Part shown: piece by piece, positions 1 to 57,163 of the stretch
Layout of the letters: each line of letters begins with the position of its first letter
Position numbering within the stretch: the stretch's first letter is position 1
NCBI RefSeq assembly: GCF_002864685.1
Contig: NZ_NMQZ01000025.1
Span: forward strand, 1-57,163
Origin: Alloalcanivorax mobilis
GTDB lineage: Bacteria > Pseudomonadota > Gammaproteobacteria > Pseudomonadales > Alcanivoracaceae
DNA length: 57,163 bases
Direction: 5' to 3'
Translations under genes and position numbers: made by a program
The notes under the pieces: generated by a model
Databases searched by the model: none
Told to the model about the DNA's origin: nothing
The model's input: the letters and a program-made list of their open reading frames with translations, nothing else

Positions 1-27
1 CCTCGGCGGCCAAGGCCCTGCCCGCGC

Positions 28-55
28 TTTTCACTTTTAACTTTTCACTTTGAAC
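28..55. repeat. IHA1: half of an AAGTTAA-type heptamer array
   Basis: Four consecutive 7-mers are seen: TTTTCAC, TTTTAAC, TTTTCAC, TTTGAAC. They are preceded by a GC-rich stretch ending CCCGCGC, as in the cores of IHA2 and IHA15. The inverse (AAGTTAA) arm would lie left of the window edge. The array ends eight bases before the ribosome binding site of the exchanger gene, so it lies in that gene's leader. Confidence 0.75.
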
Positions 56-73
56 TGGTTTTGGAGGTATGTT

Positions 74-1054
74 TTGGGACTTGCCATAGGGGCGGTGATC
101 GCCGGGCTGGTTATTTTGGTGTGGAGTGCCGACCGCTTCGTGGACGGTGCTTCGGCGACCGCCCGTTACGCCGGCATGCCACCGTTGCTGATCGGCATGC
201 TGGTGATTGGCTTTGGCACCTCGGCGCCGGAAATGGTGGTCTCGGCGCTGGCCGCCAGCGACGGCAACCCGGGGCTGGCATTGGGCAACGCCTACGGCTC
301 CAACATCACCAACATCGCCTTGATTCTTGGCGTGGTGGCCTTGATCAGCCCGATCGCGGTGCACTCCTCGATTCTGCGCAAGGAGCTGCCGGTATTAAGC
401 GTGGTCACGCTGCTGGCCGCCTGGCAGCTGCACGACGGCCTGATCAGCCGCAACGATGCGCTGGTCTTGCTGGGGGTGTTCGCGCTGCTGATCGGCTGGT
501 CGGTGTGGCAGGGCATGCGTGGCCAGAGCGACACCCTCACCGGCGAGGTGGAGCAGCAACTCCAGGCCGACGCCCTGCCGTTGCGCCGCGCCCTGTTCTG
601 GCTGGTGCTGGGGCTGGTTCTGCTGATCGCCAGTTCGCGGCTGCTGGTGTGGGGCGCGGTCAGTATCGCCCAGGACCTGGGTGTCAGTGATCTGATCATC
701 GGCCTGACCGTGGTGGCGGTGGGCACGTCGCTGCCGGAGCTGGCCTCCAGCCTGGTGGCGGTGCGCAAGAACCAGCACGATCTGGCTCTGGGCAATGTGC
801 TAGGCTCGAACCTGTTCAATACCCTGGCGGTGGTGGGCATCGCCGGCGTGATTCATCCGGTGACGGCGGAACCGCTGGTGCTGTGGCGGGACTGGGCGGT
901 GATGGCCGCGCTCACCCTGGCGTTGTTCGTGGTGGGTTACGGTTTCCGGGGCGCCGGGACAGGACGCATCAATCGGGTCGAGGGCGGTGCTCTGGTGATC
1001 GCCTGGCTGGGTTACACCGGCTATCTGGTTTCCACCATGGTCACCGCCGGTTAA
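74..1054 (+). CDS. Calcium/sodium antiporter, CaxA/YrbG family
   Basis: Inner-membrane cation exchanger of the Na+/Ca2+ exchanger superfamily. Two homologous halves are visible. Each has the signature acidic motif (GFGTSAPEM in the first half, AVGTSLPEL in the second) followed by a G-N-x-x-G-S-N segment (GNAYGSN, GNVLGSN). The rest is hydrophobic and would form about ten membrane segments. I chose the TTG at 74 because GGAGGT at 63–68 lies five bases upstream; an in-frame TTG at 50 would add eight residues but has only the repeat array IHA1 in front of it. About 326 residues, normal for the family. Direction of ion movement cannot be read from sequence. Confidence 0.88.
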   Translation: MGLAIGAVIAGLVILVWSADRFVDGASATARYAGMPPLLIGMLVIGFGTSAPEMVVSALAASDGNPGLALGNAYGSNITNIALILGVVALISPIAVHSSILRKELPVLSVVTLLAAWQLHDGLISRNDALVLLGVFALLIGWSVWQGMRGQSDTLTGEVEQQLQADALPLRRALFWLVLGLVLLIASSRLLVWGAVSIAQDLGVSDLIIGLTVVAVGTSLPELASSLVAVRKNQHDLALGNVLGSNLFNTLAVVGIAGVIHPVTAEPLVLWRDWAVMAALTLALFVVGYGFRGAGTGRINRVEGGALVIAWLGYTGYLVSTMVTAG

Positions 1055-1093
1055 CGGAACCGCCCGGCGATGTTGCCCAATTAAGGAGAGAGC

Positions 1094-2206
1094 ATGCGCG
1101 CACCTTTGGAGCAAAACTCCTTTCTGGTCCTGCTGGTGGTGGTCACGCTGGCCTTTCTGATGCTGCTGCAGCCTTTCTACGCGCCGATCTTCTGGGCCGC
1201 GGCGGTGGCGCTGATCTTCTACCCCATGCATCTGCGCCTGCTGGCGCGCTGGCCGGGCAAGCCGACCCTGGTGGCGATTGCCTCGTTGCTGATCTGTACC
1301 GTGGTGGTGGTGATCCCGGTGCTGGCGGTGAGCGCATCGTTCATTACCGAAGGCGTGGCGGTGTATCAGAAAATTCAGGAGGGCCAGCTCAACCCCGGCG
1401 ACTACCTGGAAAAATTCCGCACCGGCTTTCCCACCGCTTACCACGGCCTGGAGCGGCTGGGCGTGGACTTCTCCAATCTCGGCGATCAAATCATGGCCGG
1501 GCTGAAAAGCGCCGGTCAGTATCTGGGTAAGCGCGCGTTGGATGTGGGGCAGAACACCTTCCGGTTTTTCATTGACCTGGGTTTGATGCTTTATCTCACC
1601 TTCTTCCTGCTGCGTGACGGCCCCAAGCTGGTCAATATGCTGATCCGCGCCCTGCCCCTGGGCGATGACCGCGAGCGTCTGCTGTTCAATAAATTCGCCG
1701 AGGTCACCCGCGCCACCATCAAAGGCAACCTGGTGGTGGCGGCGGTGCAGGGTGCCCTGGGTGGCTTGATCTTCTGGATTCTGGGTATCCCCGCGGCGCT
1801 ACTGTGGGGCGTGGTAATGGCGCTGTTGTCGCTGATTCCGGCGGTGGGCGCCGGGCTGATCTGGCTGCCGGTGGGGTTGTATCTGTACGCGGTCGGCGAC
1901 ACCGTCGAAGCCACGGTGCTGATTCTGTTCGGCGTGCTGGTGATTGGTCTGGTGGACAACCTGCTGCGACCGATTCTGGTGGGCCGGGACACCAAACTGC
2001 CCGATTATCTGGTGCTGTTCTCCACCCTGGGCGGGCTGGCTCTGTTCGGCATCACCGGCTTTGCCCTGGGGCCTTTGCTGGCCGGGCTGTTCGTGGCGTT
2101 CTGGCAGATTTTCATTGAAGAGTTCAACATGGAATCCGCGTCCCCGGAACCGGCAGCCCCCGAGGCCGGTCAACAAAGGCAGGGCCGACCGCGAAAGGCC
2201 GACTGA
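1094..2206 (+). CDS. AI-2E family transporter (PerM/YdiK-like permease)
   Basis: A 370-residue integral membrane protein of the PF01594 family. An N-terminal pair of membrane segments is followed by a soluble stretch (about residues 85–155), then a cluster of segments including the family-typical run from LLSLIPAVGAG to LVDNLLRPILVG. The family includes quorum-signal exporters, sodium/proton antiporters and uncharacterised permeases, so substrate is unknown. AAGGAGAG lies just upstream of the ATG. The last 30 residues are a polar Pro/Ala/Glu/Arg tail. It starts 39 bases after the exchanger gene and may be co-transcribed with it. Confidence 0.85.
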   Translation: MRAPLEQNSFLVLLVVVTLAFLMLLQPFYAPIFWAAAVALIFYPMHLRLLARWPGKPTLVAIASLLICTVVVVIPVLAVSASFITEGVAVYQKIQEGQLNPGDYLEKFRTGFPTAYHGLERLGVDFSNLGDQIMAGLKSAGQYLGKRALDVGQNTFRFFIDLGLMLYLTFFLLRDGPKLVNMLIRALPLGDDRERLLFNKFAEVTRATIKGNLVVAAVQGALGGLIFWILGIPAALLWGVVMALLSLIPAVGAGLIWLPVGLYLYAVGDTVEATVLILFGVLVIGLVDNLLRPILVGRDTKLPDYLVLFSTLGGLALFGITGFALGPLLAGLFVAFWQIFIEEFNMESASPEPAAPEAGQQRQGRPRKAD

Positions 2207-2233
2207 AATAACAAGCACAGTCAGGAGAGGGTC

Positions 2234-3007
2234 ATGAAAACCGTATACATTTCCATGCTGGGTGTCGCCACCCTGCTGGGCGGTTGTGGCGGGGAAGACG
2301 GCGTCTTTGATTCGCTGAAACCGCGTGCCTCCGTGTTTTATTACAACCAGATCACCAGCAACGGCGCCGCCGATCAGAACGCCCTGACCGTGGATTTCTA
2401 CGTGGAAGCGGACGACGACGACAGCGCCCTGAATCAAGGCTACTCCCGCGACGACGACGCCGATGAATTGGAAGTGCGCATCGACGACAACGAAGACAAC
2501 AACAGCGTGAGCCTGCGTGGCGAAAGCCAGACCGGCGCCACCCTGTTCACGGAACGGGCCCGGTTCACCAACGAGAGCACCTACACCGCGGTCTCCTACG
2601 GCGACACCAGTGTGGGCGGCGTCAAGCTCGGGGTGTTCCAGCAGGATATCAGCGATGTGCCCACTGGCACGGCGCGATTCCGGGTGATCAACACCGTCGA
2701 TCCGGTGCAGTACAACCGTTTTGGCATCGCCTTGCGGTACAACAGCGACCAGACGCCGTTCGCGGACGAACTGCGTGTGGGCGAGGCCACGGATTACCAG
2801 ACCATGAACAGCGGTCTGCTTAATCTGGTGGTGGCGGACAGCGAAGAGGACCCCGAGGAAGTGCTGGATCGGGTCGACTGTACCCTCAGCGGCGGCAAGG
2901 CCTACGACGTGATTCTCGCCTTTGAAGACCCGCTCAATCTGCCCACCAACGCCGGCGATGTGGACGGGGAGTTGGTGTTGTACTGCCATGAACAGGATGA
3001 GCCTTGA
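2234..3007 (+). CDS. Hypothetical acidic lipoprotein
   Basis: A 257-residue protein with a lipoprotein signal peptide: short basic start, hydrophobic segment and lipobox L-G-G-C with Cys18. Glycine at +2 predicts outer-membrane sorting. Residues 57–90 are very acidic, with runs of Asp (EADDDDS, RDDDADE, DDNEDNN). The rest looks like a beta-rich domain. Only two cysteines other than the lipid-modified one are seen near the C-terminus, possibly a disulfide in the periplasm. I do not recognise a family. AGGAGAGG precedes the ATG; it follows the permease by 27 bases and could share its transcript. Confidence 0.8.
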   Translation: MKTVYISMLGVATLLGGCGGEDGVFDSLKPRASVFYYNQITSNGAADQNALTVDFYVEADDDDSALNQGYSRDDDADELEVRIDDNEDNNSVSLRGESQTGATLFTERARFTNESTYTAVSYGDTSVGGVKLGVFQQDISDVPTGTARFRVINTVDPVQYNRFGIALRYNSDQTPFADELRVGEATDYQTMNSGLLNLVVADSEEDPEEVLDRVDCTLSGGKAYDVILAFEDPLNLPTNAGDVDGELVLYCHEQDEP

Positions 3008-3099
3008 GGTTTTCAGTTTTCAGTAAGAGCTTAGTGTTTTGGGGGCATGGCTGCTCCCGCTGTCTTTCCGTTGCGCCGCCACGGCGTTAGCATGCTCCG

Positions 3100-4200
3100 G
3101 TGCATACCGGGGGAAAACCATTGCCTGCCATTCATACTCGCGGTCCGGCGCTGACGTTGCGTGCCGGCGCGGACGCGCGCCGCCATCTTCTTGAGCACGG
3201 CCTTCGTGCCGGCGACATCAGCGTGATCCCCGGCGCCGCCGGTGGCCCCAAGGCGCTTGGCATCGCCGGGCTGGATCAGGCGGTGTTTGGCGAGTTCCTG
3301 CCCTCCGCGCCACGGCCGCGCACTCTGATCGGTGCGTCCATCGGCAGCTGGCGCTTTGCCGCCGTGGCGGGAGGCGACCCGGTGGCCGGGCTGGAACGTC
3401 TCGCCGACCTCTACAGCCGCCAGCGGTTTCCCAAGGGCATCACCGCCCGCGAGGTCACGCAACGCTGCGCGCGCATGCTGGCGGATCTGCTCGAAGACCG
3501 TGATGCCGCCATCCTGGATAACCCGCACTACCGGCTGGTGGTGGTGGTGATTCGCAGCCGCGCGCTGATCGCCGGTGAAGGCCGGTTCGGTCTGGGGCTC
3601 GGGCTGGCCGGGGTGATCGGCGGCAATCTGCTCAGCCGCCGGGCGCTGGGCGCCTTTATGGAACGCGGGCTGGTGCACGCCGGTGACGGGCCGCTGCCGT
3701 TGGGACCGCTCGACGATTTCGCCACCCATCACATTCCCCTGGATCGCGCCAACCTGCGCGCTGCCCTGCTGGCCAGTGCCGCCATTCCCATGGTGTTGGA
3801 AGGGGTGCGCGATCTGCCCGGCGCGCCGCCGGGCGTGTACCGCGACGGCGGCCTGCTCGATTATCATCTCGACCTGCCCTATCAGACCGACGATCTGGTG
3901 CTGTACCCGCACTTCACCGACCGGGTGATCCCGGGCTGGTTCGACAAACCGCTGCGTTGGCGCAACGGCAACGCCGGGCGCCTTTCGCGCACCGTGCTGT
4001 TGGCGCCGTCGGCGGACTATCTGGCCAGCCTGCCGCGCGGCAAATTGCCGGACCGCACCGATTTCAAGTACTACCAGAACGACGACGCCGGCCGGGAGCG
4101 CTATTGGCGTCAGGCCATCGGCGAGAGCCGGCGCCTCGGCGATGAGTTCCTGGAATTGGTGCACAGCGGCCGGTTCGCGCAGCGTGTGGCGGCCCTGTAG
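3100..4200 (+). CDS. Patatin-like phospholipase family protein
   Basis: Lipid acyl hydrolase fold of the patatin family. The glycine-rich oxyanion motif PGAAGGPK is at about residues 44–51, the nucleophile serine is in G-A-S80-I-G, and the dyad aspartate is in a D-G-G motif at about residue 250. All three catalytic features are therefore present. No signal peptide is evident, so it is probably cytosolic or membrane-peripheral. The start is uncertain: GTG at 3100 gives 366 residues, while a TTG at 3121 has a better ribosome site (GGGGGA) and would be seven residues shorter. Substrate cannot be inferred. Confidence 0.8.
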   Translation: MHTGGKPLPAIHTRGPALTLRAGADARRHLLEHGLRAGDISVIPGAAGGPKALGIAGLDQAVFGEFLPSAPRPRTLIGASIGSWRFAAVAGGDPVAGLERLADLYSRQRFPKGITAREVTQRCARMLADLLEDRDAAILDNPHYRLVVVVIRSRALIAGEGRFGLGLGLAGVIGGNLLSRRALGAFMERGLVHAGDGPLPLGPLDDFATHHIPLDRANLRAALLASAAIPMVLEGVRDLPGAPPGVYRDGGLLDYHLDLPYQTDDLVLYPHFTDRVIPGWFDKPLRWRNGNAGRLSRTVLLAPSADYLASLPRGKLPDRTDFKYYQNDDAGRERYWRQAIGESRRLGDEFLELVHSGRFAQRVAAL

Positions 4201-4266
4201 CGGCCCTGTAGCGGCATTGTAGCGGCGCTGGTAGGCTGGCCCACCGAGATTCTTCCAGGAGAGTGT

Positions 4267-4566
4267 ATGGCCGACGCTGAACCCCTGCGCAGCCGTTCGC
4301 AGCGGGCCCATTCCGGGTGGGCGCTGACCCGCGCGCTGGTTCATCAGTACCAGTGGTTCCACGTCACCACCGGGCTGATTGGCAACACCACCTTCGTGAT
4401 TGGCAGCGTGTTTTTCCTGTGGAAATCCTGGATGCTGCCCGGCACCTGGCTGTTCATTATCGGGTCGCTGGGCATGTTGATCGGCAGTCTTGGCAACGCC
4501 ATCGTCACCTACGAACGTGCCAAGGGGCGGGTACCCGGCGACGTGCAGGAGCATCCCGAGCCTTGA
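4267..4566 (+). CDS. YrhK-like small membrane protein
   Basis: A 99-residue protein with a soluble N-terminal third and two hydrophobic segments, GLIGNTTFVIGSVFFLW and a second one around WLFIIGSLGMLIGS. The pattern W-F-H-x-x-T-G-L-I-G-N and the repeated IGS motifs match YrhK-domain proteins. Function is unknown for the family. AGGAGAG precedes the ATG. Confidence 0.7.
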   Translation: MADAEPLRSRSQRAHSGWALTRALVHQYQWFHVTTGLIGNTTFVIGSVFFLWKSWMLPGTWLFIIGSLGMLIGSLGNAIVTYERAKGRVPGDVQEHPEP

Positions 4567-4630
4567 GCCTTAACCCGAGGCCGTAGCCAACCAAAGGGCC
4601 TGACCAGGGCCGCAACCAAAGAGAGCCGCG

Positions 4631-5968
4631 TTGAAACAGTCTTCCCCCGCCCTGGGCCGGGACATCTGGCGCCAGACCTGGCCAATGACGGTGGGCGTCA
4701 CCTCGCTGCTGGGCTTTAACCTGGTGGACAGTGTGTTCGTGGCCCGTCTTGGCACCGAGCCGCTGGCGGCGCAGTCGTTCAGCTTTCCCCTGGTGTTCCT
4801 CACCATCGGCATTCAGGTGGGCATGGGGATCGCCATCGCCGCGTTGATCTCCCGCGCCATCGGCGCCGGCCAGGGGCACCGCGCCGGGCGCCTGGGTGTG
4901 CTGGTGCTGGCCGGCGGCGGGGCCGTTATGGCGCTGCTGTTGATGCTGCTCTGGCTGCTGCAGGACAGCGCTTTCGCCCTGCTCGGCGCCAGCCCCGAGA
5001 TTCGCGCGGTGATCCGGCCGTTCTGGGCGGTGCAGGTGTGCGCCGGCTGGGTCGGCGCCATGGTGTATTTCGGTTACAGCCTGTTCCGCGCCCATGGCAA
5101 CACCCGCTTTCCTGGCACCATGATGCTGCTCACCAGCCTGATCAACCTGGTGCTGGACCCGATCCTGATCTTTGGCCTGGGGCCGGTGCCGGCGCTGGGG
5201 TTGCCCGGTGCCGCCTGGGCCACCCTGGCGGCGTTCTCCTGCGGCGGCCTGGTGCTGGCCTGGGCGCTGCGTGGGCGCGGCTGGCTGGAGCGCCAGGACG
5301 TGATGCAGGAAGCGCGGATGTCCGCCGGACCGTTTGCGCGCATCGCCGGCCCGGCCATGATCAGCCAACTGATGCCGCCACTGGCCGCCATGCTCGCCAC
5401 CGGCCTGGTGGCCGGCATGGGCGAATCGGCGGTGGCCGCCTGGGGGCTGACCAGCCGCCTGGAAGGCTTTTCCATCGTGCTGGTGCTGGGCATGACCATG
5501 GCGCTGCCGCCGTGGTTGGGGCGCTGTTACGGCGCCGGCGACTGGCCGCAGGTGGAGCAATTGATGCGCACCGCCGCGCGCATGATCCTGATCTGGCAGG
5601 TACTGATCGGGCTGGTGCTCACGGTGCTGGCACGGCCGCTGGCGTCACTGCTGGTGGAAAGCCCGCAGGTGCGCGATCACCTGGCCACGCTGATCCATTT
5701 TCTGCCGCCCAGCTATGGCCTGCTCGGGGTGTGCATGCTGGTGGTGTCGGCCAGCAACGCGCTGGGCTGGCCGATGCGCGCCATGGCGATCTCGTTCCTG
5801 CGCCTGTTCGCCTGCTATTTGCCGTTTTTGTGGCTGGGGTCGCAACTGGCGGGGTTCACCGGCCTGGCGGCGGGCGCCGCCATCGGTAACCTGTTCGCTG
5901 GCGCCATGGCCTGGCGGGGGTACCGGCTTGCGCTGCGCGCACGAATGGCGCAAATCGCACCTGACTGA
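4631..5968 (+). CDS. MATE family efflux transporter
   Basis: A 445-residue inner-membrane multidrug/toxin exporter-type protein with about twelve hydrophobic segments in two similar halves. The N-terminal half has the family pattern around FNLVDSVFVARLGTEPLAAQS; the second half restarts near residue 230 (GPAMISQLMPPLAAM). It begins with TTG at 4631; GAGAG at 4620 is the only plausible ribosome site. Substrate is unknown. Neighbours do not indicate a specific role. Confidence 0.85.
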   Translation: MKQSSPALGRDIWRQTWPMTVGVTSLLGFNLVDSVFVARLGTEPLAAQSFSFPLVFLTIGIQVGMGIAIAALISRAIGAGQGHRAGRLGVLVLAGGGAVMALLLMLLWLLQDSAFALLGASPEIRAVIRPFWAVQVCAGWVGAMVYFGYSLFRAHGNTRFPGTMMLLTSLINLVLDPILIFGLGPVPALGLPGAAWATLAAFSCGGLVLAWALRGRGWLERQDVMQEARMSAGPFARIAGPAMISQLMPPLAAMLATGLVAGMGESAVAAWGLTSRLEGFSIVLVLGMTMALPPWLGRCYGAGDWPQVEQLMRTAARMILIWQVLIGLVLTVLARPLASLLVESPQVRDHLATLIHFLPPSYGLLGVCMLVVSASNALGWPMRAMAISFLRLFACYLPFLWLGSQLAGFTGLAAGAAIGNLFAGAMAWRGYRLALRARMAQIAPD

Positions 5969-6071
5969 GCGTGGCCTGAGCCGACCAGCGGCGCTATCTT
6001 GTTGGTCATGGCGTTTTTCGAAGCCACCGGCTTCGGCAAAGGCCAGCAAAAAAACAACTCAGGGAGAGACC

Positions 6072-7415
6072 ATGTCTTTATTGTCCACGCTTCGCGCACC
6101 GCTGGCCGGTGCTCTACTGGTGTCCGCCACTCTCGCGCAGGCCGCCGCCACCGACATCAACGAACGCATCGCCACGCTCGCCGAGGCCCAGCGCCCGGCG
6201 CTGCTGAAAGTCTTCAAGCAGTTGCACGCCCATCCGGAGCTGGGGTTTCAGGAAACCGAAACCTCGAAGATGATCGCGAAACACTTGAAGAAACTGGGCT
6301 ACCAGGTGCACACCGGCATTGGCGGCACCGGCATCGCCGCGGTATTGAAAAACGGCGATGGCCCGACGGTGATGTTCCGCAGCGACATGGACGCGCTGCC
6401 GCTCAAGGAAGACACCGACCTGGATTACGCCAGCCACACCCAGGTGACCCTGCCCGACGGCAGCAAAACCTACGTGGCCCATGCCTGTGGTCATGACTCC
6501 CATGTGAGCTGGCTGTTGGGCATCGCCGATGTCATGAAACAGACCCGGGACGCCTGGTCCGGCACCCTGGTTCTGGTGGCCCAGCCCGCCGAGGAGCTGA
6601 TCGAAGGGGCCCAGGCGATGGTCGATGATGGCCTCTACGATCAGGTTCCCGAGCCGGACATGCTGATCGCCGCCCACGTGTTCCCGGTGTGGCCCTCCGG
6701 CACGGTGGCGGTGCGCGCCGGGCGCCGCATGGCCGGCAGCGACGCCATGGATGTGACCCTGCATGGCATCGGCAGCCACGGTTCCGCGCCGCAAAATGGT
6801 ATTGATCCAGTAGTGCTCGGCGCCCGTTCGATCATGGCCTACCAGACCATCGTCAGCCGCAACATCGACCCGCAACAACCTGCGGTGCTGACGGTCGGCG
6901 CGGTCGCCATTGGCGAGGCCAACAACGTGATCCCCGACAACGGGGCTCTGCGCCTCAATCTGCGCTGGTACCAGGAGCCGGTGCGCGAACAGATGCTCAA
7001 AGCGATCAAACGGGAAACCAACGGCATCGCCCAGGCCGCCGGCGTGCCCGAGGACCGCATGCCGGAATACACCATGAAAGGCCACGCCGAACCGGTCTAC
7101 AACGATGAGGCCCTGGTTGAACAGGCGCAGCCGGCGCTGATCGCCGCCCTCGGCAAGGACAAGCTGATGCCCGGCTTCCCGCCGGTCATGGGCTCCGAGG
7201 ACTTTCCGCTGCTGGTGTCCGGGGTCGAAAACGCCAAGACCCTGTTCGTGGAAGTGGGCGGCGGCCCGGCGGACGTGGTGAAAAAGTACATGGCCACCGG
7301 CGAATTGCCGCCGATCAACCACAACCCCAAATTCGAGATCGTCGACCCGGGCCTGGCCATCACCACCGCCATCAAAGCCAACAGCGCCTTGCTGATGACG
7401 TTTTTGAAGCAGTAA
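6072..7415 (+). CDS. Exported M20-family amidohydrolase (IAA-amino acid/hippurate hydrolase-like)
   Basis: Metallopeptidase of the M20D type, which cleaves N-acyl amino acids and related amides. The ATG at 6072 follows GGGAGAG and is followed by a cleavable signal peptide ending near A-Q-A-A-A (residues 20–24), so the enzyme is predicted to be periplasmic or secreted. Metal-site motifs are present: H-P-E-L-G-F-Q-E, C-G-H-D-S-H, and the glutamate pair in P-A-E-E. The dimerisation domain lies in the middle third. The frame stays open far upstream into the MATE gene, but that part is shadow. A similar exported M20 enzyme with amidase or acylase activity would look the same. Confidence 0.87.
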   Translation: MSLLSTLRAPLAGALLVSATLAQAAATDINERIATLAEAQRPALLKVFKQLHAHPELGFQETETSKMIAKHLKKLGYQVHTGIGGTGIAAVLKNGDGPTVMFRSDMDALPLKEDTDLDYASHTQVTLPDGSKTYVAHACGHDSHVSWLLGIADVMKQTRDAWSGTLVLVAQPAEELIEGAQAMVDDGLYDQVPEPDMLIAAHVFPVWPSGTVAVRAGRRMAGSDAMDVTLHGIGSHGSAPQNGIDPVVLGARSIMAYQTIVSRNIDPQQPAVLTVGAVAIGEANNVIPDNGALRLNLRWYQEPVREQMLKAIKRETNGIAQAAGVPEDRMPEYTMKGHAEPVYNDEALVEQAQPALIAALGKDKLMPGFPPVMGSEDFPLLVSGVENAKTLFVEVGGGPADVVKKYMATGELPPINHNPKFEIVDPGLAITTAIKANSALLMTFLKQ

Positions 7416-7442
7416 AAGAGTAGAGCGCGCCGGCGCGCGAGC

Positions 7443-7477
7443 GGAAGGGGAACAAGGAACAGGATGAAGGGAACAGG
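7443..7477. repeat. GAACAGG-type heptamer array
   Basis: Five consecutive 7-mers: GGAAGGG, GAACAAG, GAACAGG, ATGAAGG, GAACAGG. A degenerate inverse arm (CTGTTCC, CTTTAAT, TCAGATC, TCGTTCC) is at 7669–7696, so this may be an eroded inverted element about 250 bp long with REP-like sequences inside. The same heptamer type recurs at 14581–14643. Confidence 0.6.
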
Positions 7478-7539
7478 CGGCGTTGTAGCAGGCCGCGCCA
7501 GCGACGGTGTTGATTTGGTGTGTTTCGTCGCCTGCGAAT

Positions 7540-7770
7540 ATCCACAACGCCGCTGTGGGAGCAGTCCGTGGCCGCGAACCGAGCCTCAAAGGCGAGGCCG
7601 GTCTGACAAAGCCGATTCGCGGTCAAGGACCGCTCCCACAGGAAAATCCAAACCTGGCGCGAACCGGGCTGTTCCCTTTAATTCAGATCTCGTTCCCCGC
7701 TTTGCTACAACGCCGCGTGGGAGCGGTCCTTGACCGCGAACCGCCCGCAGGGCGGAGCTTTGAGTTCCGC
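7540..7770. repeat. Cluster of REP-like palindromic repeats
   Basis: Three copies of a palindromic unit containing GGAGCGGTCCTTGACCGCG or its complement: 7550–7579, 7616–7643 (opposite orientation) and 7712–7745. Two are preceded by CAACGCCGC. A related copy is at 31232–31263. Alternating orientation and extragenic location fit REP/BIME elements. Together with the heptamer array they fill the 371-base gap between the amidohydrolase and fghA; no gene is seen here. Confidence 0.7.
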
Positions 7771-7786
7771 CTCGCATTGAGCAAGC

Positions 7787-8644
7787 CTACCGCTGCCCCA
7801 AATGATGCGCGTGGTAGCGCAGGTGATCCTCGATAAAGCTGGCGATAAAGAAATAGGAATGGTCGTAGCCGGGGTGCAGCCGCAGGGTCAATGGCACGCC
7901 GGTCTGTTCGCAGACCTGTTGCAGCGCCTCCGGTTGGAGCTGGCCGTCCTGGTAAAAATTGTCCGCCTCGCCCTGGTCCACCATTAGCGCCTGGCTGCCG
8001 CCCTGAGCGCGGATCAGCTCACAGGCATCCCACTCCTTCCAGCTTTCCCGGTCTTCGCCCAGGTAACCGCTGAACGCCTTTTCCCCCCAGGGGCACTGGC
8101 TGGGGTGGGCAATCGGCGCGAACGCCGACACCGAGGTGTAGCGCCGTGGGTTTTTCAGCGCGCAAATCAGCGCGCCATGACCGCCCATGGAATGACCGCT
8201 GATCGCCTCGCGACCGTTAAGCGGAAAATGCGCCTGCACCAGCGCCGGCAATTCGGTGGTGACGTAATCGTACATCCGGTAATGCTGGCTCCAGGGTGCC
8301 TGTGTGGCATTGAGGTAGAAGCCGGCGCCGGAGCCGAAGTCGTAGCTGTCGTGCTCGCCGGGCAGGTCGGTGCCGCGTGGGCTGGTGTCCGGGCAAACGA
8401 TGGCGATGCCCAGCTCCGCGGCCACCCGATGCGCGCCAGCTTTCTGCATGAAGTTTTCATCGGTGCAGGTCAGCCCCGACAACCACCACAGCAACGGCAC
8501 CGGCTTCTCTTCCGCCGCCGGCGGCAGATAAATCGCGAACACCATCTCGCAATGCAGGCTGTCACTGCGGTGTTTATAGCGTTTCAACCAGCCGCCGAAG
8601 GATTTGGTGGCGGACAGGAGTTCCAGGTCGTGGGAGGCGGACAT
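7787..8644 (-). CDS. fghA: S-formylglutathione hydrolase
   Basis: Serine hydrolase of the esterase D family that converts S-formylglutathione to formate and glutathione, the second step of glutathione-dependent formaldehyde oxidation. The 285 residues match the family length. The nucleophile serine is in G-H-S-M-G-G (about residue 150), the conserved [10 protein letters not shown] segment is near residue 55, and the C-terminal catalytic histidine is in G-Y-D-H-S-Y. The gene follows frmA on the same strand, separated only by IHA2, which supports an frmA–fghA operon. A synonym used in enteric bacteria is frmB. Confidence 0.95.
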
Positions 8645-8670
8645 GGGGCGGGTCCTTTGGTCTGTTCAAA

Positions 8671-8768
8671 GTGTTAAAAGTTAAAAGTTAAAAGTTAAAC
8701 GCGGTCCAGGCTTTACCGGTAGCACGGCCGAGCCCGCGCCTTTTAACGTTTAACCTTCAACTTTCAAC
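8671..8768. repeat. IHA2: AAGTTAA-type inverted heptamer array, 4+4
   Basis: Left arm: GTGTTAA then three AAGTTAA (8671–8698). Right arm: TTTTAAC, GTTTAAC, CTTCAAC, TTTCAAC (8741–8768). The GC-rich core (8699–8740) starts ACGCGG and ends CCCGCGC, itself partly self-complementary. The right arm ends four bases from the frmA stop codon. The element fills the frmA–fghA junction. Confidence 0.85.
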
Positions 8769-8772
8769 TTGT

Positions 8773-11063
<2,291 letters not shown>

Positions 11064-11162
11064 GCCGGTGGCGCGGCAATGGGCCCGAAACGCCCGGCCT
11101 TGAAAGCCCGCCCGGCTGGCATCAGGTAACAGGGTATTCGAGCACACCGACAAGGAGAGATC

Positions 11163-11972
11163 ATGAGCACAGGGATCATTCCACCGCTCGGGCTGGGTAC
11201 CTTCCGGCTTAAGGGCGAGCCGCTGATGGGCAGCATCCACAAGGCGTTGGACCTGGGTTACCGGCACATCGATACCGCCCAGATGTATGAAAACGAAGAG
11301 ACCGTCGGGGCGGCGGTGGACGCGCACGGGTTACCCCGCGAAGAGATTTTCCTGACCACCAAAATCTGGCATGACCGGCTGCGCCACGATGATCTGCTGG
11401 AAAGCCTGCAGCAAAGCGTCAACCGCCTGCGTTCCGATTATGTGGATCTGGCCCTGATTCACTGGCCCAGCCCCAACGACGAAGTGCCCATGGAGGAATA
11501 CATCGGCGCGCTGGTGGAAGCCAAACAGCAGGGCCTGGCGAAGCACGTCGGCGTTTCCAACTTCACCGTGGCGCAGTTGGAGCAGGCGCGCGCTCTGCCT
11601 GGCGGCGATCAGTTGATCACCAATCAGGTGGAAGTCCACCCGTTCCTCACCAACCGTAAGGTGGTCGAGGCGATCCGTAAGCAGGGGATGACGGTCACCG
11701 CCTATATGCCGTTGGCGGTGGGTAAGGTAATGGAAGACGCCACCTTGAAGGAGATCGCCGCCCGTCACGACGCCAGCCCCGCCCAGGTGGTGTTGGCATG
11801 GCTGCATCAACAGGAGGCGGTGGTGATTCCCTCCTCAACCAAAGAGGCACATCTGAAAGCCAATCTGCAAGCGCTGGATCTGACCCTGAGCGACGACGAC
11901 GTGCGTGCCATCGAGAGCCTGGACCGGGGCGAACGCATCGCCGACCCGGATTTCTCGCCGCGCTGGGACTGA
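11163..11972 (+). CDS. dkgB: Aldo/keto reductase, DkgB-like (2,5-diketo-gluconate/methylglyoxal reductase)
   Basis: NADPH-dependent aldo/keto reductase of the AKR5 type, 269 residues. The catalytic tetrad is visible: Asp and Tyr in D-T-A-Q-M-Y, Lys in T-T-K-I-W, His in L-I-H-W-P-S-P-N-D-E. The cofactor-binding end has V-I-P-S-S-T-K. Strings such as GLGTFRLK and IHWPSPNDEV are closely similar to E. coli DkgB, and the protein ends with the family W-D. Likely broad aldehyde reduction, including methylglyoxal. AAGGAGAG precedes the ATG. No operon partner. Confidence 0.88.
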   Translation: MSTGIIPPLGLGTFRLKGEPLMGSIHKALDLGYRHIDTAQMYENEETVGAAVDAHGLPREEIFLTTKIWHDRLRHDDLLESLQQSVNRLRSDYVDLALIHWPSPNDEVPMEEYIGALVEAKQQGLAKHVGVSNFTVAQLEQARALPGGDQLITNQVEVHPFLTNRKVVEAIRKQGMTVTAYMPLAVGKVMEDATLKEIAARHDASPAQVVLAWLHQQEAVVIPSSTKEAHLKANLQALDLTLSDDDVRAIESLDRGERIADPDFSPRWD

Positions 11973-12003
11973 CTTTTTACTGACGTTTTCCGATCCCTCC
12001 CCC

Positions 12004-12030
12004 GCGGGCGGCGCCAAGCCGCCCGCTTGT
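12004..12030 (+). terminator. Possible terminator after dkgB
   Basis: A nine-pair GC stem GCGGGCGGC / GCCGCCCGC with loop GCCAA, followed by TTGTTCC. The T-tract is short, so it may be only a stable 3′ hairpin. Confidence 0.45.
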
Positions 12031-12165
12031 TCCTGACCGCCATTCCGTGATATTGGTCACATGAAAAAAGTGGCAGGGCCGTCGTTCCGTTGGCTTTCCT
12101 TCCTCAACCCTGCCGCACCAATAATCGACTGACGCCGCTGGCGTCCGGCCTTTCACGGAGGCTTT

Positions 12166-13230
12166 ATGAGTGTTGACGTTCCGGCCCGTTGCCGGGTGCC
12201 CCACGAGGTGTTCCGTGCCGAGGTGTTCGCGGCCCACGAACGCTTCGATGTCTGGCGCGAAAGCGTCATGCCCCTGTTTGAATCACGCCTCGACGCGCAA
12301 CCAGCGCCCGCCGGCTTCCAGGCCCATGTGGAGAGCTTCAACCTGCAGGCGTTGTTTTTCTGCATCAGCGGCTTTTCGCCGCTGAGTTTTCATCGCGCCG
12401 CCAATCACGCGGCGCGGCTGGACCCGGACGGTGGCGACCACCTGCTGGTGCAGCTTTATCTGAAAGGGGGCTACGCGGGTTACAACGGTGCCAGTGCGTT
12501 GCGCGTCGGCCCCGGCGACATCAGCCTGCTGGATCTGGGGCGGGCCCTGGAAACGCGGGCGCCGGCCTCCGAGGTGCTCTCGCTGGTAGTGCCACGGGAC
12601 GCCCTGACGCCGCTGCTGGACCCGACGCGGCTGCGCCCGGGCACGGTGCTCAAGGCCGGCTCGCCGCTGGCGACCATTCTGAGCAGCCACCTGCGCACCG
12701 TGTGGCGCAGCCTGCCCTCGGTGACCATGGACGAAGTGCCCGCCATCAACGCCACCCTGCTGGGCACGCTGGCCGGTGCTTTCGGCGGCGCCCCCGGGCG
12801 CCGCGATGAGCTGGCCGACGCCATGGAAATGGCGACCCTGCAAGCGGTGCGCGACTACATTCACCATCACCTGGACGATGAAGGGCTTTCTCCGGCGGCC
12901 CTGTGCCGCCGCTTCGCCTGTTCGCGCAGCCGCCTGTACCGGTTATTCGAGCCCCTGGGCGGGATTGCCGCCTATATCCGCGAGCAGCGCCTGCGGCGTT
13001 GTTTCGAAGCGCTGACCCGGCCGGACGGCCCGCGCCCACGCATCATCGACGTGGCCATGCAGTGGGGGTTCGACAGCCAGAGCCACTTTTCCCGTCTGTT
13101 CCGGCAGCAATTCGGCATCACCCCCAGCGACGCCCACCAACGGGCCCGCGACCAATGGCGCCAGCAGGCCGCCCGGGAGCGCGCCGCCGACGCAACGCCC
13201 CAATTCCGCGACTGGCTGCGGCGGCTGTGA
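12166..13230 (+). CDS. AraC-family transcriptional regulator
   Basis: A 354-residue regulator. The N-terminal part (about 1–210) looks like the AraC-binding-like domain found in NitR/OruR-type regulators, including the stretch around HLLVQLYLKGGY. The C-terminal ~100 residues are a double HTH domain: first helix pair around LSPAALCRRFACSRSRLYRLF, second around DVAMQWGFDSQSHFSRLFRQ, with the family phrase FGITPSD. GGAGG lies seven bases before the ATG. The effector is unknown and no obvious target gene adjoins it. Confidence 0.85.
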   Translation: MSVDVPARCRVPHEVFRAEVFAAHERFDVWRESVMPLFESRLDAQPAPAGFQAHVESFNLQALFFCISGFSPLSFHRAANHAARLDPDGGDHLLVQLYLKGGYAGYNGASALRVGPGDISLLDLGRALETRAPASEVLSLVVPRDALTPLLDPTRLRPGTVLKAGSPLATILSSHLRTVWRSLPSVTMDEVPAINATLLGTLAGAFGGAPGRRDELADAMEMATLQAVRDYIHHHLDDEGLSPAALCRRFACSRSRLYRLFEPLGGIAAYIREQRLRRCFEALTRPDGPRPRIIDVAMQWGFDSQSHFSRLFRQQFGITPSDAHQRARDQWRQQAARERAADATPQFRDWLRRL

Positions 13231-13349
13231 GCGCACATCCGGTGGGACGAATCGGCAACAAAACCGGGGACGCCACGGCAAGAGTGCTTTACGATGGATA
13301 TGCACAATCTTTCCTGATGGCGGCATGCCATCAATCTTGTGCGTTGTGA

Positions 13350-13412
13350 GTGATGTAAGTGATGTAAGTGATGTAAGTGACATAAGCGACGTAAGCAAAG
13401 TCAGTGAAGTGA
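13350..13412. repeat. Nonamer tandem repeat (GTGATGTAA)
   Basis: Three exact GTGATGTAA units, then GTGACATAA and GCGACGTAA, decaying through two further 9-base units. The period is 9, unlike the 7-base arrays elsewhere, and no inverted partner was found. The rest of the 390-base gap 13231–13620 shows no gene or terminator to me. Confidence 0.8.
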
Positions 13413-13620
13413 AAGCGTTACCGCAAGCCGCCGGCTGTGCCATCAAGCGAGTGCCCGATACGAGTGGGGGGCGTGCTGTTCGCCGGCGGTGGTAACCACC
13501 CGCATCGGGGTCCCCATCCGGTAAGTCGTTGGCGCGAAAGGGGGTTGCGCCGGCGGCTGGGGACTCCCGGTGAACGGGTGCCTGCCTATACCCTTCTCCC
13601 GCCGCCCCGTTAACCGGTTC

Positions 13621-14517
13621 TTACCGCGTACCCGCCTCCGGCAGCGCCAGCTCCCGGGCAAGAAATTCCATCGCGGCCCGTTCGGCGCTGCCGCCCAGCA
13701 GGAACGTGGCGATATGGCCACGGCCTCTTAGCAGGAACAATTCATTTCGCACGCCATTGGCTTGCAGCGCGGCGCGGAAATCCTCCGCGTGGTCCACCGG
13801 CACCACATGATCCAGGGTGCCGTGATAGAGGAAGAACGGCGGCGTAGCGGCGGTGACATGGGTAATCGGCGAGGCGCTGGCGTACACATCCGGGCGCTCC
13901 GCCTGGCTGCCACCGAGAAATTGCGGCACCAGCTTGCCGCCCTGAAATTTGCGCAAATCGGTGGGCGTGCCCCCGGCCACCACCGCCCGGGGAAGAGTGA
14001 CCGGCCCGCCGTAAGGCTGGTTCAACGGGCTGCCGCCGTCGCTGGCCACGGTGGCCAGCAGCGCCACCAGATGCGCCCCGGAGGAATACCCCCACGCGCC
14101 CACCCGGCCGCGATCAATGCCGAATTCGGCGGCGTGCACGTGCAACCAGCGCATCGCCATTTGCAGGTCCTGCAATTGCGCCGGGAAGGTGTACTCCGGC
14201 GCGAACCGGTAACCGATGTTGACCGCCACGAAGCCGTGCTCCGCGAGAGCCCGGGCAATGCCTTCCATGTCCTGCGGCGAGCGCCGCTCCCAGCCGCCAC
14301 CGTGTACCACTAGCACCGCTGGCCTTGGCCCCTGGGCGCGTGGCAGATAGACATCGGCTTGCAGCTCCTGGGGCCAGTCCGGCGGCGTATAAATTCGATG
14401 CTCCACGCCGCCAAGGGCGTAATCCGGCAACGCCGGCGCGGGCTCCGTGGGCGCGCCGAGGTGACGCACGCAGCCGCTGAGCAGGGCAGCGCACAGCAAT
14501 AACAGGATAAAACGCAT
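13621..14517 (-). CDS. Lipoprotein alpha/beta hydrolase (BD-FAE-like esterase)
   Basis: A 298-residue serine hydrolase with a lipoprotein signal: lipobox L-L-S-G-C at about residues 12–16. Serine at +1 and Val at +2 do not give an inner-membrane retention signal. Hydrolase features are the oxyanion motif H-G-G-G-W, nucleophile elbow G-Y-S-S-G, acid in G-T-L-D-H-V-V-P-V, and a C-terminal catalytic histidine in G-R-G-H. This matches carbohydrate or lipid esterases of the BD-FAE group, probably facing the periplasm. Substrate unknown. It appears monocistronic. Confidence 0.85.
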   Translation of the reverse strand: MRFILLLLCAALLSGCVRHLGAPTEPAPALPDYALGGVEHRIYTPPDWPQELQADVYLPRAQGPRPAVLVVHGGGWERRSPQDMEGIARALAEHGFVAVNIGYRFAPEYTFPAQLQDLQMAMRWLHVHAAEFGIDRGRVGAWGYSSGAHLVALLATVASDGGSPLNQPYGGPVTLPRAVVAGGTPTDLRKFQGGKLVPQFLGGSQAERPDVYASASPITHVTAATPPFFLYHGTLDHVVPVDHAEDFRAALQANGVRNELFLLRGRGHIATFLLGGSAERAAMEFLARELALPEAGTR

Positions 14518-14580
14518 CCGGGGCTCCTTCAGGCGGAATCGCGACCCTACCTTATAGCCTGGATCGCATCAAAGCCGGGT

Positions 14581-14643
14581 GAGCGGTGATCAGGGAACGG
14601 CGATCAGGGAGCGGCGAACAGGTTGAAGGGAACAGGGAACAGC
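14581..14643. repeat. GAACAGG-type heptamer array, nine units
   Basis: Nine consecutive 7-mers: GAGCGGT, GATCAGG, GAACGGC, GATCAGG, GAGCGGC, GAACAGG, TTGAAGG, GAACAGG, GAACAGC. The four-unit string around TTGAAGG–GAACAGG is shared with 7457–7477. No clear inverse arm is visible downstream. Confidence 0.7.
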
Positions 14644-14701
14644 GCGGGTGGCGCCGGGGTTGGGTGGCTGGCCGTTGCTCCTGCAGATAAACACTCAACC
14701 C

Positions 14702-14920
14702 TGCTACAACGCCGCGTAGGAGAGGCTGGGCGGCACCCCGCCATGCCAGCGACGTCTTTCGGCCGAATGGCACAGAGCCGTTGCCCCGAACCTTACGAGG
14801 TCGGGGTGGTCAGCGCATGTGTTTGGCGTGCAGGCGTGCTGCGTGAAAGCGCGCCGGGCTATCGACAACGCCGCGGTGGGAGATTCCATGGTGTCTTGCG
14901 AGAGCCAGGACCGTGAGAAG
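14702..14920. repeat. Degenerate REP-like repeats
   Basis: Contains TACAACGCCGCGTAGGAG and, about 160 bases later, CAACGCCGCGGTGGGAG, which match the lead-in of the repeats at 7540–7770, plus CATGCCAGCGACG, also found at 27309. These fill most of the gap between the esterase and DegV genes; no gene is seen. Confidence 0.5.
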
Positions 14921-14934
14921 GTATCTGTCCCCAC

Positions 14935-15876
14935 CTATTCAAAATCCGGACGGTCCAGGATCATGCCGATGCTCAACGCGCCGGGGCCGATGTTGACCGC
15001 GCCGGTCAGGCCCATGCTGCTGATCAGCACCTCCACCTGGTGAGCGCGGGCGGCGGCGGCCAGTTTGTCGTAACCGGGCATCTGCGTGATGCGACTTTCG
15101 TCGCCGGCGTAACTGATGCACACCACCGGGGCCATCAGGCCCTTCTCAATGCTCAGGGTGGCGTGGCGGAACATGGCTTCCACGCCGGCGTCGTAGCCAC
15201 GCACCTTGGCCACCGGAAAGGTCTCATCGCCGCGCGCGCACAGAATCGGTTTGATATCCAAGGCATTGCCCATGATCGCGCCCGCCCAGCTGACGCTTTT
15301 GTCGCCGCGCTTTTTGGCCCGTTTGTGCAGGTAGTAAATGTCCGGCACCACCGCGTAGCCGGTGGCCTGGGACGCCAGCACCTCGACGCTCTGCCGGATC
15401 TCGGTGATCTTCATGCCGCTGTTGATCAGACGAATGGTTTCCGCCGCCAGTGCCCCCTGGCCGGCGAACAGGGTCTGGCTGTCGGTGACGCGCAGGGCGA
15501 ACGGGCCTTCCACGCCGGCGGCCTTACGGATCGGCTTGTACTCGCGCAGAATCGCGTGGGACGCATCGGTGGCGTTGCTGAAAATCGGGCTGCGGCTCTT
15601 GGGCACCGTCTGCACCAGCGCGTAATCGAAATCCACCACCACCCGCTCCAGAAACAGCGCCTTGATCTGCTCCACGGTGAACGGGATGGATTCGGAATCG
15701 TGGGCTTCCTTGACCGCGTCGCCGGCATAAAACTGCCGGGTGCGCTGCGGATCGCGCTGATCGACGATCACCTGATCGCCGAATCGGATGGAAACCGGAA
15801 GCACCAGAATGTTGTGTTGATCAATAAAGGATTTCGGCAGATCACAGCCGGAATCTACCACCAGGCCGATTCTCAT
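14935..15876 (-). CDS. DegV family protein
   Basis: A 313-residue cytosolic protein of the DegV fold. The N-terminal signature V-V-D-S-G-C-D-L-P is clear, and the C-terminal domain ends around GLTGAVNIGPGALSIG. DegV proteins bind a fatty acid between their two domains; the Gram-positive FakB members present it to a kinase. No FakA-like kinase is visible here, so the role is unknown. Proteobacterial members of this longer type are common in marine gammaproteobacteria. Confidence 0.85.
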   Translation of the reverse strand: MRIGLVVDSGCDLPKSFIDQHNILVLPVSIRFGDQVIVDQRDPQRTRQFYAGDAVKEAHDSESIPFTVEQIKALFLERVVVDFDYALVQTVPKSRSPIFSNATDASHAILREYKPIRKAAGVEGPFALRVTDSQTLFAGQGALAAETIRLINSGMKITEIRQSVEVLASQATGYAVVPDIYYLHKRAKKRGDKSVSWAGAIMGNALDIKPILCARGDETFPVAKVRGYDAGVEAMFRHATLSIEKGLMAPVVCISYAGDESRITQMPGYDKLAAAARAHQVEVLISSMGLTGAVNIGPGALSIGMILDRPDFE

Positions 15877-16159
15877 AATTATTTTCCCCCCGCGGGTGAT
15901 GGGCCCGTTCCTTGCCGTTCGATGAATGGCATTGCAGCACGCGGCGGCCCAATCGGGCCAAGGACGTGTCTACGAAGAAATCGGGAACCCTTCCTGGCAG
16001 TCTAGCGTAAAAAGTGTGAGCTGCAACACTGCGAAGAAAGGGGAAAGAGAGTGGCGCGACGCACGGAGGGAGCCGGGGTAGCACGCGCCCGCGAAAGATC
16101 CGCCGGGGCGTTTCCGTTCGCCTGTTCCGGGCGCGCGCCCGTGTTGCCAGGGAATCCGC

Positions 16160-16987
16160 TTATAAACCCAGGTTATCCAGAACCCGAATGACCGGCGCGG
16201 CCTGATTCATGGTGTAAAAATGCAGCCCCGGAGCGCCCATCGCCAAGAGCCGTTCGCATAAGCGCGTGACCACCTCTTCGCCAAACGCTTTCACCGTGGC
16301 CTCGTCGTCTTGCAGGTCAGTAAGGCGGCCGCGCAGCCAGCGAGGGATGTCGGCGCCACAGTTGTCGGAGAAGCGGAACAGGTTGGCCACATTGAGAATC
16401 GGCATGATGCCCGGGTACACCGGCGCGTCGCAGCCGCGTCGGCGCAATTCGTCCATGTAGTAACCGTAGGCGTCGGCGTTGTAGAAATACTGGGTCAGGC
16501 CGCTGTCCGCGCCGGCGTCGATCTTGCGCTGGAAGTGTGCGATGTCGTCGTCGAAGCTGCGCGACTGCGGGTGATTCTCGGGGTAGGCGGCCACTTCCAG
16601 GTGAAAATGGTCGCCGGTTTCCTCGCGAATCAGCGCCACCAGCTCATCGGCGTACTTCAGATCGCTTTGCGCGTAGCCCATGCCCGAAGGCAGATCGCCG
16701 CGCAGCGCGACAATGCGCTTCACGCCCTTGTCCTTGTAGCCGTTCACCAGCTCCATGATTTCCTCACGGCTCTGGCCCAGGCAACTCAGATGCGGCGCGG
16801 TATCCGCGAACTGTTCGCGCAGCAAATCCACCATGCTGCGAGTGTTATCCCGCGTCGATCCGCCCGCACCGAACGTGCAAGAAAAAAAAGCCGGCTTCTT
16901 CACCAGAAGTTTCTTCTGCGTCGCCAGCAACTTCTCCTGCCCTTGCTCGGTCTTGGGCGGAAAAAACTCAAAGCTGATTCGTTTCAT
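16160..16987 (-). CDS. metF: Methylenetetrahydrofolate reductase
   Basis: Flavoenzyme reducing 5,10-methylene-THF to 5-methyl-THF, the methyl donor for methionine synthesis. 275 residues. It begins with the family start I-S-F-E-F-F-P-P-K-T and contains S-C-T-F-G-A-G-G-S-T and the folate-site segment L-R-G-D-L-P. Last gene of the sahR–metK–ahcY–metF group. Its ribosome site (GAGGC at 16993–16999 region, read on the minus strand) lies inside a small hairpin, GCCTCG-CTTCG-CGAGGC at 16992–17008. This directly adjoins IHA4, so translation could depend on that structure. Confidence 0.95.
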   Translation of the reverse strand: MKRISFEFFPPKTEQGQEKLLATQKKLLVKKPAFFSCTFGAGGSTRDNTRSMVDLLREQFADTAPHLSCLGQSREEIMELVNGYKDKGVKRIVALRGDLPSGMGYAQSDLKYADELVALIREETGDHFHLEVAAYPENHPQSRSFDDDIAHFQRKIDAGADSGLTQYFYNADAYGYYMDELRRRGCDAPVYPGIMPILNVANLFRFSDNCGADIPRWLRGRLTDLQDDEATVKAFGEEVVTRLCERLLAMGAPGLHFYTMNQAAPVIRVLDNLGL

Positions 16988-17010
16988 TGGTGCCTCGCTT
17001 CGCGAGGCGC

Positions 17011-17087
17011 TCGACGCCTGACGCCTGACGCCTGACGCTGCTCGCGAAGCGAGCGAAAAGCGTCCAGCGTCCAGCGTCCAGCGTCCG
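17011..17087. repeat. IHA4: GGACGCC-type inverted heptamer array, 4+4
   Basis: Left arm: TCGACGC then three CTGACGC (17011–17038). Right arm: three GCGTCCA then GCGTCCG (17060–17087). The core is short and contains the palindrome-like CTCGCGAAGCGAG, the inverse of CTCGCTTCGCGAG at 16994–17006. It fills the ahcY–metF junction; the right arm ends five bases from the ahcY stop. Confidence 0.87.
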
Positions 17088-17092
17088 GCGCC

Positions 17093-18481
17093 TCAGTATT
17101 TATAATGCTCCGGCTTATAAGGCCCGGCGACGTCGACGCCGATGTAGCCGGCCTGCTTGTCGGTGAGTTTGGTGATTACACCGCCGAAGCCTTGCACCAT
17201 GTAGCGGGCGACTTCTTCGTCCAGGTGCTTGGGCAGCACTTCCACCTGCAGCATTTTTTCCTTGACCGCGTCAGCGCGGTTGGCATAGCCCTGGTCGAAC
17301 AGGTACATCTGCGCCAGCACCTGGTTGGCGAACGAGCCGTCCATGATGCGGCTCGGGTGGCCGGTGGCGTTGCCCAGGTTGACCAGGCGGCCCTCGGAAA
17401 GCAGCAGCAAAAAGTCACCGTCTTTCTTGTTGCGCCACACTTTATGCACCTGGGGTTTCACTTCTTCCCATTCCCAGGTCTTGCGCATGAAGGCGGTATC
17501 CACTTCGTTGTCGAAGTGGCCGATGTTGCACACCACCGCGCCTTTCTTCAGCGCCTTGAGCATGTTGGCGTCGCACACGTTGAAGTTGCCGGTGGTGGTC
17601 ACCAGCAGGTCGGTGTGGCCCAGCAGCGCTTTGTTGATGGAGCCTTCGCTGCCGTCGTTGACGCCATCGTTGTAGGCGCTCACCACCTCGTAGCCGTCCA
17701 TGCAGGCCTGCATGGCGCAGATCGGATCGATCTCGGTGACCTTCACGATCATGCCTTCCTGACGCAACGACTGGGCGGAGCCCTTGCCCACGTCACCGTA
17801 GCCGATCACCAGCGCTTTCTTGCCGGAGAGCAAGTGGTCGGTGCCGCGTTTGATGGCGTCGTTGAGCGAATGGCGGCAACCGTATTTGTTGTCGTTCTTG
17901 CTCTTGGTCACCGAATCGTTGACGTTCACCGCTGGCACTTTCAGGGTGCCTTTCTTGAGCATGTCGTAAAGACGATGCACGCCGGTGGTGGTCTCTTCGG
18001 TGATGCCGTGGATGTTGTTCAGCATGTCCGGGTAGGTGTCATGGATGTAGCCGGTGAGATCGCCGCCGTCATCCAGAATCATGTTGGCGCCCCACAGCTC
18101 GCCGTTGCCATCGCGGCAGGTCTGCTCGATGCACCACATATATTCTTCCTCGGTTTCGCCCTTCCAGGCGAACACCGGCACGCCCGCCGCGGCAATCGCC
18201 GCCGCCGCGTGATCCTGGGTGGAGAAAATGTTGCAGCTCGACCAGCGCACTTCCGCGCCCAGCGCCACCAGCGTCTCGATCAGCACCGCGGTCTGAATGG
18301 TCATGTGAATACAGCCAATGATCTTCGCCCCCTTCAAAGGCTGCTCCGCGCGATACTTCTCACGAATCGTCATCAGCGCCGGCATCTCGGTTTCCGCGAT
18401 ATCAATCTCCGCGCGACCGTATTTGGCCAGGGAAATGTCGGCGACTTTGTAGTCGGTGGTGGGCTTTGCGTTGGCGTTCAT
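17093..18481 (-). CDS. ahcY: Adenosylhomocysteinase (SAH hydrolase)
   Basis: Hydrolyses S-adenosylhomocysteine to homocysteine and adenosine, relieving product inhibition of methyltransferases. The ATG at 18481, after GAGGAA, gives 462 residues, normal for the proteobacterial form that carries an insertion. NAD-binding motif [10 protein letters not shown] and the C-terminal K-P-x-H-Y-K-Y, which reaches into the neighbouring subunit, are both present. Its ribosome site overlaps the stop codon of the upstream four-helix-bundle gene, so the two are probably translationally coupled. Part of the SAM-cycle operon. Confidence 0.97.
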
Positions 18482-18491
18482 GGGCAATTCC

Positions 18492-18887
18492 TCATTCGCT
18501 TGACGCCGGACGCTTGACGCCAGACGCTTTTCGGGGTGTCTCGGCCTGCACGCGGTGGAGCAGTGCTGCCAGTTGGGCAAAGACACGTTCATTTAGGCAG
18601 AGCAGCGCCTCAGGACGTACGTAACTCAGGCGAGCTGCAATCTGAATTTGCGTTTCCAGCTCGAATAGCGAGCCTCGAGCAATGTGGAGAAAGCGCAGAA
18701 ACTCGGCGTCGCTATTGCGGCCGTACCCCTCTGCAATGTTGGAGGGAACGCTCACCGCAGCCCTGCGCATTTGTTGAGCGAGTCCATATAGCTCGAACTT
18801 CGGGAACGCGTTTGTTTCTTCATAAGTGGCAACCACCAAATCCATAGCGGACTGCCACACCCTCAACTTCTCATGCTTCCTGGCCAT
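18492..18887 (-). CDS. Four-helix-bundle protein (23S rRNA intervening-sequence protein, IVP/S23 family)
   Basis: A 131-residue protein of the PF05635/TIGR02436 family: start pattern [13 protein letters not shown], then [25 protein letters not shown], which is the family signature. The family was named from proteins encoded inside 23S rRNA intervening sequences and shares its fold with Avd accessory proteins of diversity-generating retroelements; its activity is not established. AAGGAGGAG lies just before the ATG. The gene fills the interior between two 4-heptamer inverted arms (IHA5), and its last dozen residues (GVKRPASSE region) are translated heptamers. It interrupts a methionine-cycle operon. 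Confidence 0.88.
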
Positions 18888-18929
18888 CTGCTCCTCCTTA
18901 AGCGTCAGGCGTCCAGCGTCAGGCGTCAG
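18500..18929. mobile_element. IHA5: gene-bearing inverted heptamer element carrying the four-helix-bundle gene
   Basis: Left arm: TTGACGC, CGGACGC, TTGACGC, CAGACGC (18500–18527). Right arm: GCGTCAG, GCGTCCA, GCGTCAG, GCGTCAG (18902–18929), inverted relative to the left. The 374 bases between hold only the IVP-family gene and its ribosome site. Arm type and copy number equal those of IHA4, IHA8 and IHA10, which carry short cores instead. Calling it mobile is inference from dispersal and gene cargo; no target-site duplication was identified. Confidence 0.6.
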
Positions 18930-18934
18930 GCGCT

Positions 18935-20083
18935 CTAAAGAGCGGCCTTCAACACCTCCGCCTTATCCGTCTTCTCCCAGCTAAACCCATCCCGCCCAAA
19001 ATGCCCGTAGCTGGCGGTGGGGCGGTAGATGGGTTTGCGCAGGTCGAGCATTTCGATGATGCCGCGCGGGCGCAGGTCGAAGTGTTCGCGGATCAGGGCG
19101 ATGATCTGTTCGTCGCTGATCTTGCCGGTGCCGAAGGTGTTCACTGAAATCGAGGTCGGTTCGGCCACGCCGATGGCGTAGCTGACCTGGATTTCGCACT
19201 TGTCGGCGAGGCCGGCGGCGACGATGTTTTTGGCCACGTAGCGGCCGGCGTAGGCGGCGGAACGGTCCACTTTGGACGGGTCTTTCCCGGAGAAGGCGCC
19301 GCCGCCGTGGCGAGCCATGCCGCCGTAGGTGTCAACGATGATCTTGCGGCCGGTCAGGCCGCAGTCGCCCATCGGGCCGCCGATAATGAACTGGCCGGTG
19401 GGGTTGAGGTGATACTGGGTGCCTTCGTGCAGCCATTCGGCGGGCAGCACCGGCTTCACGATCTCTTCCATCACCGCTTCGCGCAGATCGGACTGAGTCA
19501 CGTCCGGGCTGTGCTGGGTGGAGAGCACCACCGCGTCCACCGCCACCGGCTTGCCGTTTTCATAACGCAGCGTCACCTGGCTCTTGGCGTCCGGGCGCAA
19601 CCAGGGCAGGGCGCCGCTTTTGCGCAGTTTGGCCTGGCGTTCCACCAGCCGGTGGGAAAAATAAATCGGTGCCGGCATCAGCACATCGGTTTCGTTGGTG
19701 GCGTAGCCGAACATCAGGCCCTGGTCGCCGGCGCCGAGGTCTTTGTTGTCGGCTTCGTCCACGCCCATGGCAATGTCGGCGGACTGCTTGCCGATGCCGT
19801 TGAGCACCGCGCAACTGGCGCCGTCGAAGCCGACGTCGGAACTGTCATAGCCGATTTCCAGAATCACCTTGCGGACGATGTCTTCCAGTTCCACGTAGGT
19901 GCTGGTGCGCACCTCACCGGCGACGATCGCCATGCCGGTCTTGACCATGGTCTCCACCGCCACCCGGGCATGCGGGTCATCGGCGATGATGGCATCCAGA
20001 ACGGCGTCCGAAATCTGGTCGGCCATTTTATCGGGGTGGCCTTCGGAGACCGATTCGGAGGTAAAGATGGAATACTCACTCAT
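18935..20083 (-). CDS. metK: S-adenosylmethionine synthetase
   Basis: Makes SAM from methionine and ATP. The ATG at 20083 gives 382 residues, close to the family norm. Signatures: G-H-P-D-K-M-A-D-Q near the N-terminus, [12 protein letters not shown], and the P-loop-like [16 protein letters not shown]. Second gene of the SAM-cycle operon after sahR, separated from it by IHA6 and followed by IHA5 and ahcY. Confidence 0.97.
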
Positions 20084-20131
20084 AAGGGGGTCTCCCGTGA
20101 TTCGATTGGGCGTGGGCCGCGTTGCGGCCAC

Positions 20132-20240
20132 GAGTTACAAGTTGTAAGTCGCAAGTTAAAAGTTAAAACGCGGGCAACACCGTGCCACGTCACCGCCGTG
20201 CCCGCGTCCGAAGCCGCCCTTTTAACTTGTAACTTTCAAC
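20132..20240. repeat. IHA6: AAGTTAA-type inverted heptamer array, 5+3
   Basis: Left arm: GAGTTAC, AAGTTGT, AAGTCGC, AAGTTAA, AAGTTAA (20132–20166). Right arm: TTTTAAC, TTGTAAC, TTTCAAC (20220–20240). The core contains CGCGGGCAACACC and ends near GTGCCCGCG, matching IHA16 read in reverse. The right arm overlaps the sahR stop codon and lies in the metK leader. Confidence 0.85.
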
Positions 20241-21213
20241 TACTCTTTTCAAAACTTCTCACCTGCACCTGAAAACCATTGCGCATCGCCAGAAACAGAC
20301 TTTCACGAAGGCTCAGACCGGCGCGGCCGGCCCAGGCCACCAGATCGGCTTCTTCGAAGCCGAGCCAGAAGTCACCGCAGGCATCCACTGCCCAACGCTG
20401 ATCGTGCCGGCATAAATCGGTGATCACCAGCACGCCGCGCGGCTTAAGCTGTTGCGCCGCCGCCGCCAGCGCGGTGGCCGGCGAGGGCAGGTGGTGCAGC
20501 ACCATGTTCAGCACGATCGCGTCCACCTTCGGCAGGCGGTCGCTTTGCTGGGGCCACTCGCCGAGCACCAGCTCGACGTTGTTCAGGCCCTGCTCGCTGA
20601 CCCGGCGGCGGGCCTGGGCCAGCATGGTTTCCGCGTTGTCCAGCGCCAGCACCCGCTCGAAGCGGGTCGACAAGGGCGCCAGAAAGCGGCCATCGCCGGG
20701 GCCGATCTCCAACGCCGTGCCCGGTTCGATCATCGCCCGGTCCAGCAGTTCACAGGCCTGCTCCGCGTATTGATCGTATTCGGCGATCAGATCCTGCTGG
20801 CGGGCCAGGTCGTCCGCGTGGCGCACGAAAAACGCCCGGCTCCGCGCCGCCCGCTGCGCCTGCACCCCGGCCAGCCGGCCGGCGGTGGTGGCGTCCAGGC
20901 GGGTTTCGTCGAGCTGCTCGAACAGGGCGCCGTGCAAGGCCTCGGTGGGCGCTTCCGGCGGCGGCAGGCGGCGCCGGTAGAAAATCGAGTTGCCCTCGCG
21001 GCGGCGCTCCACCAGCCCGCCCTGGGTCAGCACTTTCAGGTGATGGCTCATGCCCGATTGCTTGATCGCCATGATCTCGCACAGCTCCAGCACGCTGAAG
21101 CTGTTCTGGCCCAGCACCTGCAACACCTCCAGACGCAGGCCGTCCCCCGCCGCCTTCAAAAACGCCGCCAGCGTATCCAGATCCTCAGCTTGCTCCGCCA
21201 GATTCAATGCCAT
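20236..21213 (-). CDS. sahR: SahR-type ArsR/SmtB regulator fused to a SAM-dependent methyltransferase domain
   Basis: A 325-residue two-domain protein. Residues 1–90 are an ArsR winged helix: RLEVLQVLGQNSFSVLELCE, then K-Q-S-G-M-S-H-H-L-K-V-L. From about residue 145 there is a class I methyltransferase fold with the SAM motif ALEIGPGDGRF and V-L-N-M-V-L-H-H-L. This architecture and its place ahead of metK–ahcY–metF match SahR, the S-adenosylhomocysteine-sensing repressor of the methionine cycle in Proteobacteria. It likely senses SAH through the C-terminal domain and represses its own operon. The last residues are encoded by IHA6. Whether the methyltransferase domain is catalytic is unknown. 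Confidence 0.82.
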   Translation of the reverse strand: MALNLAEQAEDLDTLAAFLKAAGDGLRLEVLQVLGQNSFSVLELCEIMAIKQSGMSHHLKVLTQGGLVERRREGNSIFYRRRLPPPEAPTEALHGALFEQLDETRLDATTAGRLAGVQAQRAARSRAFFVRHADDLARQQDLIAEYDQYAEQACELLDRAMIEPGTALEIGPGDGRFLAPLSTRFERVLALDNAETMLAQARRRVSEQGLNNVELVLGEWPQQSDRLPKVDAIVLNMVLHHLPSPATALAAAAQQLKPRGVLVITDLCRHDQRWAVDACGDFWLGFEEADLVAWAGRAGLSLRESLFLAMRNGFQVQVRSFEKSS

Positions 21214-21245
21214 AACCCATGAGTCTAGCGCATCCCGAAAACTGC

Positions 21246-21261
21246 ATCAAAGTTTATTGAT
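21246..21261. promoter_or_regulatory. Candidate SahR operator
   Basis: Inverted repeat ATCAA-AGTTTA-TTGAT, 32 bases before the sahR start and in an AT-rich patch. An AT-rich dyad with ATCAA/TTGAT halves upstream of a SahR-led operon fits autoregulation. No second copy was seen before metK, ahcY or metF, suggesting one control point for the operon. Confidence 0.55.
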
Positions 21262-21273
21262 ATAGGTATGGCG

Positions 21274-21426
21274 GTCGGACGTCTGACGTCGGACGTCGGA
21301 CGCTCAAACCCGGATCAGGACTGTTGGCAGTGTTTCCTGCCGGGGCCAGGACCGAGGTTGCAGAAAACACGCCGCCCCTCCCGGATCGGTGGTTTAGCGT
21401 CTGACGTCCGACGTCAGACGTCCGAC
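21274..21426. repeat. IHA7: GGACGTC-type inverted heptamer array, 4+4, near-perfect stem
   Basis: Left arm: GTCGGAC, GTCTGAC, GTCGGAC, GTCGGAC (21274–21301). Right arm: GTCTGAC, GTCCGAC, GTCAGAC, GTCCGAC (21399–21426). Reverse-complementing the right arm reproduces the left arm in the same unit order with one mismatch. The core is the long form also seen in IHA3 and IHA10 (AAACCCGG at one end, GGTTTAGC at the other, with AGTGTTTCCTGC and GCAGAAAACAC inside). It lies between the divergent sahR and tkt genes. Confidence 0.9.
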
Positions 21427-21542
21427 CCCTCAAGGGTTTGCCCCCATCCCGGCCTTGGGCGACAATAGCGCCCCTTTTTCGGGAGACCCCGCGGCCAGCG
21501 CCGGTGGGGCCCCGGTGCCGAACCCAGAGCCAGGAGCCGTGC

Positions 21543-23552
21543 ATGTCGTCTGCCCCCGCCGCCCGTGATCTTGCCAATGCCATCCGCGCGTTAAGCATGG
21601 ACGCGGTCCAGAAAGCCAACTCCGGTCACCCGGGTGCCCCGATGGGCATGGCGGACATCGCCGAAGTGCTGTGGCGCGGCTTCCTGAAGCACAACCCGGC
21701 CAACCCGAACTGGGCCGACCGCGACCGCTTCGTGCTCTCCAATGGCCACGGCTCGATGCTGCTGTACAGCCTGCTGCACCTGACCGGCTACGGCGTCAGC
21801 CTGGATGACATCAAGAACTTCCGGCAGCTGGGCAGCCCCACCGCCGGCCACCCGGAGCACGGCGACGCGCCGGGCATCGAGACCACCACCGGGCCGCTTG
21901 GCCAGGGTTTCGCCAATGCCGTGGGCATGGCGCTGGCGGAAAAAATGCTGGCCGCGCACTTTAACCGTGAAGGCCACGCTATCGTCGATCACAACACCTT
22001 CTGCTTTCTCGGCGACGGCTGCATGATGGAGGGCATCTCCCACGAAGCGGCGTCGCTGGCCGGCACCCTGGGGCTGGGCAAGCTGGTGGCGTTCTACGAC
22101 GACAACGGCATCTCCATCGACGGCGAAGTGGAAGGCTGGTTCACCGACGACACCGTGGAGCGCTTCCGCGCCTACGGCTGGCATGTGATTCCCAATGTGG
22201 ACGGCCACAGCCCCGCCGAGATCAAGCTGGCGGTGGAAAACGCGGTCAAGAATCAAGGCCAGCCGACCCTGATCTGCTGCAAAACCATCATTGGCTTCGG
22301 CAGCCCCAACAAGCAGGGCAAAGAGGAATCCCACGGCAGCGCCCTGGGCAGCGACGAAGTGGCGCTGACCCGCGAAGCGCTGGGCTGGAACCACCCGCCC
22401 TTCGAAGTGCCCGCGGAGCTCCGCGACGCCTGGGACGCCCGCGAGGCCGGCGCCCGCCGCGAAGCCGATTGGCAAGCCCGTTTCGACGCCTACCAGGCGC
22501 AATTCCCCGAGCTGGCCGCCGAATTCCTGCGGCGCATGAAAGGCGACTTGCCGGCCGACTTCGAGGCCCAGGCGGACGCCTTTATCGCCGGCTGCCAGCA
22601 AAAGATGGAGAAAGTCGCCAGCCGCAAGGCCAGCCAGAACACCCTGGACGCCTTCGGCCCGCTGCTGCCGGAACTGACCGGCGGCTCCGCCGACCTGGGC
22701 GGCTCCAACAACACCGTCTGGAACGGCTGCAAATCGATCTCCGCCGGCGACGCCAGTGGCAACTACATTCATTACGGCGTGCGCGAATTCGGCATGACCG
22801 CGATCATGAACGGCATCACGCTGCACGGCGGCCTGCGCCCCTACGGCGGCACCTTCCTGACCTTTATGGAATACGCCCGCAACGCGGTGCGCATGGCGGC
22901 GCTGATGCACCAGCCCAACATTCTGGTCTACACCCACGATTCCATCGGCCTGGGTGAAGACGGCCCCACCCACCAGCCCATCGAGCAGATCGCCAACCTG
23001 CGCATGACCCCCAATATGAGCACCTGGCGGCCCTGCGACACGGTGGAATCGGCGGTCGCCTGGAAGCACGCGCTGGTGCGCACTGACGGCCCCACCGCGC
23101 TGATCTTGTCCCGCCAGGGCTTGGCCTGCATGGAACGCGACGCGCACACCCTGGCCCAGGTGAGCAAGGGCGGTTACACGCTGCTGCAAACCGGCGACGG
23201 CCAGCCCCAGGCGATCATCATCGCCACCGGCTCGGAAGTGGAGCTGGCGGTCACCGCCGCCCGCGCCCTGGGCGAGCAGGGCAGCAACGTGCGCGTGGTG
23301 TCGATGCCCTGCGTGGATGCGTTCCTGGCGCAAAGCGCCGAGTATCAGGAAGCGGTGCTGCCCGCCGCCGTGCGCGCCCGGGTCGCCGTGGAAGCGGCCA
23401 TCGCCGATTACTGGTACCGCTTCACCGGCCTGGACGGCAAGATCGTCGGCATGACCAGCTACGGCGCCTCCGGCCCCGCCGGCGACCTCTACCAACACTT
23501 CGGCATCACCGCCGAGGCGGTACAAACCGCCGTGGAGAGTTTGATTGATTAA
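21543..23552 (+). CDS. tkt: Transketolase
   Basis: Thiamine-diphosphate enzyme of the pentose phosphate pathway transferring two-carbon units. The ATG at 21543, with CAGGAG upstream, gives 669 residues, the normal length. Visible features: [15 protein letters not shown] start region, TPP motif beginning G-D-G-C-M-M-E-G, the second-domain catalytic glutamate region [12 protein letters not shown], and the C-terminal domain. First gene of the operon tkt–gap–pgk–fba, linking pentose phosphate and lower-glycolytic/gluconeogenic steps. Confidence 0.97.
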
Positions 23553-23630
23553 ACGCCGGACGCCGGACGCCGGACGCCGGACGCTTAGAGCCGCGCTTTT
23601 CAGCGTCTGGCGTCCAGCGTCCGGCGTCGA
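23553..23630. repeat. IHA8: GGACGCC-type inverted heptamer array, 4+4
   Basis: Left arm: four exact ACGCCGG plus ACGC (23553–23584), starting on the base after the tkt stop. Right arm: GCGTCTG, GCGTCCA, GCGTCCG, GCGTCGA (23603–23630). The core is only 18 bases. The right arm runs to ten bases before the next ATG, so the ribosome site of that gene (GAGCGG) is partly array sequence. Confidence 0.87.
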
Positions 23631-23639
23631 GCGGTTTCT

Positions 23640-24671
23640 ATGAACATCGCCATCAACGGCTATGGCCGTATTGGTCGTTCTTTTGTGCGCGCCCTGGCCG
23701 AGCGCGAGGCGGCGGGGTGGCGGGCGCCGTTCACGCTGGCGGCGATCAACGACCCCGGCCGCGCCGAGGATCTGCTCTATCTGACCCGTTACGACACCAC
23801 GCACGGACGCCTGAACGCGCCGGTGGAACTGGCCGAAGGGCGTCTGCGCATCGGCAATCAGACGCCGCGCCTGTGCAGCGAAACCGAACCGGAGAACCTG
23901 CCCTGGGCGGAACTCGGCGTCGATCTGGTGCTCGAATGCTCAGGCCACTTTCGCGGCCACGCGGACGCCGCCCGCCATCTGAGCGCCGGCGCCCGCCGCG
24001 TGATTCTCGGCGCGGTGCCGTTCGACCACGCCGATCAGGTGATCGTCTTCGGCGTCAATCACCGTGACCTGGACGCCAGCAGCCGGGTGCTCTCCGCCGC
24101 GTCGTGCACCACCCATTGCATCGCGCCGCTGCTGGCCGGGCTGGACCGGGAATACGGCGTGCGCCAGGTGTTGATGAAAGAGATCCACGCCTACACCTCG
24201 GACCAGTCCCTGCTCGACCACGTGCACCGGGACCCGCGCCGGGGCCGGGCGGCGGCGCAGAACATCGTGCCCACCACCAGCAGTGCCATCGGCGCCGTGC
24301 AAAGTGTGCTGCCGGCCCTGGAAGGGCGCATCACCGGCCACTCGATCCGCGTGCCCACCCTCAATGTGGCGATGGTCGAGCTGACCCTGCTGCTGGAAAA
24401 CACGCCCGACGCCGGCTCGCTCAACGGCTGGCTGAAGGCGCTTGCTGACGGCAGCCCGACGCTGATTGGGTACAATGACGAACCCTTGGTCAGCGCTGAT
24501 TTCAACCGCCGCCCGGAATCCGCCATCGTCGACGCCACCCAGACCCGGGTGCAGGGCGACATGGTGCAGGTGGTGGCCTGGTACGACAACGAATGGGGCT
24601 ACGCCAACCGACTGCTCGATTGGGTGGCTTATTTAGCGTCGGACGTCAGACGTCGGACGTCCGACGCTTAA
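23640..24671 (+). CDS. gap: Glyceraldehyde-3-phosphate / erythrose-4-phosphate dehydrogenase family
   Basis: NAD-binding start AINGYGRIGR, catalytic Cys156 in A-S-C-T-T-H-C, catalytic His in E-I-H-A-Y-T, and the C-terminal W-Y-D-N-E-W-G-Y-A-N-R. The residue three after the cysteine is His, where GAPDH and Epd usually have Asn. Sequence strings such as NIVPTTSSAIGAV look more GAPDH-like, but the gene position (tkt–x–pgk–fba) is that of epd in related bacteria, so substrate is uncertain. About 343 residues; the last ten (SDVRRRTSDA) are translated IHA9 heptamers, and the stop codon comes from the array. Confidence 0.85.
   Translation: MNIAINGYGRIGRSFVRALAEREAAGWRAPFTLAAINDPGRAEDLLYLTRYDTTHGRLNAPVELAEGRLRIGNQTPRLCSETEPENLPWAELGVDLVLECSGHFRGHADAARHLSAGARRVILGAVPFDHADQVIVFGVNHRDLDASSRVLSAASCTTHCIAPLLAGLDREYGVRQVLMKEIHAYTSDQSLLDHVHRDPRRGRAAAQNIVPTTSSAIGAVQSVLPALEGRITGHSIRVPTLNVAMVELTLLLENTPDAGSLNGWLKALADGSPTLIGYNDEPLVSADFNRRPESAIVDATQTRVQGDMVQVVAWYDNEWGYANRLLDWVAYLASDVRRRTSDA
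24636..24667. repeat. IHA9: coreless GGACGTC-type heptamer palindrome
   Basis: Units GCGTCGG, ACGTCAG, ACGTCGG, ACGTCCG, ACGC form a nearly perfect palindrome with no core. It begins inside the 3′ end of the dehydrogenase gene and supplies its last codons; the stop follows immediately at 24669. Located in the gap–pgk junction. Confidence 0.85.
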
Positions 24672-24737
24672 AAGATCGCTATAACCTGAACGTTTGGACC
24701 ATCCGGGCAGGATGGTAATGATGAGGTACCACAAGCC

Positions 24738-25901
24738 ATGAACTTCAAACGCATGACCGACCTGGAACTGAGCGGGAAACGGGTGCTGATCCGCGAGGAT
24801 CTCAACGTGCCGGTGAAGGACGGCAAAGTCACCAGCGACGCGCGGCTGCGCGCCTCGTTGCCGACCATCGAGCACGCCCTCAAGGCGGGCGCGCGCGTCA
24901 TGCTGATGTCCCACCTGGGCCGGCCCACCGAAGGCGAATACGCCGAGGAATTTTCCCTCAAGCCGGTGGCCGAGCACCTCGGCCGGCTGCTTGGCCGTGA
25001 GGTGCCGCTGGTGAAAGACTGGCTCGACGGCGTCGACGTGGCCGAAGGCCAGGTGGTGTTGTGCGAAAACGTGCGCTTCAACAAAGGCGAAAAGAAAGAC
25101 GACCAGGCGCTGTCACAAAAAATGGCGGCGCTGTGTGATATCTATGTGATGGACGCCTTCGGCACCGCCCACCGCGCCCAGGCCTCCACCCACGGCGTCG
25201 CCCGGTTCGCGCCGGTGGCCGCGGCAGGCCCGCTGCTCGCCAACGAACTGGACGCGCTCGGCAAGGCCCTGCTGCAACCGGCCAAACCGCTGGTCGCCAT
25301 TGTTGGCGGCTCCAAGGTCTCCACCAAACTGGAAGTGCTGGAAGCGCTGGCCGACAAAGTGGACCAGTTGATCGTGGGCGGCGGCATCGCCAACACCTTC
25401 CTGGCCGCCGCCGGCCACCCGGTGGGCAAATCGCTGTGCGAGCACGACCTGATCCCGGCGGCGCGCAAGATCGCTGATAAAGTGCACATCCCGCTGCCCG
25501 TGGACGTGGTGGTCGCCAGCGAATTCGCCGAGACCGCCGAGGCGGTCACCAAGAAAGTCGAAGACGTCGGCGACAACGACATGATTCTCGACGTCGGCCC
25601 GCAAACCGCCCACGTGTTCGCCGCGCTGATGAAAGAAGCGCGTACCATTATCTGGAACGGCCCGCTGGGCGTGTTCGAATTCGACCAGTTCGGCGAAGGC
25701 ACCAAGGAGCTCGCCGAAGCGATCGCCGACAGCGAGGCCTTCTCCATCGCCGGCGGCGGCGATACCCTGGCGGCAGTGGACAAATACGGCATCACCGACC
25801 GCGTCAGCTACATCTCCACCGGCGGCGGCGCCTTCCTCGAATTCGTCGAAGGCAAAACCCTGCCGGCGGTGGCGATGTTGGAACAGAGGGCGAAAGATTG
25901 A
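24738..25901 (+). CDS. pgk: Phosphoglycerate kinase
   Basis: Reversibly transfers phosphate between 1,3-bisphosphoglycerate and ADP. 387 residues, the normal bacterial length. Visible motifs: R-E-D-L-N-V-P near the N-terminus, [17 protein letters not shown], the hinge segment G-G-S-K-V-S-T-K, and the nucleotide-binding [10 protein letters not shown] and GGGDTLAA. Third gene of the tkt operon, bracketed by IHA9 and IHA10. Confidence 0.97.
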
Positions 25902-25907
25902 GAGCGC

Positions 25908-26044
25908 TGGACGCCAGACGCTCGACGCCGGACGCTAAACCCGGTTCTGCGGTCTTCGGTGTGTTTGCTGCTAGCAATTGCAGGAAACACACCGGGCTTC
26001 TCGGTCTACGAGTTTAGCGTCAAGCGTCTGGCGTCCAGCGTCCG
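25908..26044. repeat. IHA10: GGACGCC-type inverted heptamer array, 4+4, with a long core
   Basis: Left arm: TGGACGC, CAGACGC, TCGACGC, CGGACGC (25908–25935). Right arm: GCGTCAA, GCGTCTG, GCGTCCA, GCGTCCG (26017–26044). Read in reverse, the right arm has the order CGG, TGG, CAG, TTG against TGG, CAG, TCG, CGG on the left, matching after a one-unit shift. The core has AAACCCGG…GAGTTTAG at its ends and GTGTGTTTGCTG…GCAGGAAACACAC inside, as in IHA3 and IHA7. Fills the pgk–fba junction. Confidence 0.88.
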
Positions 26045-26107
26045 GCCATTTAAGGACGAAGCACGGCGGTACAGAATACCGCTCACGGATAACTAAGGGG
26101 TAAACAC

Positions 26108-27172
26108 ATGGCACTCATCAGCATGCGTCAACTGCTGGACCACGCCGCCGAACACGGCTACGGCGTGCCGGCGTTCAACGTCAACAACCTGGAACAGATG
26201 CGCGCCATCATGGAGGCCGCCGACAAAACCGACTCCCCGGTGATCGTGCAAGCCAGCGCCGGCGCCCGCAAATACGCAGGCGCGCCGTTTCTGCGCCACC
26301 TGATCCTGGCCGCCATCGAAGAGTTCCCGCACATCCCGGTGGTCATGCACCAGGACCACGGCACCAGCCCCTCGGTGTGCCAGCGCTCCATCCAGCTCGG
26401 CTTCTCCTCGGTGATGATGGACGGCTCCCTCGGTGAAGACGGCAAAACCCCCACCGAATACGACTACAACGTGGACGTCACCCGCCGCACCGTGGACATG
26501 GCCCACGCCTGTGGCGTCTCCGTGGAAGGCGAACTGGGCTGCCTGGGCTCGCTGGAATCCGGCATGGCCGGCGAAGAAGACGGCATCGGCGCCGAAGGCA
26601 CGCTCACCCACGAGCAAATGCTCACCGACCCCGAAGAAGCCGCCGACTTCGTCAAGCAAACCAAGGTCGACGCCCTTGCCATCGCCATCGGCACCAGCCA
26701 CGGCGCCTACAAGTTCACCAAGCCGCCCACCGGCGACACCCTCGCCATCGAGCAGATCAAAGCCATCCACGCCCGCATCCCCGACACCCACCTGGTGATG
26801 CACGGCTCCTCATCGGTGCCCCAGGACTGGCTGGAAATCATCAATCAATACGGCGGTGAAATTCCTGAAACCTACGGCGTGCCCGTGGAAGAGATCCAGG
26901 AAGGCATCAAACACGGCGTCCGCAAGGTCAACATCGACACCGACCTGCGCCTCGCCTCCACCGGCTCCATCCGTCGCTTCCTGGCCAACAACACCGCCGA
27001 ATTCGACCCACGCAAATACTTCAAAGAATCGATCACCGCCATGCGCGACATCTGCATCGCCCGCTACGAAGCCTTCGGCACCGCCGGCAACGCCGGCAAG
27101 ATCAAGGCGATCAACCTGGAAGACATGTTCCAACGCTACGAAAGCGGCGAACTGGACCCGCGCGTCAAATAA
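26108..27172 (+). CDS. fba: Fructose-bisphosphate aldolase, class II
   Basis: Zinc-dependent aldolase, 354 residues, of the Calvin-cycle-type class IIA/B subgroup common in Pseudomonas relatives. Visible: N-terminal [10 protein letters not shown], zinc/active-site region V-M-H-Q-D-H-G, V-E-G-E-L-G, the loop G-T-S-H-G-A-Y-K, and H-G-S-S-S-V-P. The start is preceded by AAGGGG. Last gene of the tkt operon, followed directly by a strong terminator. Confidence 0.97.
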
Positions 27173-27190
27173 ACCCGCGTGTTTCCCCCG

Positions 27191-27219
27191 AAAAACCCCG
27201 GCCCCGCCGGGGTTTTTTT
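27191..27219 (+). terminator. Rho-independent terminator of the tkt–fba operon
   Basis: Stem AACCCCGGC / GCCGGGGTT with loop CCC and a run of seven T, 19 bases after the fba stop. Classical bidirectional-looking hairpin with flanking A and T tracts. Confidence 0.92.
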
Positions 27220-27675
27220 ATGGCAGTATTTCGAGCAACCGAAGAAATTGAACGACCCAGCGCTTCAGCCTGCCCCGTTCAAACAATAAAGCGGCTGTAG
27301 GAGCAGGCCATGCCAGCGACGCTTTTGATCTTTTATAACTCTCACGTTGGGCGTAGGAAAAGCCGATTCAGAGGAAGGCCCGCATGCAGGTCTTGCCAAT
27401 GGCTTTTGGAAGAAGAAGGCCTGTGGCTACGAATCCAGTATTGGGCGGGGCACGCGGCCGTGTTTTATGTGCCAGATATCATGCCTTGAGTCGTTGCATC
27501 GCCAACCTATTGTGTCTGTTCCTCTTCTTGTTGGTCGGGCTCCCCCATCCCTCCCCACCCCAATCCGCCAATCATTTGGCAGAAACGGGCAAGTAACGAT
27601 ATGATTAACCTGTTACGCAATGTTTACCGACGATATGTTTACCTCTAACAAAAGCAGCGATACGGGAGAGCAGTC
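27220..27675. other. Intergenic region between fba and the TetR gene
   Basis: About 455 bases. A REP-like fragment, GTAGGAGCAGGCCATGCCAG, is at 27297–27316 and matches 7486–7510 and 14715–14755 in part. The last 75 bases are AT-rich and hold two direct copies of ATGTTTACC and one AACCTGTTAC, similar to the palindrome at 28357–28389, so the TetR promoter probably lies there. Short open frames here have no ribosome site or family resemblance. Confidence 0.5.
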
Positions 27676-28299
27676 ATGAGCACGGACTGTACCGAGAACC
27701 TTCCCGGCCAGCGTGGGCCGGTGGACCATGAGCGCCGTGAGCAGATTCTGGAAGTGGCCGAGCAGCTGTTCGGGGCGCACGGGTTTCGCAAGACATCGGT
27801 CACCGACATCGGTAAGGCGGTGGGGGTGTCGAGCGCCTATATCTATCGTTTTTTTGATTCCAAGCAGGCGATTGGCGAGGCGGTGTGCGCCATGTGCCTG
27901 GCTAAGATCGATGTGGCGATCCGCGAGGTGGCGGAGCGCGATGCGCCGGCCACCCAGCGTTTGCGGGCGATGCTGCAGTGCCTGTTGGCGCAGTCTTTAA
28001 AGGTATTTCTGCGTGAGCGGCGGTTGCACGACATCATCGTGGCGGCGATCGAGAATGAGTGGCAGGTGACCGAGGCGCATGATCGGGCCATCTATGAGGT
28101 GATCGAGAAGATTGTGTCGGATGGGCGCGAGAGCGGTGAGTTCGAGCGCAAGACGCCGTTGGATGAGGTGTGCACGGCAATCCGCTCGACGGCGTCGGTG
28201 TACGCCCATCCGGTGCTGCTTAAGCTCACCGACCCGCGCGAGAAGGAGCGCCGGCTGGCGGCAGTGACCAATCTGATTCTGCGCAGCCTGGCGCCGTAG
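27676..28299 (+). CDS. TetR/AcrR-family transcriptional regulator
   Basis: A 207-residue repressor-type protein. The N-terminal HTH is clear: QILEVAEQLFGAHGFRKTSV, then D-I-G-K-A-V-G-V-S-S-A-Y-I-Y-R-F-F-D-S-K. The C-terminal ligand domain resembles the group with the PF17935-like TetR C-terminal fold. Most TetR proteins control themselves and an adjacent gene; here the palindrome at 28357–28389, inside the promoter of the next gene, is the obvious candidate site, with a related half-site before its own gene. GGGAGAG precedes the ATG. Confidence 0.88.
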   Translation: MSTDCTENLPGQRGPVDHERREQILEVAEQLFGAHGFRKTSVTDIGKAVGVSSAYIYRFFDSKQAIGEAVCAMCLAKIDVAIREVAERDAPATQRLRAMLQCLLAQSLKVFLRERRLHDIIVAAIENEWQVTEAHDRAIYEVIEKIVSDGRESGEFERKTPLDEVCTAIRSTASVYAHPVLLKLTDPREKERRLAAVTNLILRSLAP

Positions 28300-28356
28300 C
28301 GTCGGCGCCAAGCTGCGCCGGCGTCTTTGGCGATAAGGATAGAGTGCGCCTATGTG

Positions 28357-28394
28357 AGTTACAGGTTGACAATATCGTAACCTGTAACTAAGCT
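28357..28394 (+). promoter_or_regulatory. Promoter with overlapping palindromic operator
   Basis: An 11-bp perfect inverted repeat AGTTACAGGTT / AACCTGTAACT with an 11-base spacer (28357–28389). TTGACA at 28366–28371 is a consensus −35 element lying in the palindrome; a −10 candidate TAAGCT follows at 28389–28394 after 17 bases. A bound repressor would occlude both. The transcript would have an approximately 215-base GC-rich leader before the next gene. Confidence 0.72.
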
Positions 28395-28615
28395 GGTCTC
28401 AGTTGAAGGGAGACCAGCCAGCTTCCAGAGCTGAATCGGAGGTCCCAAAAGGACTTTCGCGGCAAGGCCCCCTCACTGACCGGCGGCCGCCGGAGTTGCC
28501 CACAAGGCCCCGCGGCGCAGCCCGATACCGGAAGGCGTGATTCCCGACGGTATCTGTCCTTCGATCCCTGACGGTGTCTCCGCCACGGACCGGCAAACAA
28601 AGTGAGGAGAAGATC

Positions 28616-29032
28616 ATGAAAAAGACTGCTATCGCGACTCTCGTTATCGCCGCACTCGGTACGTTCACCGCCCCGCTGGCCCTGGCCCAGAGCGGTGGCT
28701 ATCTGAACCATCGCCAGAGCATCGACAGCCTGGAAAACATCAACAGTGTTTACCAGGGTGTGGAAAGCGCTCGCACTCAGGTCGGTGACGCCGCGCAAAG
28801 CCAGGATTACGTGGCCGAGCGTCAGAACATCGATCAGTTGAGCCACATCAACGCGGTGTACGATGCGGTGTCCCTGCAGCGCGAGCTGGCCGCCAACAGC
28901 GTCCCGACCGGCGAAGTCCGCGACTACCAGGCCGAGCGCAACAACCTGGATAGCCTCAGCCACATCAACGATGTGCTGAAGAGCATCTCCCGGCAGAGCG
29001 CCACCATTGGCGAGCGCACCGTCCAGCTGTAA
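28616..29032 (+). CDS. Small exported protein with three NID-type repeats
   Basis: 138 residues with a cleavable signal peptide ending A-L-A-Q (about residue 25). The mature part is three imperfect repeats of about 37 residues: YLNHRQSIDSLENINSVY, YVAERQNIDQLSHINAVY and YQAERNNLDSLSHINDVL. The consensus is Y-x-x-x-R-x-N-I-D-x-L-x-H-I-N. I recognise no named family. A related repeat occurs in the protein at 30757–31149. GAGGAGA precedes the ATG at 28616; an intrinsic terminator follows, so this is a stand-alone, probably highly expressed gene under the TetR-type operator. Confidence 0.82.
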   Translation: MKKTAIATLVIAALGTFTAPLALAQSGGYLNHRQSIDSLENINSVYQGVESARTQVGDAAQSQDYVAERQNIDQLSHINAVYDAVSLQRELAANSVPTGEVRDYQAERNNLDSLSHINDVLKSISRQSATIGERTVQL

Positions 29033-29057
29033 TCCGGCGCGGTTCGCCCGGCCCGAC

Positions 29058-29086
29058 AAAAACGCCCCGGCAGACGGGGCGTTTTT
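29058..29086 (+). terminator. Rho-independent terminator
   Basis: Stem AAAAACGCCCCG / CGGGGCGTTTTT with loop GCAGA, 25 bases after the NID-repeat gene stop. The T-run is part of the stem complement. Confidence 0.92.
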
Positions 29087-29186
29087 GTGTGTGGGTGGTG
29101 GGCGGGTGACGGTGAGCAGGCTTGGTAACCTTCGCCGTGAGCGCCTATCATCGTGCCCTGCATGAGCGAACTGGAACCGCTTCAGA

Positions 29187-30140
29187 ATGAGCCCCCCGTT
29201 TAACCGAGATCAGATCCTTGAGCATTGGCAGCCTCTTAACTGGGAGCGTTTCGATGCCCTGGACGAGACCAGCCAGCGTTACGCCGACTATTACGGCATC
29301 GATTTCAGCGAGGCGCTGCCCGAGTTGCAGCATGGCTTCGGGTTTTTCGAGGCGGCGGGTTTCACCATCAGTGTGCACGGCTGGCGGCCCGCCGAGCCGC
29401 GCGGCACGGTGTTCATCTGCCATGGCTATTTCGACCACGTGGGTCTGTATCGCCACGTTATTGGCCATGTGCTCAAGCTCGGCTACGCGGTGCTGGCCTA
29501 CGATCTGCCGGGTCATGGACTGAGCTCCGGGCCGCGCGCGGCGATTGATGATTTCCGCGTTTATCGGGAGGTACTGGAGCAGTGCCTGAAGCTGGCGGAC
29601 AACCATTTCCCCAAGCCTTGGCATGTGATCGCGCAGAGCACCGGTGGCGCCATCGTCATGGATTACTTGCTGCACCACGGTTTCGACGCGGACAGCAGCC
29701 CGTTCCGGCGGATCATTCTGCTGGCGCCGTTGGTGCGGCCGTTCAAATGGAACACGGCGCGCTGGCTGCATGCCCTGGTGCGACCGTTCAGAAAGTCGAT
29801 TAAGCGGGTGTTCACGATCAACTCAGGCGACCCGGATTTTCTCGATTTCCTGGAGAATAAGGACCCTTTGCAGCCGCGCCGTCTGCCGGCGGGCTGGGTG
29901 AGCGCGTTGAAAAAGTGGCTGCCGGGCTTCGAGGCGGCACACCGGGTGAAGATCTCGCCGGTGGTGATCCAGGGTGACCACGATGAAACCGTGGACTGGC
30001 GTTACAACCTGGGGGTGATCCGTTCCAAGTTCGAAGACCCGCACATCCATATGCTGCCCGGTGCCCGCCACCAGCTCGCCAATGAGCAGAAGGATTACCG
30101 CGACCGCCTCTTCGCCATCATCGATCGCTATCTGGGTTGA
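29187..30140 (+). CDS. Alpha/beta hydrolase (monoacylglycerol lipase-like)
   Basis: A 317-residue serine hydrolase of the Hydrolase_4 type. Oxyanion region V-F-I-C-H-G-Y-F-D-H, then Y-D-L-P-G-H-G-L-S-S-G, nucleophile in A-Q-S-T-G-G (family usually G-x-S-x-G, so the first glycine is Ala here), acid in Q-G-D-H-D-E-T-V-D, and a C-terminal histidine in G-A-R-H-Q. No signal peptide. Likely acts on short lipid esters; substrate unproven. No strong ribosome site is visible before the ATG. Confidence 0.83.
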   Translation: MSPPFNRDQILEHWQPLNWERFDALDETSQRYADYYGIDFSEALPELQHGFGFFEAAGFTISVHGWRPAEPRGTVFICHGYFDHVGLYRHVIGHVLKLGYAVLAYDLPGHGLSSGPRAAIDDFRVYREVLEQCLKLADNHFPKPWHVIAQSTGGAIVMDYLLHHGFDADSSPFRRIILLAPLVRPFKWNTARWLHALVRPFRKSIKRVFTINSGDPDFLDFLENKDPLQPRRLPAGWVSALKKWLPGFEAAHRVKISPVVIQGDHDETVDWRYNLGVIRSKFEDPHIHMLPGARHQLANEQKDYRDRLFAIIDRYLG

Positions 30141-30277
30141 TTCACGCGCTCCTGTCGCGCCGCAGTGCAGGCTTTTATTTGTAAAAGCGTGTATCGGCTG
30201 TGATCGGCTTGGCGTATTGGGGCGTGCGTCCCTTTTAAGCTGGACTGCCGGGTGGCCCGATGTGCCAGGAGGACACT

Positions 30278-30607
30278 ATGAAACGCAATGCATCGCCCCA
30301 GGGTTTGTCAGCCGCGCTGTTGTTGACGGTATTGTTGACGGCGGCGGCTTTGACGGTGCCTACGGTGGGCGTCGCCCAGAACAATTCGGTGGGCGCCGCC
30401 AGCCAGCAAATGCGCGACAACGCAGAGAACCGATCGGAGGCTTTGCGTGATGCCAACCGGGCTCGCGGCGAATTGATCCGTGAGCAGTCCAGGCAGTTGC
30501 GCGAAGAGACCCGCCAGCGCGTGCAGCAACAGAATCAGGAAGCGCGCGAACGCCAGCAGCGCGTGATGGAACGCACCCGCGGACCAATTGGCGAACTGGG
30601 CCATTGA
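30278..30607 (+). CDS. Small exported Gln/Arg/Glu-rich protein
   Basis: 109 residues from the ATG at 30278 (AGGAGG upstream). A long hydrophobic signal segment ends near V-A-Q (about residue 34). The mature protein is about 75 residues, highly charged and rich in Q, R and E, with heptad-like spacing suggesting an amphipathic helix or coiled coil (ELIREQSRQLREETRQ). No family recognised. It lies between two other small exported proteins, but with independent spacing. Confidence 0.68.
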   Translation: MKRNASPQGLSAALLLTVLLTAAALTVPTVGVAQNNSVGAASQQMRDNAENRSEALRDANRARGELIREQSRQLREETRQRVQQQNQEARERQQRVMERTRGPIGELGH

Positions 30608-30756
30608 GGCTTAAGATGGCTCAGTGGGGTTTGGCGAACCGCTGGCCCGCAAGGACATCGCCGGCTTAATCGTTTGGGCGGCGAGGCGCGGAGCGAAGGG
30701 CTCCGCGGGTAGTCCTTTGAGAGATAATAACCAGTAAAGGGAATCAGGAGAGCATA

Positions 30757-31149
30757 ATGAAAAGATCAACGCTGTTAACTCTCGTCGTATCGGCTGCCGC
30801 CGTTGTCGCATCGCCGCTGGCGTACTCCGACAATGAGAACATCGACTCCCAGGAGCACATCCAGAAGGAGTATCAGAAGATCCAGGAGCAGCAGAAAAAC
30901 GCCAAGGAAAACGTCGACCACGAGAACCCGAACTACTCCGGTGAGCGGGAAAACATCGACAGCCCCGAGCACATTAAGAAGGAATACAAGAAAGACATGG
31001 AGCGCCGCGAAGGGGCGAAGAAAAACGCCATGCCTTCCGAAGATTCCAACCCCAACTACTCCGAAGATCGCCGTAACATTGACGACCCGGACCAGATTCG
31101 CAAAGAGTACAACAAGATCCAGAAGGGTGAAGGTAAACCCCAGGAATAA
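30757..31149 (+). CDS. Small exported charged protein with three NID-type repeats
   Basis: 130 residues with a signal peptide ending at about A-Y-S (residue 24). The mature part has three imperfect repeats: NENIDSQEHIQKEYQKI, ERENIDSPEHIKKEYKK and DRRNIDDPDQIRKEYNKI, joined by Asn/Pro/Tyr linkers (NPNYS twice). The N-I-D-x-x-x-x-I core matches the repeats in the gene at 28616. Strongly hydrophilic. CAGGAGAG precedes the ATG and a strong terminator follows. Confidence 0.82.
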   Translation: MKRSTLLTLVVSAAAVVASPLAYSDNENIDSQEHIQKEYQKIQEQQKNAKENVDHENPNYSGERENIDSPEHIKKEYKKDMERREGAKKNAMPSEDSNPNYSEDRRNIDDPDQIRKEYNKIQKGEGKPQE

Positions 31150-31170
31150 GGCGTTCCGCCAGACTTCTGG

Positions 31171-31210
31171 ACAAAAAAAACCGCCGGCTTCGACCGGCGG
31201 TTTTTTTTGT
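31171..31210 (+). terminator. Rho-independent terminator
   Basis: Stem CCGCCGG / CCGGCGG with loop CTTCGA, flanked by eight A and eight T, 21 bases after the stop of the NID-repeat gene. Confidence 0.93.
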
Positions 31211-31231
31211 GGCTCGTCGGACATAGCACTG

Positions 31232-31345
31232 CCCATTCGCGGTCAAGGACCGACCCCACACCAGAATCAAAACCCCGAGCAAGACGTCTTCGTCCGGCCC
31301 AGGGTTTCGCGTCAGACGTCAGACGTCAGACGTCAGACATCTGAC
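31232..31345. repeat. REP-like copy plus IHA11, a single-armed GGACGTC-type array
   Basis: 31232–31263 holds TTCGCGGTCAAGGACCG and CCCCACA, matching the REP-like unit at 7616–7643. At 31311–31345 there are four exact GTCAGAC units and one ATCTGAC, preceded by AGGGTTTCGC, which resembles the GGGTTTAGC core end of IHA3. The inverse arm is absent or reduced to AAGACGTCTTCG. The array ends 11 bases from the stop of the large lipoprotein gene. Confidence 0.75.
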
Positions 31346-31356
31346 GCCCCCCCCCC

Positions 31357-34300
31357 CTATTTGATCGACGGGCTCTGGTAGCTCAGGTTGATCGCCCCCG
31401 GCGGAATGGTCAGCAGCACCTTGCCGCCGGGCAGGCCGGCCAGGGTGATTTCCAGGTCCACATCCAGCGCTTGCTGATTGACCAGCCCGATGAACAGACG
31501 GCCGTCCGGTTGGAAATCCACCGGCCCTTCCAGAATCAGGTTGTCGATCGGCAGGCTCTTGACGTTGTGCTGCAGCCCCAGCGGCAGGCTCAGCGACGGC
31601 GCGTCGAACAGCAGGTTCAGGGTAATGCGGAACACCGGGCCCTGCGGGGTGGAGACGATGTAGCCCACCGGCGGCATGGTGCGCTCGCCATTGCCGTCCG
31701 GTTCATAGCGGATGCGCATGATGTTGGGGCCGGTGCTGGTGGGGATCGGCACCAGGCCCAGATCCCCGAGCTGGCCGAGCAACACGTCTTCCAGGCCGAC
31801 GATGTCGAGGATGTCACCGAGCGTTTGCACCACGCCGCCCAGCAAGCCACCGATGATCGGCAGGGTTTCCAGGGAGTTGTCGCCGTCGCTGGTGTTGATG
31901 TCCAGGCCGACCACGGCGGTGGCGTCCAGGTTGGTCAGTGCCACGGCGGTGGGGTAGATGACCACCGGCACGCCCTGGTTCTCGACGTCGAAATCCTTCA
32001 GCTCGGTGTTCAGCGAGCCAGCGATGTAGAGCAGTTTCTCCGCGTCGCATTCGATTTTGTCGTCGGCGGTGTAAGGCGGCGCGCCATCGAAGCCACAACC
32101 GGTGTTGGCCGAGGTCACCAGGCCTTCGCCGCCCTTGCCACGGGTAAAGATCTGGGTGGCGTTGGCGGGCACTTGCGGGTCCTGGGTGCCGCTGGGCACG
32201 CTCGGTTCGCCGTCATCCACTTGCAGATTGCTGTTCACATCCACCGAGGGCAGGTTGTTGAGCTCCTGGAACACGGTGTCCACGCCGGTGGCGCCCCGGA
32301 ACAGGATCTGCGTATCAGGCCCGCCGTCTTCCTTGTCCGGGCCTTCCAGCAGCGCGGTTTGCAGCGGCAGGTTGTCCTCGGAACAGATCGCGGTGCCGTC
32401 GCAGGTGTCCGCCGAGGCCAGGGTGTAGCGGTACAAGGCATCCTGGCCCCAGGGCTGGTCCGGCAGGAAAGTCAGCGCGCGCGCCTCGCGCAGCAGCACG
32501 CCGTCCACCACGCCCTGGCAGGCGCCGTTGGCGTCCACCCGTTCCACGCGCACGGTGCCGGTGTCGCAGCTTTCACCCAGCACCAGGGTGGCGGGGTCGA
32601 TGTTCTGCGAGAAGCGCACCCGGATCGGGCGGTTGGCGGGCAACGGGTCGATCGGCAGCCGGTCCAGTTCCACCTGTTCGCTTTCCGGGCTGGAGGACAC
32701 GCACGAACCCTGGAAACCATCGCTGATGTCGCCGGCGGTGGCGGCCGAGCTGGCGCAGGGGAAACCGGGATAAACGGTGACCGCGAACGGGCCACGCACC
32801 ACGCTTTCGTCGTCCGCCTCGCGCACGTACTCGGGCAGGCTGAAGGTCAGGGTGTTGTCGCCGTTGAGAGTGTCTAGTTCCATCAACGGGTTGCCGGCCA
32901 GGTCGGTGACGCCGGTGGTGGTGGTGACGTCATAGGCGACGCCGTAGTCCACCGGGTCGTCCGGGGTGATGATCAGCGCGTTGCCGTCCAGGCGCCATTC
33001 AAACGGTTCCGGCACGCCGGCGCGGGTCAGCCGCAGGCTGTCGCCGGCGACGATGCTGCGGGTGTCCAGCGCTTCGTCGAACAGCAGCACAATCGGTTCG
33101 CCGGGCACCATGCGGTCAGTAAAGTCGCCCGGCTGCCACGACAGTTGCGGGCCATTGTCGCCGGTGAAGCGCAGCAACGCGGGGCTCTGGGAATCCACCG
33201 GCGGTTGCGGCGCGTTCTCTTGATCCAGGTAGCTTTCCATGCGGAAGCTGAGCACGCCGTAGCTGTCATCCACGCCCAGCACCCGGGGTTCCACCACGGT
33301 CACCGCATCGGTGGTGAGAATGCCGTCGCGCACGATCGCCGTGCCCACCAGTTCCAAGTGCAGCAGGTTCTGGGTGAAGGCGCCGTTGGCGCGGGCGTCG
33401 GCGGTGGTGGTGGCCACGTCCATGAACAGGCGCAGATTCTTGGGCGCGTTGGGTGAATCCGAGTTGGGGTTGGGGAACAGATAACCGCTGGCGTCGGAAA
33501 TGATCTGCACTTTCACCGCGCCGGAATCGAAGCCCACCGGCACCTGGCCGCCAATGATCACATCCAGGGCATCGCCATTGAGAATCGAGCCGCGCGCCAC
33601 GCGCAGCGGCGTGACGTCCGGGAAGCTGGGCGGGAACGCCAGCTCGGCGAACACATTGCCGGATTGCTTGGAGGAGGTCTGATCCGCCAGCAGGGTGCCG
33701 ATCACCGGCACGCAGTTGATCGGCTCGCCGGTCAGTTCGGACAACCGCACGCCCGGGTCCAGACAGCCGAGGGTGTCATCGGTGGGCGGCACCTTGGTGA
33801 CCAGCGTCTCGCGTTTGCCGGTGGGCGACTTGGTGTCCAGCGGCGTCACCGTGCGTTCGAAATCCTCGATGGTTTCGCCGAAGCGGCTGGTCAGGCCGGT
33901 GACCGAGAGCTGGTATTGATCCCCGGGGGTCATGTCCACCAGCGGGTCCACGGTAATGGCGTTGCCCTTGGCGAGCAGCACCGCCGGCACCAGCTCGCCC
34001 TCATGGGTGAGGCTCACGGTCTCGCCGTACACCGCGGTCTGATCCGCCAGCGGGTGACTGGTGCGCAACCGGAAGCTGGAGAAATCCAGCGTTTTGAACT
34101 GGGTGTCGTCGTCCGGAAAAATCGAGGCGATTTTGAAATCCGGGTCGGTTTTTTGCAGATCCGCCGGGCCTTTGAACGCGGCGCGGGTGGTGAAATTCAG
34201 CGTGCCGTCGGGAAAGTCGACGGTGCCGCTGTCGGTTTCCACGTCGTTCATGGTCACCTGGTATTCGGTGACCACCTTCAGCGGCTGCGTGGGCCGCAGC

Positions 34301-34593
34301 ACCACGCCCTGGCCGTCGTTCACTTCGCTCAGTTGGAACGGCACGTCGTTGCCGTCGCCGTCCTGAATCGTGAAATTGTCTTCGCTGAGCGAGATCGGAT
34401 CACTGAAACTGAGCACCACCGGAGCGTCCGGAGCGATGTCGGCCTGGTTGTCCAACGGGTAGGAGTAATACAACGCCTCGCGGTCATACTGGGGCGTGTC
34501 GAAGCTCACCGAGCCACTGCCGCCCCCGCCGCACGCGACGAGAGTGGTCAGGGTGGCAAGGGGGGCGAGTGCGATAAGAATCCGTCCGCGCAT
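31357..34593 (-). CDS. Large Ig-like-domain lipoprotein
   Basis: 1,078 residues. The start follows AGGAGGTG and encodes a lipoprotein signal with lipobox L-V-A-C (about residue 20), then a Gly/Ser linker. The mature protein has at least two bacterial Ig-like domains of the kind with APVVLSFSDPIS and RFSQNIDPATL phrases, a region of Asp-rich loops, and a C-terminal beta domain. It is paralogous along its whole length to the 1,040-residue protein at 47640–50762. Glycine follows the cysteine, so outer-membrane location is likely. It lies ten bases after its FadL-like partner, in the same transcript. Function unknown. Confidence 0.83.
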   Translation of the reverse strand: MRGRILIALAPLATLTTLVACGGGGSGSVSFDTPQYDREALYYSYPLDNQADIAPDAPVVLSFSDPISLSEDNFTIQDGDGNDVPFQLSEVNDGQGVVLRPTQPLKVVTEYQVTMNDVETDSGTVDFPDGTLNFTTRAAFKGPADLQKTDPDFKIASIFPDDDTQFKTLDFSSFRLRTSHPLADQTAVYGETVSLTHEGELVPAVLLAKGNAITVDPLVDMTPGDQYQLSVTGLTSRFGETIEDFERTVTPLDTKSPTGKRETLVTKVPPTDDTLGCLDPGVRLSELTGEPINCVPVIGTLLADQTSSKQSGNVFAELAFPPSFPDVTPLRVARGSILNGDALDVIIGGQVPVGFDSGAVKVQIISDASGYLFPNPNSDSPNAPKNLRLFMDVATTTADARANGAFTQNLLHLELVGTAIVRDGILTTDAVTVVEPRVLGVDDSYGVLSFRMESYLDQENAPQPPVDSQSPALLRFTGDNGPQLSWQPGDFTDRMVPGEPIVLLFDEALDTRSIVAGDSLRLTRAGVPEPFEWRLDGNALIITPDDPVDYGVAYDVTTTTGVTDLAGNPLMELDTLNGDNTLTFSLPEYVREADDESVVRGPFAVTVYPGFPCASSAATAGDISDGFQGSCVSSSPESEQVELDRLPIDPLPANRPIRVRFSQNIDPATLVLGESCDTGTVRVERVDANGACQGVVDGVLLREARALTFLPDQPWGQDALYRYTLASADTCDGTAICSEDNLPLQTALLEGPDKEDGGPDTQILFRGATGVDTVFQELNNLPSVDVNSNLQVDDGEPSVPSGTQDPQVPANATQIFTRGKGGEGLVTSANTGCGFDGAPPYTADDKIECDAEKLLYIAGSLNTELKDFDVENQGVPVVIYPTAVALTNLDATAVVGLDINTSDGDNSLETLPIIGGLLGGVVQTLGDILDIVGLEDVLLGQLGDLGLVPIPTSTGPNIMRIRYEPDGNGERTMPPVGYIVSTPQGPVFRITLNLLFDAPSLSLPLGLQHNVKSLPIDNLILEGPVDFQPDGRLFIGLVNQQALDVDLEITLAGLPGGKVLLTIPPGAINLSYQSPSIK

Positions 34594-34603
34594 GGCGCAC
34601 CTC

Positions 34604-35947
34604 CTAGAATTTTAAAGTCAAAGAACCGCTGAACACATGCACCTCACCGCCGGCCGTCAGTGTTTCGTACGGATTGGCGGGCGCGCGGTCACTGGTCAGT
34701 TCAAAGTCGCGATCTTCCAGTTTTTGGAATTGGTAGCCGAAATCCAGACGCACCGGGTAAGCGAGGATCGGCGGGTTTTGTATCAACAGAGAGGTGCCCA
34801 CCCCGACAATGAATTTGTCGCTGTCCAGGTAGTTCACGTCCTTGGTGCGAATGCTCTCCAGGGGGGATTCCTGGTAAGCGGCACCGGCGGTGAGAATCAC
34901 GTTGTCGCGCACCGCCCACTCAAAGCCCACGCGCGGCACGGTAATATCCTTAAGGCGCACGTCGGCCTGATCCTTGACGGTGTCTTTTCGCAGTTTCGAT
35001 TCCAGATCGGACCAGTTCTGCCGCTCCACGGTGATGCCGACCCGAAAGTTGTCGGTGAAATGATAAAGCACGCCGGCGGCGTAGATGTCTGGCTGGTAGG
35101 AGTCGAGGGTGTCCACCAGCAGCAGAATGCCCGGGTCGGGCACCGTGCCCGGAATCGTTATGTTGGACACCACCGAGGTGCGCGCCTCGGTGTGGCCACG
35201 GAAAGTGAACGCGGTTTCCAGACCGCCGATAAAGCAATCGTCGTTGTGGCCGCAAACAATCTTGCCCCACTCCTGGGTGGTGGAGAGCACCGGCCGCAAC
35301 ACCGGCTTGGCGGACACTTCCAGCCGCTCGTACTGAGTGTCACCGGCCAGGTTGGAGCTGGCGATCAACTCCGCTTCCGAGCGCAGGGAAATGTGCACCG
35401 AGGCGCCCACGCTGATGCCGTGCAGAAACTCGGTGCCGCCGCCCAGATTGAGGAACAGCGGCTGGCGGCCATATTGAAAATACTGGCCTTCCATGGAGGT
35501 GGTGGAATTGAACGCGAGCATTTCCTTGCCGTACTTTTCCAGCCCGGCGATAAACGCGAAATACAGTGGATGGTCGAAACGGGTAATGCTGGAAAGATCG
35601 GTCTTCAGCGCGATCAGTTGCTGCTGGGAACGGCTGTCATCAAGAATGTCGTTTTCGCGAATCGGCGGCGCCGCGCCGCCCTGGCTTTCGCCGCGCAACT
35701 GCTGCTCCGCATGCAGCACGCCCACGGTCAGTTCGCCGCGCGGGTCACGAATCAGATACGAGGGGTTGTAATAGAGCGCCGCCGCTTGCGGATTGAACAT
35801 GGAAAGCGCTTGCGCGGACGCCACATCACCGGGAAACAAACCAAAGGTGCTGGCGGTATTGCCCATCGCCGCCAGAGCGGGCGCCGTGGAGGCCAGCAAA
35901 CACGCCGCAAGCAGGCCCCGGGCAGGGGGGCGCATGGATCGATGCAT
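34604..35947 (-). CDS. FadL-like outer-membrane protein
   Basis: 447 residues from the ATG at 35947 (GGAG upstream). A signal peptide ends at A-L-A. The mature N-terminus, M-G-N-T-A-S-T-F-G, then the segment S-A-Q-A-L-S-M-F-N-P-Q-A-A-A-L-Y-Y-N-P, matches the hatch region of the OMPP1/FadL/TodX family of hydrophobic-compound channels. Alternating beta strands run to the end S-G-S-L-T-L-K-F, whose final Phe is typical of outer-membrane barrels. Paralogous to the protein at 46266–47627. Likely transports or contacts hydrophobic substrates together with the lipoprotein encoded next. Confidence 0.8.
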   Translation of the reverse strand: MHRSMRPPARGLLAACLLASTAPALAAMGNTASTFGLFPGDVASAQALSMFNPQAAALYYNPSYLIRDPRGELTVGVLHAEQQLRGESQGGAAPPIRENDILDDSRSQQQLIALKTDLSSITRFDHPLYFAFIAGLEKYGKEMLAFNSTTSMEGQYFQYGRQPLFLNLGGGTEFLHGISVGASVHISLRSEAELIASSNLAGDTQYERLEVSAKPVLRPVLSTTQEWGKIVCGHNDDCFIGGLETAFTFRGHTEARTSVVSNITIPGTVPDPGILLLVDTLDSYQPDIYAAGVLYHFTDNFRVGITVERQNWSDLESKLRKDTVKDQADVRLKDITVPRVGFEWAVRDNVILTAGAAYQESPLESIRTKDVNYLDSDKFIVGVGTSLLIQNPPILAYPVRLDFGYQFQKLEDRDFELTSDRAPANPYETLTAGGEVHVFSGSLTLKF

Positions 35948-36341
35948 ACAGTTCACTCCGGATATTGTTCTTTGTTTATCGGTGAACCTGGAATGCCGCC
36001 TTGAATAACAACGCTCGCTTGGCCCGGGCCTGAAAAAGGGCATCGCCAAAGCACGGCTTCCGGATTCAGTGTCACTGGAAATGCCCGGTACGGCAACCGC
36101 CAGTGAGTCCTGAAACGGGCGAGCGCCGGATAAAGAGGCCAAATGGGTGCTCGCATCGCTTCATATGCAACGAGTAAAGCAAAAGGCCTTCAGGCCGCCA
36201 GTATGAAAAAGGTTGTGTTCGGTACCCGCGCCACGGGGATTTTTACCAAACGTAGCGTGGCGGTAGCGGAACGTTGGTTCTAAGTAAATCGAGAGAGTGA
36301 AGGGGGGAATAACAGGCGGGGGTTTTGTATAGGCGGATCGT

Positions 36342-36411
36342 AAGCTTCAAGCTTCAAGGGAGGAGAGGTTTGAAGCTTGCGGTTTGCAGCTTGCAGCTTG
36401 CAGCTTGGAGC
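36342..36411. repeat. IHA12: TTGCAGC-type inverted heptamer array, 2+6
   Basis: Left arm: AAGCTTC twice (36342–36355). Right arm: TTGAAGC, TTGCGGT, three TTGCAGC, TTGGAGC (36370–36411). The core is 14 bases. It ends 22 bases from the rpiA stop. The rest of the 486-base gap 35948–36433 is AT-richer and probably holds the promoter of the FadL-like gene; no gene is seen. Confidence 0.8.
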
Positions 36412-36433
36412 TGGCGCGGGCCAGCAACCCGCC

Positions 36434-37087
36434 TCAATACACCGTCACGCCACCGCCTTCGCCGACCAGCACCACGTCCGCCGGGCGGCGGGCGAACAGG
36501 CCGTTGGTGACCACGCCGGTGATGTTGTTGAGGGTCTGTTCCAGTTCCAGGGGGTTGAGAATATCCAGGTTGTGCACGTCGAGAATCAGGTTGCCGTTAT
36601 CGGTGACGAACCCTTCCCGGTAGTGCGGCTGGCCGCCCAGGGCCACCAGCTTGCGGGCCACGTGGGAGCGGGCCATGGGAATCACTTCCACCGGCAGCGG
36701 GAAACGCCCCAGCCGTTTGACCCGCTTGGAGCCGTCGACGATGCACACGAACTGACTGGCCACCGCCGCGACGATTTTTTCCCGGGTCAGAGCGCCGCCG
36801 CCGCCCTTGATCATCTCGCGGTGCTCGTTGACCTCGTCGGCGCCGTCCACGTACACCGGCAGCCGGTCCACGTTATTGAGTTCCAGCACCGCGATGCCAT
36901 GCCCGCGCAAGCGTTCGGCGGTGGCCTCGGAGCTGGCCACCGCGCCGGCGATGCGATCCTTCAGCCCGGCCAGGCCGTCGATAAAGTAATTGGCGGTGGA
37001 GCCGGTGCCCACGCCGATCACCTCGCCCTCGGGCACATAGCGCAACGCCGCTTCAGCGACCTGTTTCTTCAAGGCGTCCTGATTCAT
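36434..37087 (-). CDS. rpiA: Ribose-5-phosphate isomerase A
   Basis: Interconverts ribose-5-phosphate and ribulose-5-phosphate. 217 residues from the ATG at 37087, which follows GGGGAT. Substrate-binding motifs are clear: [19 protein letters not shown], and the [11 protein letters not shown] signature with the catalytic glutamate. Divergent from ilvA, the usual arrangement in gammaproteobacteria. Confidence 0.96.
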
Positions 37088-37159
37088 CTGATTGATCCCC
37101 TTTGCGAGGGGCGGAATTATACGGTGCATGGCGGGGGGCTGACAGCTTATTGGGTGGGT

Positions 37160-37235
37160 TCGGCCTTTTCAGGAAACACGCCAAGGCTCTCCGGCCCGGG
37201 TTAAGCGTGCCAGCGTGTCGCGTGCAAGCGTGAAG
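37160..37235. repeat. IHA13: partial element, long-core remnant with a GCGTG-type arm
   Basis: 37170–37204 contains CAGGAAACACGCC and CCCGGGTTAA, matching the right half of the long core of IHA3 and IHA10. It is followed by GCGTG at 37205, 37213, 37220 and 37228 (7–8-base period). So a core known from GGACGCC-type elements is joined to the arm type of IHA17. No left arm found. Located between rpiA and ilvA. Confidence 0.65.
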
Positions 37236-37295
37236 CCGCCCCTGTAAACTACGCTTTTACGGCGCAATGCCGTTCCCTTGCTTCGCGGACACCCC

Positions 37296-38813
37296 ATGCT
37301 GGATCAATACGTCAAACGGATTCTCCAATCCCGCGTCTACGACGTGGCCATTGAAACCCCGATTCATGCCGCTCCGCTGGTGTCGCGCCGCATCGGCAAC
37401 CGCGTGCTGCTCAAGCGCGAGGATCTGCAGCCGGTGTTTTCGTTCAAGCTGCGTGGCGCCTACAACAAGCTGGCGCGGCTGAGTGAAGCGCAGCGCGAGC
37501 GCGGTGTGATCTGTGCCTCCGCCGGCAACCACGCCCAGGGCCTGGCCCTGGCCGCCAGCGCCATGGGCGCGCGCGCGGTGATCGTGATGCCGCGCACCAC
37601 CCCCGAGATCAAGATCAAATCGGTGCGCGAACACGGTGGCAAGGTGGTGCTGCACGGCGACGGTTTCGACGACGCCCTGGCCCACGCCCGCAAGCTGCAG
37701 GAAAAAGAGGGGCTGACCTTCGTGCATCCCTATGACGATCCGGACGTGATCGCCGGCCAGGGCACCGTGGGCATGGAGATTCTGCGCCAGCAAAGCCGCG
37801 ATCTGGACGCCATCTTTATCCCGGTGGGCGGCGGCGGCCTGGCCGCCGGCGTGGCCGCTTACGTGAAGTACGTACGGCCCGACGTAAAGATCATTGCCGT
37901 GGAACCCGAGGACGCCGCCTGTCTGAAAGCGGCCCTGGAGCGTAAGCGCCGGGTCACCCTGCCGGAGGTGGGCCTGTTCGCCGACGGCGTGGCGGTCAAG
38001 CAGATCGGCAAAGAGACTTTTCGGATTCTCAAGGACACCGTCGACGAGGTGATCACCGCCACCACCGACGAAATCTGCGCGGCGATCAAGGATTCCTTCG
38101 AAGACACCCGCGCGGTGTGCGAGCCGGCCGGTGCCCTGGCGTTGGCTGGCCTGAAAAAATGGGTCGCCAAGCACAAGGTGGAGAACAAGACGCTGGTGGC
38201 GATTCAAAGCGGCGCCAATGTCAATTTTGATCGCCTGCGTCACATCTCCGAGCGTGCCGAGCTGGGCGAGCAGCGCGAGGCGATTCTGGCCGTCACCATT
38301 CCTGAAAAGCCCGGCGCCTACCGCGACTTCCTGCAGGTGGTGGGGCGCCGCGCGATCACCGAATTCAATTACCGCTACGCCAGCGAGCACGAAGCCAATA
38401 TCTTTGTTGGCATGCAGATCCGCCCCGGTGGCACGGACCTTGCTCCCTTACTGCAGGAACTGCGCGATGCCGGCTACCCGGTGGTCGACATGACCGGCAA
38501 CGAGATGGCCAAGCTGCACATCCGCCATATGGTGGGCGGCCACACCTCGCGGCAGGACCTGGACGAAATGCTGTTCCGGGTGGAGTTTCCCGAGCGCCCC
38601 GGCGCGTTGCTCAAGTTTTTGATGTCCCTGGGGCAGAAGTGGAACATCAGCCTGTTCCACTACCGCAACCACGGCGCCGCCTACGGCCGGGTGCTGGTGG
38701 GTTTCCAGGTGCCTTACGCGGAGCGCGGCAAGCTGCGGGTGGACCTGAAAAAGGTCCCCTATCCGATGGTGGAAGAGAGCGATAACCCGGCGTACCGGCT
38801 GTTTTTGAACTAA
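37296..38813 (+). CDS. ilvA: Threonine ammonia-lyase, biosynthetic
   Basis: PLP enzyme converting threonine to 2-oxobutyrate, the first step of isoleucine synthesis. 505 residues from the ATG at 37296. PLP lysine in F-S-F-K-L-R-G-A-Y-N-K, phosphate-binding glycine loop V-G-G-G-G-L-A-A-G. Two ACT-like regulatory regions follow from about residue 325 (I-P-E-K-P-G-A-Y-R-D-F and F-P-E-R-P-G-A-L-L-K-F), giving the isoleucine/valine-responsive long form. A family alternative without the ACT regions would be catabolic; this one has both. Confidence 0.96.
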   Translation: MLDQYVKRILQSRVYDVAIETPIHAAPLVSRRIGNRVLLKREDLQPVFSFKLRGAYNKLARLSEAQRERGVICASAGNHAQGLALAASAMGARAVIVMPRTTPEIKIKSVREHGGKVVLHGDGFDDALAHARKLQEKEGLTFVHPYDDPDVIAGQGTVGMEILRQQSRDLDAIFIPVGGGGLAAGVAAYVKYVRPDVKIIAVEPEDAACLKAALERKRRVTLPEVGLFADGVAVKQIGKETFRILKDTVDEVITATTDEICAAIKDSFEDTRAVCEPAGALALAGLKKWVAKHKVENKTLVAIQSGANVNFDRLRHISERAELGEQREAILAVTIPEKPGAYRDFLQVVGRRAITEFNYRYASEHEANIFVGMQIRPGGTDLAPLLQELRDAGYPVVDMTGNEMAKLHIRHMVGGHTSRQDLDEMLFRVEFPERPGALLKFLMSLGQKWNISLFHYRNHGAAYGRVLVGFQVPYAERGKLRVDLKKVPYPMVEESDNPAYRLFLN

Positions 38814-39190
38814 ACCGCCGCGGGCAGGGTCCACCTCGCTGGGCGCAATGGTGCTCCGGCCGTCACACCCTTGCCTGGCGTTACTCAGGAGCGTCTTAGA
38901 CCGTACTTTTGTTAAGAAAGGTGAGCAGTGGGCCGTAACTGCTTGACTTCAGGTGTGAAAACGGCCAATTTTTGATCGTGTTCTCATTTTGTTACACACA
39001 GTATGACCTATCATCACGTGTCTTTCGCCCGATGTGGGTTTTGGCAAGCCAGTTTCCTTGCTGCAGAGTCCGGCCGGCGCCGCGAGCCTATCGCGGTGGC
39101 ATTTTGGGCGGCCAAAGGTCCAAAGCAGGGAAAAAATGGCGATTCCAAGTTTGATTTGTACCGATATTTTATTTTGGGGATAAACAGGAA
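38814..39190. other. Intergenic region after ilvA
   Basis: About 377 bases with no gene I can support. TTGACT at 38943 and an AT-rich stretch toward 39170 may belong to promoters for the small gene at 39191. No terminator was found directly after ilvA. Confidence 0.4.
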
Positions 39191-39343
39191 ATGAAGAAAA
39201 AGCCGGACGCTCTGGTCGTTCTTGCGTTTGTATTTGCCCTCGGCGTGCTTGTCAGCACCATCACTCACGGCGGCAACGATGCCGACCTGGAACGCTACGC
39301 CAACACCGCGGGCGTGGCGGTCAATCTGGACGCCAATCGGTAA
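39191..39343 (+). CDS. Small single-pass membrane protein, 50 residues
   Basis: Starts ATG after AACAGGAA. The sequence begins M-K-K-K-P-D-A-L-V-V-L-A-F-V-F-A-L-G-V, a basic start followed by one hydrophobic segment (residues 7–24), then a polar tail ending N-L-D-A-N-R. It could be an uncleaved anchor or a signal peptide. The last 23 bases overlap the 3′ end of the convergent fau gene. Too short for most gene callers; coding evidence is the ribosome site and membrane pattern only. Confidence 0.6.
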   Translation: MKKKPDALVVLAFVFALGVLVSTITHGGNDADLERYANTAGVAVNLDANR

Positions 39344-39905
39344 TCACCTGATCCAGCGGCCGATCCCAGGCGGCATTCGCTAACCGGGGCAGACGCTGGA
39401 ATTCATAAGCGACTCCGATCAACCTGGGGCGCCGGGGACGGCGCTCCAGGTCTTGCAGGGCCCGGTCGTAAAAGCCGCCGCCCATGCCCAGCCGATGGCC
39501 GCGATCATCAAACCCCACCAGCGGCACCAGAATCGCATCCAGCGCCCAGGCCGCGCGGGCTCGCTGCCGCCGTGGCGGCTCGCCAATGCCGAAGCGGTTG
39601 GCGCGCAGCCGCTGCTCCCGCCGCCACAGCCGGAAATGCATCTGGCCCCGCTGCACCCGGTCCAGGGCCGGCAGGTACAGCCGCGCGTTCTGGAAGCGCG
39701 CCTGCGCCATCGCCGGTAGCGGATCCAACTCCCCGTCCCCCGCCAGATACAGCGCCACATGCCGGAAGCGACGCGGCCCCAGCGTGCGCCCCAGATTATC
39801 CGCGAAGCGCCGCGCCGCCCGCCGCCGCTCCCCCGCGGGCACGGCACGGCGCCGCGCGCGAAGGCTTCGCCGCAGGGACCTTCTTGAAAGATCGGAATGG
39901 CTCAT
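39321..39905 (-). CDS. fau: 5-formyltetrahydrofolate cyclo-ligase
   Basis: ATP-dependent enzyme converting 5-formyl-THF to 5,10-methenyl-THF. 194 residues. N-terminal R-R-x-L-R-A-R-R-R, and the C-terminal signature L-V-P-L-V-G-F-D, then G-M-G-G-G-F-Y-D-R. Its place downstream of the 6S RNA gene and zapA on the same strand is the classic ssrS–fau arrangement (ygfA in E. coli); processing of a joint transcript is likely. Very Arg-rich, as in high-GC relatives. Confidence 0.92.
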   Translation of the reverse strand: MSHSDLSRRSLRRSLRARRRAVPAGERRRAARRFADNLGRTLGPRRFRHVALYLAGDGELDPLPAMAQARFQNARLYLPALDRVQRGQMHFRLWRREQRLRANRFGIGEPPRRQRARAAWALDAILVPLVGFDDRGHRLGMGGGFYDRALQDLERRPRRPRLIGVAYEFQRLPRLANAAWDRPLDQVITDWRPD

Positions 39906-39939
39906 GGGGAAACAATCAATGCCAGAGGCCGGGCGCCCC

Positions 39940-40107
39940 TTTCAATTTTCAACTTTCAATTTTTAACTTTTAACGCGTTCTTGATTGGCACGGCATCGTC
40001 GCCGCGTAATCCTGGCTTGCAGCTTGCAGCTTGCAGCTTGCAGCTTGCAGCTTGCCGCTTGCAGCTTGCAGCTTGCAGCTTGCAGCTTGCAGCTTGCAGC
40101 TTGCAGC
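39940..40107. repeat. IHA14: composite array, five TTTCAAC-type plus thirteen TTGCAGC heptamers
   Basis: First array (39940–39974): TTTCAAT, TTTCAAC, TTTCAAT, TTTTAAC, TTTTAAC. Second array (40017–40107): thirteen consecutive 7-mers, twelve exact TTGCAGC and one TTGCCGC (40052–40058). Between them is a short core starting GCGTTC with CACGGCATCGTCGCCGCG. Two different heptamer types on the two sides is unique in this window. The second array ends five bases from the 3′ end of 6S RNA. Confidence 0.9.
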
Positions 40108-40111
40108 TCGA

Positions 40112-40306
40112 ATAAAGCGTGCCCCCCGGTCTGCCGCTGCGGGTGTGGCCCTTGAACCGATAGGTTCAAGGCGGGAGCTGCAGGCTACGCCTTCAGGCTT
40201 TCCGCACAAGGCGGACATGCACACAGGCAAACCAATATAAGCCCCCATTGGGTTAAGCATCGGCTCAGGGACATAACCCGGCTGGCGAACAGCCCAGGGA
40301 ACACTT
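40112..40306 (-). ncRNA. ssrS: 6S RNA
   Basis: Regulatory RNA that mimics an open promoter and binds sigma-70 RNA polymerase. Seen on the minus strand: near the 5′ end CTGTTCGCCAGCC, then TCCCTGAGCCGAT; near the 3′ end CCTTGAACC–GGTTCAAGGG, then CCACACCCGCAGCGGCA. These match the E. coli 6S landmarks in order. Ends pair AAGTG…CACGCTT. Length about 195 nt. It lies between zapA and fau on the same strand, the conserved locus. Exact ends are estimates from the −10 box and the closing stem. Confidence 0.92.
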
Positions 40307-40312
40307 GGCGAC

Positions 40313-40341
40313 AGTATAGCAGGGACAAAGGCCGTGGGTCA
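40313..40341 (-). promoter_or_regulatory. Sigma-70 promoter of 6S RNA
   Basis: Minus strand: TATACT (−10) at 40313–40318 and TGACCC (−35) at 40336–40341 with 17 bases between; transcription would begin about 40306. The −35 element overlaps the zapA stop codon. Confidence 0.7.
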
Positions 40342-40662
40342 GGACTTGACAGGGCGGCCCGGTTCGTGGGCCTGTTCGAAGGTTTGCAGCTCGCTGTCGA
40401 GGCGGTCCAGCAGCGCCTGAACACGGCCGTCGCTGTCGCCGCCGCTGGCCTGTTCGCGGGCCTCGAGCAGCTCATGGCTCATGTTCAGCGCCGCCATGAT
40501 CGCGATGCGCTCCAGGCCAATCACATTGGCCTGCTTCACCTCACGCATCTGGTTGTCCAGATAGCGCGCGGCGCGCAGCAGGTTGTCCTGCTCGCCGGGC
40601 GGGCAAGCGACCCGGTATTCCTTATCCAGCAGATGGATCACCAGCGAGTGGCTGTCGTTCAT
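40339..40662 (-). CDS. zapA: Cell division protein ZapA
   Basis: FtsZ-bundling protein of the Z-ring. 107 residues with the globular N-terminal part V-I-H-L-L-D-K-E-Y-R-V-A-C-P-P-G-E and the A-A-R-Y-L-D-N-Q-M-R-E motif, followed by the long dimerising coiled-coil helix (about residues 45–95). Its start overlaps the stop of the upstream coiled-coil gene (ATGA), so the two are translationally coupled. Upstream of 6S RNA as in other gammaproteobacteria. Confidence 0.93.
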   Translation of the reverse strand: MNDSHSLVIHLLDKEYRVACPPGEQDNLLRAARYLDNQMREVKQANVIGLERIAIMAALNMSHELLEAREQASGGDSDGRVQALLDRLDSELQTFEQAHEPGRPVKS

Positions 40663-40874
40663 GAGTCCTCCTGCTCGAGGGACTGCAGGCGGGTGATGAT
40701 CGCCTCCACGCGGGCCTTGGCGAGATCGTTCTTGCGCACCAGTTGGGCGCGCTCGTCCAGCAGCCGGCTTTCGCGTTCACGAAGCTGGTGGTTGTCCTGC
40801 CGCAGCTGCGTGGCGATTCTCAGCAAGTCGTCCATGCGGGCTTCCAGTTGCCGCAGTTGGTGTTCCATCGTCAT
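40659..40874 (-). CDS. ZapB-like coiled-coil protein (TIGR02449 family)
   Basis: 71 residues, almost entirely one predicted coiled coil: Q-L-R-Q-L-E-A-R-M-D-D-L-L, then LRQDNHQLRERESRLLDERA. Matches the TIGR02449 family found directly upstream of zapA in Pseudomonas-like bacteria and considered a ZapB counterpart. The ATGA overlap with zapA supports joint action at the division site. Confidence 0.88.
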   Translation of the reverse strand: MTMEHQLRQLEARMDDLLRIATQLRQDNHQLRERESRLLDERAQLVRKNDLAKARVEAIITRLQSLEQEDS

Positions 40875-40997
40875 GGCAAATTGGCCGCTGTTCGCCTAAG
40901 GTTAGAGGGTACTGATGATGAACGATCTGATACCGGCTGATGCCGCTAAAACCCACGCTGGCGAATCAACGCAAGCACCGGTGGTTCAGTCGTGACG

Positions 40998-41018
40998 CCG
41001 CCGATTGGCGGCTTTTTG
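40998..41018 (+). terminator. Orphan intrinsic terminator upstream of ygfB
   Basis: Plus-strand stem GCCGCC / GGCGGC with loop GATT and TTTTT tail, 86 bases before the ygfB start and after no recognisable plus-strand gene. It could end a short RNA beginning in the zap–ygfB divergent region or act as an attenuator of the ygfB–pepP–ubiH–ubiI transcript. Confidence 0.65.
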
Positions 41019-41103
41019 TACTATAGGTTCGGCCCGTTGGAGGGTCAACGGAATTCAAGACGCGTAAGCCACTTAGCGCGGCTTTGCAATACATCGCTTA
41101 AGT

Positions 41104-41703
41104 ATGAGGCCCATGGTCAGACTGCCCGATTTCGATCAACTGGCGCGCGCCTTGAGCGCCGCCGGCATTGCCCACTCTCCCAGTGAACTGCACGGTGTGA
41201 TCTGTGGCCTGCTGGCCACCGGCCACGGTGATGAGGACACCACCCTGCTGGGCGTGCTGGCCGCCCACGCGGAACAGCCCGAAGGGTTGCCCACGGCGGT
41301 GGCCGGCGACCTGGTGGATTGCCGCGACAACGCCCGCGAGGGGTTCGCCGGCACTGGCCTGGAGGTGGAGCTGCTGCTGCCCGCCGACGACGAGGACCTG
41401 GGGCTGCGGGTGGCCGCGCTGGGCCAATGGAGCGAGGGGTTCCTGGTCGGCTTCGGCACCGGCGCCGCCGGTATGGCGGACAACCAGCTCTCCCCCGGCG
41501 TGCAAGAGGCGCTCTCCGACCTCGCCGCGATCAGCCAGGTGGACACCCCGGAGCAAGAAGGCGAAGAGGAAGAGCGCCTGTTCGAGCAAGTGCTTGAGCA
41601 CAGCCGCGTGGCCGCCCTGATGATCTACACCGATCTGGTCATGAAACCGGCCAACCCGAACGGCGATGCGTCCACGCCGGACGCCGCCCCCACCCGTCAC
41701 TGA
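41104..41703 (+). CDS. ygfB: UPF0149 family protein YgfB
   Basis: 199 residues of the UPF0149/YecA-YgfB family. N-terminal phrase F-D-Q-L-A-R-A-L, then S-P-S-E-L-H-G-V-I-C-G-L-L; further on W-x-E-G-F-L-V-G-F-G. In Pseudomonas a family member modulates beta-lactamase and alginate-related regulators by protein contact, but the general role is unclear. ATG at 41104 or 41113 are both possible; neither has a strong ribosome site. First gene of ygfB–pepP–ubiH–ubiI, a conserved order. Confidence 0.9.
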   Translation: MRPMVRLPDFDQLARALSAAGIAHSPSELHGVICGLLATGHGDEDTTLLGVLAAHAEQPEGLPTAVAGDLVDCRDNAREGFAGTGLEVELLLPADDEDLGLRVAALGQWSEGFLVGFGTGAAGMADNQLSPGVQEALSDLAAISQVDTPEQEGEEEERLFEQVLEHSRVAALMIYTDLVMKPANPNGDASTPDAAPTRH

Positions 41704-41748
41704 CCGCGCCGCGATCACACTTTGCGTGAACAGGCCCCAGGAGAGTCC

Positions 41749-43071
41749 ATGACCGTCCGTCGCCAGGAATTCCAGCGCCGTCGCCGCGAGCTGATGGCGC
41801 AGATGGAACCCAACAGCATCGCCATTCTGCCGGCCGCCCCGGAGCGCACCCGCAACCGCGACGTGGAGCACCCCTACCGCCAGGACAGTGACTTCTGGTA
41901 TCTGAGCGGCTTCCCCGAACCGGACGCGGTGATGGTGCTGCTGCCCGGCCGCGAGCACGGCGAATACGTGATGTTCTGCCGCGAACGCGACCGCGCCCGG
42001 GAAATCTGGAACGGCTACCGCGCCGGCCCGGAAGGCGCCGTGGAACAGCACGACGCCGACGACGCCTTTCCCATTGGCGACATCGATGAAATCCTGCCCG
42101 GGCTGGTGGAAGGCCGCACCCGGGTCTATTACGACATCGGCCGCGACGCCGGCTTCGACCGCCAGCTGATGGGCTGGGTCAACACCCTCCGTGAGCGGGT
42201 GCGCACCGGCGCCCAGCCGCCCGGCGAATTCGTCGCCCTGTCGCACCTTCTGCACGACATGCGCCTGGTCAAAAGCGCCGCCGAAGTGCAGGTGATGCAA
42301 CAGGCCGCCAGTATTTCCGCCGGCGCCCACGTGCGCGCCATGAAAACGGTGCGCCCGGGCATGTACGAATACCAGCTGGAAGCGGAATACCTGCACGAAT
42401 TCATGCGCCATGGCGCGCGCAGCCCGGCCTACCCGAGCATCGTCGGCGGCGGCGCCAACGGCTGCATCCTGCACTACATCGAAAACAGCGCCAAACTGAA
42501 AGACGGCGATCTGGTGCTGATCGACGCCGGCTGCGAACTGGAGAACTACGCCTCCGACATCACCCGCACCTTCCCGGTGAACGGCACATTCAGCGGTGAG
42601 CAAAAAGCCCTTTACGAGCTGGTGCTGGCCTCGCAATACGCCGCCATCAAGGACACCCACCCGGACAACCACTGGAACGTGCCCCACGAAACCGTGGTGC
42701 GCATTCTCACCGAAGGTTTGCTGGACCTGGGCCTGCTGAAAGGCGAGCTGAATGAGCTGATTGAAACCCTCGCTTACCAGCGCTTCTACATGCACCGCAC
42801 CGGCCATTGGCTGGGCCTGGACGTGCACGACGTGGGCGACTACCGCATCCAGGGCCAATGGCGCCAGCTCGAACCCGGCATGACCCTGACCGTGGAACCG
42901 GGCCTCTACATCGCCCCCGACGACGACACCGTGGACGAACGCTGGCGCGGCATCGGCATCCGCATCGAAGACGACGTGCTGGTCACCAAAGACGGCTGCG
43001 ACGTGCTTACCCACGAAGTGCCCAAGGACATCGATGACATTGAAGCGTTGATGAAGGAAGTTAAAAGTTGA
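41749..43071 (+). CDS. pepP: Xaa-Pro aminopeptidase P
   Basis: Metallo-aminopeptidase removing N-terminal residues that precede proline. The ATG at 41749, with AGGAGAG upstream, gives 440 residues. N-terminal creatinase-like domain with F-W-Y-L-S-G-F-P-E-P; C-terminal pita-bread domain with metal ligands in D-A-G-C, D-I-T-R-T-F-P-V-N-G, G-H-W-L-G-L-D-V-H-D and V-E-P-G-L-Y. The final codons (V-K-S) and the stop codon lie inside IHA15, so the element formed the present 3′ end. Upstream of ubiH as in E. coli. Confidence 0.95.
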   Translation: MTVRRQEFQRRRRELMAQMEPNSIAILPAAPERTRNRDVEHPYRQDSDFWYLSGFPEPDAVMVLLPGREHGEYVMFCRERDRAREIWNGYRAGPEGAVEQHDADDAFPIGDIDEILPGLVEGRTRVYYDIGRDAGFDRQLMGWVNTLRERVRTGAQPPGEFVALSHLLHDMRLVKSAAEVQVMQQAASISAGAHVRAMKTVRPGMYEYQLEAEYLHEFMRHGARSPAYPSIVGGGANGCILHYIENSAKLKDGDLVLIDAGCELENYASDITRTFPVNGTFSGEQKALYELVLASQYAAIKDTHPDNHWNVPHETVVRILTEGLLDLGLLKGELNELIETLAYQRFYMHRTGHWLGLDVHDVGDYRIQGQWRQLEPGMTLTVEPGLYIAPDDDTVDERWRGIGIRIEDDVLVTKDGCDVLTHEVPKDIDDIEALMKEVKS

Positions 43072-43165
43072 AAGTTAAAAGTTAAAACGCGGTTCAGGCC
43101 CGTGCCTTGGAAATCATCGTGCCCGCGCCGATTTCCCTTTCAACTTTTAACTTGTAACTTTCAAC
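43058..43165. repeat. IHA15: AAGTTAA-type inverted heptamer array, 4+4
   Basis: Left arm: AAGTTAA, AAGTTGA, AAGTTAA, AAGTTAA (43058–43085), starting inside pepP. Right arm: TTTCAAC, TTTTAAC, TTGTAAC, TTTCAAC (43138–43165). The core (43086–43137) contains at 43104–43130 a 27-base segment repeated exactly, inverted, in IHA16. It fills the pepP–ubiH junction. Confidence 0.88.
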
Positions 43166-43197
43166 TCATTCTTTCCGGACACGAGATACGAGCCGCC

Positions 43198-44403
43198 ATG
43201 ACATTGCCTTTCGATAACCCTCGCGTTTCCGGCGCGCCGCTAATCATCGGCGGTGGCATGGCGGGGGCGTTGTTGGCGTTGCTGTTGCGCCACCATGGCG
43301 CGCCAGCGGTGACGCTGGTGGAGAGCCATGCGCTGGGCGGCGGCGAGGCGCCGGACACGCCCAGCTTCGACGCCCGCAGCACGGCGTTGTCCGCCGGCTC
43401 GCTGGCGGTGCTGGCGGAGCTGGGCCTGCTGGATACGCTACTGGAGCGCGCCGCCGCCATTGGCACCGTGCACGTGTCCCGGCAGCAGCGCCTGGGCCTG
43501 ACCCGCATCCGCGCCGCCGAGCAAGGCGTGGCGCGCCTGGGCGCGGTGGTCGAGAATCGCTGGTTCGGCCACGTGCTGTTGAGCGCTCTTGGCCGCGACC
43601 CGGCGATCCGGGTGCGCGCCCCGGCCCGGCTGAGCGGCATCACGCGCACCGTGGACGGCTACACCGCCACTCTTGAAAGCGACGCCGGCGCCAGCGAAAC
43701 CCTGCACACGCCGCTGCTGATCGCCGCCGACGGCGCCCACTCGCAAACCCGCGAATGGCTGGGCATCGGCGCCCGCCATCGCGATCTGGGCCACGACGCG
43801 GTGATCGCCAACCTGGCCCTGGCCACGCCGCATCAGGGCATTGCCTACGAGCGCTTTCTTGACGATGGCCCGCTGGCCCTGCTGCCGCTGCCGGATCAGC
43901 GCTTCGCCCTGGTCTGGACCGGCCCCCGCGAGCAGGCGGACGCCTGGATGGCGATGGACGAGGGCGCCTTTCTCGCCGCCCTGCGCCAGCGCGTCGGCGC
44001 CGGTGTGCCGGCGCTGACCCGGGTCGGCGAGCGCCAGCGTTACCCGCTGGTGCTCACCGAGGCTTGCGCCCAGGCGGTGCCGTTCGCCGCCGTGGTCGGC
44101 AACGCCGCCCACACCCTGCACCCGGTGGCCGGCCAGGGCTTCAACCTGACCGTGCGCGACCTCGCCCTGCTCGCCGAACGGGTCGGCGGCCAGCCCGACC
44201 CCGGCCGGCTCAGCCGCCTGCAACACTGGACCGCCGAGCGCCAACGGGACCAGGCGCTGATCCACCGCGCCTCGCACTGGCTGCCCGAATGGTTCCGCGT
44301 GCGCCAACCCCTGTTCGCCCACAGCCGCCAGCTCGGCCTGCTCGCCCTCGACCTCGCCCCCTCCCTGCGCAAAGGCTTCGCCCGCCGAGCGATGGGGTTA
44401 TGA
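43198..44403 (+). CDS. ubiH: 2-octaprenyl-6-methoxyphenyl hydroxylase
   Basis: FAD monooxygenase of aerobic ubiquinone synthesis. 401 residues from ATG 43198. FAD-binding G-G-G-M-A-G-A near the N-terminus, second motif I-A-A-D-G-A-H-S, and the third, V-V-G-N-A-A-H-T-L-H-P-V-A-G-Q-G-F-N-L, are all present; the last is typical of UbiH/UbiF/UbiI. The assignment as UbiH rests on order (pepP–ubiH–ubiI). A member with another ring position specificity would look similar. Confidence 0.88.
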   Translation: MTLPFDNPRVSGAPLIIGGGMAGALLALLLRHHGAPAVTLVESHALGGGEAPDTPSFDARSTALSAGSLAVLAELGLLDTLLERAAAIGTVHVSRQQRLGLTRIRAAEQGVARLGAVVENRWFGHVLLSALGRDPAIRVRAPARLSGITRTVDGYTATLESDAGASETLHTPLLIAADGAHSQTREWLGIGARHRDLGHDAVIANLALATPHQGIAYERFLDDGPLALLPLPDQRFALVWTGPREQADAWMAMDEGAFLAALRQRVGAGVPALTRVGERQRYPLVLTEACAQAVPFAAVVGNAAHTLHPVAGQGFNLTVRDLALLAERVGGQPDPGRLSRLQHWTAERQRDQALIHRASHWLPEWFRVRQPLFAHSRQLGLLALDLAPSLRKGFARRAMGL

Positions 44404-44409
44404 AAGTGT

Positions 44410-44517
44410 CAGTTGAAAGTTACAAGTTAAAAGTTAAAAGGAAAACCGGCGCGGGCACGATGATTTCCAAGGCGCGGGTGTTGCCCGCGTTTCAACTTTT
44501 AACTTTGAACTTTCAAC
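44410..44517. repeat. IHA16: AAGTTAA-type inverted heptamer array, 4+4
   Basis: Left arm: CAGTTGA, AAGTTAC, AAGTTAA, AAGTTAA (44410–44437), six bases after the ubiH stop. Right arm: TTTCAAC, TTTTAAC, TTTGAAC, TTTCAAC (44490–44517). The core lies in the opposite orientation to IHA15 and IHA6: 44447–44473 is the exact reverse complement of 43104–43130. It fills the ubiH–ubiI junction. Confidence 0.88.
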
Positions 44518-44569
44518 TCCGCCCTTCGCTGACCGAGCACACCATTCCTTCCGCACAGGCGCACACGCC

Positions 44570-45838
44570 ATGAAAGAACCCTCCCACACCGACATCCTCA
44601 TCATCGGCGGCGGTATGGCCGGGGGGTTGATGGCGTTGTTGCTGGCGGAGCAGGGCATCGCGGTGCGGGTGTTGGATGGCGCGCCGATGCCGGTGTGTCC
44701 GGCCGGGGCGCCGGCGTTGCGGGTGTCCACGTTGAGCGAAGCGAGCCATTGGTTGTTGCGCCACGCCGGCGCCTGGGCGCATCTGGACGCGGCCCGGGTG
44801 CAGGCCTACCGGCACATGCGGGTGTGGGATCAGGACGGCACCGGCGAGGTGGCGTTCGACGCCGCCGAGTTGGGCGCGCCGGCGCTGGGCTGGCTGCTTG
44901 AGAACGACAACCTGACCGCGGCGCTGTACCGGGCCGCCGCCGCGCACGCCCATCTGGACTGGCGCTGTGACGTGGCCGTCACTGGCGTGCGCCGCGCCGG
45001 CCAGGGTTGGCAAGTGCTTACAGACAGTGAGGTATTGAGCGCTGATCTGGTGATTGGCGCGGACGGCGCCCGCTCGCTGGTGCGCGAGGCGGCCGGCATC
45101 CCCGCCGCCCCCCGCGACAGCGGCCACCACGCGCTGGTCGCCACCGTCGAAACCGACCGCCCCCACGGCGCCTGCGCCCGCCAGGTGTTCATGGAATCCG
45201 GCCCGCTGGCGTTGCTGCCGCTGTTTTCACCGCCGGATGGCGGCCAGGGGCACCGGTGCTCCATCGTCTGGTCCGCCTGGCCGCAGCGCATTGAAGAGCT
45301 GATGGCCCTGGACGACGCCGCCTTCGGCGCCGCGCTCACCCAGGCCACCGGCGAGGCCCTGGGCGCGGCCCGGCTGGTCAGCCGCCGCGCGGTGTTCGCG
45401 ATTCAGGAGCGCCATGCCAGCAGCTACATTGGCCCCGGGCTGGCGCTGATTGGCGACGCCGCCCATGTGATCCATCCGCTGGCCGGGCAGGGCATCAACC
45501 TGGGGTTGCTGGACTCCGGCGTGCTGGCCGAAGAGCTGGTTCGCGCGCGCGCCGCCGGCTTGCCGCTGGCGCACCCTGGCGTACTGGCCCGCTACCAACG
45601 CCGCCGCCGCGCCGACAATCTGGTGATGCAAGGCGCCATGCGAGGCTTCAAGACGCTGTTCGAACGCCGTGAATTGCCAGTGCGCTGGTTGCGCAACAGC
45701 GGTCTGGATCTGGTCAATCGCCTGCCGCCGGCGCGCCACGCCTTTATGGTCCGGGCGCTGGGCCGTGCCGGTGATCTGCCGCTGCTCGCCGGCCCGTTGC
45801 CGTTGAGCAATGAGACGGTTGATCGTGGCGGAGAGTGA
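44570..45838 (+). CDS. ubiI: Ubiquinone-synthesis FAD hydroxylase, UbiI/VisC type
   Basis: 422-residue FAD monooxygenase paralogous to ubiH. FAD motif I-I-G-G-G-M-A-G-G, second motif I-G-A-D-G-A-R-S, third motif L-I-G-D-A-A-H-V-I-H-P-L-A-G-Q-G-I-N-L-G, then a C-terminal segment R-R-A-D-N-L-V-M-Q-G-A-M typical of the VisC/UbiI branch. It likely performs the C5 hydroxylation. End of the ygfB–pepP–ubiH–ubiI group. Confidence 0.9.
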   Translation: MKEPSHTDILIIGGGMAGGLMALLLAEQGIAVRVLDGAPMPVCPAGAPALRVSTLSEASHWLLRHAGAWAHLDAARVQAYRHMRVWDQDGTGEVAFDAAELGAPALGWLLENDNLTAALYRAAAAHAHLDWRCDVAVTGVRRAGQGWQVLTDSEVLSADLVIGADGARSLVREAAGIPAAPRDSGHHALVATVETDRPHGACARQVFMESGPLALLPLFSPPDGGQGHRCSIVWSAWPQRIEELMALDDAAFGAALTQATGEALGAARLVSRRAVFAIQERHASSYIGPGLALIGDAAHVIHPLAGQGINLGLLDSGVLAEELVRARAAGLPLAHPGVLARYQRRRRADNLVMQGAMRGFKTLFERRELPVRWLRNSGLDLVNRLPPARHAFMVRALGRAGDLPLLAGPLPLSNETVDRGGE

Positions 45839-46265
45839 GTCGCAAAAATAGAAAAGCTGTCCCCTTTTATAAATCTTGACAACGCGCCCCTTCATCCATT
45901 TTCGATTTTTTTACATTCCCTTCGCCCAAAATAACCTGTCGTAAAATCACAATCGCCTGTTCGGGCCAGAAAATTGACCATGGCGCCGTAGCCCTTTGTT
46001 TCCGGGGCCTATGGCCGTTCTGGTACCTCCGCCCCGTATTCATCCGTGCCCATCTTGTACTTAATTATTAGCGTATTAATACGACGTCAGTAAAAGGGTT
46101 TGAATAGCAGAAGCAGTTAACAAAAGTGCACGGAATGTAGCATTGGCCGCTGTTTTGTTCTTATTCTGTTGAACATACTAAGAATTGCACTTGGGTACGA
46201 CAGTGCCAGATTCAATAACAAACCCAACCCGTCCCCCTGACGGAAAAAACGCGGAGTAGTCCCCC
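45839..46265. other. Intergenic region before the second FadL-like gene
   Basis: About 427 bases, clearly AT-richer than its neighbours. No gene, heptamer array or intrinsic terminator is seen. It includes a dyad-like TTAATTATTAGCGTATTAAT around 46062–46081. The promoter of the downstream porin–lipoprotein pair must lie here, possibly near CATACT at 46172. Confidence 0.45.
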
Positions 46266-47627
46266 ATGAAGAACAAAAAGGCCTTTCAGGGCGCTGCCCT
46301 GGCGGTTGCCCTGGGTTCCGCCGGCGGCGCCGTGCACGCCAGCATGGGCAACATTGGCACCACCTACGGCGTATTGCCCACCGACGTGGCGTCCGCCCAG
46401 GCGTTGTCCCTGTTCAACACCCAGACCTCGGCGGTCTATTACAACCCGGCCTATCTGGCCAAGGACCCGCGCGGCGAGCTGACCCTGGGCATGCTGCACG
46501 CCGATCATGAATTGCGCGCCGACAGCCAGGGTGGCCTGGCGCCGCCGATCCGCAGCGGCGGCGATGTGCTGCAGGATTCGCCCTCCCAGCACGTGCTGGT
46601 GGGCCTGAAGACCGACCTATCCTCGATGACCAAATTCGACCATCCGCTCTACCTGGGCGTGATGCTGGGCGTGGAGAAATACGGCGAAGAGATGCTGGCG
46701 TTCAATTCCCAGACCTCCACCGCCGGGCAGTACTTCGAGTACGGCCGCCAGCCGCTGTTTCTGGTGCTCGGCGGCGCCACCCAATTGTGGCGCGGGCTCG
46801 ACATCGGCGCCTCGGCGCGCATCACCCTGCAATCCGACGCCAAGCTGCGCGCCACCACCAACCTGGCCGGCGAGACCCAGTACGAAGAGTTGAACGTGTC
46901 CGCCAAGCCGTCGATCCGGCCGATTCTCAGCGCCACCATGGATTGGGGCGAAAGCTTCTGCCCCAACGGCGACTGCTGGTACAACGGCCTGGAAACCGCG
47001 TTCGCCTTCCGTGGTTACTCCAACACCAACACCACGGTGGACGCCAACACCATTATTCCCGGCACCATCGCCGACCCGGGCCTGAGCCTGAAAGTCACCA
47101 CCCTGGATTCCTACCAGCCCAACATCTACTCCGCCGGCATGCTTTACGGCCAGGAACGTTTCCGCGTGGGCTTCACGGTGGAAATGCAGCAGTGGTCCGA
47201 TCTGGAAGACGAACTGGACGGCGACACCATCAAGGACCAGGCGGTCAACGGTGACGTCGGGCGGCTGGAATTCCGCGACATCGTGGTGCCGCGCATTGGC
47301 GCCGAGTTCGACCTGAACGACAACTTCACCGTCACCGGTGGCGTTGCCTACAGCGAATCGCCGTTGGAATCGGATTCGTCGCTGGACGTGAACTACCTGG
47401 ACGCGGACAAGTGGATCGTCGGCCTGGGCCTGACCGCCAAATACAATAAGACCCGCTTCCTGGCCTACCCGGTACGCTTCGACATCGCCTACCAGTATCA
47501 GAAACTGCAACCGCGTGATTTCGACCTCTACGCCACCAATTCGCCCAGCTACCCGGAACCCTACGAAACCGTGGAAGCCAGCGGCGACGTTCACGTGTTC
47601 ACCGGGTCCGTGACCCTGAAATTCTAA
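46266..47627 (+). CDS. FadL-like outer-membrane protein (paralogue of 34604–35947)
   Basis: 453 residues. Signal peptide ends A-V-H-A. Mature start M-G-N-I-G-T-T-Y-G-V, then A-Q-A-L-S-L-F-N-T-Q-T-S-A-V-Y-Y-N-P-A-Y-L, the hatch motif of OMPP1/FadL-type barrels. Ends S-G-S-V-T-L-K-F… as F-T-G-S-V-T-L-K-F, with the terminal Phe of outer-membrane barrels. Similar over its length to the protein at 34604–35947, including G-R-Q-P-L-F-L and T-L-D-S-Y-Q-P. Followed after 12 bases by its lipoprotein partner, so the two form an operon. Confidence 0.82.
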   Translation: MKNKKAFQGAALAVALGSAGGAVHASMGNIGTTYGVLPTDVASAQALSLFNTQTSAVYYNPAYLAKDPRGELTLGMLHADHELRADSQGGLAPPIRSGGDVLQDSPSQHVLVGLKTDLSSMTKFDHPLYLGVMLGVEKYGEEMLAFNSQTSTAGQYFEYGRQPLFLVLGGATQLWRGLDIGASARITLQSDAKLRATTNLAGETQYEELNVSAKPSIRPILSATMDWGESFCPNGDCWYNGLETAFAFRGYSNTNTTVDANTIIPGTIADPGLSLKVTTLDSYQPNIYSAGMLYGQERFRVGFTVEMQQWSDLEDELDGDTIKDQAVNGDVGRLEFRDIVVPRIGAEFDLNDNFTVTGGVAYSESPLESDSSLDVNYLDADKWIVGLGLTAKYNKTRFLAYPVRFDIAYQYQKLQPRDFDLYATNSPSYPEPYETVEASGDVHVFTGSVTLKF

Positions 47628-47639
47628 CGGAGGCAGACC

Positions 47640-50600
47640 ATGAGCAAGCGCAATCTCGTCCTGATCGCCTGCGCCTCCGCGTTGGCCGCCTGTGGCGGCG
47701 GCGGTGGCAGCCAGAGCGTGGACAACAGCAACTGGCAACAAGCGGAAATCTCCTACAGCTACCCCTATGACAACCAGACCGGCGTGGCACCCAAAGCGCC
47801 GGTGGTGGTGCGCTTCACCGAAGCCATGGAGGTGGACGCCAGTAACTTCACCCTCACCGGTCCCGACGGCGACGTGCCGTTCTCGATCAATAAAGACGTG
47901 GACGAAGGCCGCAGCGTGATCCTGCAACCGCAAACGGCGCTCGCCGAAAAGAGCGACTACACGCTGACCGTCAACGGCCTGCAAACCGACAACGGTGAGG
48001 TCAACTTCCCCGACGGCGAGCTGAATTTCACCACACGCGCCGCCCTGGAAGGCGCCCCCCGGGACCAGCGCCGCCTCGACGACACCTTCGACGTGGCCAG
48101 CGTCAGCCCGGACGGCAGCGATCTGCCGTTCCTGGATTTCTCCAGCCTCGATCTGGTGCTGACCCAGCCGGTAAACCGCGCCAGCGTGGTCTACGGCGAG
48201 AGCGTCACGCTCACCCAGAACGGCAACCTGGTGCCCGCCACCGTGCTGGTGGACGGCAACCGCATCAGCATCGATCCCCGCGACACCGTCAACCAGCAGG
48301 GCGACAGCGTGGAGCCGCTCACCCCCGGCGAACCGGTGACTCTGGAACTGACCAGCGCCATCACCAACGAACAGGGCGAGGCGCTCCCCGGCCTGACCCG
48401 GGAGTTCACGCCGCTGGACACCGAGCCGCGCTCCACCCTGGTTCAGGAAGCCGCCCCCGCCGACCCGACCCTGGGCTGCCGCGACGACGGCGTGATCACC
48501 TCGCCGCTCACCGGCGACCCGATTAACTGCGTGCCGGTGATCGCCAACCTGCTCGGCGACACCACCGTCTCCAAGCAATCCGGTAATGTGTTCGCGCAAC
48601 TGGCGTTCGCGCCCAACTTCCCGGACGTCACCCCGCTGCGCATTCCCAAGGGCTCCCTGCTCAAGGGCGATCCGCTGGCGGTGAAAATTGGTGGCCAGGT
48701 GGACGCCGGCTTTGATTCCGGGGCCGTCACCGTGACGTTCCTGTCCGACGCCAACGGCTACCTGATCCCCAACCCCTACACCGACGACGCCAACGCGCCC
48801 AAGCAACTGCGCCTGACCATGAACGTGGCCTTCGACACCGAAGACCCGCGCGCCAACGGCGCCTTTAACCAGAACCTGCTGCAGGTGGAGCTGGTCGGCA
48901 CCGCCATCGCCGACACCGAAAAAGGCAGCCTGATCGTCGACGCCATCGGCGTGGTGGAACCCGAGGTGCTGGGCACCGAAACCGCCTTCGGCGTGCTCAG
49001 CTTCCACATGGAAAGCTACCCCGATCAGGAAAACGCGCCCGCCTTCCCCGACGACATGACCAGCCCGGAATTGCGCGCCTGGCTGCCCGGCGATCAGGTC
49101 AACAAACAGCGCCCCGGTGACCCGGTGATCCTCAGCTTCAGCGAACCGCTGGACCCCAACGCCATCGAACCCGGCACCAACCTGACCCTCACCGCCGACG
49201 GCTCACCGGTGGACTTTGATTGGTACCTGGACGGCGTGGACATCGTGCTGAAACCGGATCAACCGCTGCAATATGGCGCCAACTACGAAGTCGGCTACAC
49301 CGACGGCATCACCGACGTCGCCGGCAACCCCGCCCTCGGCGCCACCCAGACCTTCATGCTGCCCGACTACGTGCAAGGCGATGAACAGTCCCCGCTGGTG
49401 CTCACCGCCTACCCGGGCTTCCCCTGCATCCCGGCGGATTTCGACCTGGCCAACAACGACGCCGGCCGCTGCCAGGGCGGCAAGGACGAAGACGACCACC
49501 TGCCGCTGGCGCAACTGCCCGCCAACCGGCCCATCGTGGTGACCTTCTCCCAGGTGATCGACCCGGCCACCGTCAACGACGCCACCTTCCTGGTGGAGCA
49601 AGTGGACGCCAGCGGCGCCGTCACCGGCACCGTTGAAGGCAAGCCCGAGGTCAGTGGCCGCAAGATCACGTTCGTGCCCAACACGCCCTGGCAGGTGGAC
49701 AGCCTCTACCGCTACACCCTCAAATCCGTGGCCGAAGGCGCCAACTGTGGCAGCGACGCCATCTGCGACACCCGGGGCCTGCCCCTGCAAACCCAACTGC
49801 TGGCGCAAACCCCCGACGACGCCCCCGCCACCACCGACGGCGGCCCCAATCTGCCGGTCTTCTTCCGCGGCGCCGAGCGCACCCAGGATGTGCTCCAGGC
49901 CCTGCGCAACCTGCCCACCTCCGACGTCAACGCCAACTTCATGGCCGACAACGGCGAAGTGCCGCCTTCCATGGATGAGGAAGCGAAGAAGAACAGCGCT
50001 CGGATTGTCACCGCCGACCCGGCCGCCGAAGGCAGCGCACTCAAGGACGCCAATGTGGGTTGTGAGGTGGGAGAAGACTGCCCGGATCTCAAATACGCCT
50101 ATCTGAGCGGCAATCTGGATGTGGATCTGGTCGGCTACAAAACCCGCGCCGAAGTGGCTGAACTGGTGGCGCAAGAGCAAGCGGCCAACGAAGACGGCGA
50201 AACCACCATTCCCCAGGAGGTTCAGGACAACGGCGGCGTGCTGGTCTACATCAACCCGACCCGCATCGCGCTCTCCAGCGTGACCGTTTACACCCAACTG
50301 GCCAACGGCGTGGGCCTGCTGGCCAGCGCCGACCCGGCGCCCACCGGGCCGCAATTGATGCGCATCCGTTACACCTGTGACGCCCTTGAAGGCAACTGCA
50401 CCGCACCGGATTACGGCCGGGTGAAAGGGTGGATCGTCAACGGCGACGGCACGCCCCGCTTCCTCACCAAGCTCGATCTTTATCTGGATGCGCCGCGACT
50501 GTCGCCCACGGTCTATACACTGCATCTGATCCCAAGCTCACTGACTCACAATCTGCACAGCTACCCGTTGTCTCTGGAGCTGGCCGGCGACGTCACCTTC

Positions 50601-50762
50601 CTGGACGACGGCCGCCTGCAGATCGAGCAGATCAGCCAGAACGATCTGAACCTGGACGTGGAACTGGGCGGTATCCCCCTGGGCCTCAGCGGCACCATCC
50701 ACGTGCAGATCCCCACCGGCGACACCTTCCTCAACTACCTGAGCGAGCCGATCAAGCATTAA
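47640..50762 (+). CDS. Large Ig-like-domain lipoprotein (paralogue of 31357–34593)
   Basis: 1,040 residues. AACGGAGG-type ribosome site; lipobox L-A-A-C at about residues 15–18, followed by Gly-rich linker, predicting an outer-membrane lipoprotein. N-terminal Ig-like domain with A-P-V-V-V-R-F-T-E-A-M and F-P-D-G-E-L-N-F-T-T-R-A-A, shared with the paralogue. Further Ig-like phrases: V-I-L-S-F-S-E-P-L-D-P-N-A-I and V-T-F-S-Q-V-I-D-P-A-T-V. Very few Lys, many Asp and Pro, few Cys in scattered pairs. Function unknown; fixed pairing with a FadL-like barrel suggests a surface or periplasmic complex. Confidence 0.83.
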   Translation: MSKRNLVLIACASALAACGGGGGSQSVDNSNWQQAEISYSYPYDNQTGVAPKAPVVVRFTEAMEVDASNFTLTGPDGDVPFSINKDVDEGRSVILQPQTALAEKSDYTLTVNGLQTDNGEVNFPDGELNFTTRAALEGAPRDQRRLDDTFDVASVSPDGSDLPFLDFSSLDLVLTQPVNRASVVYGESVTLTQNGNLVPATVLVDGNRISIDPRDTVNQQGDSVEPLTPGEPVTLELTSAITNEQGEALPGLTREFTPLDTEPRSTLVQEAAPADPTLGCRDDGVITSPLTGDPINCVPVIANLLGDTTVSKQSGNVFAQLAFAPNFPDVTPLRIPKGSLLKGDPLAVKIGGQVDAGFDSGAVTVTFLSDANGYLIPNPYTDDANAPKQLRLTMNVAFDTEDPRANGAFNQNLLQVELVGTAIADTEKGSLIVDAIGVVEPEVLGTETAFGVLSFHMESYPDQENAPAFPDDMTSPELRAWLPGDQVNKQRPGDPVILSFSEPLDPNAIEPGTNLTLTADGSPVDFDWYLDGVDIVLKPDQPLQYGANYEVGYTDGITDVAGNPALGATQTFMLPDYVQGDEQSPLVLTAYPGFPCIPADFDLANNDAGRCQGGKDEDDHLPLAQLPANRPIVVTFSQVIDPATVNDATFLVEQVDASGAVTGTVEGKPEVSGRKITFVPNTPWQVDSLYRYTLKSVAEGANCGSDAICDTRGLPLQTQLLAQTPDDAPATTDGGPNLPVFFRGAERTQDVLQALRNLPTSDVNANFMADNGEVPPSMDEEAKKNSARIVTADPAAEGSALKDANVGCEVGEDCPDLKYAYLSGNLDVDLVGYKTRAEVAELVAQEQAANEDGETTIPQEVQDNGGVLVYINPTRIALSSVTVYTQLANGVGLLASADPAPTGPQLMRIRYTCDALEGNCTAPDYGRVKGWIVNGDGTPRFLTKLDLYLDAPRLSPTVYTLHLIPSSLTHNLHSYPLSLELAGDVTFLDDGRLQIEQISQNDLNLDVELGGIPLGLSGTIHVQIPTGDTFLNYLSEPIKH

Positions 50763-50781
50763 CGGCTCCCCCTCTCCCCAA

Positions 50782-50918
50782 CCCCTCTCCCGCAAGGGGA
50801 GAGGGGCTCTATATCAAGGCAAGCAGGCTGGCTATGAATCTACCCGGTTGGGTCTGACGGCGCTGTCGGGCAGCAACAGCTTTTCTGGAGCGTCCCCTCT
50901 CCCCTTGCGGGAGAGGGA
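50782..50918. repeat. Pair of inverted CCCCTCTCCC hairpin repeats
   Basis: 50782–50806 is CCCCTCTCCC-GCAA-GGGGAGAGGGG; 50894–50918 is CCCCTCTCCCC-TTGC-GGGAGAGGG, the reverse-complement of the first plus flanks. Each can form a hairpin, and the pair can form a larger one. A common extragenic repeat type in gammaproteobacteria. Located between the convergent lipoprotein and MFS genes, where it could stop transcription from both sides. Confidence 0.75.
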
Positions 50919-50961
50919 CAGGGAGAGGGGTTGCCTCACGGCCAAAGGCAAAGTGCCCGCC

Positions 50962-52590
50962 CTAAAACAACGCCGCCGCTTTCGCCAAGGCAATGTACAA
51001 ACCGATCAAAAACGGCACGCCCACCCCCAGCCAGCACAGCACGCCACCAATACCAAACTGGCCGCGCGCGGCGGTGTCCGCGTTGCTGGCGACCCGGTCT
51101 TCGTGTTGCAGGGCGCGTTCGCGGGCCACTTCCTCTTCGCTCATGTGCAGGCTGTGGTCCACCGGCCGCACCAGCGCATTGCAGATCAGCCCCACGAACA
51201 GCAACCCGGCCATGATGTAGAGCGTGCGGTCGTAGACCAGCGCCTGGTCCACGCCGGCTTCAAGCTGGGCGTCGCGCAGGGCGGCGATGATCAGCGGCCC
51301 GACCAGGCCGGCGGCGCTCCAGGCGGTGAGCAGGCGGCCATGAATGGCGCCCACCATCTGGGTGCCGAAGATGTCCGCCAGATACGCCGGCACCGTGGCG
51401 AAGCCGCCGCCGTACATGCTCAGAATCACGCAGATCGAGATCACGAACAGCCCGGCCATGCCCAGGTGGCCCCAGGTGGGCAGCAGGCAGTAAACGACAA
51501 TGCCGATCACGAAGAAGCAGTAATAGGTGTTCTTGCGGCCGATCTTGTCCGACAGCGACGCCCAGAACAGCCGCCCGACGCTGTTGAACAGGCTGATCAG
51601 CCCCACCAGGCCGGCCGCCGCGGCCACCACCGCCGCCTTCTGCGCCGCGCTCAGCACCGCGTTGGGATCGTCGATGCCCACCAGCACCCCACCGAACACC
51701 TCCTGCAGCATCGGGCTGGCCATGGAAATCACGGCGATGCCGGCGGTCACGTTCAGAAACAGCACGCCCCAGATCAGCCAGAACTGTTTGGTCTTCCAGG
51801 CGCGGTTCAGATGCACATGGCCCTGGGTGATCATCGCGTTGGCGTTTTCGTTTTTGGGCACCCAGCCCTGGGGCCGCCAGCCGTTGGGCGGCACCCGGAA
51901 ACCGATGGCGCCGCAGGCCATCACGATGGCGTAGAGAACGCCCATGGTGATCAGCGTGCGTGCCACGCCGGTGCCGCCGTCCGCCGAGAAGTGGCTCATC
52001 AGCAGCACCGCCAGCGGCGCGCCGATCATGGCGCCGCCGCCGTAACCCATGATCGCGAAGCCGGTGGCCATGCCGCGCCGGTCCGGGAACCACTTGATCA
52101 GCGTCGACACCGGAGTAATGTACCCCAGCCCCTGGCCCACGCCGCCCAGCACCCCGGCGCCCAAATACAGCAGCCACAGCTGGTGGGTCATCACGCCGAT
52201 GCCGCCGACGATCATGCCGCCGCCCCAGCACAACGCCGCGATAAAGCCTGCCTTGCGCGGCCCGGCGTGCTCCAGCCAGGCGCCCCAGATCGCCGCCGAC
52301 ACCCCGAGCATGGCGATAAAGATGCCGAACACATACGTCACCTGCGACACGCTCCAGTTGCAGGTGGTGGTGAACAGCGCCTGCCACAGGCCGATGTCCG
52401 CGCAACTGGCCGGCGCATCCACGATTTCCCGGCTCATCGGCAGCCAGAACACCGAAAAGCCGTAGGCCATGCCGATGCACAAATGGATCGCCAGCGCCGC
52501 GGTGGGCACCAGCCAGCGGTTGAATTGCGGGCCCGCGATGGTGCGCTCGCGGGCGAAAAACCCGGCCGCGCTGGGAGTGGAATCGTTCAT
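50962..52590 (-). CDS. OFA-family MFS transporter
   Basis: 542-residue major facilitator with about twelve membrane segments. The oxalate/formate antiporter-group pattern is seen: Y-G-F-S-V-F-W-L-P near the first segment, G-Q-G-L-G-Y-I-T-P-V-S-T-L-I-K-W-F-P-D-R-R-G-M-A-T-G-F-A-I-M-G in the fourth/fifth, and D-K-I-G-R-K-N-T in the second-half loop. A cysteine-containing periplasmic insert (D-A-P-A-S-C) and a C-terminal extra hydrophobic segment are present. Substrate is probably a small monocarboxylate, not determinable here. Confidence 0.88.
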   Translation of the reverse strand: MNDSTPSAAGFFARERTIAGPQFNRWLVPTAALAIHLCIGMAYGFSVFWLPMSREIVDAPASCADIGLWQALFTTTCNWSVSQVTYVFGIFIAMLGVSAAIWGAWLEHAGPRKAGFIAALCWGGGMIVGGIGVMTHQLWLLYLGAGVLGGVGQGLGYITPVSTLIKWFPDRRGMATGFAIMGYGGGAMIGAPLAVLLMSHFSADGGTGVARTLITMGVLYAIVMACGAIGFRVPPNGWRPQGWVPKNENANAMITQGHVHLNRAWKTKQFWLIWGVLFLNVTAGIAVISMASPMLQEVFGGVLVGIDDPNAVLSAAQKAAVVAAAAGLVGLISLFNSVGRLFWASLSDKIGRKNTYYCFFVIGIVVYCLLPTWGHLGMAGLFVISICVILSMYGGGFATVPAYLADIFGTQMVGAIHGRLLTAWSAAGLVGPLIIAALRDAQLEAGVDQALVYDRTLYIMAGLLFVGLICNALVRPVDHSLHMSEEEVARERALQHEDRVASNADTAARGQFGIGGVLCWLGVGVPFLIGLYIALAKAAALF

Positions 52591-52709
52591 GGAGTGTCCC
52601 CTTGTTATTCGTTATGGCGGGCGCCGCCCGGCGCGACGCCCCGGCCCTGGGTATACTTTGGGAATCGCCTGCCTGGTCCTGTGTTGACGTTGAATAGCGA
52701 AACACGCTT

Positions 52710-52836
52710 GACCTGACGTTATACCGAAGAAAGCCGCGCAGATGAATCATCCGCGCTCACGGCGCGCCGAAAGTCGTAGAAGGCGGGCGAAAAGCCCGGC
52801 CGGCGTGACGCACCGGTAGGCGTTATCCGTCAGGTC
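52710..52836 (+). other. Candidate structured leader RNA upstream of gcvT
   Basis: GACCTGACG at 52710–52718 pairs perfectly with CGTCAGGTC at 52828–52836. Inside are hairpins GATGA/TCATC, GGGC-GAAAA-GCCC and CCGG/CCGG-type pairing. I do not find the conserved GGAGAG or CGCCGAAGG-type core of a glycine riboswitch. It lies in the 335-base gap 52591–52925, ending 89 bases before the gcvT ATG. It may be a regulatory leader of unknown type or a chance fold. Confidence 0.35.
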
Positions 52837-52925
52837 CGTTATCCTTCACCTCTGACACGGGATCGCCCCGCCGCCTGCTGCCGGCGGTGCCACGACGGCC
52901 ACAGTTTTCGGAGTGCTTCACCACC

Positions 52926-54020
52926 ATGGGTCACCGCACACCCCTTTATCAGGCGCACCTCGCCGCCGGCGCCAAAATGGTCGATTTTGGCGGCTGGGAC
53001 ATGCCGATCCACTACGGCTCCCAGCTTGACGAGCATCACCAGGTGCGCCAGTACGCCGGCATGTTCGATGTCTCGCACATGACCGTGGTGGACATCACCG
53101 GCCAGGGCGCCCGCGATTACCTGCGCCACCTGCTCGCCAACGACGTGGACAAGATCGAGCCCGGCCACGCCCTCTACACCGGCATGCTCAACGAGCGCGG
53201 CGGCGTGATCGATGACCTGATCGTCTACAAGAACAGCAGCGACTTCCGGCTGGTGGTGAACTGCGCCACCCGCGAAAAAGACCTGGACTGGATGGAAAGC
53301 CAGGCCGGCGGCTTCGCCGTGGACATCCGCGAGCGCCCGGACCTGGCGATGATCGCCATCCAGGGCCCCCAGGCGCGGCCGATCCTGGAAAAAATTCTCT
53401 GTGGCGAAGGCGGCAACGCCATCGCCCGCCTGCCGGTGTTCGGCTTCGAGAACGTCGGCCGCTGGCTGATCGCCCGCACCGGCTACACCGGCGAAGACGG
53501 CGCCGAGATCATCCTGCCCGATGAACAGGCCGAAGAGTTCTGGCAGCGCCTGCTCGACGCCGGCGTCAAACCCACCGGCCTGGGTGCCCGCGACACCCTG
53601 CGCCTGGAAGCCGGCCTCAACCTCTACGGCAACGACATGGACGAAGACGTGACGCCCTGGGAAGCCAACATGGGCTGGACCGTCGACCTCAACGACCAGA
53701 CCCGCCAGTTCGTCGGCCGCGAGTTGCTGGAAGAGCAAAAAGCCCGAGGCCACGCGCAACTGCTCGGCCTGGTGCTGGAAGGCAAGGGCGTGCTGCGCGC
53801 CCACCAGGGTGTGCACGTGCCCGGCGGCAGCGTCGGCCCGGATGGCGAGATCACCAGCGGCACCTTCTCGCCCACCCTCGGCCACTCGGTGGCCCTGGCC
53901 CGGCTGCCCGCCGGCACCACCGGCACCGTGGAAGTGGAGATTCGCAACAAACGCCTGCCCGCGCGAGTGGTCAGAGCGCCGTTCGTTCGCAACGGCAAAA
54001 CCGTTTATAAACCGTTATGA
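52926..54020 (+). CDS. gcvT: Glycine cleavage system T protein (aminomethyltransferase)
   Basis: Transfers the methylene group from lipoyl-bound aminomethyl to tetrahydrofolate, releasing ammonia. 364 residues. Begins R-T-P-L-Y-Q-A-H, contains [11 protein letters not shown], the catalytic-region F-D-V-S-H-M, and the folate-site [14 protein letters not shown]. First gene of gcvT–gcvH–gcvPA–gcvPB. The start at 52926 fits the family; the frame stays open upstream. Confidence 0.96.
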
Positions 54021-54031
54021 CAATTCGCTGG

Positions 54032-54089
54032 CACGCACCACGCTACACGCACCACGCTTTTTGCGTGCCAGCGTGAAGCGTGCAGCGTG
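54032..54089. repeat. IHA17: GCGTG-type inverted heptamer array, 4+4
   Basis: CACGC at 54032, 54039, 54046 and 54053 (exact 7-base period) forms the left arm; GCGTG at 54063, 54071, 54078 and 54085 forms the right arm. The loop is TTTTT, so the whole can fold as one hairpin. It starts 11 bases after the gcvT stop and ends 13 bases before the gcvH ribosome site. Confidence 0.83.
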
Positions 54090-54115
54090 TAAGCGCTTTT
54101 TTAGGAGCTAAAGAC

Positions 54116-54502
54116 ATGAGCGAGACCCCCGCCGAATTGCGTTACCGCGCCAGCCACGAATGGGTGCGTGTGGAAGACGACGTTGCCGTGGTCGGCATCA
54201 GCGACCACGCCCAGGACGCCATGGGCGACCTGGTCTATGTGGAATTGCCCGAAGTGGGCGTGGTGTTCGCCGCCGGCGACGAAGCCGGCGTGGTGGAATC
54301 GGTGAAAGCCGCCTCCGACATCTACGCCCCGGTCTCCGGTGAAGTGGTCGAAATCAACGAAGCCCTCGAAGACGAACCCGAGAAGGTCAACAACGAACCC
54401 TACGCTGGCGGCTGGCTGTTCAAAATCAAAATGGCCGACGACGGCGAGCTGAAAGAAATGCTCACGGCGGATCAGTATCAGGAGCAGATTGAAAGCGAGT
54501 AG
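54116..54502 (+). CDS. gcvH: Glycine cleavage system H protein
   Basis: Lipoyl carrier shuttling the aminomethyl group between P and T proteins. 128 residues from ATG 54116, with AGGAGC upstream. Lipoyl lysine K64 lies in [11 protein letters not shown]-terminal G-G-W-L-F-K-I-K is also family-typical. Strongly acidic. Flanked on both sides by heptamer arrays (IHA17, IHA18). Confidence 0.97.
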
Positions 54503-54535
54503 ACGGCGGAGAGCGCCGGGCGTTTGCCCGGGCTG

Positions 54536-54623
54536 GTCGGACGTCAGACGTCTGACGTCGGACGCAAAACCCTGAGGTCGGGGTCTTTTCTTTGCGTCGG
54601 ACGTCCGACGTCAGGCGTCCGAC
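54536..54623. repeat. IHA18: GGACGTC-type inverted heptamer array, 4+4
   Basis: Left arm: GTCGGAC, GTCAGAC, GTCTGAC, GTCGGAC (54536–54563). Right arm: GTCGGAC, GTCCGAC, GTCAGGC, GTCCGAC (54596–54623). The core keeps AAAACCC next to the left arm, as in IHA7, then GGTCGGGGTCTTTTCTTTGC. Fills the gcvH–gcvPA junction. Just before it, 54516–54532 is a GC hairpin (GCCGGGC/GCCCGGG). Confidence 0.88.
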
Positions 54624-54678
54624 CCCTCATTAACCGTCGTGACCATTCTATTGACACCTTCCTACCCGGAAACGCCCC

Positions 54679-56055
54679 ATGCCCTACATTCCCCATACCC
54701 CGGACGACGTCCAGGCCATGCTCCAGGCGATTGGCGCCGACAGCATCGAGGCCCTGTTCGATGAAATCCCCGCCCACCTGAAAGCCGGCCACGGCCTGGA
54801 CGCCCTGCCCGAAGGGCGCGGCGAGATGGAAGTGACGCGCCTGATGGCCGAGCGCGCCGAGCAGGACCGCTTCGCGCTCAGCTTTATCGGCGGCGGCGCC
54901 TACGCGCACCACATCCCGGCGGCGGTATGGGAAATCGCCACCCGCGGTGAGTTCTACACCGCCTACACGCCCTACCAGGCGGAGGCCAGCCAGGGCACCC
55001 TGCAGGTGATCTACGAATACCAGACCCTGATCGCCCGGCTCACCGCCATGGACGTCTCCAACGCCTCGGTCTACGACGGCGCATCGGGGCTGGCGGAAGC
55101 GGTGCTCATGGCCCTGCGCGCCAACCGCAAATCGAAAAGCAACCGGGTGCTGGTGCCCGAGGCGCTCAACCCTCGCTACCGCAGCGCCTGCGAAGCCATT
55201 GTCGGCAACCAGAACGTGGAGCTGGTGTCCGTGCCGTTCTGCACCGACGCCGGCCAGACCCTGGTGGACAGCCTCAGCCCGTTCGAAGGCGACGACTACG
55301 CCGCCCTGGTGATCAGCCAGCCCAACTACTTCGGCAGCCTGGAAGACGTGGACGCCCTCACCGACTGGGCCCACGCCAACGGCATGCTGGTGATCGCGGT
55401 CACCAACCCCACCTCGCTGGCGATCCTCACGCCCCCGGGCGAGTGGGGCGAGCAGGGTGCTGACGTGGTCGTAGGCGAAGGCCAGCCCCTCGGCGTGCCG
55501 CTCAGCTCCGGCGGCCCCTACTTCGGCTTCATGGCCTGCAAGAAAAAACACGTCCGTCAAATGCCCGGCCGCATCATCGGCCGCACCGTGGACATGGAAG
55601 GCAAGCAGGGCTTCACCCTCACCCTGCAAGCCCGCGAGCAGCACATCCGCCGCTCCAAGGCCACCAGCAACATCTGCACCAACCAGGGCCTGGCCATGAC
55701 CGCCGCCACCATCTACGTGTCCCTGCTGGGCCCGGACGGCCTCGCCAGCGTCGCCGGCCACTGCCACGCCAACACCCAGAAACTGGCCGACAAACTCTGC
55801 GCCCTGGACGGCGTCGAGCGCGCCTTCAGCGCCCCGGTGTTCCACGAAGTGGCCCTCACGCTGCCCCAGGACGCCGACACCGTGCTCGCCCGCCTGGCGG
55901 AAAAAGACATCCTCGGCGGTCTCAGCCTCGCCAAGGACTATTCGATGAAGAACGCCATCCTGGTCAACAGCACCGAAGTACACACGGAAGGGGACCTGGA
56001 CCTCTTCGTGGTCGCAATGAAAGACGTCCTCACCGAATTGAGGGAAATGGCATGA
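54679..56055 (+). CDS. gcvPA: Glycine dehydrogenase (decarboxylating) subunit 1
   Basis: N-terminal-type half of the two-subunit P protein, which decarboxylates glycine with PLP. 458 residues. Begins [10 protein letters not shown]; contains [10 protein letters not shown], the family segment [11 protein letters not shown]-x-S-Q-G-T-L-Q, and T-S-N-I-C-T-N-Q. The stop codon overlaps the start of gcvPB (ATGA), matching the two-subunit architecture. Confidence 0.96.
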
Positions 56056-57163
56056 GCAACGAAACCACGCTGATCTTCCAACACTCCCGTCCCGGCCGCA
56101 GCGCCACCGCGCAAGCGCCCAAGCCCGTGAGTGAGGACCAACTGTCCGCCATCCCGGCGAACCTGCGCCGCAAGAACAAACCCGGCCTGCCGGAAGTGGG
56201 CGAGCTGGAAGTGGTGCGCCACTACACCAACCTGTCGACCAAGAACTTCGCCATCGACAAGCAGTTCTACCCGCTCGGCTCCTGCACCATGAAATACAAC
56301 CCGCGCGGCGCCAACCGCGCGGCCATGCTGCCCGGCTTCCTCAACCGGCACCCGCTCGCCCCGGCCAGCCACAGCCAGGGCTACCTGGCCTGTATGTACG
56401 AGCTGCAGAACTTCCTCAAGGAAGTCACCGGCATGAAAGGCGTCTCCCTCGCCCCCATGGCCGGCGCCCAGGGTGAATTCGCCGGCGTCGCCATGATCCG
56501 CGCCTACCACGAAGCCCGCGGCGACGACGCCCGCACCGAAATCCTGATCCCCGAAGCCGCCCACGGCACCAACCCGGCCACCGCCGTCATGTGCGGCTAC
56601 AAGGTCCGCGAAGTGCCCGTCGGCAAGGACGGCGACGTGGACCTGGAAGCCCTCAAGGAAGCCTGCGGCCCGCAAACCGCCGGCCTGATGATGACCAACC
56701 CGTCCACCTGCGGCGTGTTCGAACGGCAAATCGAAGCGATCTCCAAAGCCGTCCACGACGCCGGCGGCCTGCTCTACTACGACGGCGCCAACCTCAACGC
56801 CATCCTCGGCAAGGTGCGCCCCGGCGACATGGGCTTCGACGTCATCCACATGAACCTGCACAAAACCTTCGCCACCCCCCACGGCGGCGGCGGCCCCGGC
56901 GCCGGCCCGGTGGGCGTCTCCCAGCGCCTGCTGGACTACCTGCCCACCCCCATGGCGGGCCTGGATGAAGAAAGTGGCGACTACCACTGGATCGACACCG
57001 ACACCCTGCCCACCAGCATCGGCCACCTCAGCGCCTTCATGGGCAACGCCGGCGTCCTGCTGCGCGCCTACTTCTACGCCATGGTGCTCGGCCGCGAAGG
57101 CATGATCCGCGTCGGCGAATACTCCACCCTCGCCGCCAACTACCTGCTCAAGCGCCTCGAAGC
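56052..57163 (+). CDS. gcvPB: Glycine dehydrogenase (decarboxylating) subunit 2, partial
   Basis: C-terminal-type half of the two-subunit P protein. It starts ATG at 56052 in a 4-base overlap with gcvPA and runs off the window edge after about 370 codons of an expected ~480–500. Features: [12 protein letters not shown] near residue 75, [11 protein letters not shown], and the PLP lysine in [21 protein letters not shown]. The reading frame is intact to position 57163. Confidence 0.95.

Follow-up and report, generated by a model that had tools for sequence, protein, structure and literature searches.

The IVP gene and its arms

The DNA analyzed here, a stretch of 57,163 nt from Alloalcanivorax mobilis (the window), carries a gene of the IVP/S23 family, which encodes a four-helix-bundle protein of 131 aa, on the reverse strand at positions 18492..18887. 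In profile searches, this ORF matched PF05635 with an E-value of 1.5e-36 (125.3 bits, with a curated cut-off of 33.8) and TIGR02436 with 116.7 bits (cut-off 24). The gene is located between two protein genes and not within a 23S rRNA gene. Its left neighbor (17093..18481, reverse strand) is an ORF that takes the name ahcY from the initial annotation and from its SAH riboswitch context, and its right neighbor (18935..20131, reverse strand) is an ORF that takes the name metK from the initial annotation.

The gene had been described as flanked by four NNGACGC heptamers and four GCGTCNN heptamers, and 4 + 4 units were indeed found. The left arm, on the 3' side of the gene (18497..18529), is composed of GACGC heptamers with four units at 18502-18527, and the right arm, on the 5' side (18900..18934), is composed of GCGTC heptamers with four units at 18902-18927 plus a degenerate GCGCT, and extends to the metK stop. 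The pair formed by 18497-18529 and 18900-18932 is 88% complementary across 33 nt. The description of the arms as bounding the gene holds for the right arm, which lies outside the ORF, but not strictly for the left arm, since it overlaps the last codons and encodes the final residues of the IVP ORF; the Pfam match ends at 18585. Among the ORFs at 18497-18934, no second gene was found between the arms, so that IVP is the sole gene there, as had been claimed, and the element contains no transposase, recombinase or reverse transcriptase.

Arms were scored with a composite of the inverted match and the period-7 self-match of both arms over 28 nt. The IVP arms in the window scored 56, which no random same-sized placement in the window equalled (0 of 2919, maximum 49), and no dinucleotide-shuffled version of the flanks did either (0 of 1000, maximum 43). 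The element thus delimited has terminal inverted repeats with heptameric units that can form a stem around the S23 ORF, and in its predicted fold (-190.4 kcal/mol, z -3.86) the two arms pair with each other. The same genome carries a second IVP copy in a different gap, with arms of the CAAGC type.

Gene-less inverted elements in the window

A total of 12 inverted heptamer elements were detected in the window, the IVP-bearing one and 11 gene-less ones; none was detected in six dinucleotide shuffles of the window, and none of period 5, 6, 8, 9 or 10 was detected in the window itself. Four of the gene-less elements have GACGC-type arms (9913..10094; 17013..17086, just past the ahcY stop; 23553..23628; and 25909..26042), in agreement with the earlier claim that gene-less elements with arms of the IVP type are found nearby. 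The remaining ones belong to the AAAGTTA type (8673..8769, 43058..43165 and 44417..44513), the AAGTTAA type (20148..20240), the CACGC type (54032..54089) and the GACGTC type (21278..21422, self-palindromic, and 54540..54622).

Self-palindromic GACGTC arrays capped by GACGC were seen at 21278-21422, 24642-24661 and 54540-54622 of the window and also in genomes G034 and G035. These two genomes are without a detected IVP gene, and GACGTC arrays may be a separate element. In addition, about 13 GCTTGCA heptamers form a one-sided array at 40015-40108, with no inverted partner found nearby.

Inverted arms around IVP genes across bacteria

Across many bacterial phyla, the IVP gene is usually flanked by inverted arms with a repeat unit of 7 or 8 nt. 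Searches with PF05635 were positive for 12 of 13 genomes of the genus, 29 of 46 genomes of the family Alcanivoracaceae, 19 of 145 genomes drawn from the order and 27 of 150 drawn from the phylum, with some genomes recurring across searches; in the family search, only copies returned as loci entered arm scoring, and further copies were added for the grouping by gap. A period-7 score of at least 44 was reached by 67 of the 81 IVP loci from genus to phylum, compared with 10 of 619 shifted controls. The mean excess over controls at these 81 loci was 17 points at period 7 and 0.1 to 2.7 points at periods 5, 6, 8, 9 and 10. A domain-wide set was assembled from the best 80 of at least 588 genome loci and from 22 viral contig loci, with an alignment of nine sequences as the query, and is biased to IVPs of the PSNI(A/T)E type. 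Once two loci with short flanks (L184 and L198) were excluded from scoring, 72 of 100 loci in this set of best and viral loci scored at least 44, compared with 18 of 800 controls; scores at period 8 were elevated as well in the same set (40.4 vs 33.6).

The best period (z ≥3) was then assigned for 179 IVP loci, 4 of 183 having been dropped from this count and from the strict count given below. It was 7 in 90 loci, 14 in 36, 8 in 24 and another period in 8, with none in 21; in a background of 509, the corresponding numbers were 6, 5, 2 and 19, with none in 477. Because the composite score can rise without inversion, a strict recount was made that required a score of 46 or more together with inverted matches at no fewer than 18 of the 28 positions. 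Inverted arms were found by this recount at 148 of 179 IVP loci (126 with period 7 and 22 with period 8) vs 2 of 703 controls. As IVP loci are not independent, including orthologues and identical viral contigs, a count by protein cluster (70% identity) was also made, in which 107 of 122 clusters had arms. Several of the 31 loci that failed the strict criterion are sub-cutoff or broken genes, and three loci (L054, L087 and L166) are of period 7 by best period yet have fewer than 18 inverted matches.

The initial annotation had proposed that IVP flanks in relatives be compared with those of size-matched small genes, and this comparison revealed a large excess of inverted heptamers. A score of at least 46 at period 7 or 8 was found for 64 of 76 IVP genes vs 16 of 265 size-matched small genes from the same loci, the latter rate being overstated since three of eight high-scoring controls that were scanned, namely the two highest and one more, are themselves IVP genes. 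The units also have a preferred polarity, being G-rich when read inward in 106 of 128 loci (negative in 19 and zero in 3).

Unit length and the IVP protein tree

Unit length was found to track the IVP protein lineage and not the host phylum. A quick maximum-likelihood LG tree was built from 167 IVP proteins, after identical proteins were collapsed (173 to 167) and 10 weak or broken matches were omitted; 152 of these proteins had a clear unit label, 127 of them 7 and 25 of them 8, with L208 labelled 8 though its best score is at period 9. The label changes 11 times on the tree, compared with a mean of 20.9 (minimum 16) when labels were shuffled within host phylum, and 0 of 200 shuffles were as low. 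For Bacteroidota alone (31 proteins), five changes were counted vs a mean of 10.4 (minimum 7; 0 of 300 as low). One clade of 11 proteins (support 93), all with 8-nt units, brings together Bacteroidota, KSB1, Thermodesulfobacteriota and Nitrospirota.

The letters of the unit behave otherwise. Between families, unit letters and protein identity gave a Spearman correlation of 0.05, and mean unit-letter similarity goes up only above approximately 60% protein identity. The idea that the protein dictates the unit letters was rejected, as letters are common to close relatives only.

Turnover at orthologous loci

The IVP genes examined in Alcanivoracaceae occupy eight gap groups, five of which have more than one copy. 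At orthologous loci, both arms switch heptamer type together; in the largest gap group (19 genomes), arms of the CAAGC, AAGTT, CGAGTT, CGAGCT or CAGG type were found, with both arms agreeing. Arm similarity was higher within than between genomes in the four largest groups (0, 0, 6 and 44 of 1000 permutations), with L043 and L048 excluded as duplicates. An origin of the arms as nested copies of each other was considered and dropped, as the unit-order permutation was not significant (73 vs 57 loci, p 0.19).

The order metK-IVP-ahcY is present in 4 of 13 genomes of the genus, with GACGC arms in G000 and CACGC arms in G002, G004 and G012; uneven spacing of the CACGC units keeps the scores of the latter three copies down to 38-39. 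The other nine genomes have metK-ahcY without IVP, so that the order, for which junctions lacking the gene had been suggested as a check, is not ancient and fixed. No inverted heptamer element was found in the 320 nt before ahcY in any of these nine. Seven of them (L022, L025, L026 and L028-L031) have an SAH riboswitch (RF01057) upstream of ahcY, and two have neither; RF01057 was not found in the metK-ahcY gap of the four IVP-carrying genomes, nor in that of G007 and G010.

A gene-less site was also followed in four close relatives (L292-L295), where the arms are kept and the flanks are 90-97% identical. Among the six pairs of interiors, three were no more alike than shuffled sequence, one fell in the shuffled range and two were above it (0.65 and 0.68), and the arm type of G002 differs from that of the other three. 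Of nine other genomes, eight are without the element at this site, and in G000 none was found in the approximately 340 nt covered past the match. The site looks like a case of cargo exchange between arms.

Insertion in cyanobacterial plasmids

In cyanobacterial plasmids, the arms and the IVP gene have inserted together, as a single unit flanked by a 5-bp direct repeat. A tblastn search (limit 1e-8) revealed IVP genes in 24 plasmid records, of which 22 are from cyanobacteria; phage records gave no match to the window protein at E 1e-5. Matched inverted heptamer arms were present at 10 of 11 plasmid loci taken from the 24, some of which are mutual orthologues, and L270 was the sole locus without them. 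At one site, the element is present in plasmids of Trichormus and Scytonema, and the site is empty in Nostoc carneum, N. linckia, Microchaete and Aulosira. The BLAST pieces overlapped by exactly 5 nt (GTAAT) in all eight filled/empty comparisons, and the flanks share 97-99% identity. Element length is 423 bp in one filled plasmid and 409 bp in the other, and the 14 bp of difference correspond to two heptamers. A Nostoc plasmid (C052) has a decayed copy at the same site. At five other plasmid sites, relatives without the element were found, but the junctions there are not clean, so that 1 of 6 junctions is clean; no duplication could be read at these five sites or for the window copy. The clean insertion with its 5-bp repeat belongs to a cyanobacterial relative and not to the window copy.

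Two further features of these plasmids were recorded. Both filled plasmids have a reverse transcriptase gene less than 10 kb from IVP (L282, 17123-18979; L287, 15458-17224, ltrA), and one empty plasmid (L286) also carries a reverse transcriptase gene. In a plasmid of Anabaena sp. 90 (L271), an IVP element separates cas6 from cas4 in a type I-D CRISPR operon, and a Dolichospermum plasmid has a different insert at this site with flanks that are 98-99% identical. IVP is listed among the abbreviations of a figure on CRISPR-linked genes in the accessible part of one publication (PMC10910872).

Heptamer arrays elsewhere in the genomes

The flanks of 79 IVP loci (1.23 Mb) contained 49 gene-less inverted elements, in 30 of the loci, although some of the long-loop elements in this count hold or may hold IVP genes (the one at L221 does). 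Gene-less arrays have unit type and inward polarity in common with the IVP arms nearby. In unit type, 42 gene-less elements had a similarity of 0.62 to the IVP arms at their own locus, compared with 0.47 to those at other loci (0 of 300 permutations) and 0.42 when the polarity was reversed.

In two families, genomes with IVP tend to have heptamer arrays at other places as well, with exceptions. Twenty stretches from IVP-positive genomes, 16 of them picked around IVP, contained IVP and gene-less elements, with two giving none, and no inverted element was found in 18 stretches from IVP-negative genomes of the family (20 taken, 2 masked). Whole-genome matches to array patterns, which here include the IVP genes' own arms and one-sided arrays, were found in 29 of 29 IVP-positive vs 6 of 17 IVP-negative Alcanivoracaceae (Fisher 9e-7, phylogeny ignored). 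In a second family, 15 of 35 IVP-positive vs 3 of 86 IVP-negative genomes had matches (2.7e-7, phylogeny ignored), or 13 of 35 if a genome is counted only when its listed matches are away from the IVP gene (4.5e-6, phylogeny ignored); the 20 of 35 IVP-positive genomes without a match are to be read with a pattern that spans one unit type.

Genomes without a detected IVP gene that have arrays include G005 (135 pattern matches), G034 (197, of the self-palindromic type), G035 (78), G013 (14), G044 (6) and G040 (5), and arrays therefore need no resident IVP at present. A very long one-sided GAGCTAC array with more than 40 units was seen in G015 (G015:C3:204959-205285).

Relationship to known proteins and repeats

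Crystal structures exist for the S23/IVP family. An AF2 model of the window protein (mean pLDDT 92.9) has four helices, and its best Foldseek match was 2gsc (TMt 0.87-0.91). Avd (4dwl) and the DGR particle (8ub7/8ube) matched with a TMt of about 0.8 but with weak E-values, none below 0.16, and good scores were also obtained for plant pectin-methylesterase inhibitors and for a designed bundle. Judged from this model, the likeness of IVP to Avd is structural. DGR Avd has its fold in common with IVP, and homology is stated in the accessible text of PMC10053308. Unlike DGRs, the window element has no reverse transcriptase and no template/variable repeat, and its protein matches PF05635, not bAvd.

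The IVP element also has features in common with MITEs, REPINs and insertion sequences, taking the general features of these families, namely inverted ends, a target duplication (in one case) and gene-less relatives. It differs from them in having no transposase and in that a changeable unit, repeated in tandem, forms its ends in place of a fixed terminal repeat.

The intervening sequences (IVSs) in 23S rRNA genes of Coxiella and Leptospira resemble the window element, as far as the accessible portions of the IVS papers describe them, in the S23/IVP protein family, a similar size, a terminal complementary stem and heptamers; unlike them, the window copy sits between protein genes. The accessible text on the Coxiella IVS (428 nt) reports heptameric repeats before the ORF and a 28-bp terminal stem, which RNase III cleaves, on the 5' side at the first heptamer (PMC4990558). 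Two IVP genes in our set (L058 and L060) are embedded in LSU rRNA genes, in the orientation of the rRNA gene, and have period-7 arms with scores of 56 and 53, so classical IVSs look like one form of the element; the remaining loci were screened for rRNA with five short rRNA strings only. The accessible portions of the IVS papers contained no general 7/8-nt rule, link to protein lineage, gene-less relatives or 5-bp repeat. Within a literature scope that left out most subscription journals and all preprints, the Coxiella paper was the only one found to link IVP genes with heptamer arrays.

Dispersed intergenic heptamer arrays have been reported in Xanthomonas (GGGAATC) and Nostoc (GGGGAYT), with 70 and 75 convergent inverted heptamer pairs in two Xanthomonas genomes, in the accessible part of PMC4692102, and TAACTGA arrays have been reported in Beggiatoaceae in that of PMC4679880. 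Together with repeats in Calothrix, these are similar to the gene-less arrays in being dispersed, intergenic and heptameric. In the accessible portions of these papers, the repeats are read as G-quadruplexes or as elements of translational regulation and no IVP link was found; "four helix" has no match in that of PMC4692102. An IVP gene of X. arboricola (L236) has GGGAATC-type arms.

A probable miniature mobile element and alternative explanations

We consider it probable, at roughly 60%, that IVP and its arms form a discrete miniature mobile element of approximately 0.4-0.5 kb, which would include the rRNA IVSs and, as non-autonomous forms, the gene-less arrays. IVP would be the only gene of this element; the window copy would have landed between metK and ahcY, and classical 23S rRNA IVSs with an S23 ORF would be IVP elements that landed in rRNA. 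Gene-less inverted arrays would represent non-autonomous relatives with the same unit types and inward polarity and with other or no cargo. In favor of such an element are the 7/8-nt arm rule across phyla, the unit length that tracks the IVP lineage, the arrays elsewhere that co-occur with IVP and resemble its arms in type, the joint switches of both arms and the clean insertion of a relative. The suggestion made in the initial annotation that the window copy is the gene-carrying form of the dispersed hairpins gains support from the flank excess at other loci, the shared type and polarity and the metK-IVP-ahcY order that is not fixed. Counted against a mobile element are the single clean junction and the absence of a mobility enzyme inside the element, as well as the arrays without IVP, the strict failures (31/179), arms that are not clearly nested and the weak tie between letters and protein.

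A unit for RNA processing that is not mobile is an unlikely alternative. RNase III would cut the arm stem and thereby separate or autoregulate the IVP mRNA, and gene-less arrays would be processing sites or terminators. The predicted fold of the window element with its paired arms fits this explanation, as do the RNase III cleavage described for the Coxiella IVS stem in the accessible part of PMC4990558 and several gene-less interiors with stable predicted folds (for instance, -34 to -36 kcal/mol over 86-95 nt). However, G-T mismatches on the gene strand numbered 143 vs 182 A-C mismatches across 150 loci, with no excess of RNA wobble pairs; selection for an RNA stem thus found no support, and neither did the proposal that the protein acts on the folded arms in its RNA version. 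RNA processing also leaves unexplained that period 7 or 8 follows the protein, that type changes are concerted and that the insertion with the 5-bp repeat is clean. As there is no wobble excess and the arms are not clearly nested, arrays of binding sites, on DNA or RNA, are favored over a stem.

Quite improbable, and to about the same degree, are two further explanations. In one, replication slippage and palindrome templating would give rise to the arms with no role of IVP, which would be a passenger in repeat-rich gaps. Arrays in some genomes without detected IVP, long one-sided arrays such as the GAGCTAC array in G015 and the difference by whole units between two copies of one element are in line with slippage, but size-matched genes at the same loci seldom have matched arms, other periods yield nothing in the window, unit length follows the IVP lineage across phyla, and arrays go with IVP presence in two families. 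In the other, IVP would be a post-transcriptional regulator that binds arrays in many transcripts, with its own arms as an autoregulatory site; in the accessible text of MacGregor (PMC4679880), TAACTGA arrays were proposed to bind such a regulator. The match in type between gene-less arrays and IVP arms within a genome and the unit length that follows the protein are in line with this proposal. The element inserts as a unit, however, and at L292-L295 the arms are kept while interiors differ and the arm type changes among close relatives, which would be odd for a fixed regulon.

For the miniature mobile element, a mechanism can be outlined. IVP, as an Avd-like four-helix bundle, may bind the repeated units, with one unit per bound IVP protein, which would fix the period at 7 or 8 nt, and it may deliver either the transcript or the two ends to a trans-acting enzyme, for which a reverse transcriptase or a recombinase is the likeliest candidate. 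Whole units would be gained and lost by slippage within the arrays. In transcripts, the arms could pair and RNase III could cut the element out, as reported for rRNA IVSs, so that intergenic copies would be tolerable. A protein that acts on the arms and aids spread or a change in copy number is consistent with the finding that unit length follows protein lineage.

A bolder reading, which seems possible but doubtful, is that IVP itself is the mobility factor of a new class of element. With 7 or 8 nt per subunit, it would both write and read the ends and, with a host enzyme, mobilize hundreds of gene-less arrays as well as the gene that encodes it, and IVSs and dispersed heptamers would all be its products. 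More generally, the miniature mobile element would connect three questions that are treated separately in the accessible literature: how rRNA IVSs originate and spread, what role the S23/IVP protein plays, and where the dispersed heptamers of Beggiatoaceae, Nostoc, Xanthomonas and other bacteria come from. Should IVP cooperate with a reverse transcriptase in the manner of Avd, the element would rank with the smallest mobile elements that carry a gene. The results point toward miniature mobile elements of a widespread kind that has been overlooked, for which IVP is predicted to bind its own arm unit, with a footprint that differs between 7-nt and 8-nt lineages.

A separate observation concerns locus L092 (genome G232), where the IVP arms are best at period 8 (TAGGGCAG), whereas the other copies in the genus have 7-nt arms; this locus is possibly a recent switch in unit length.
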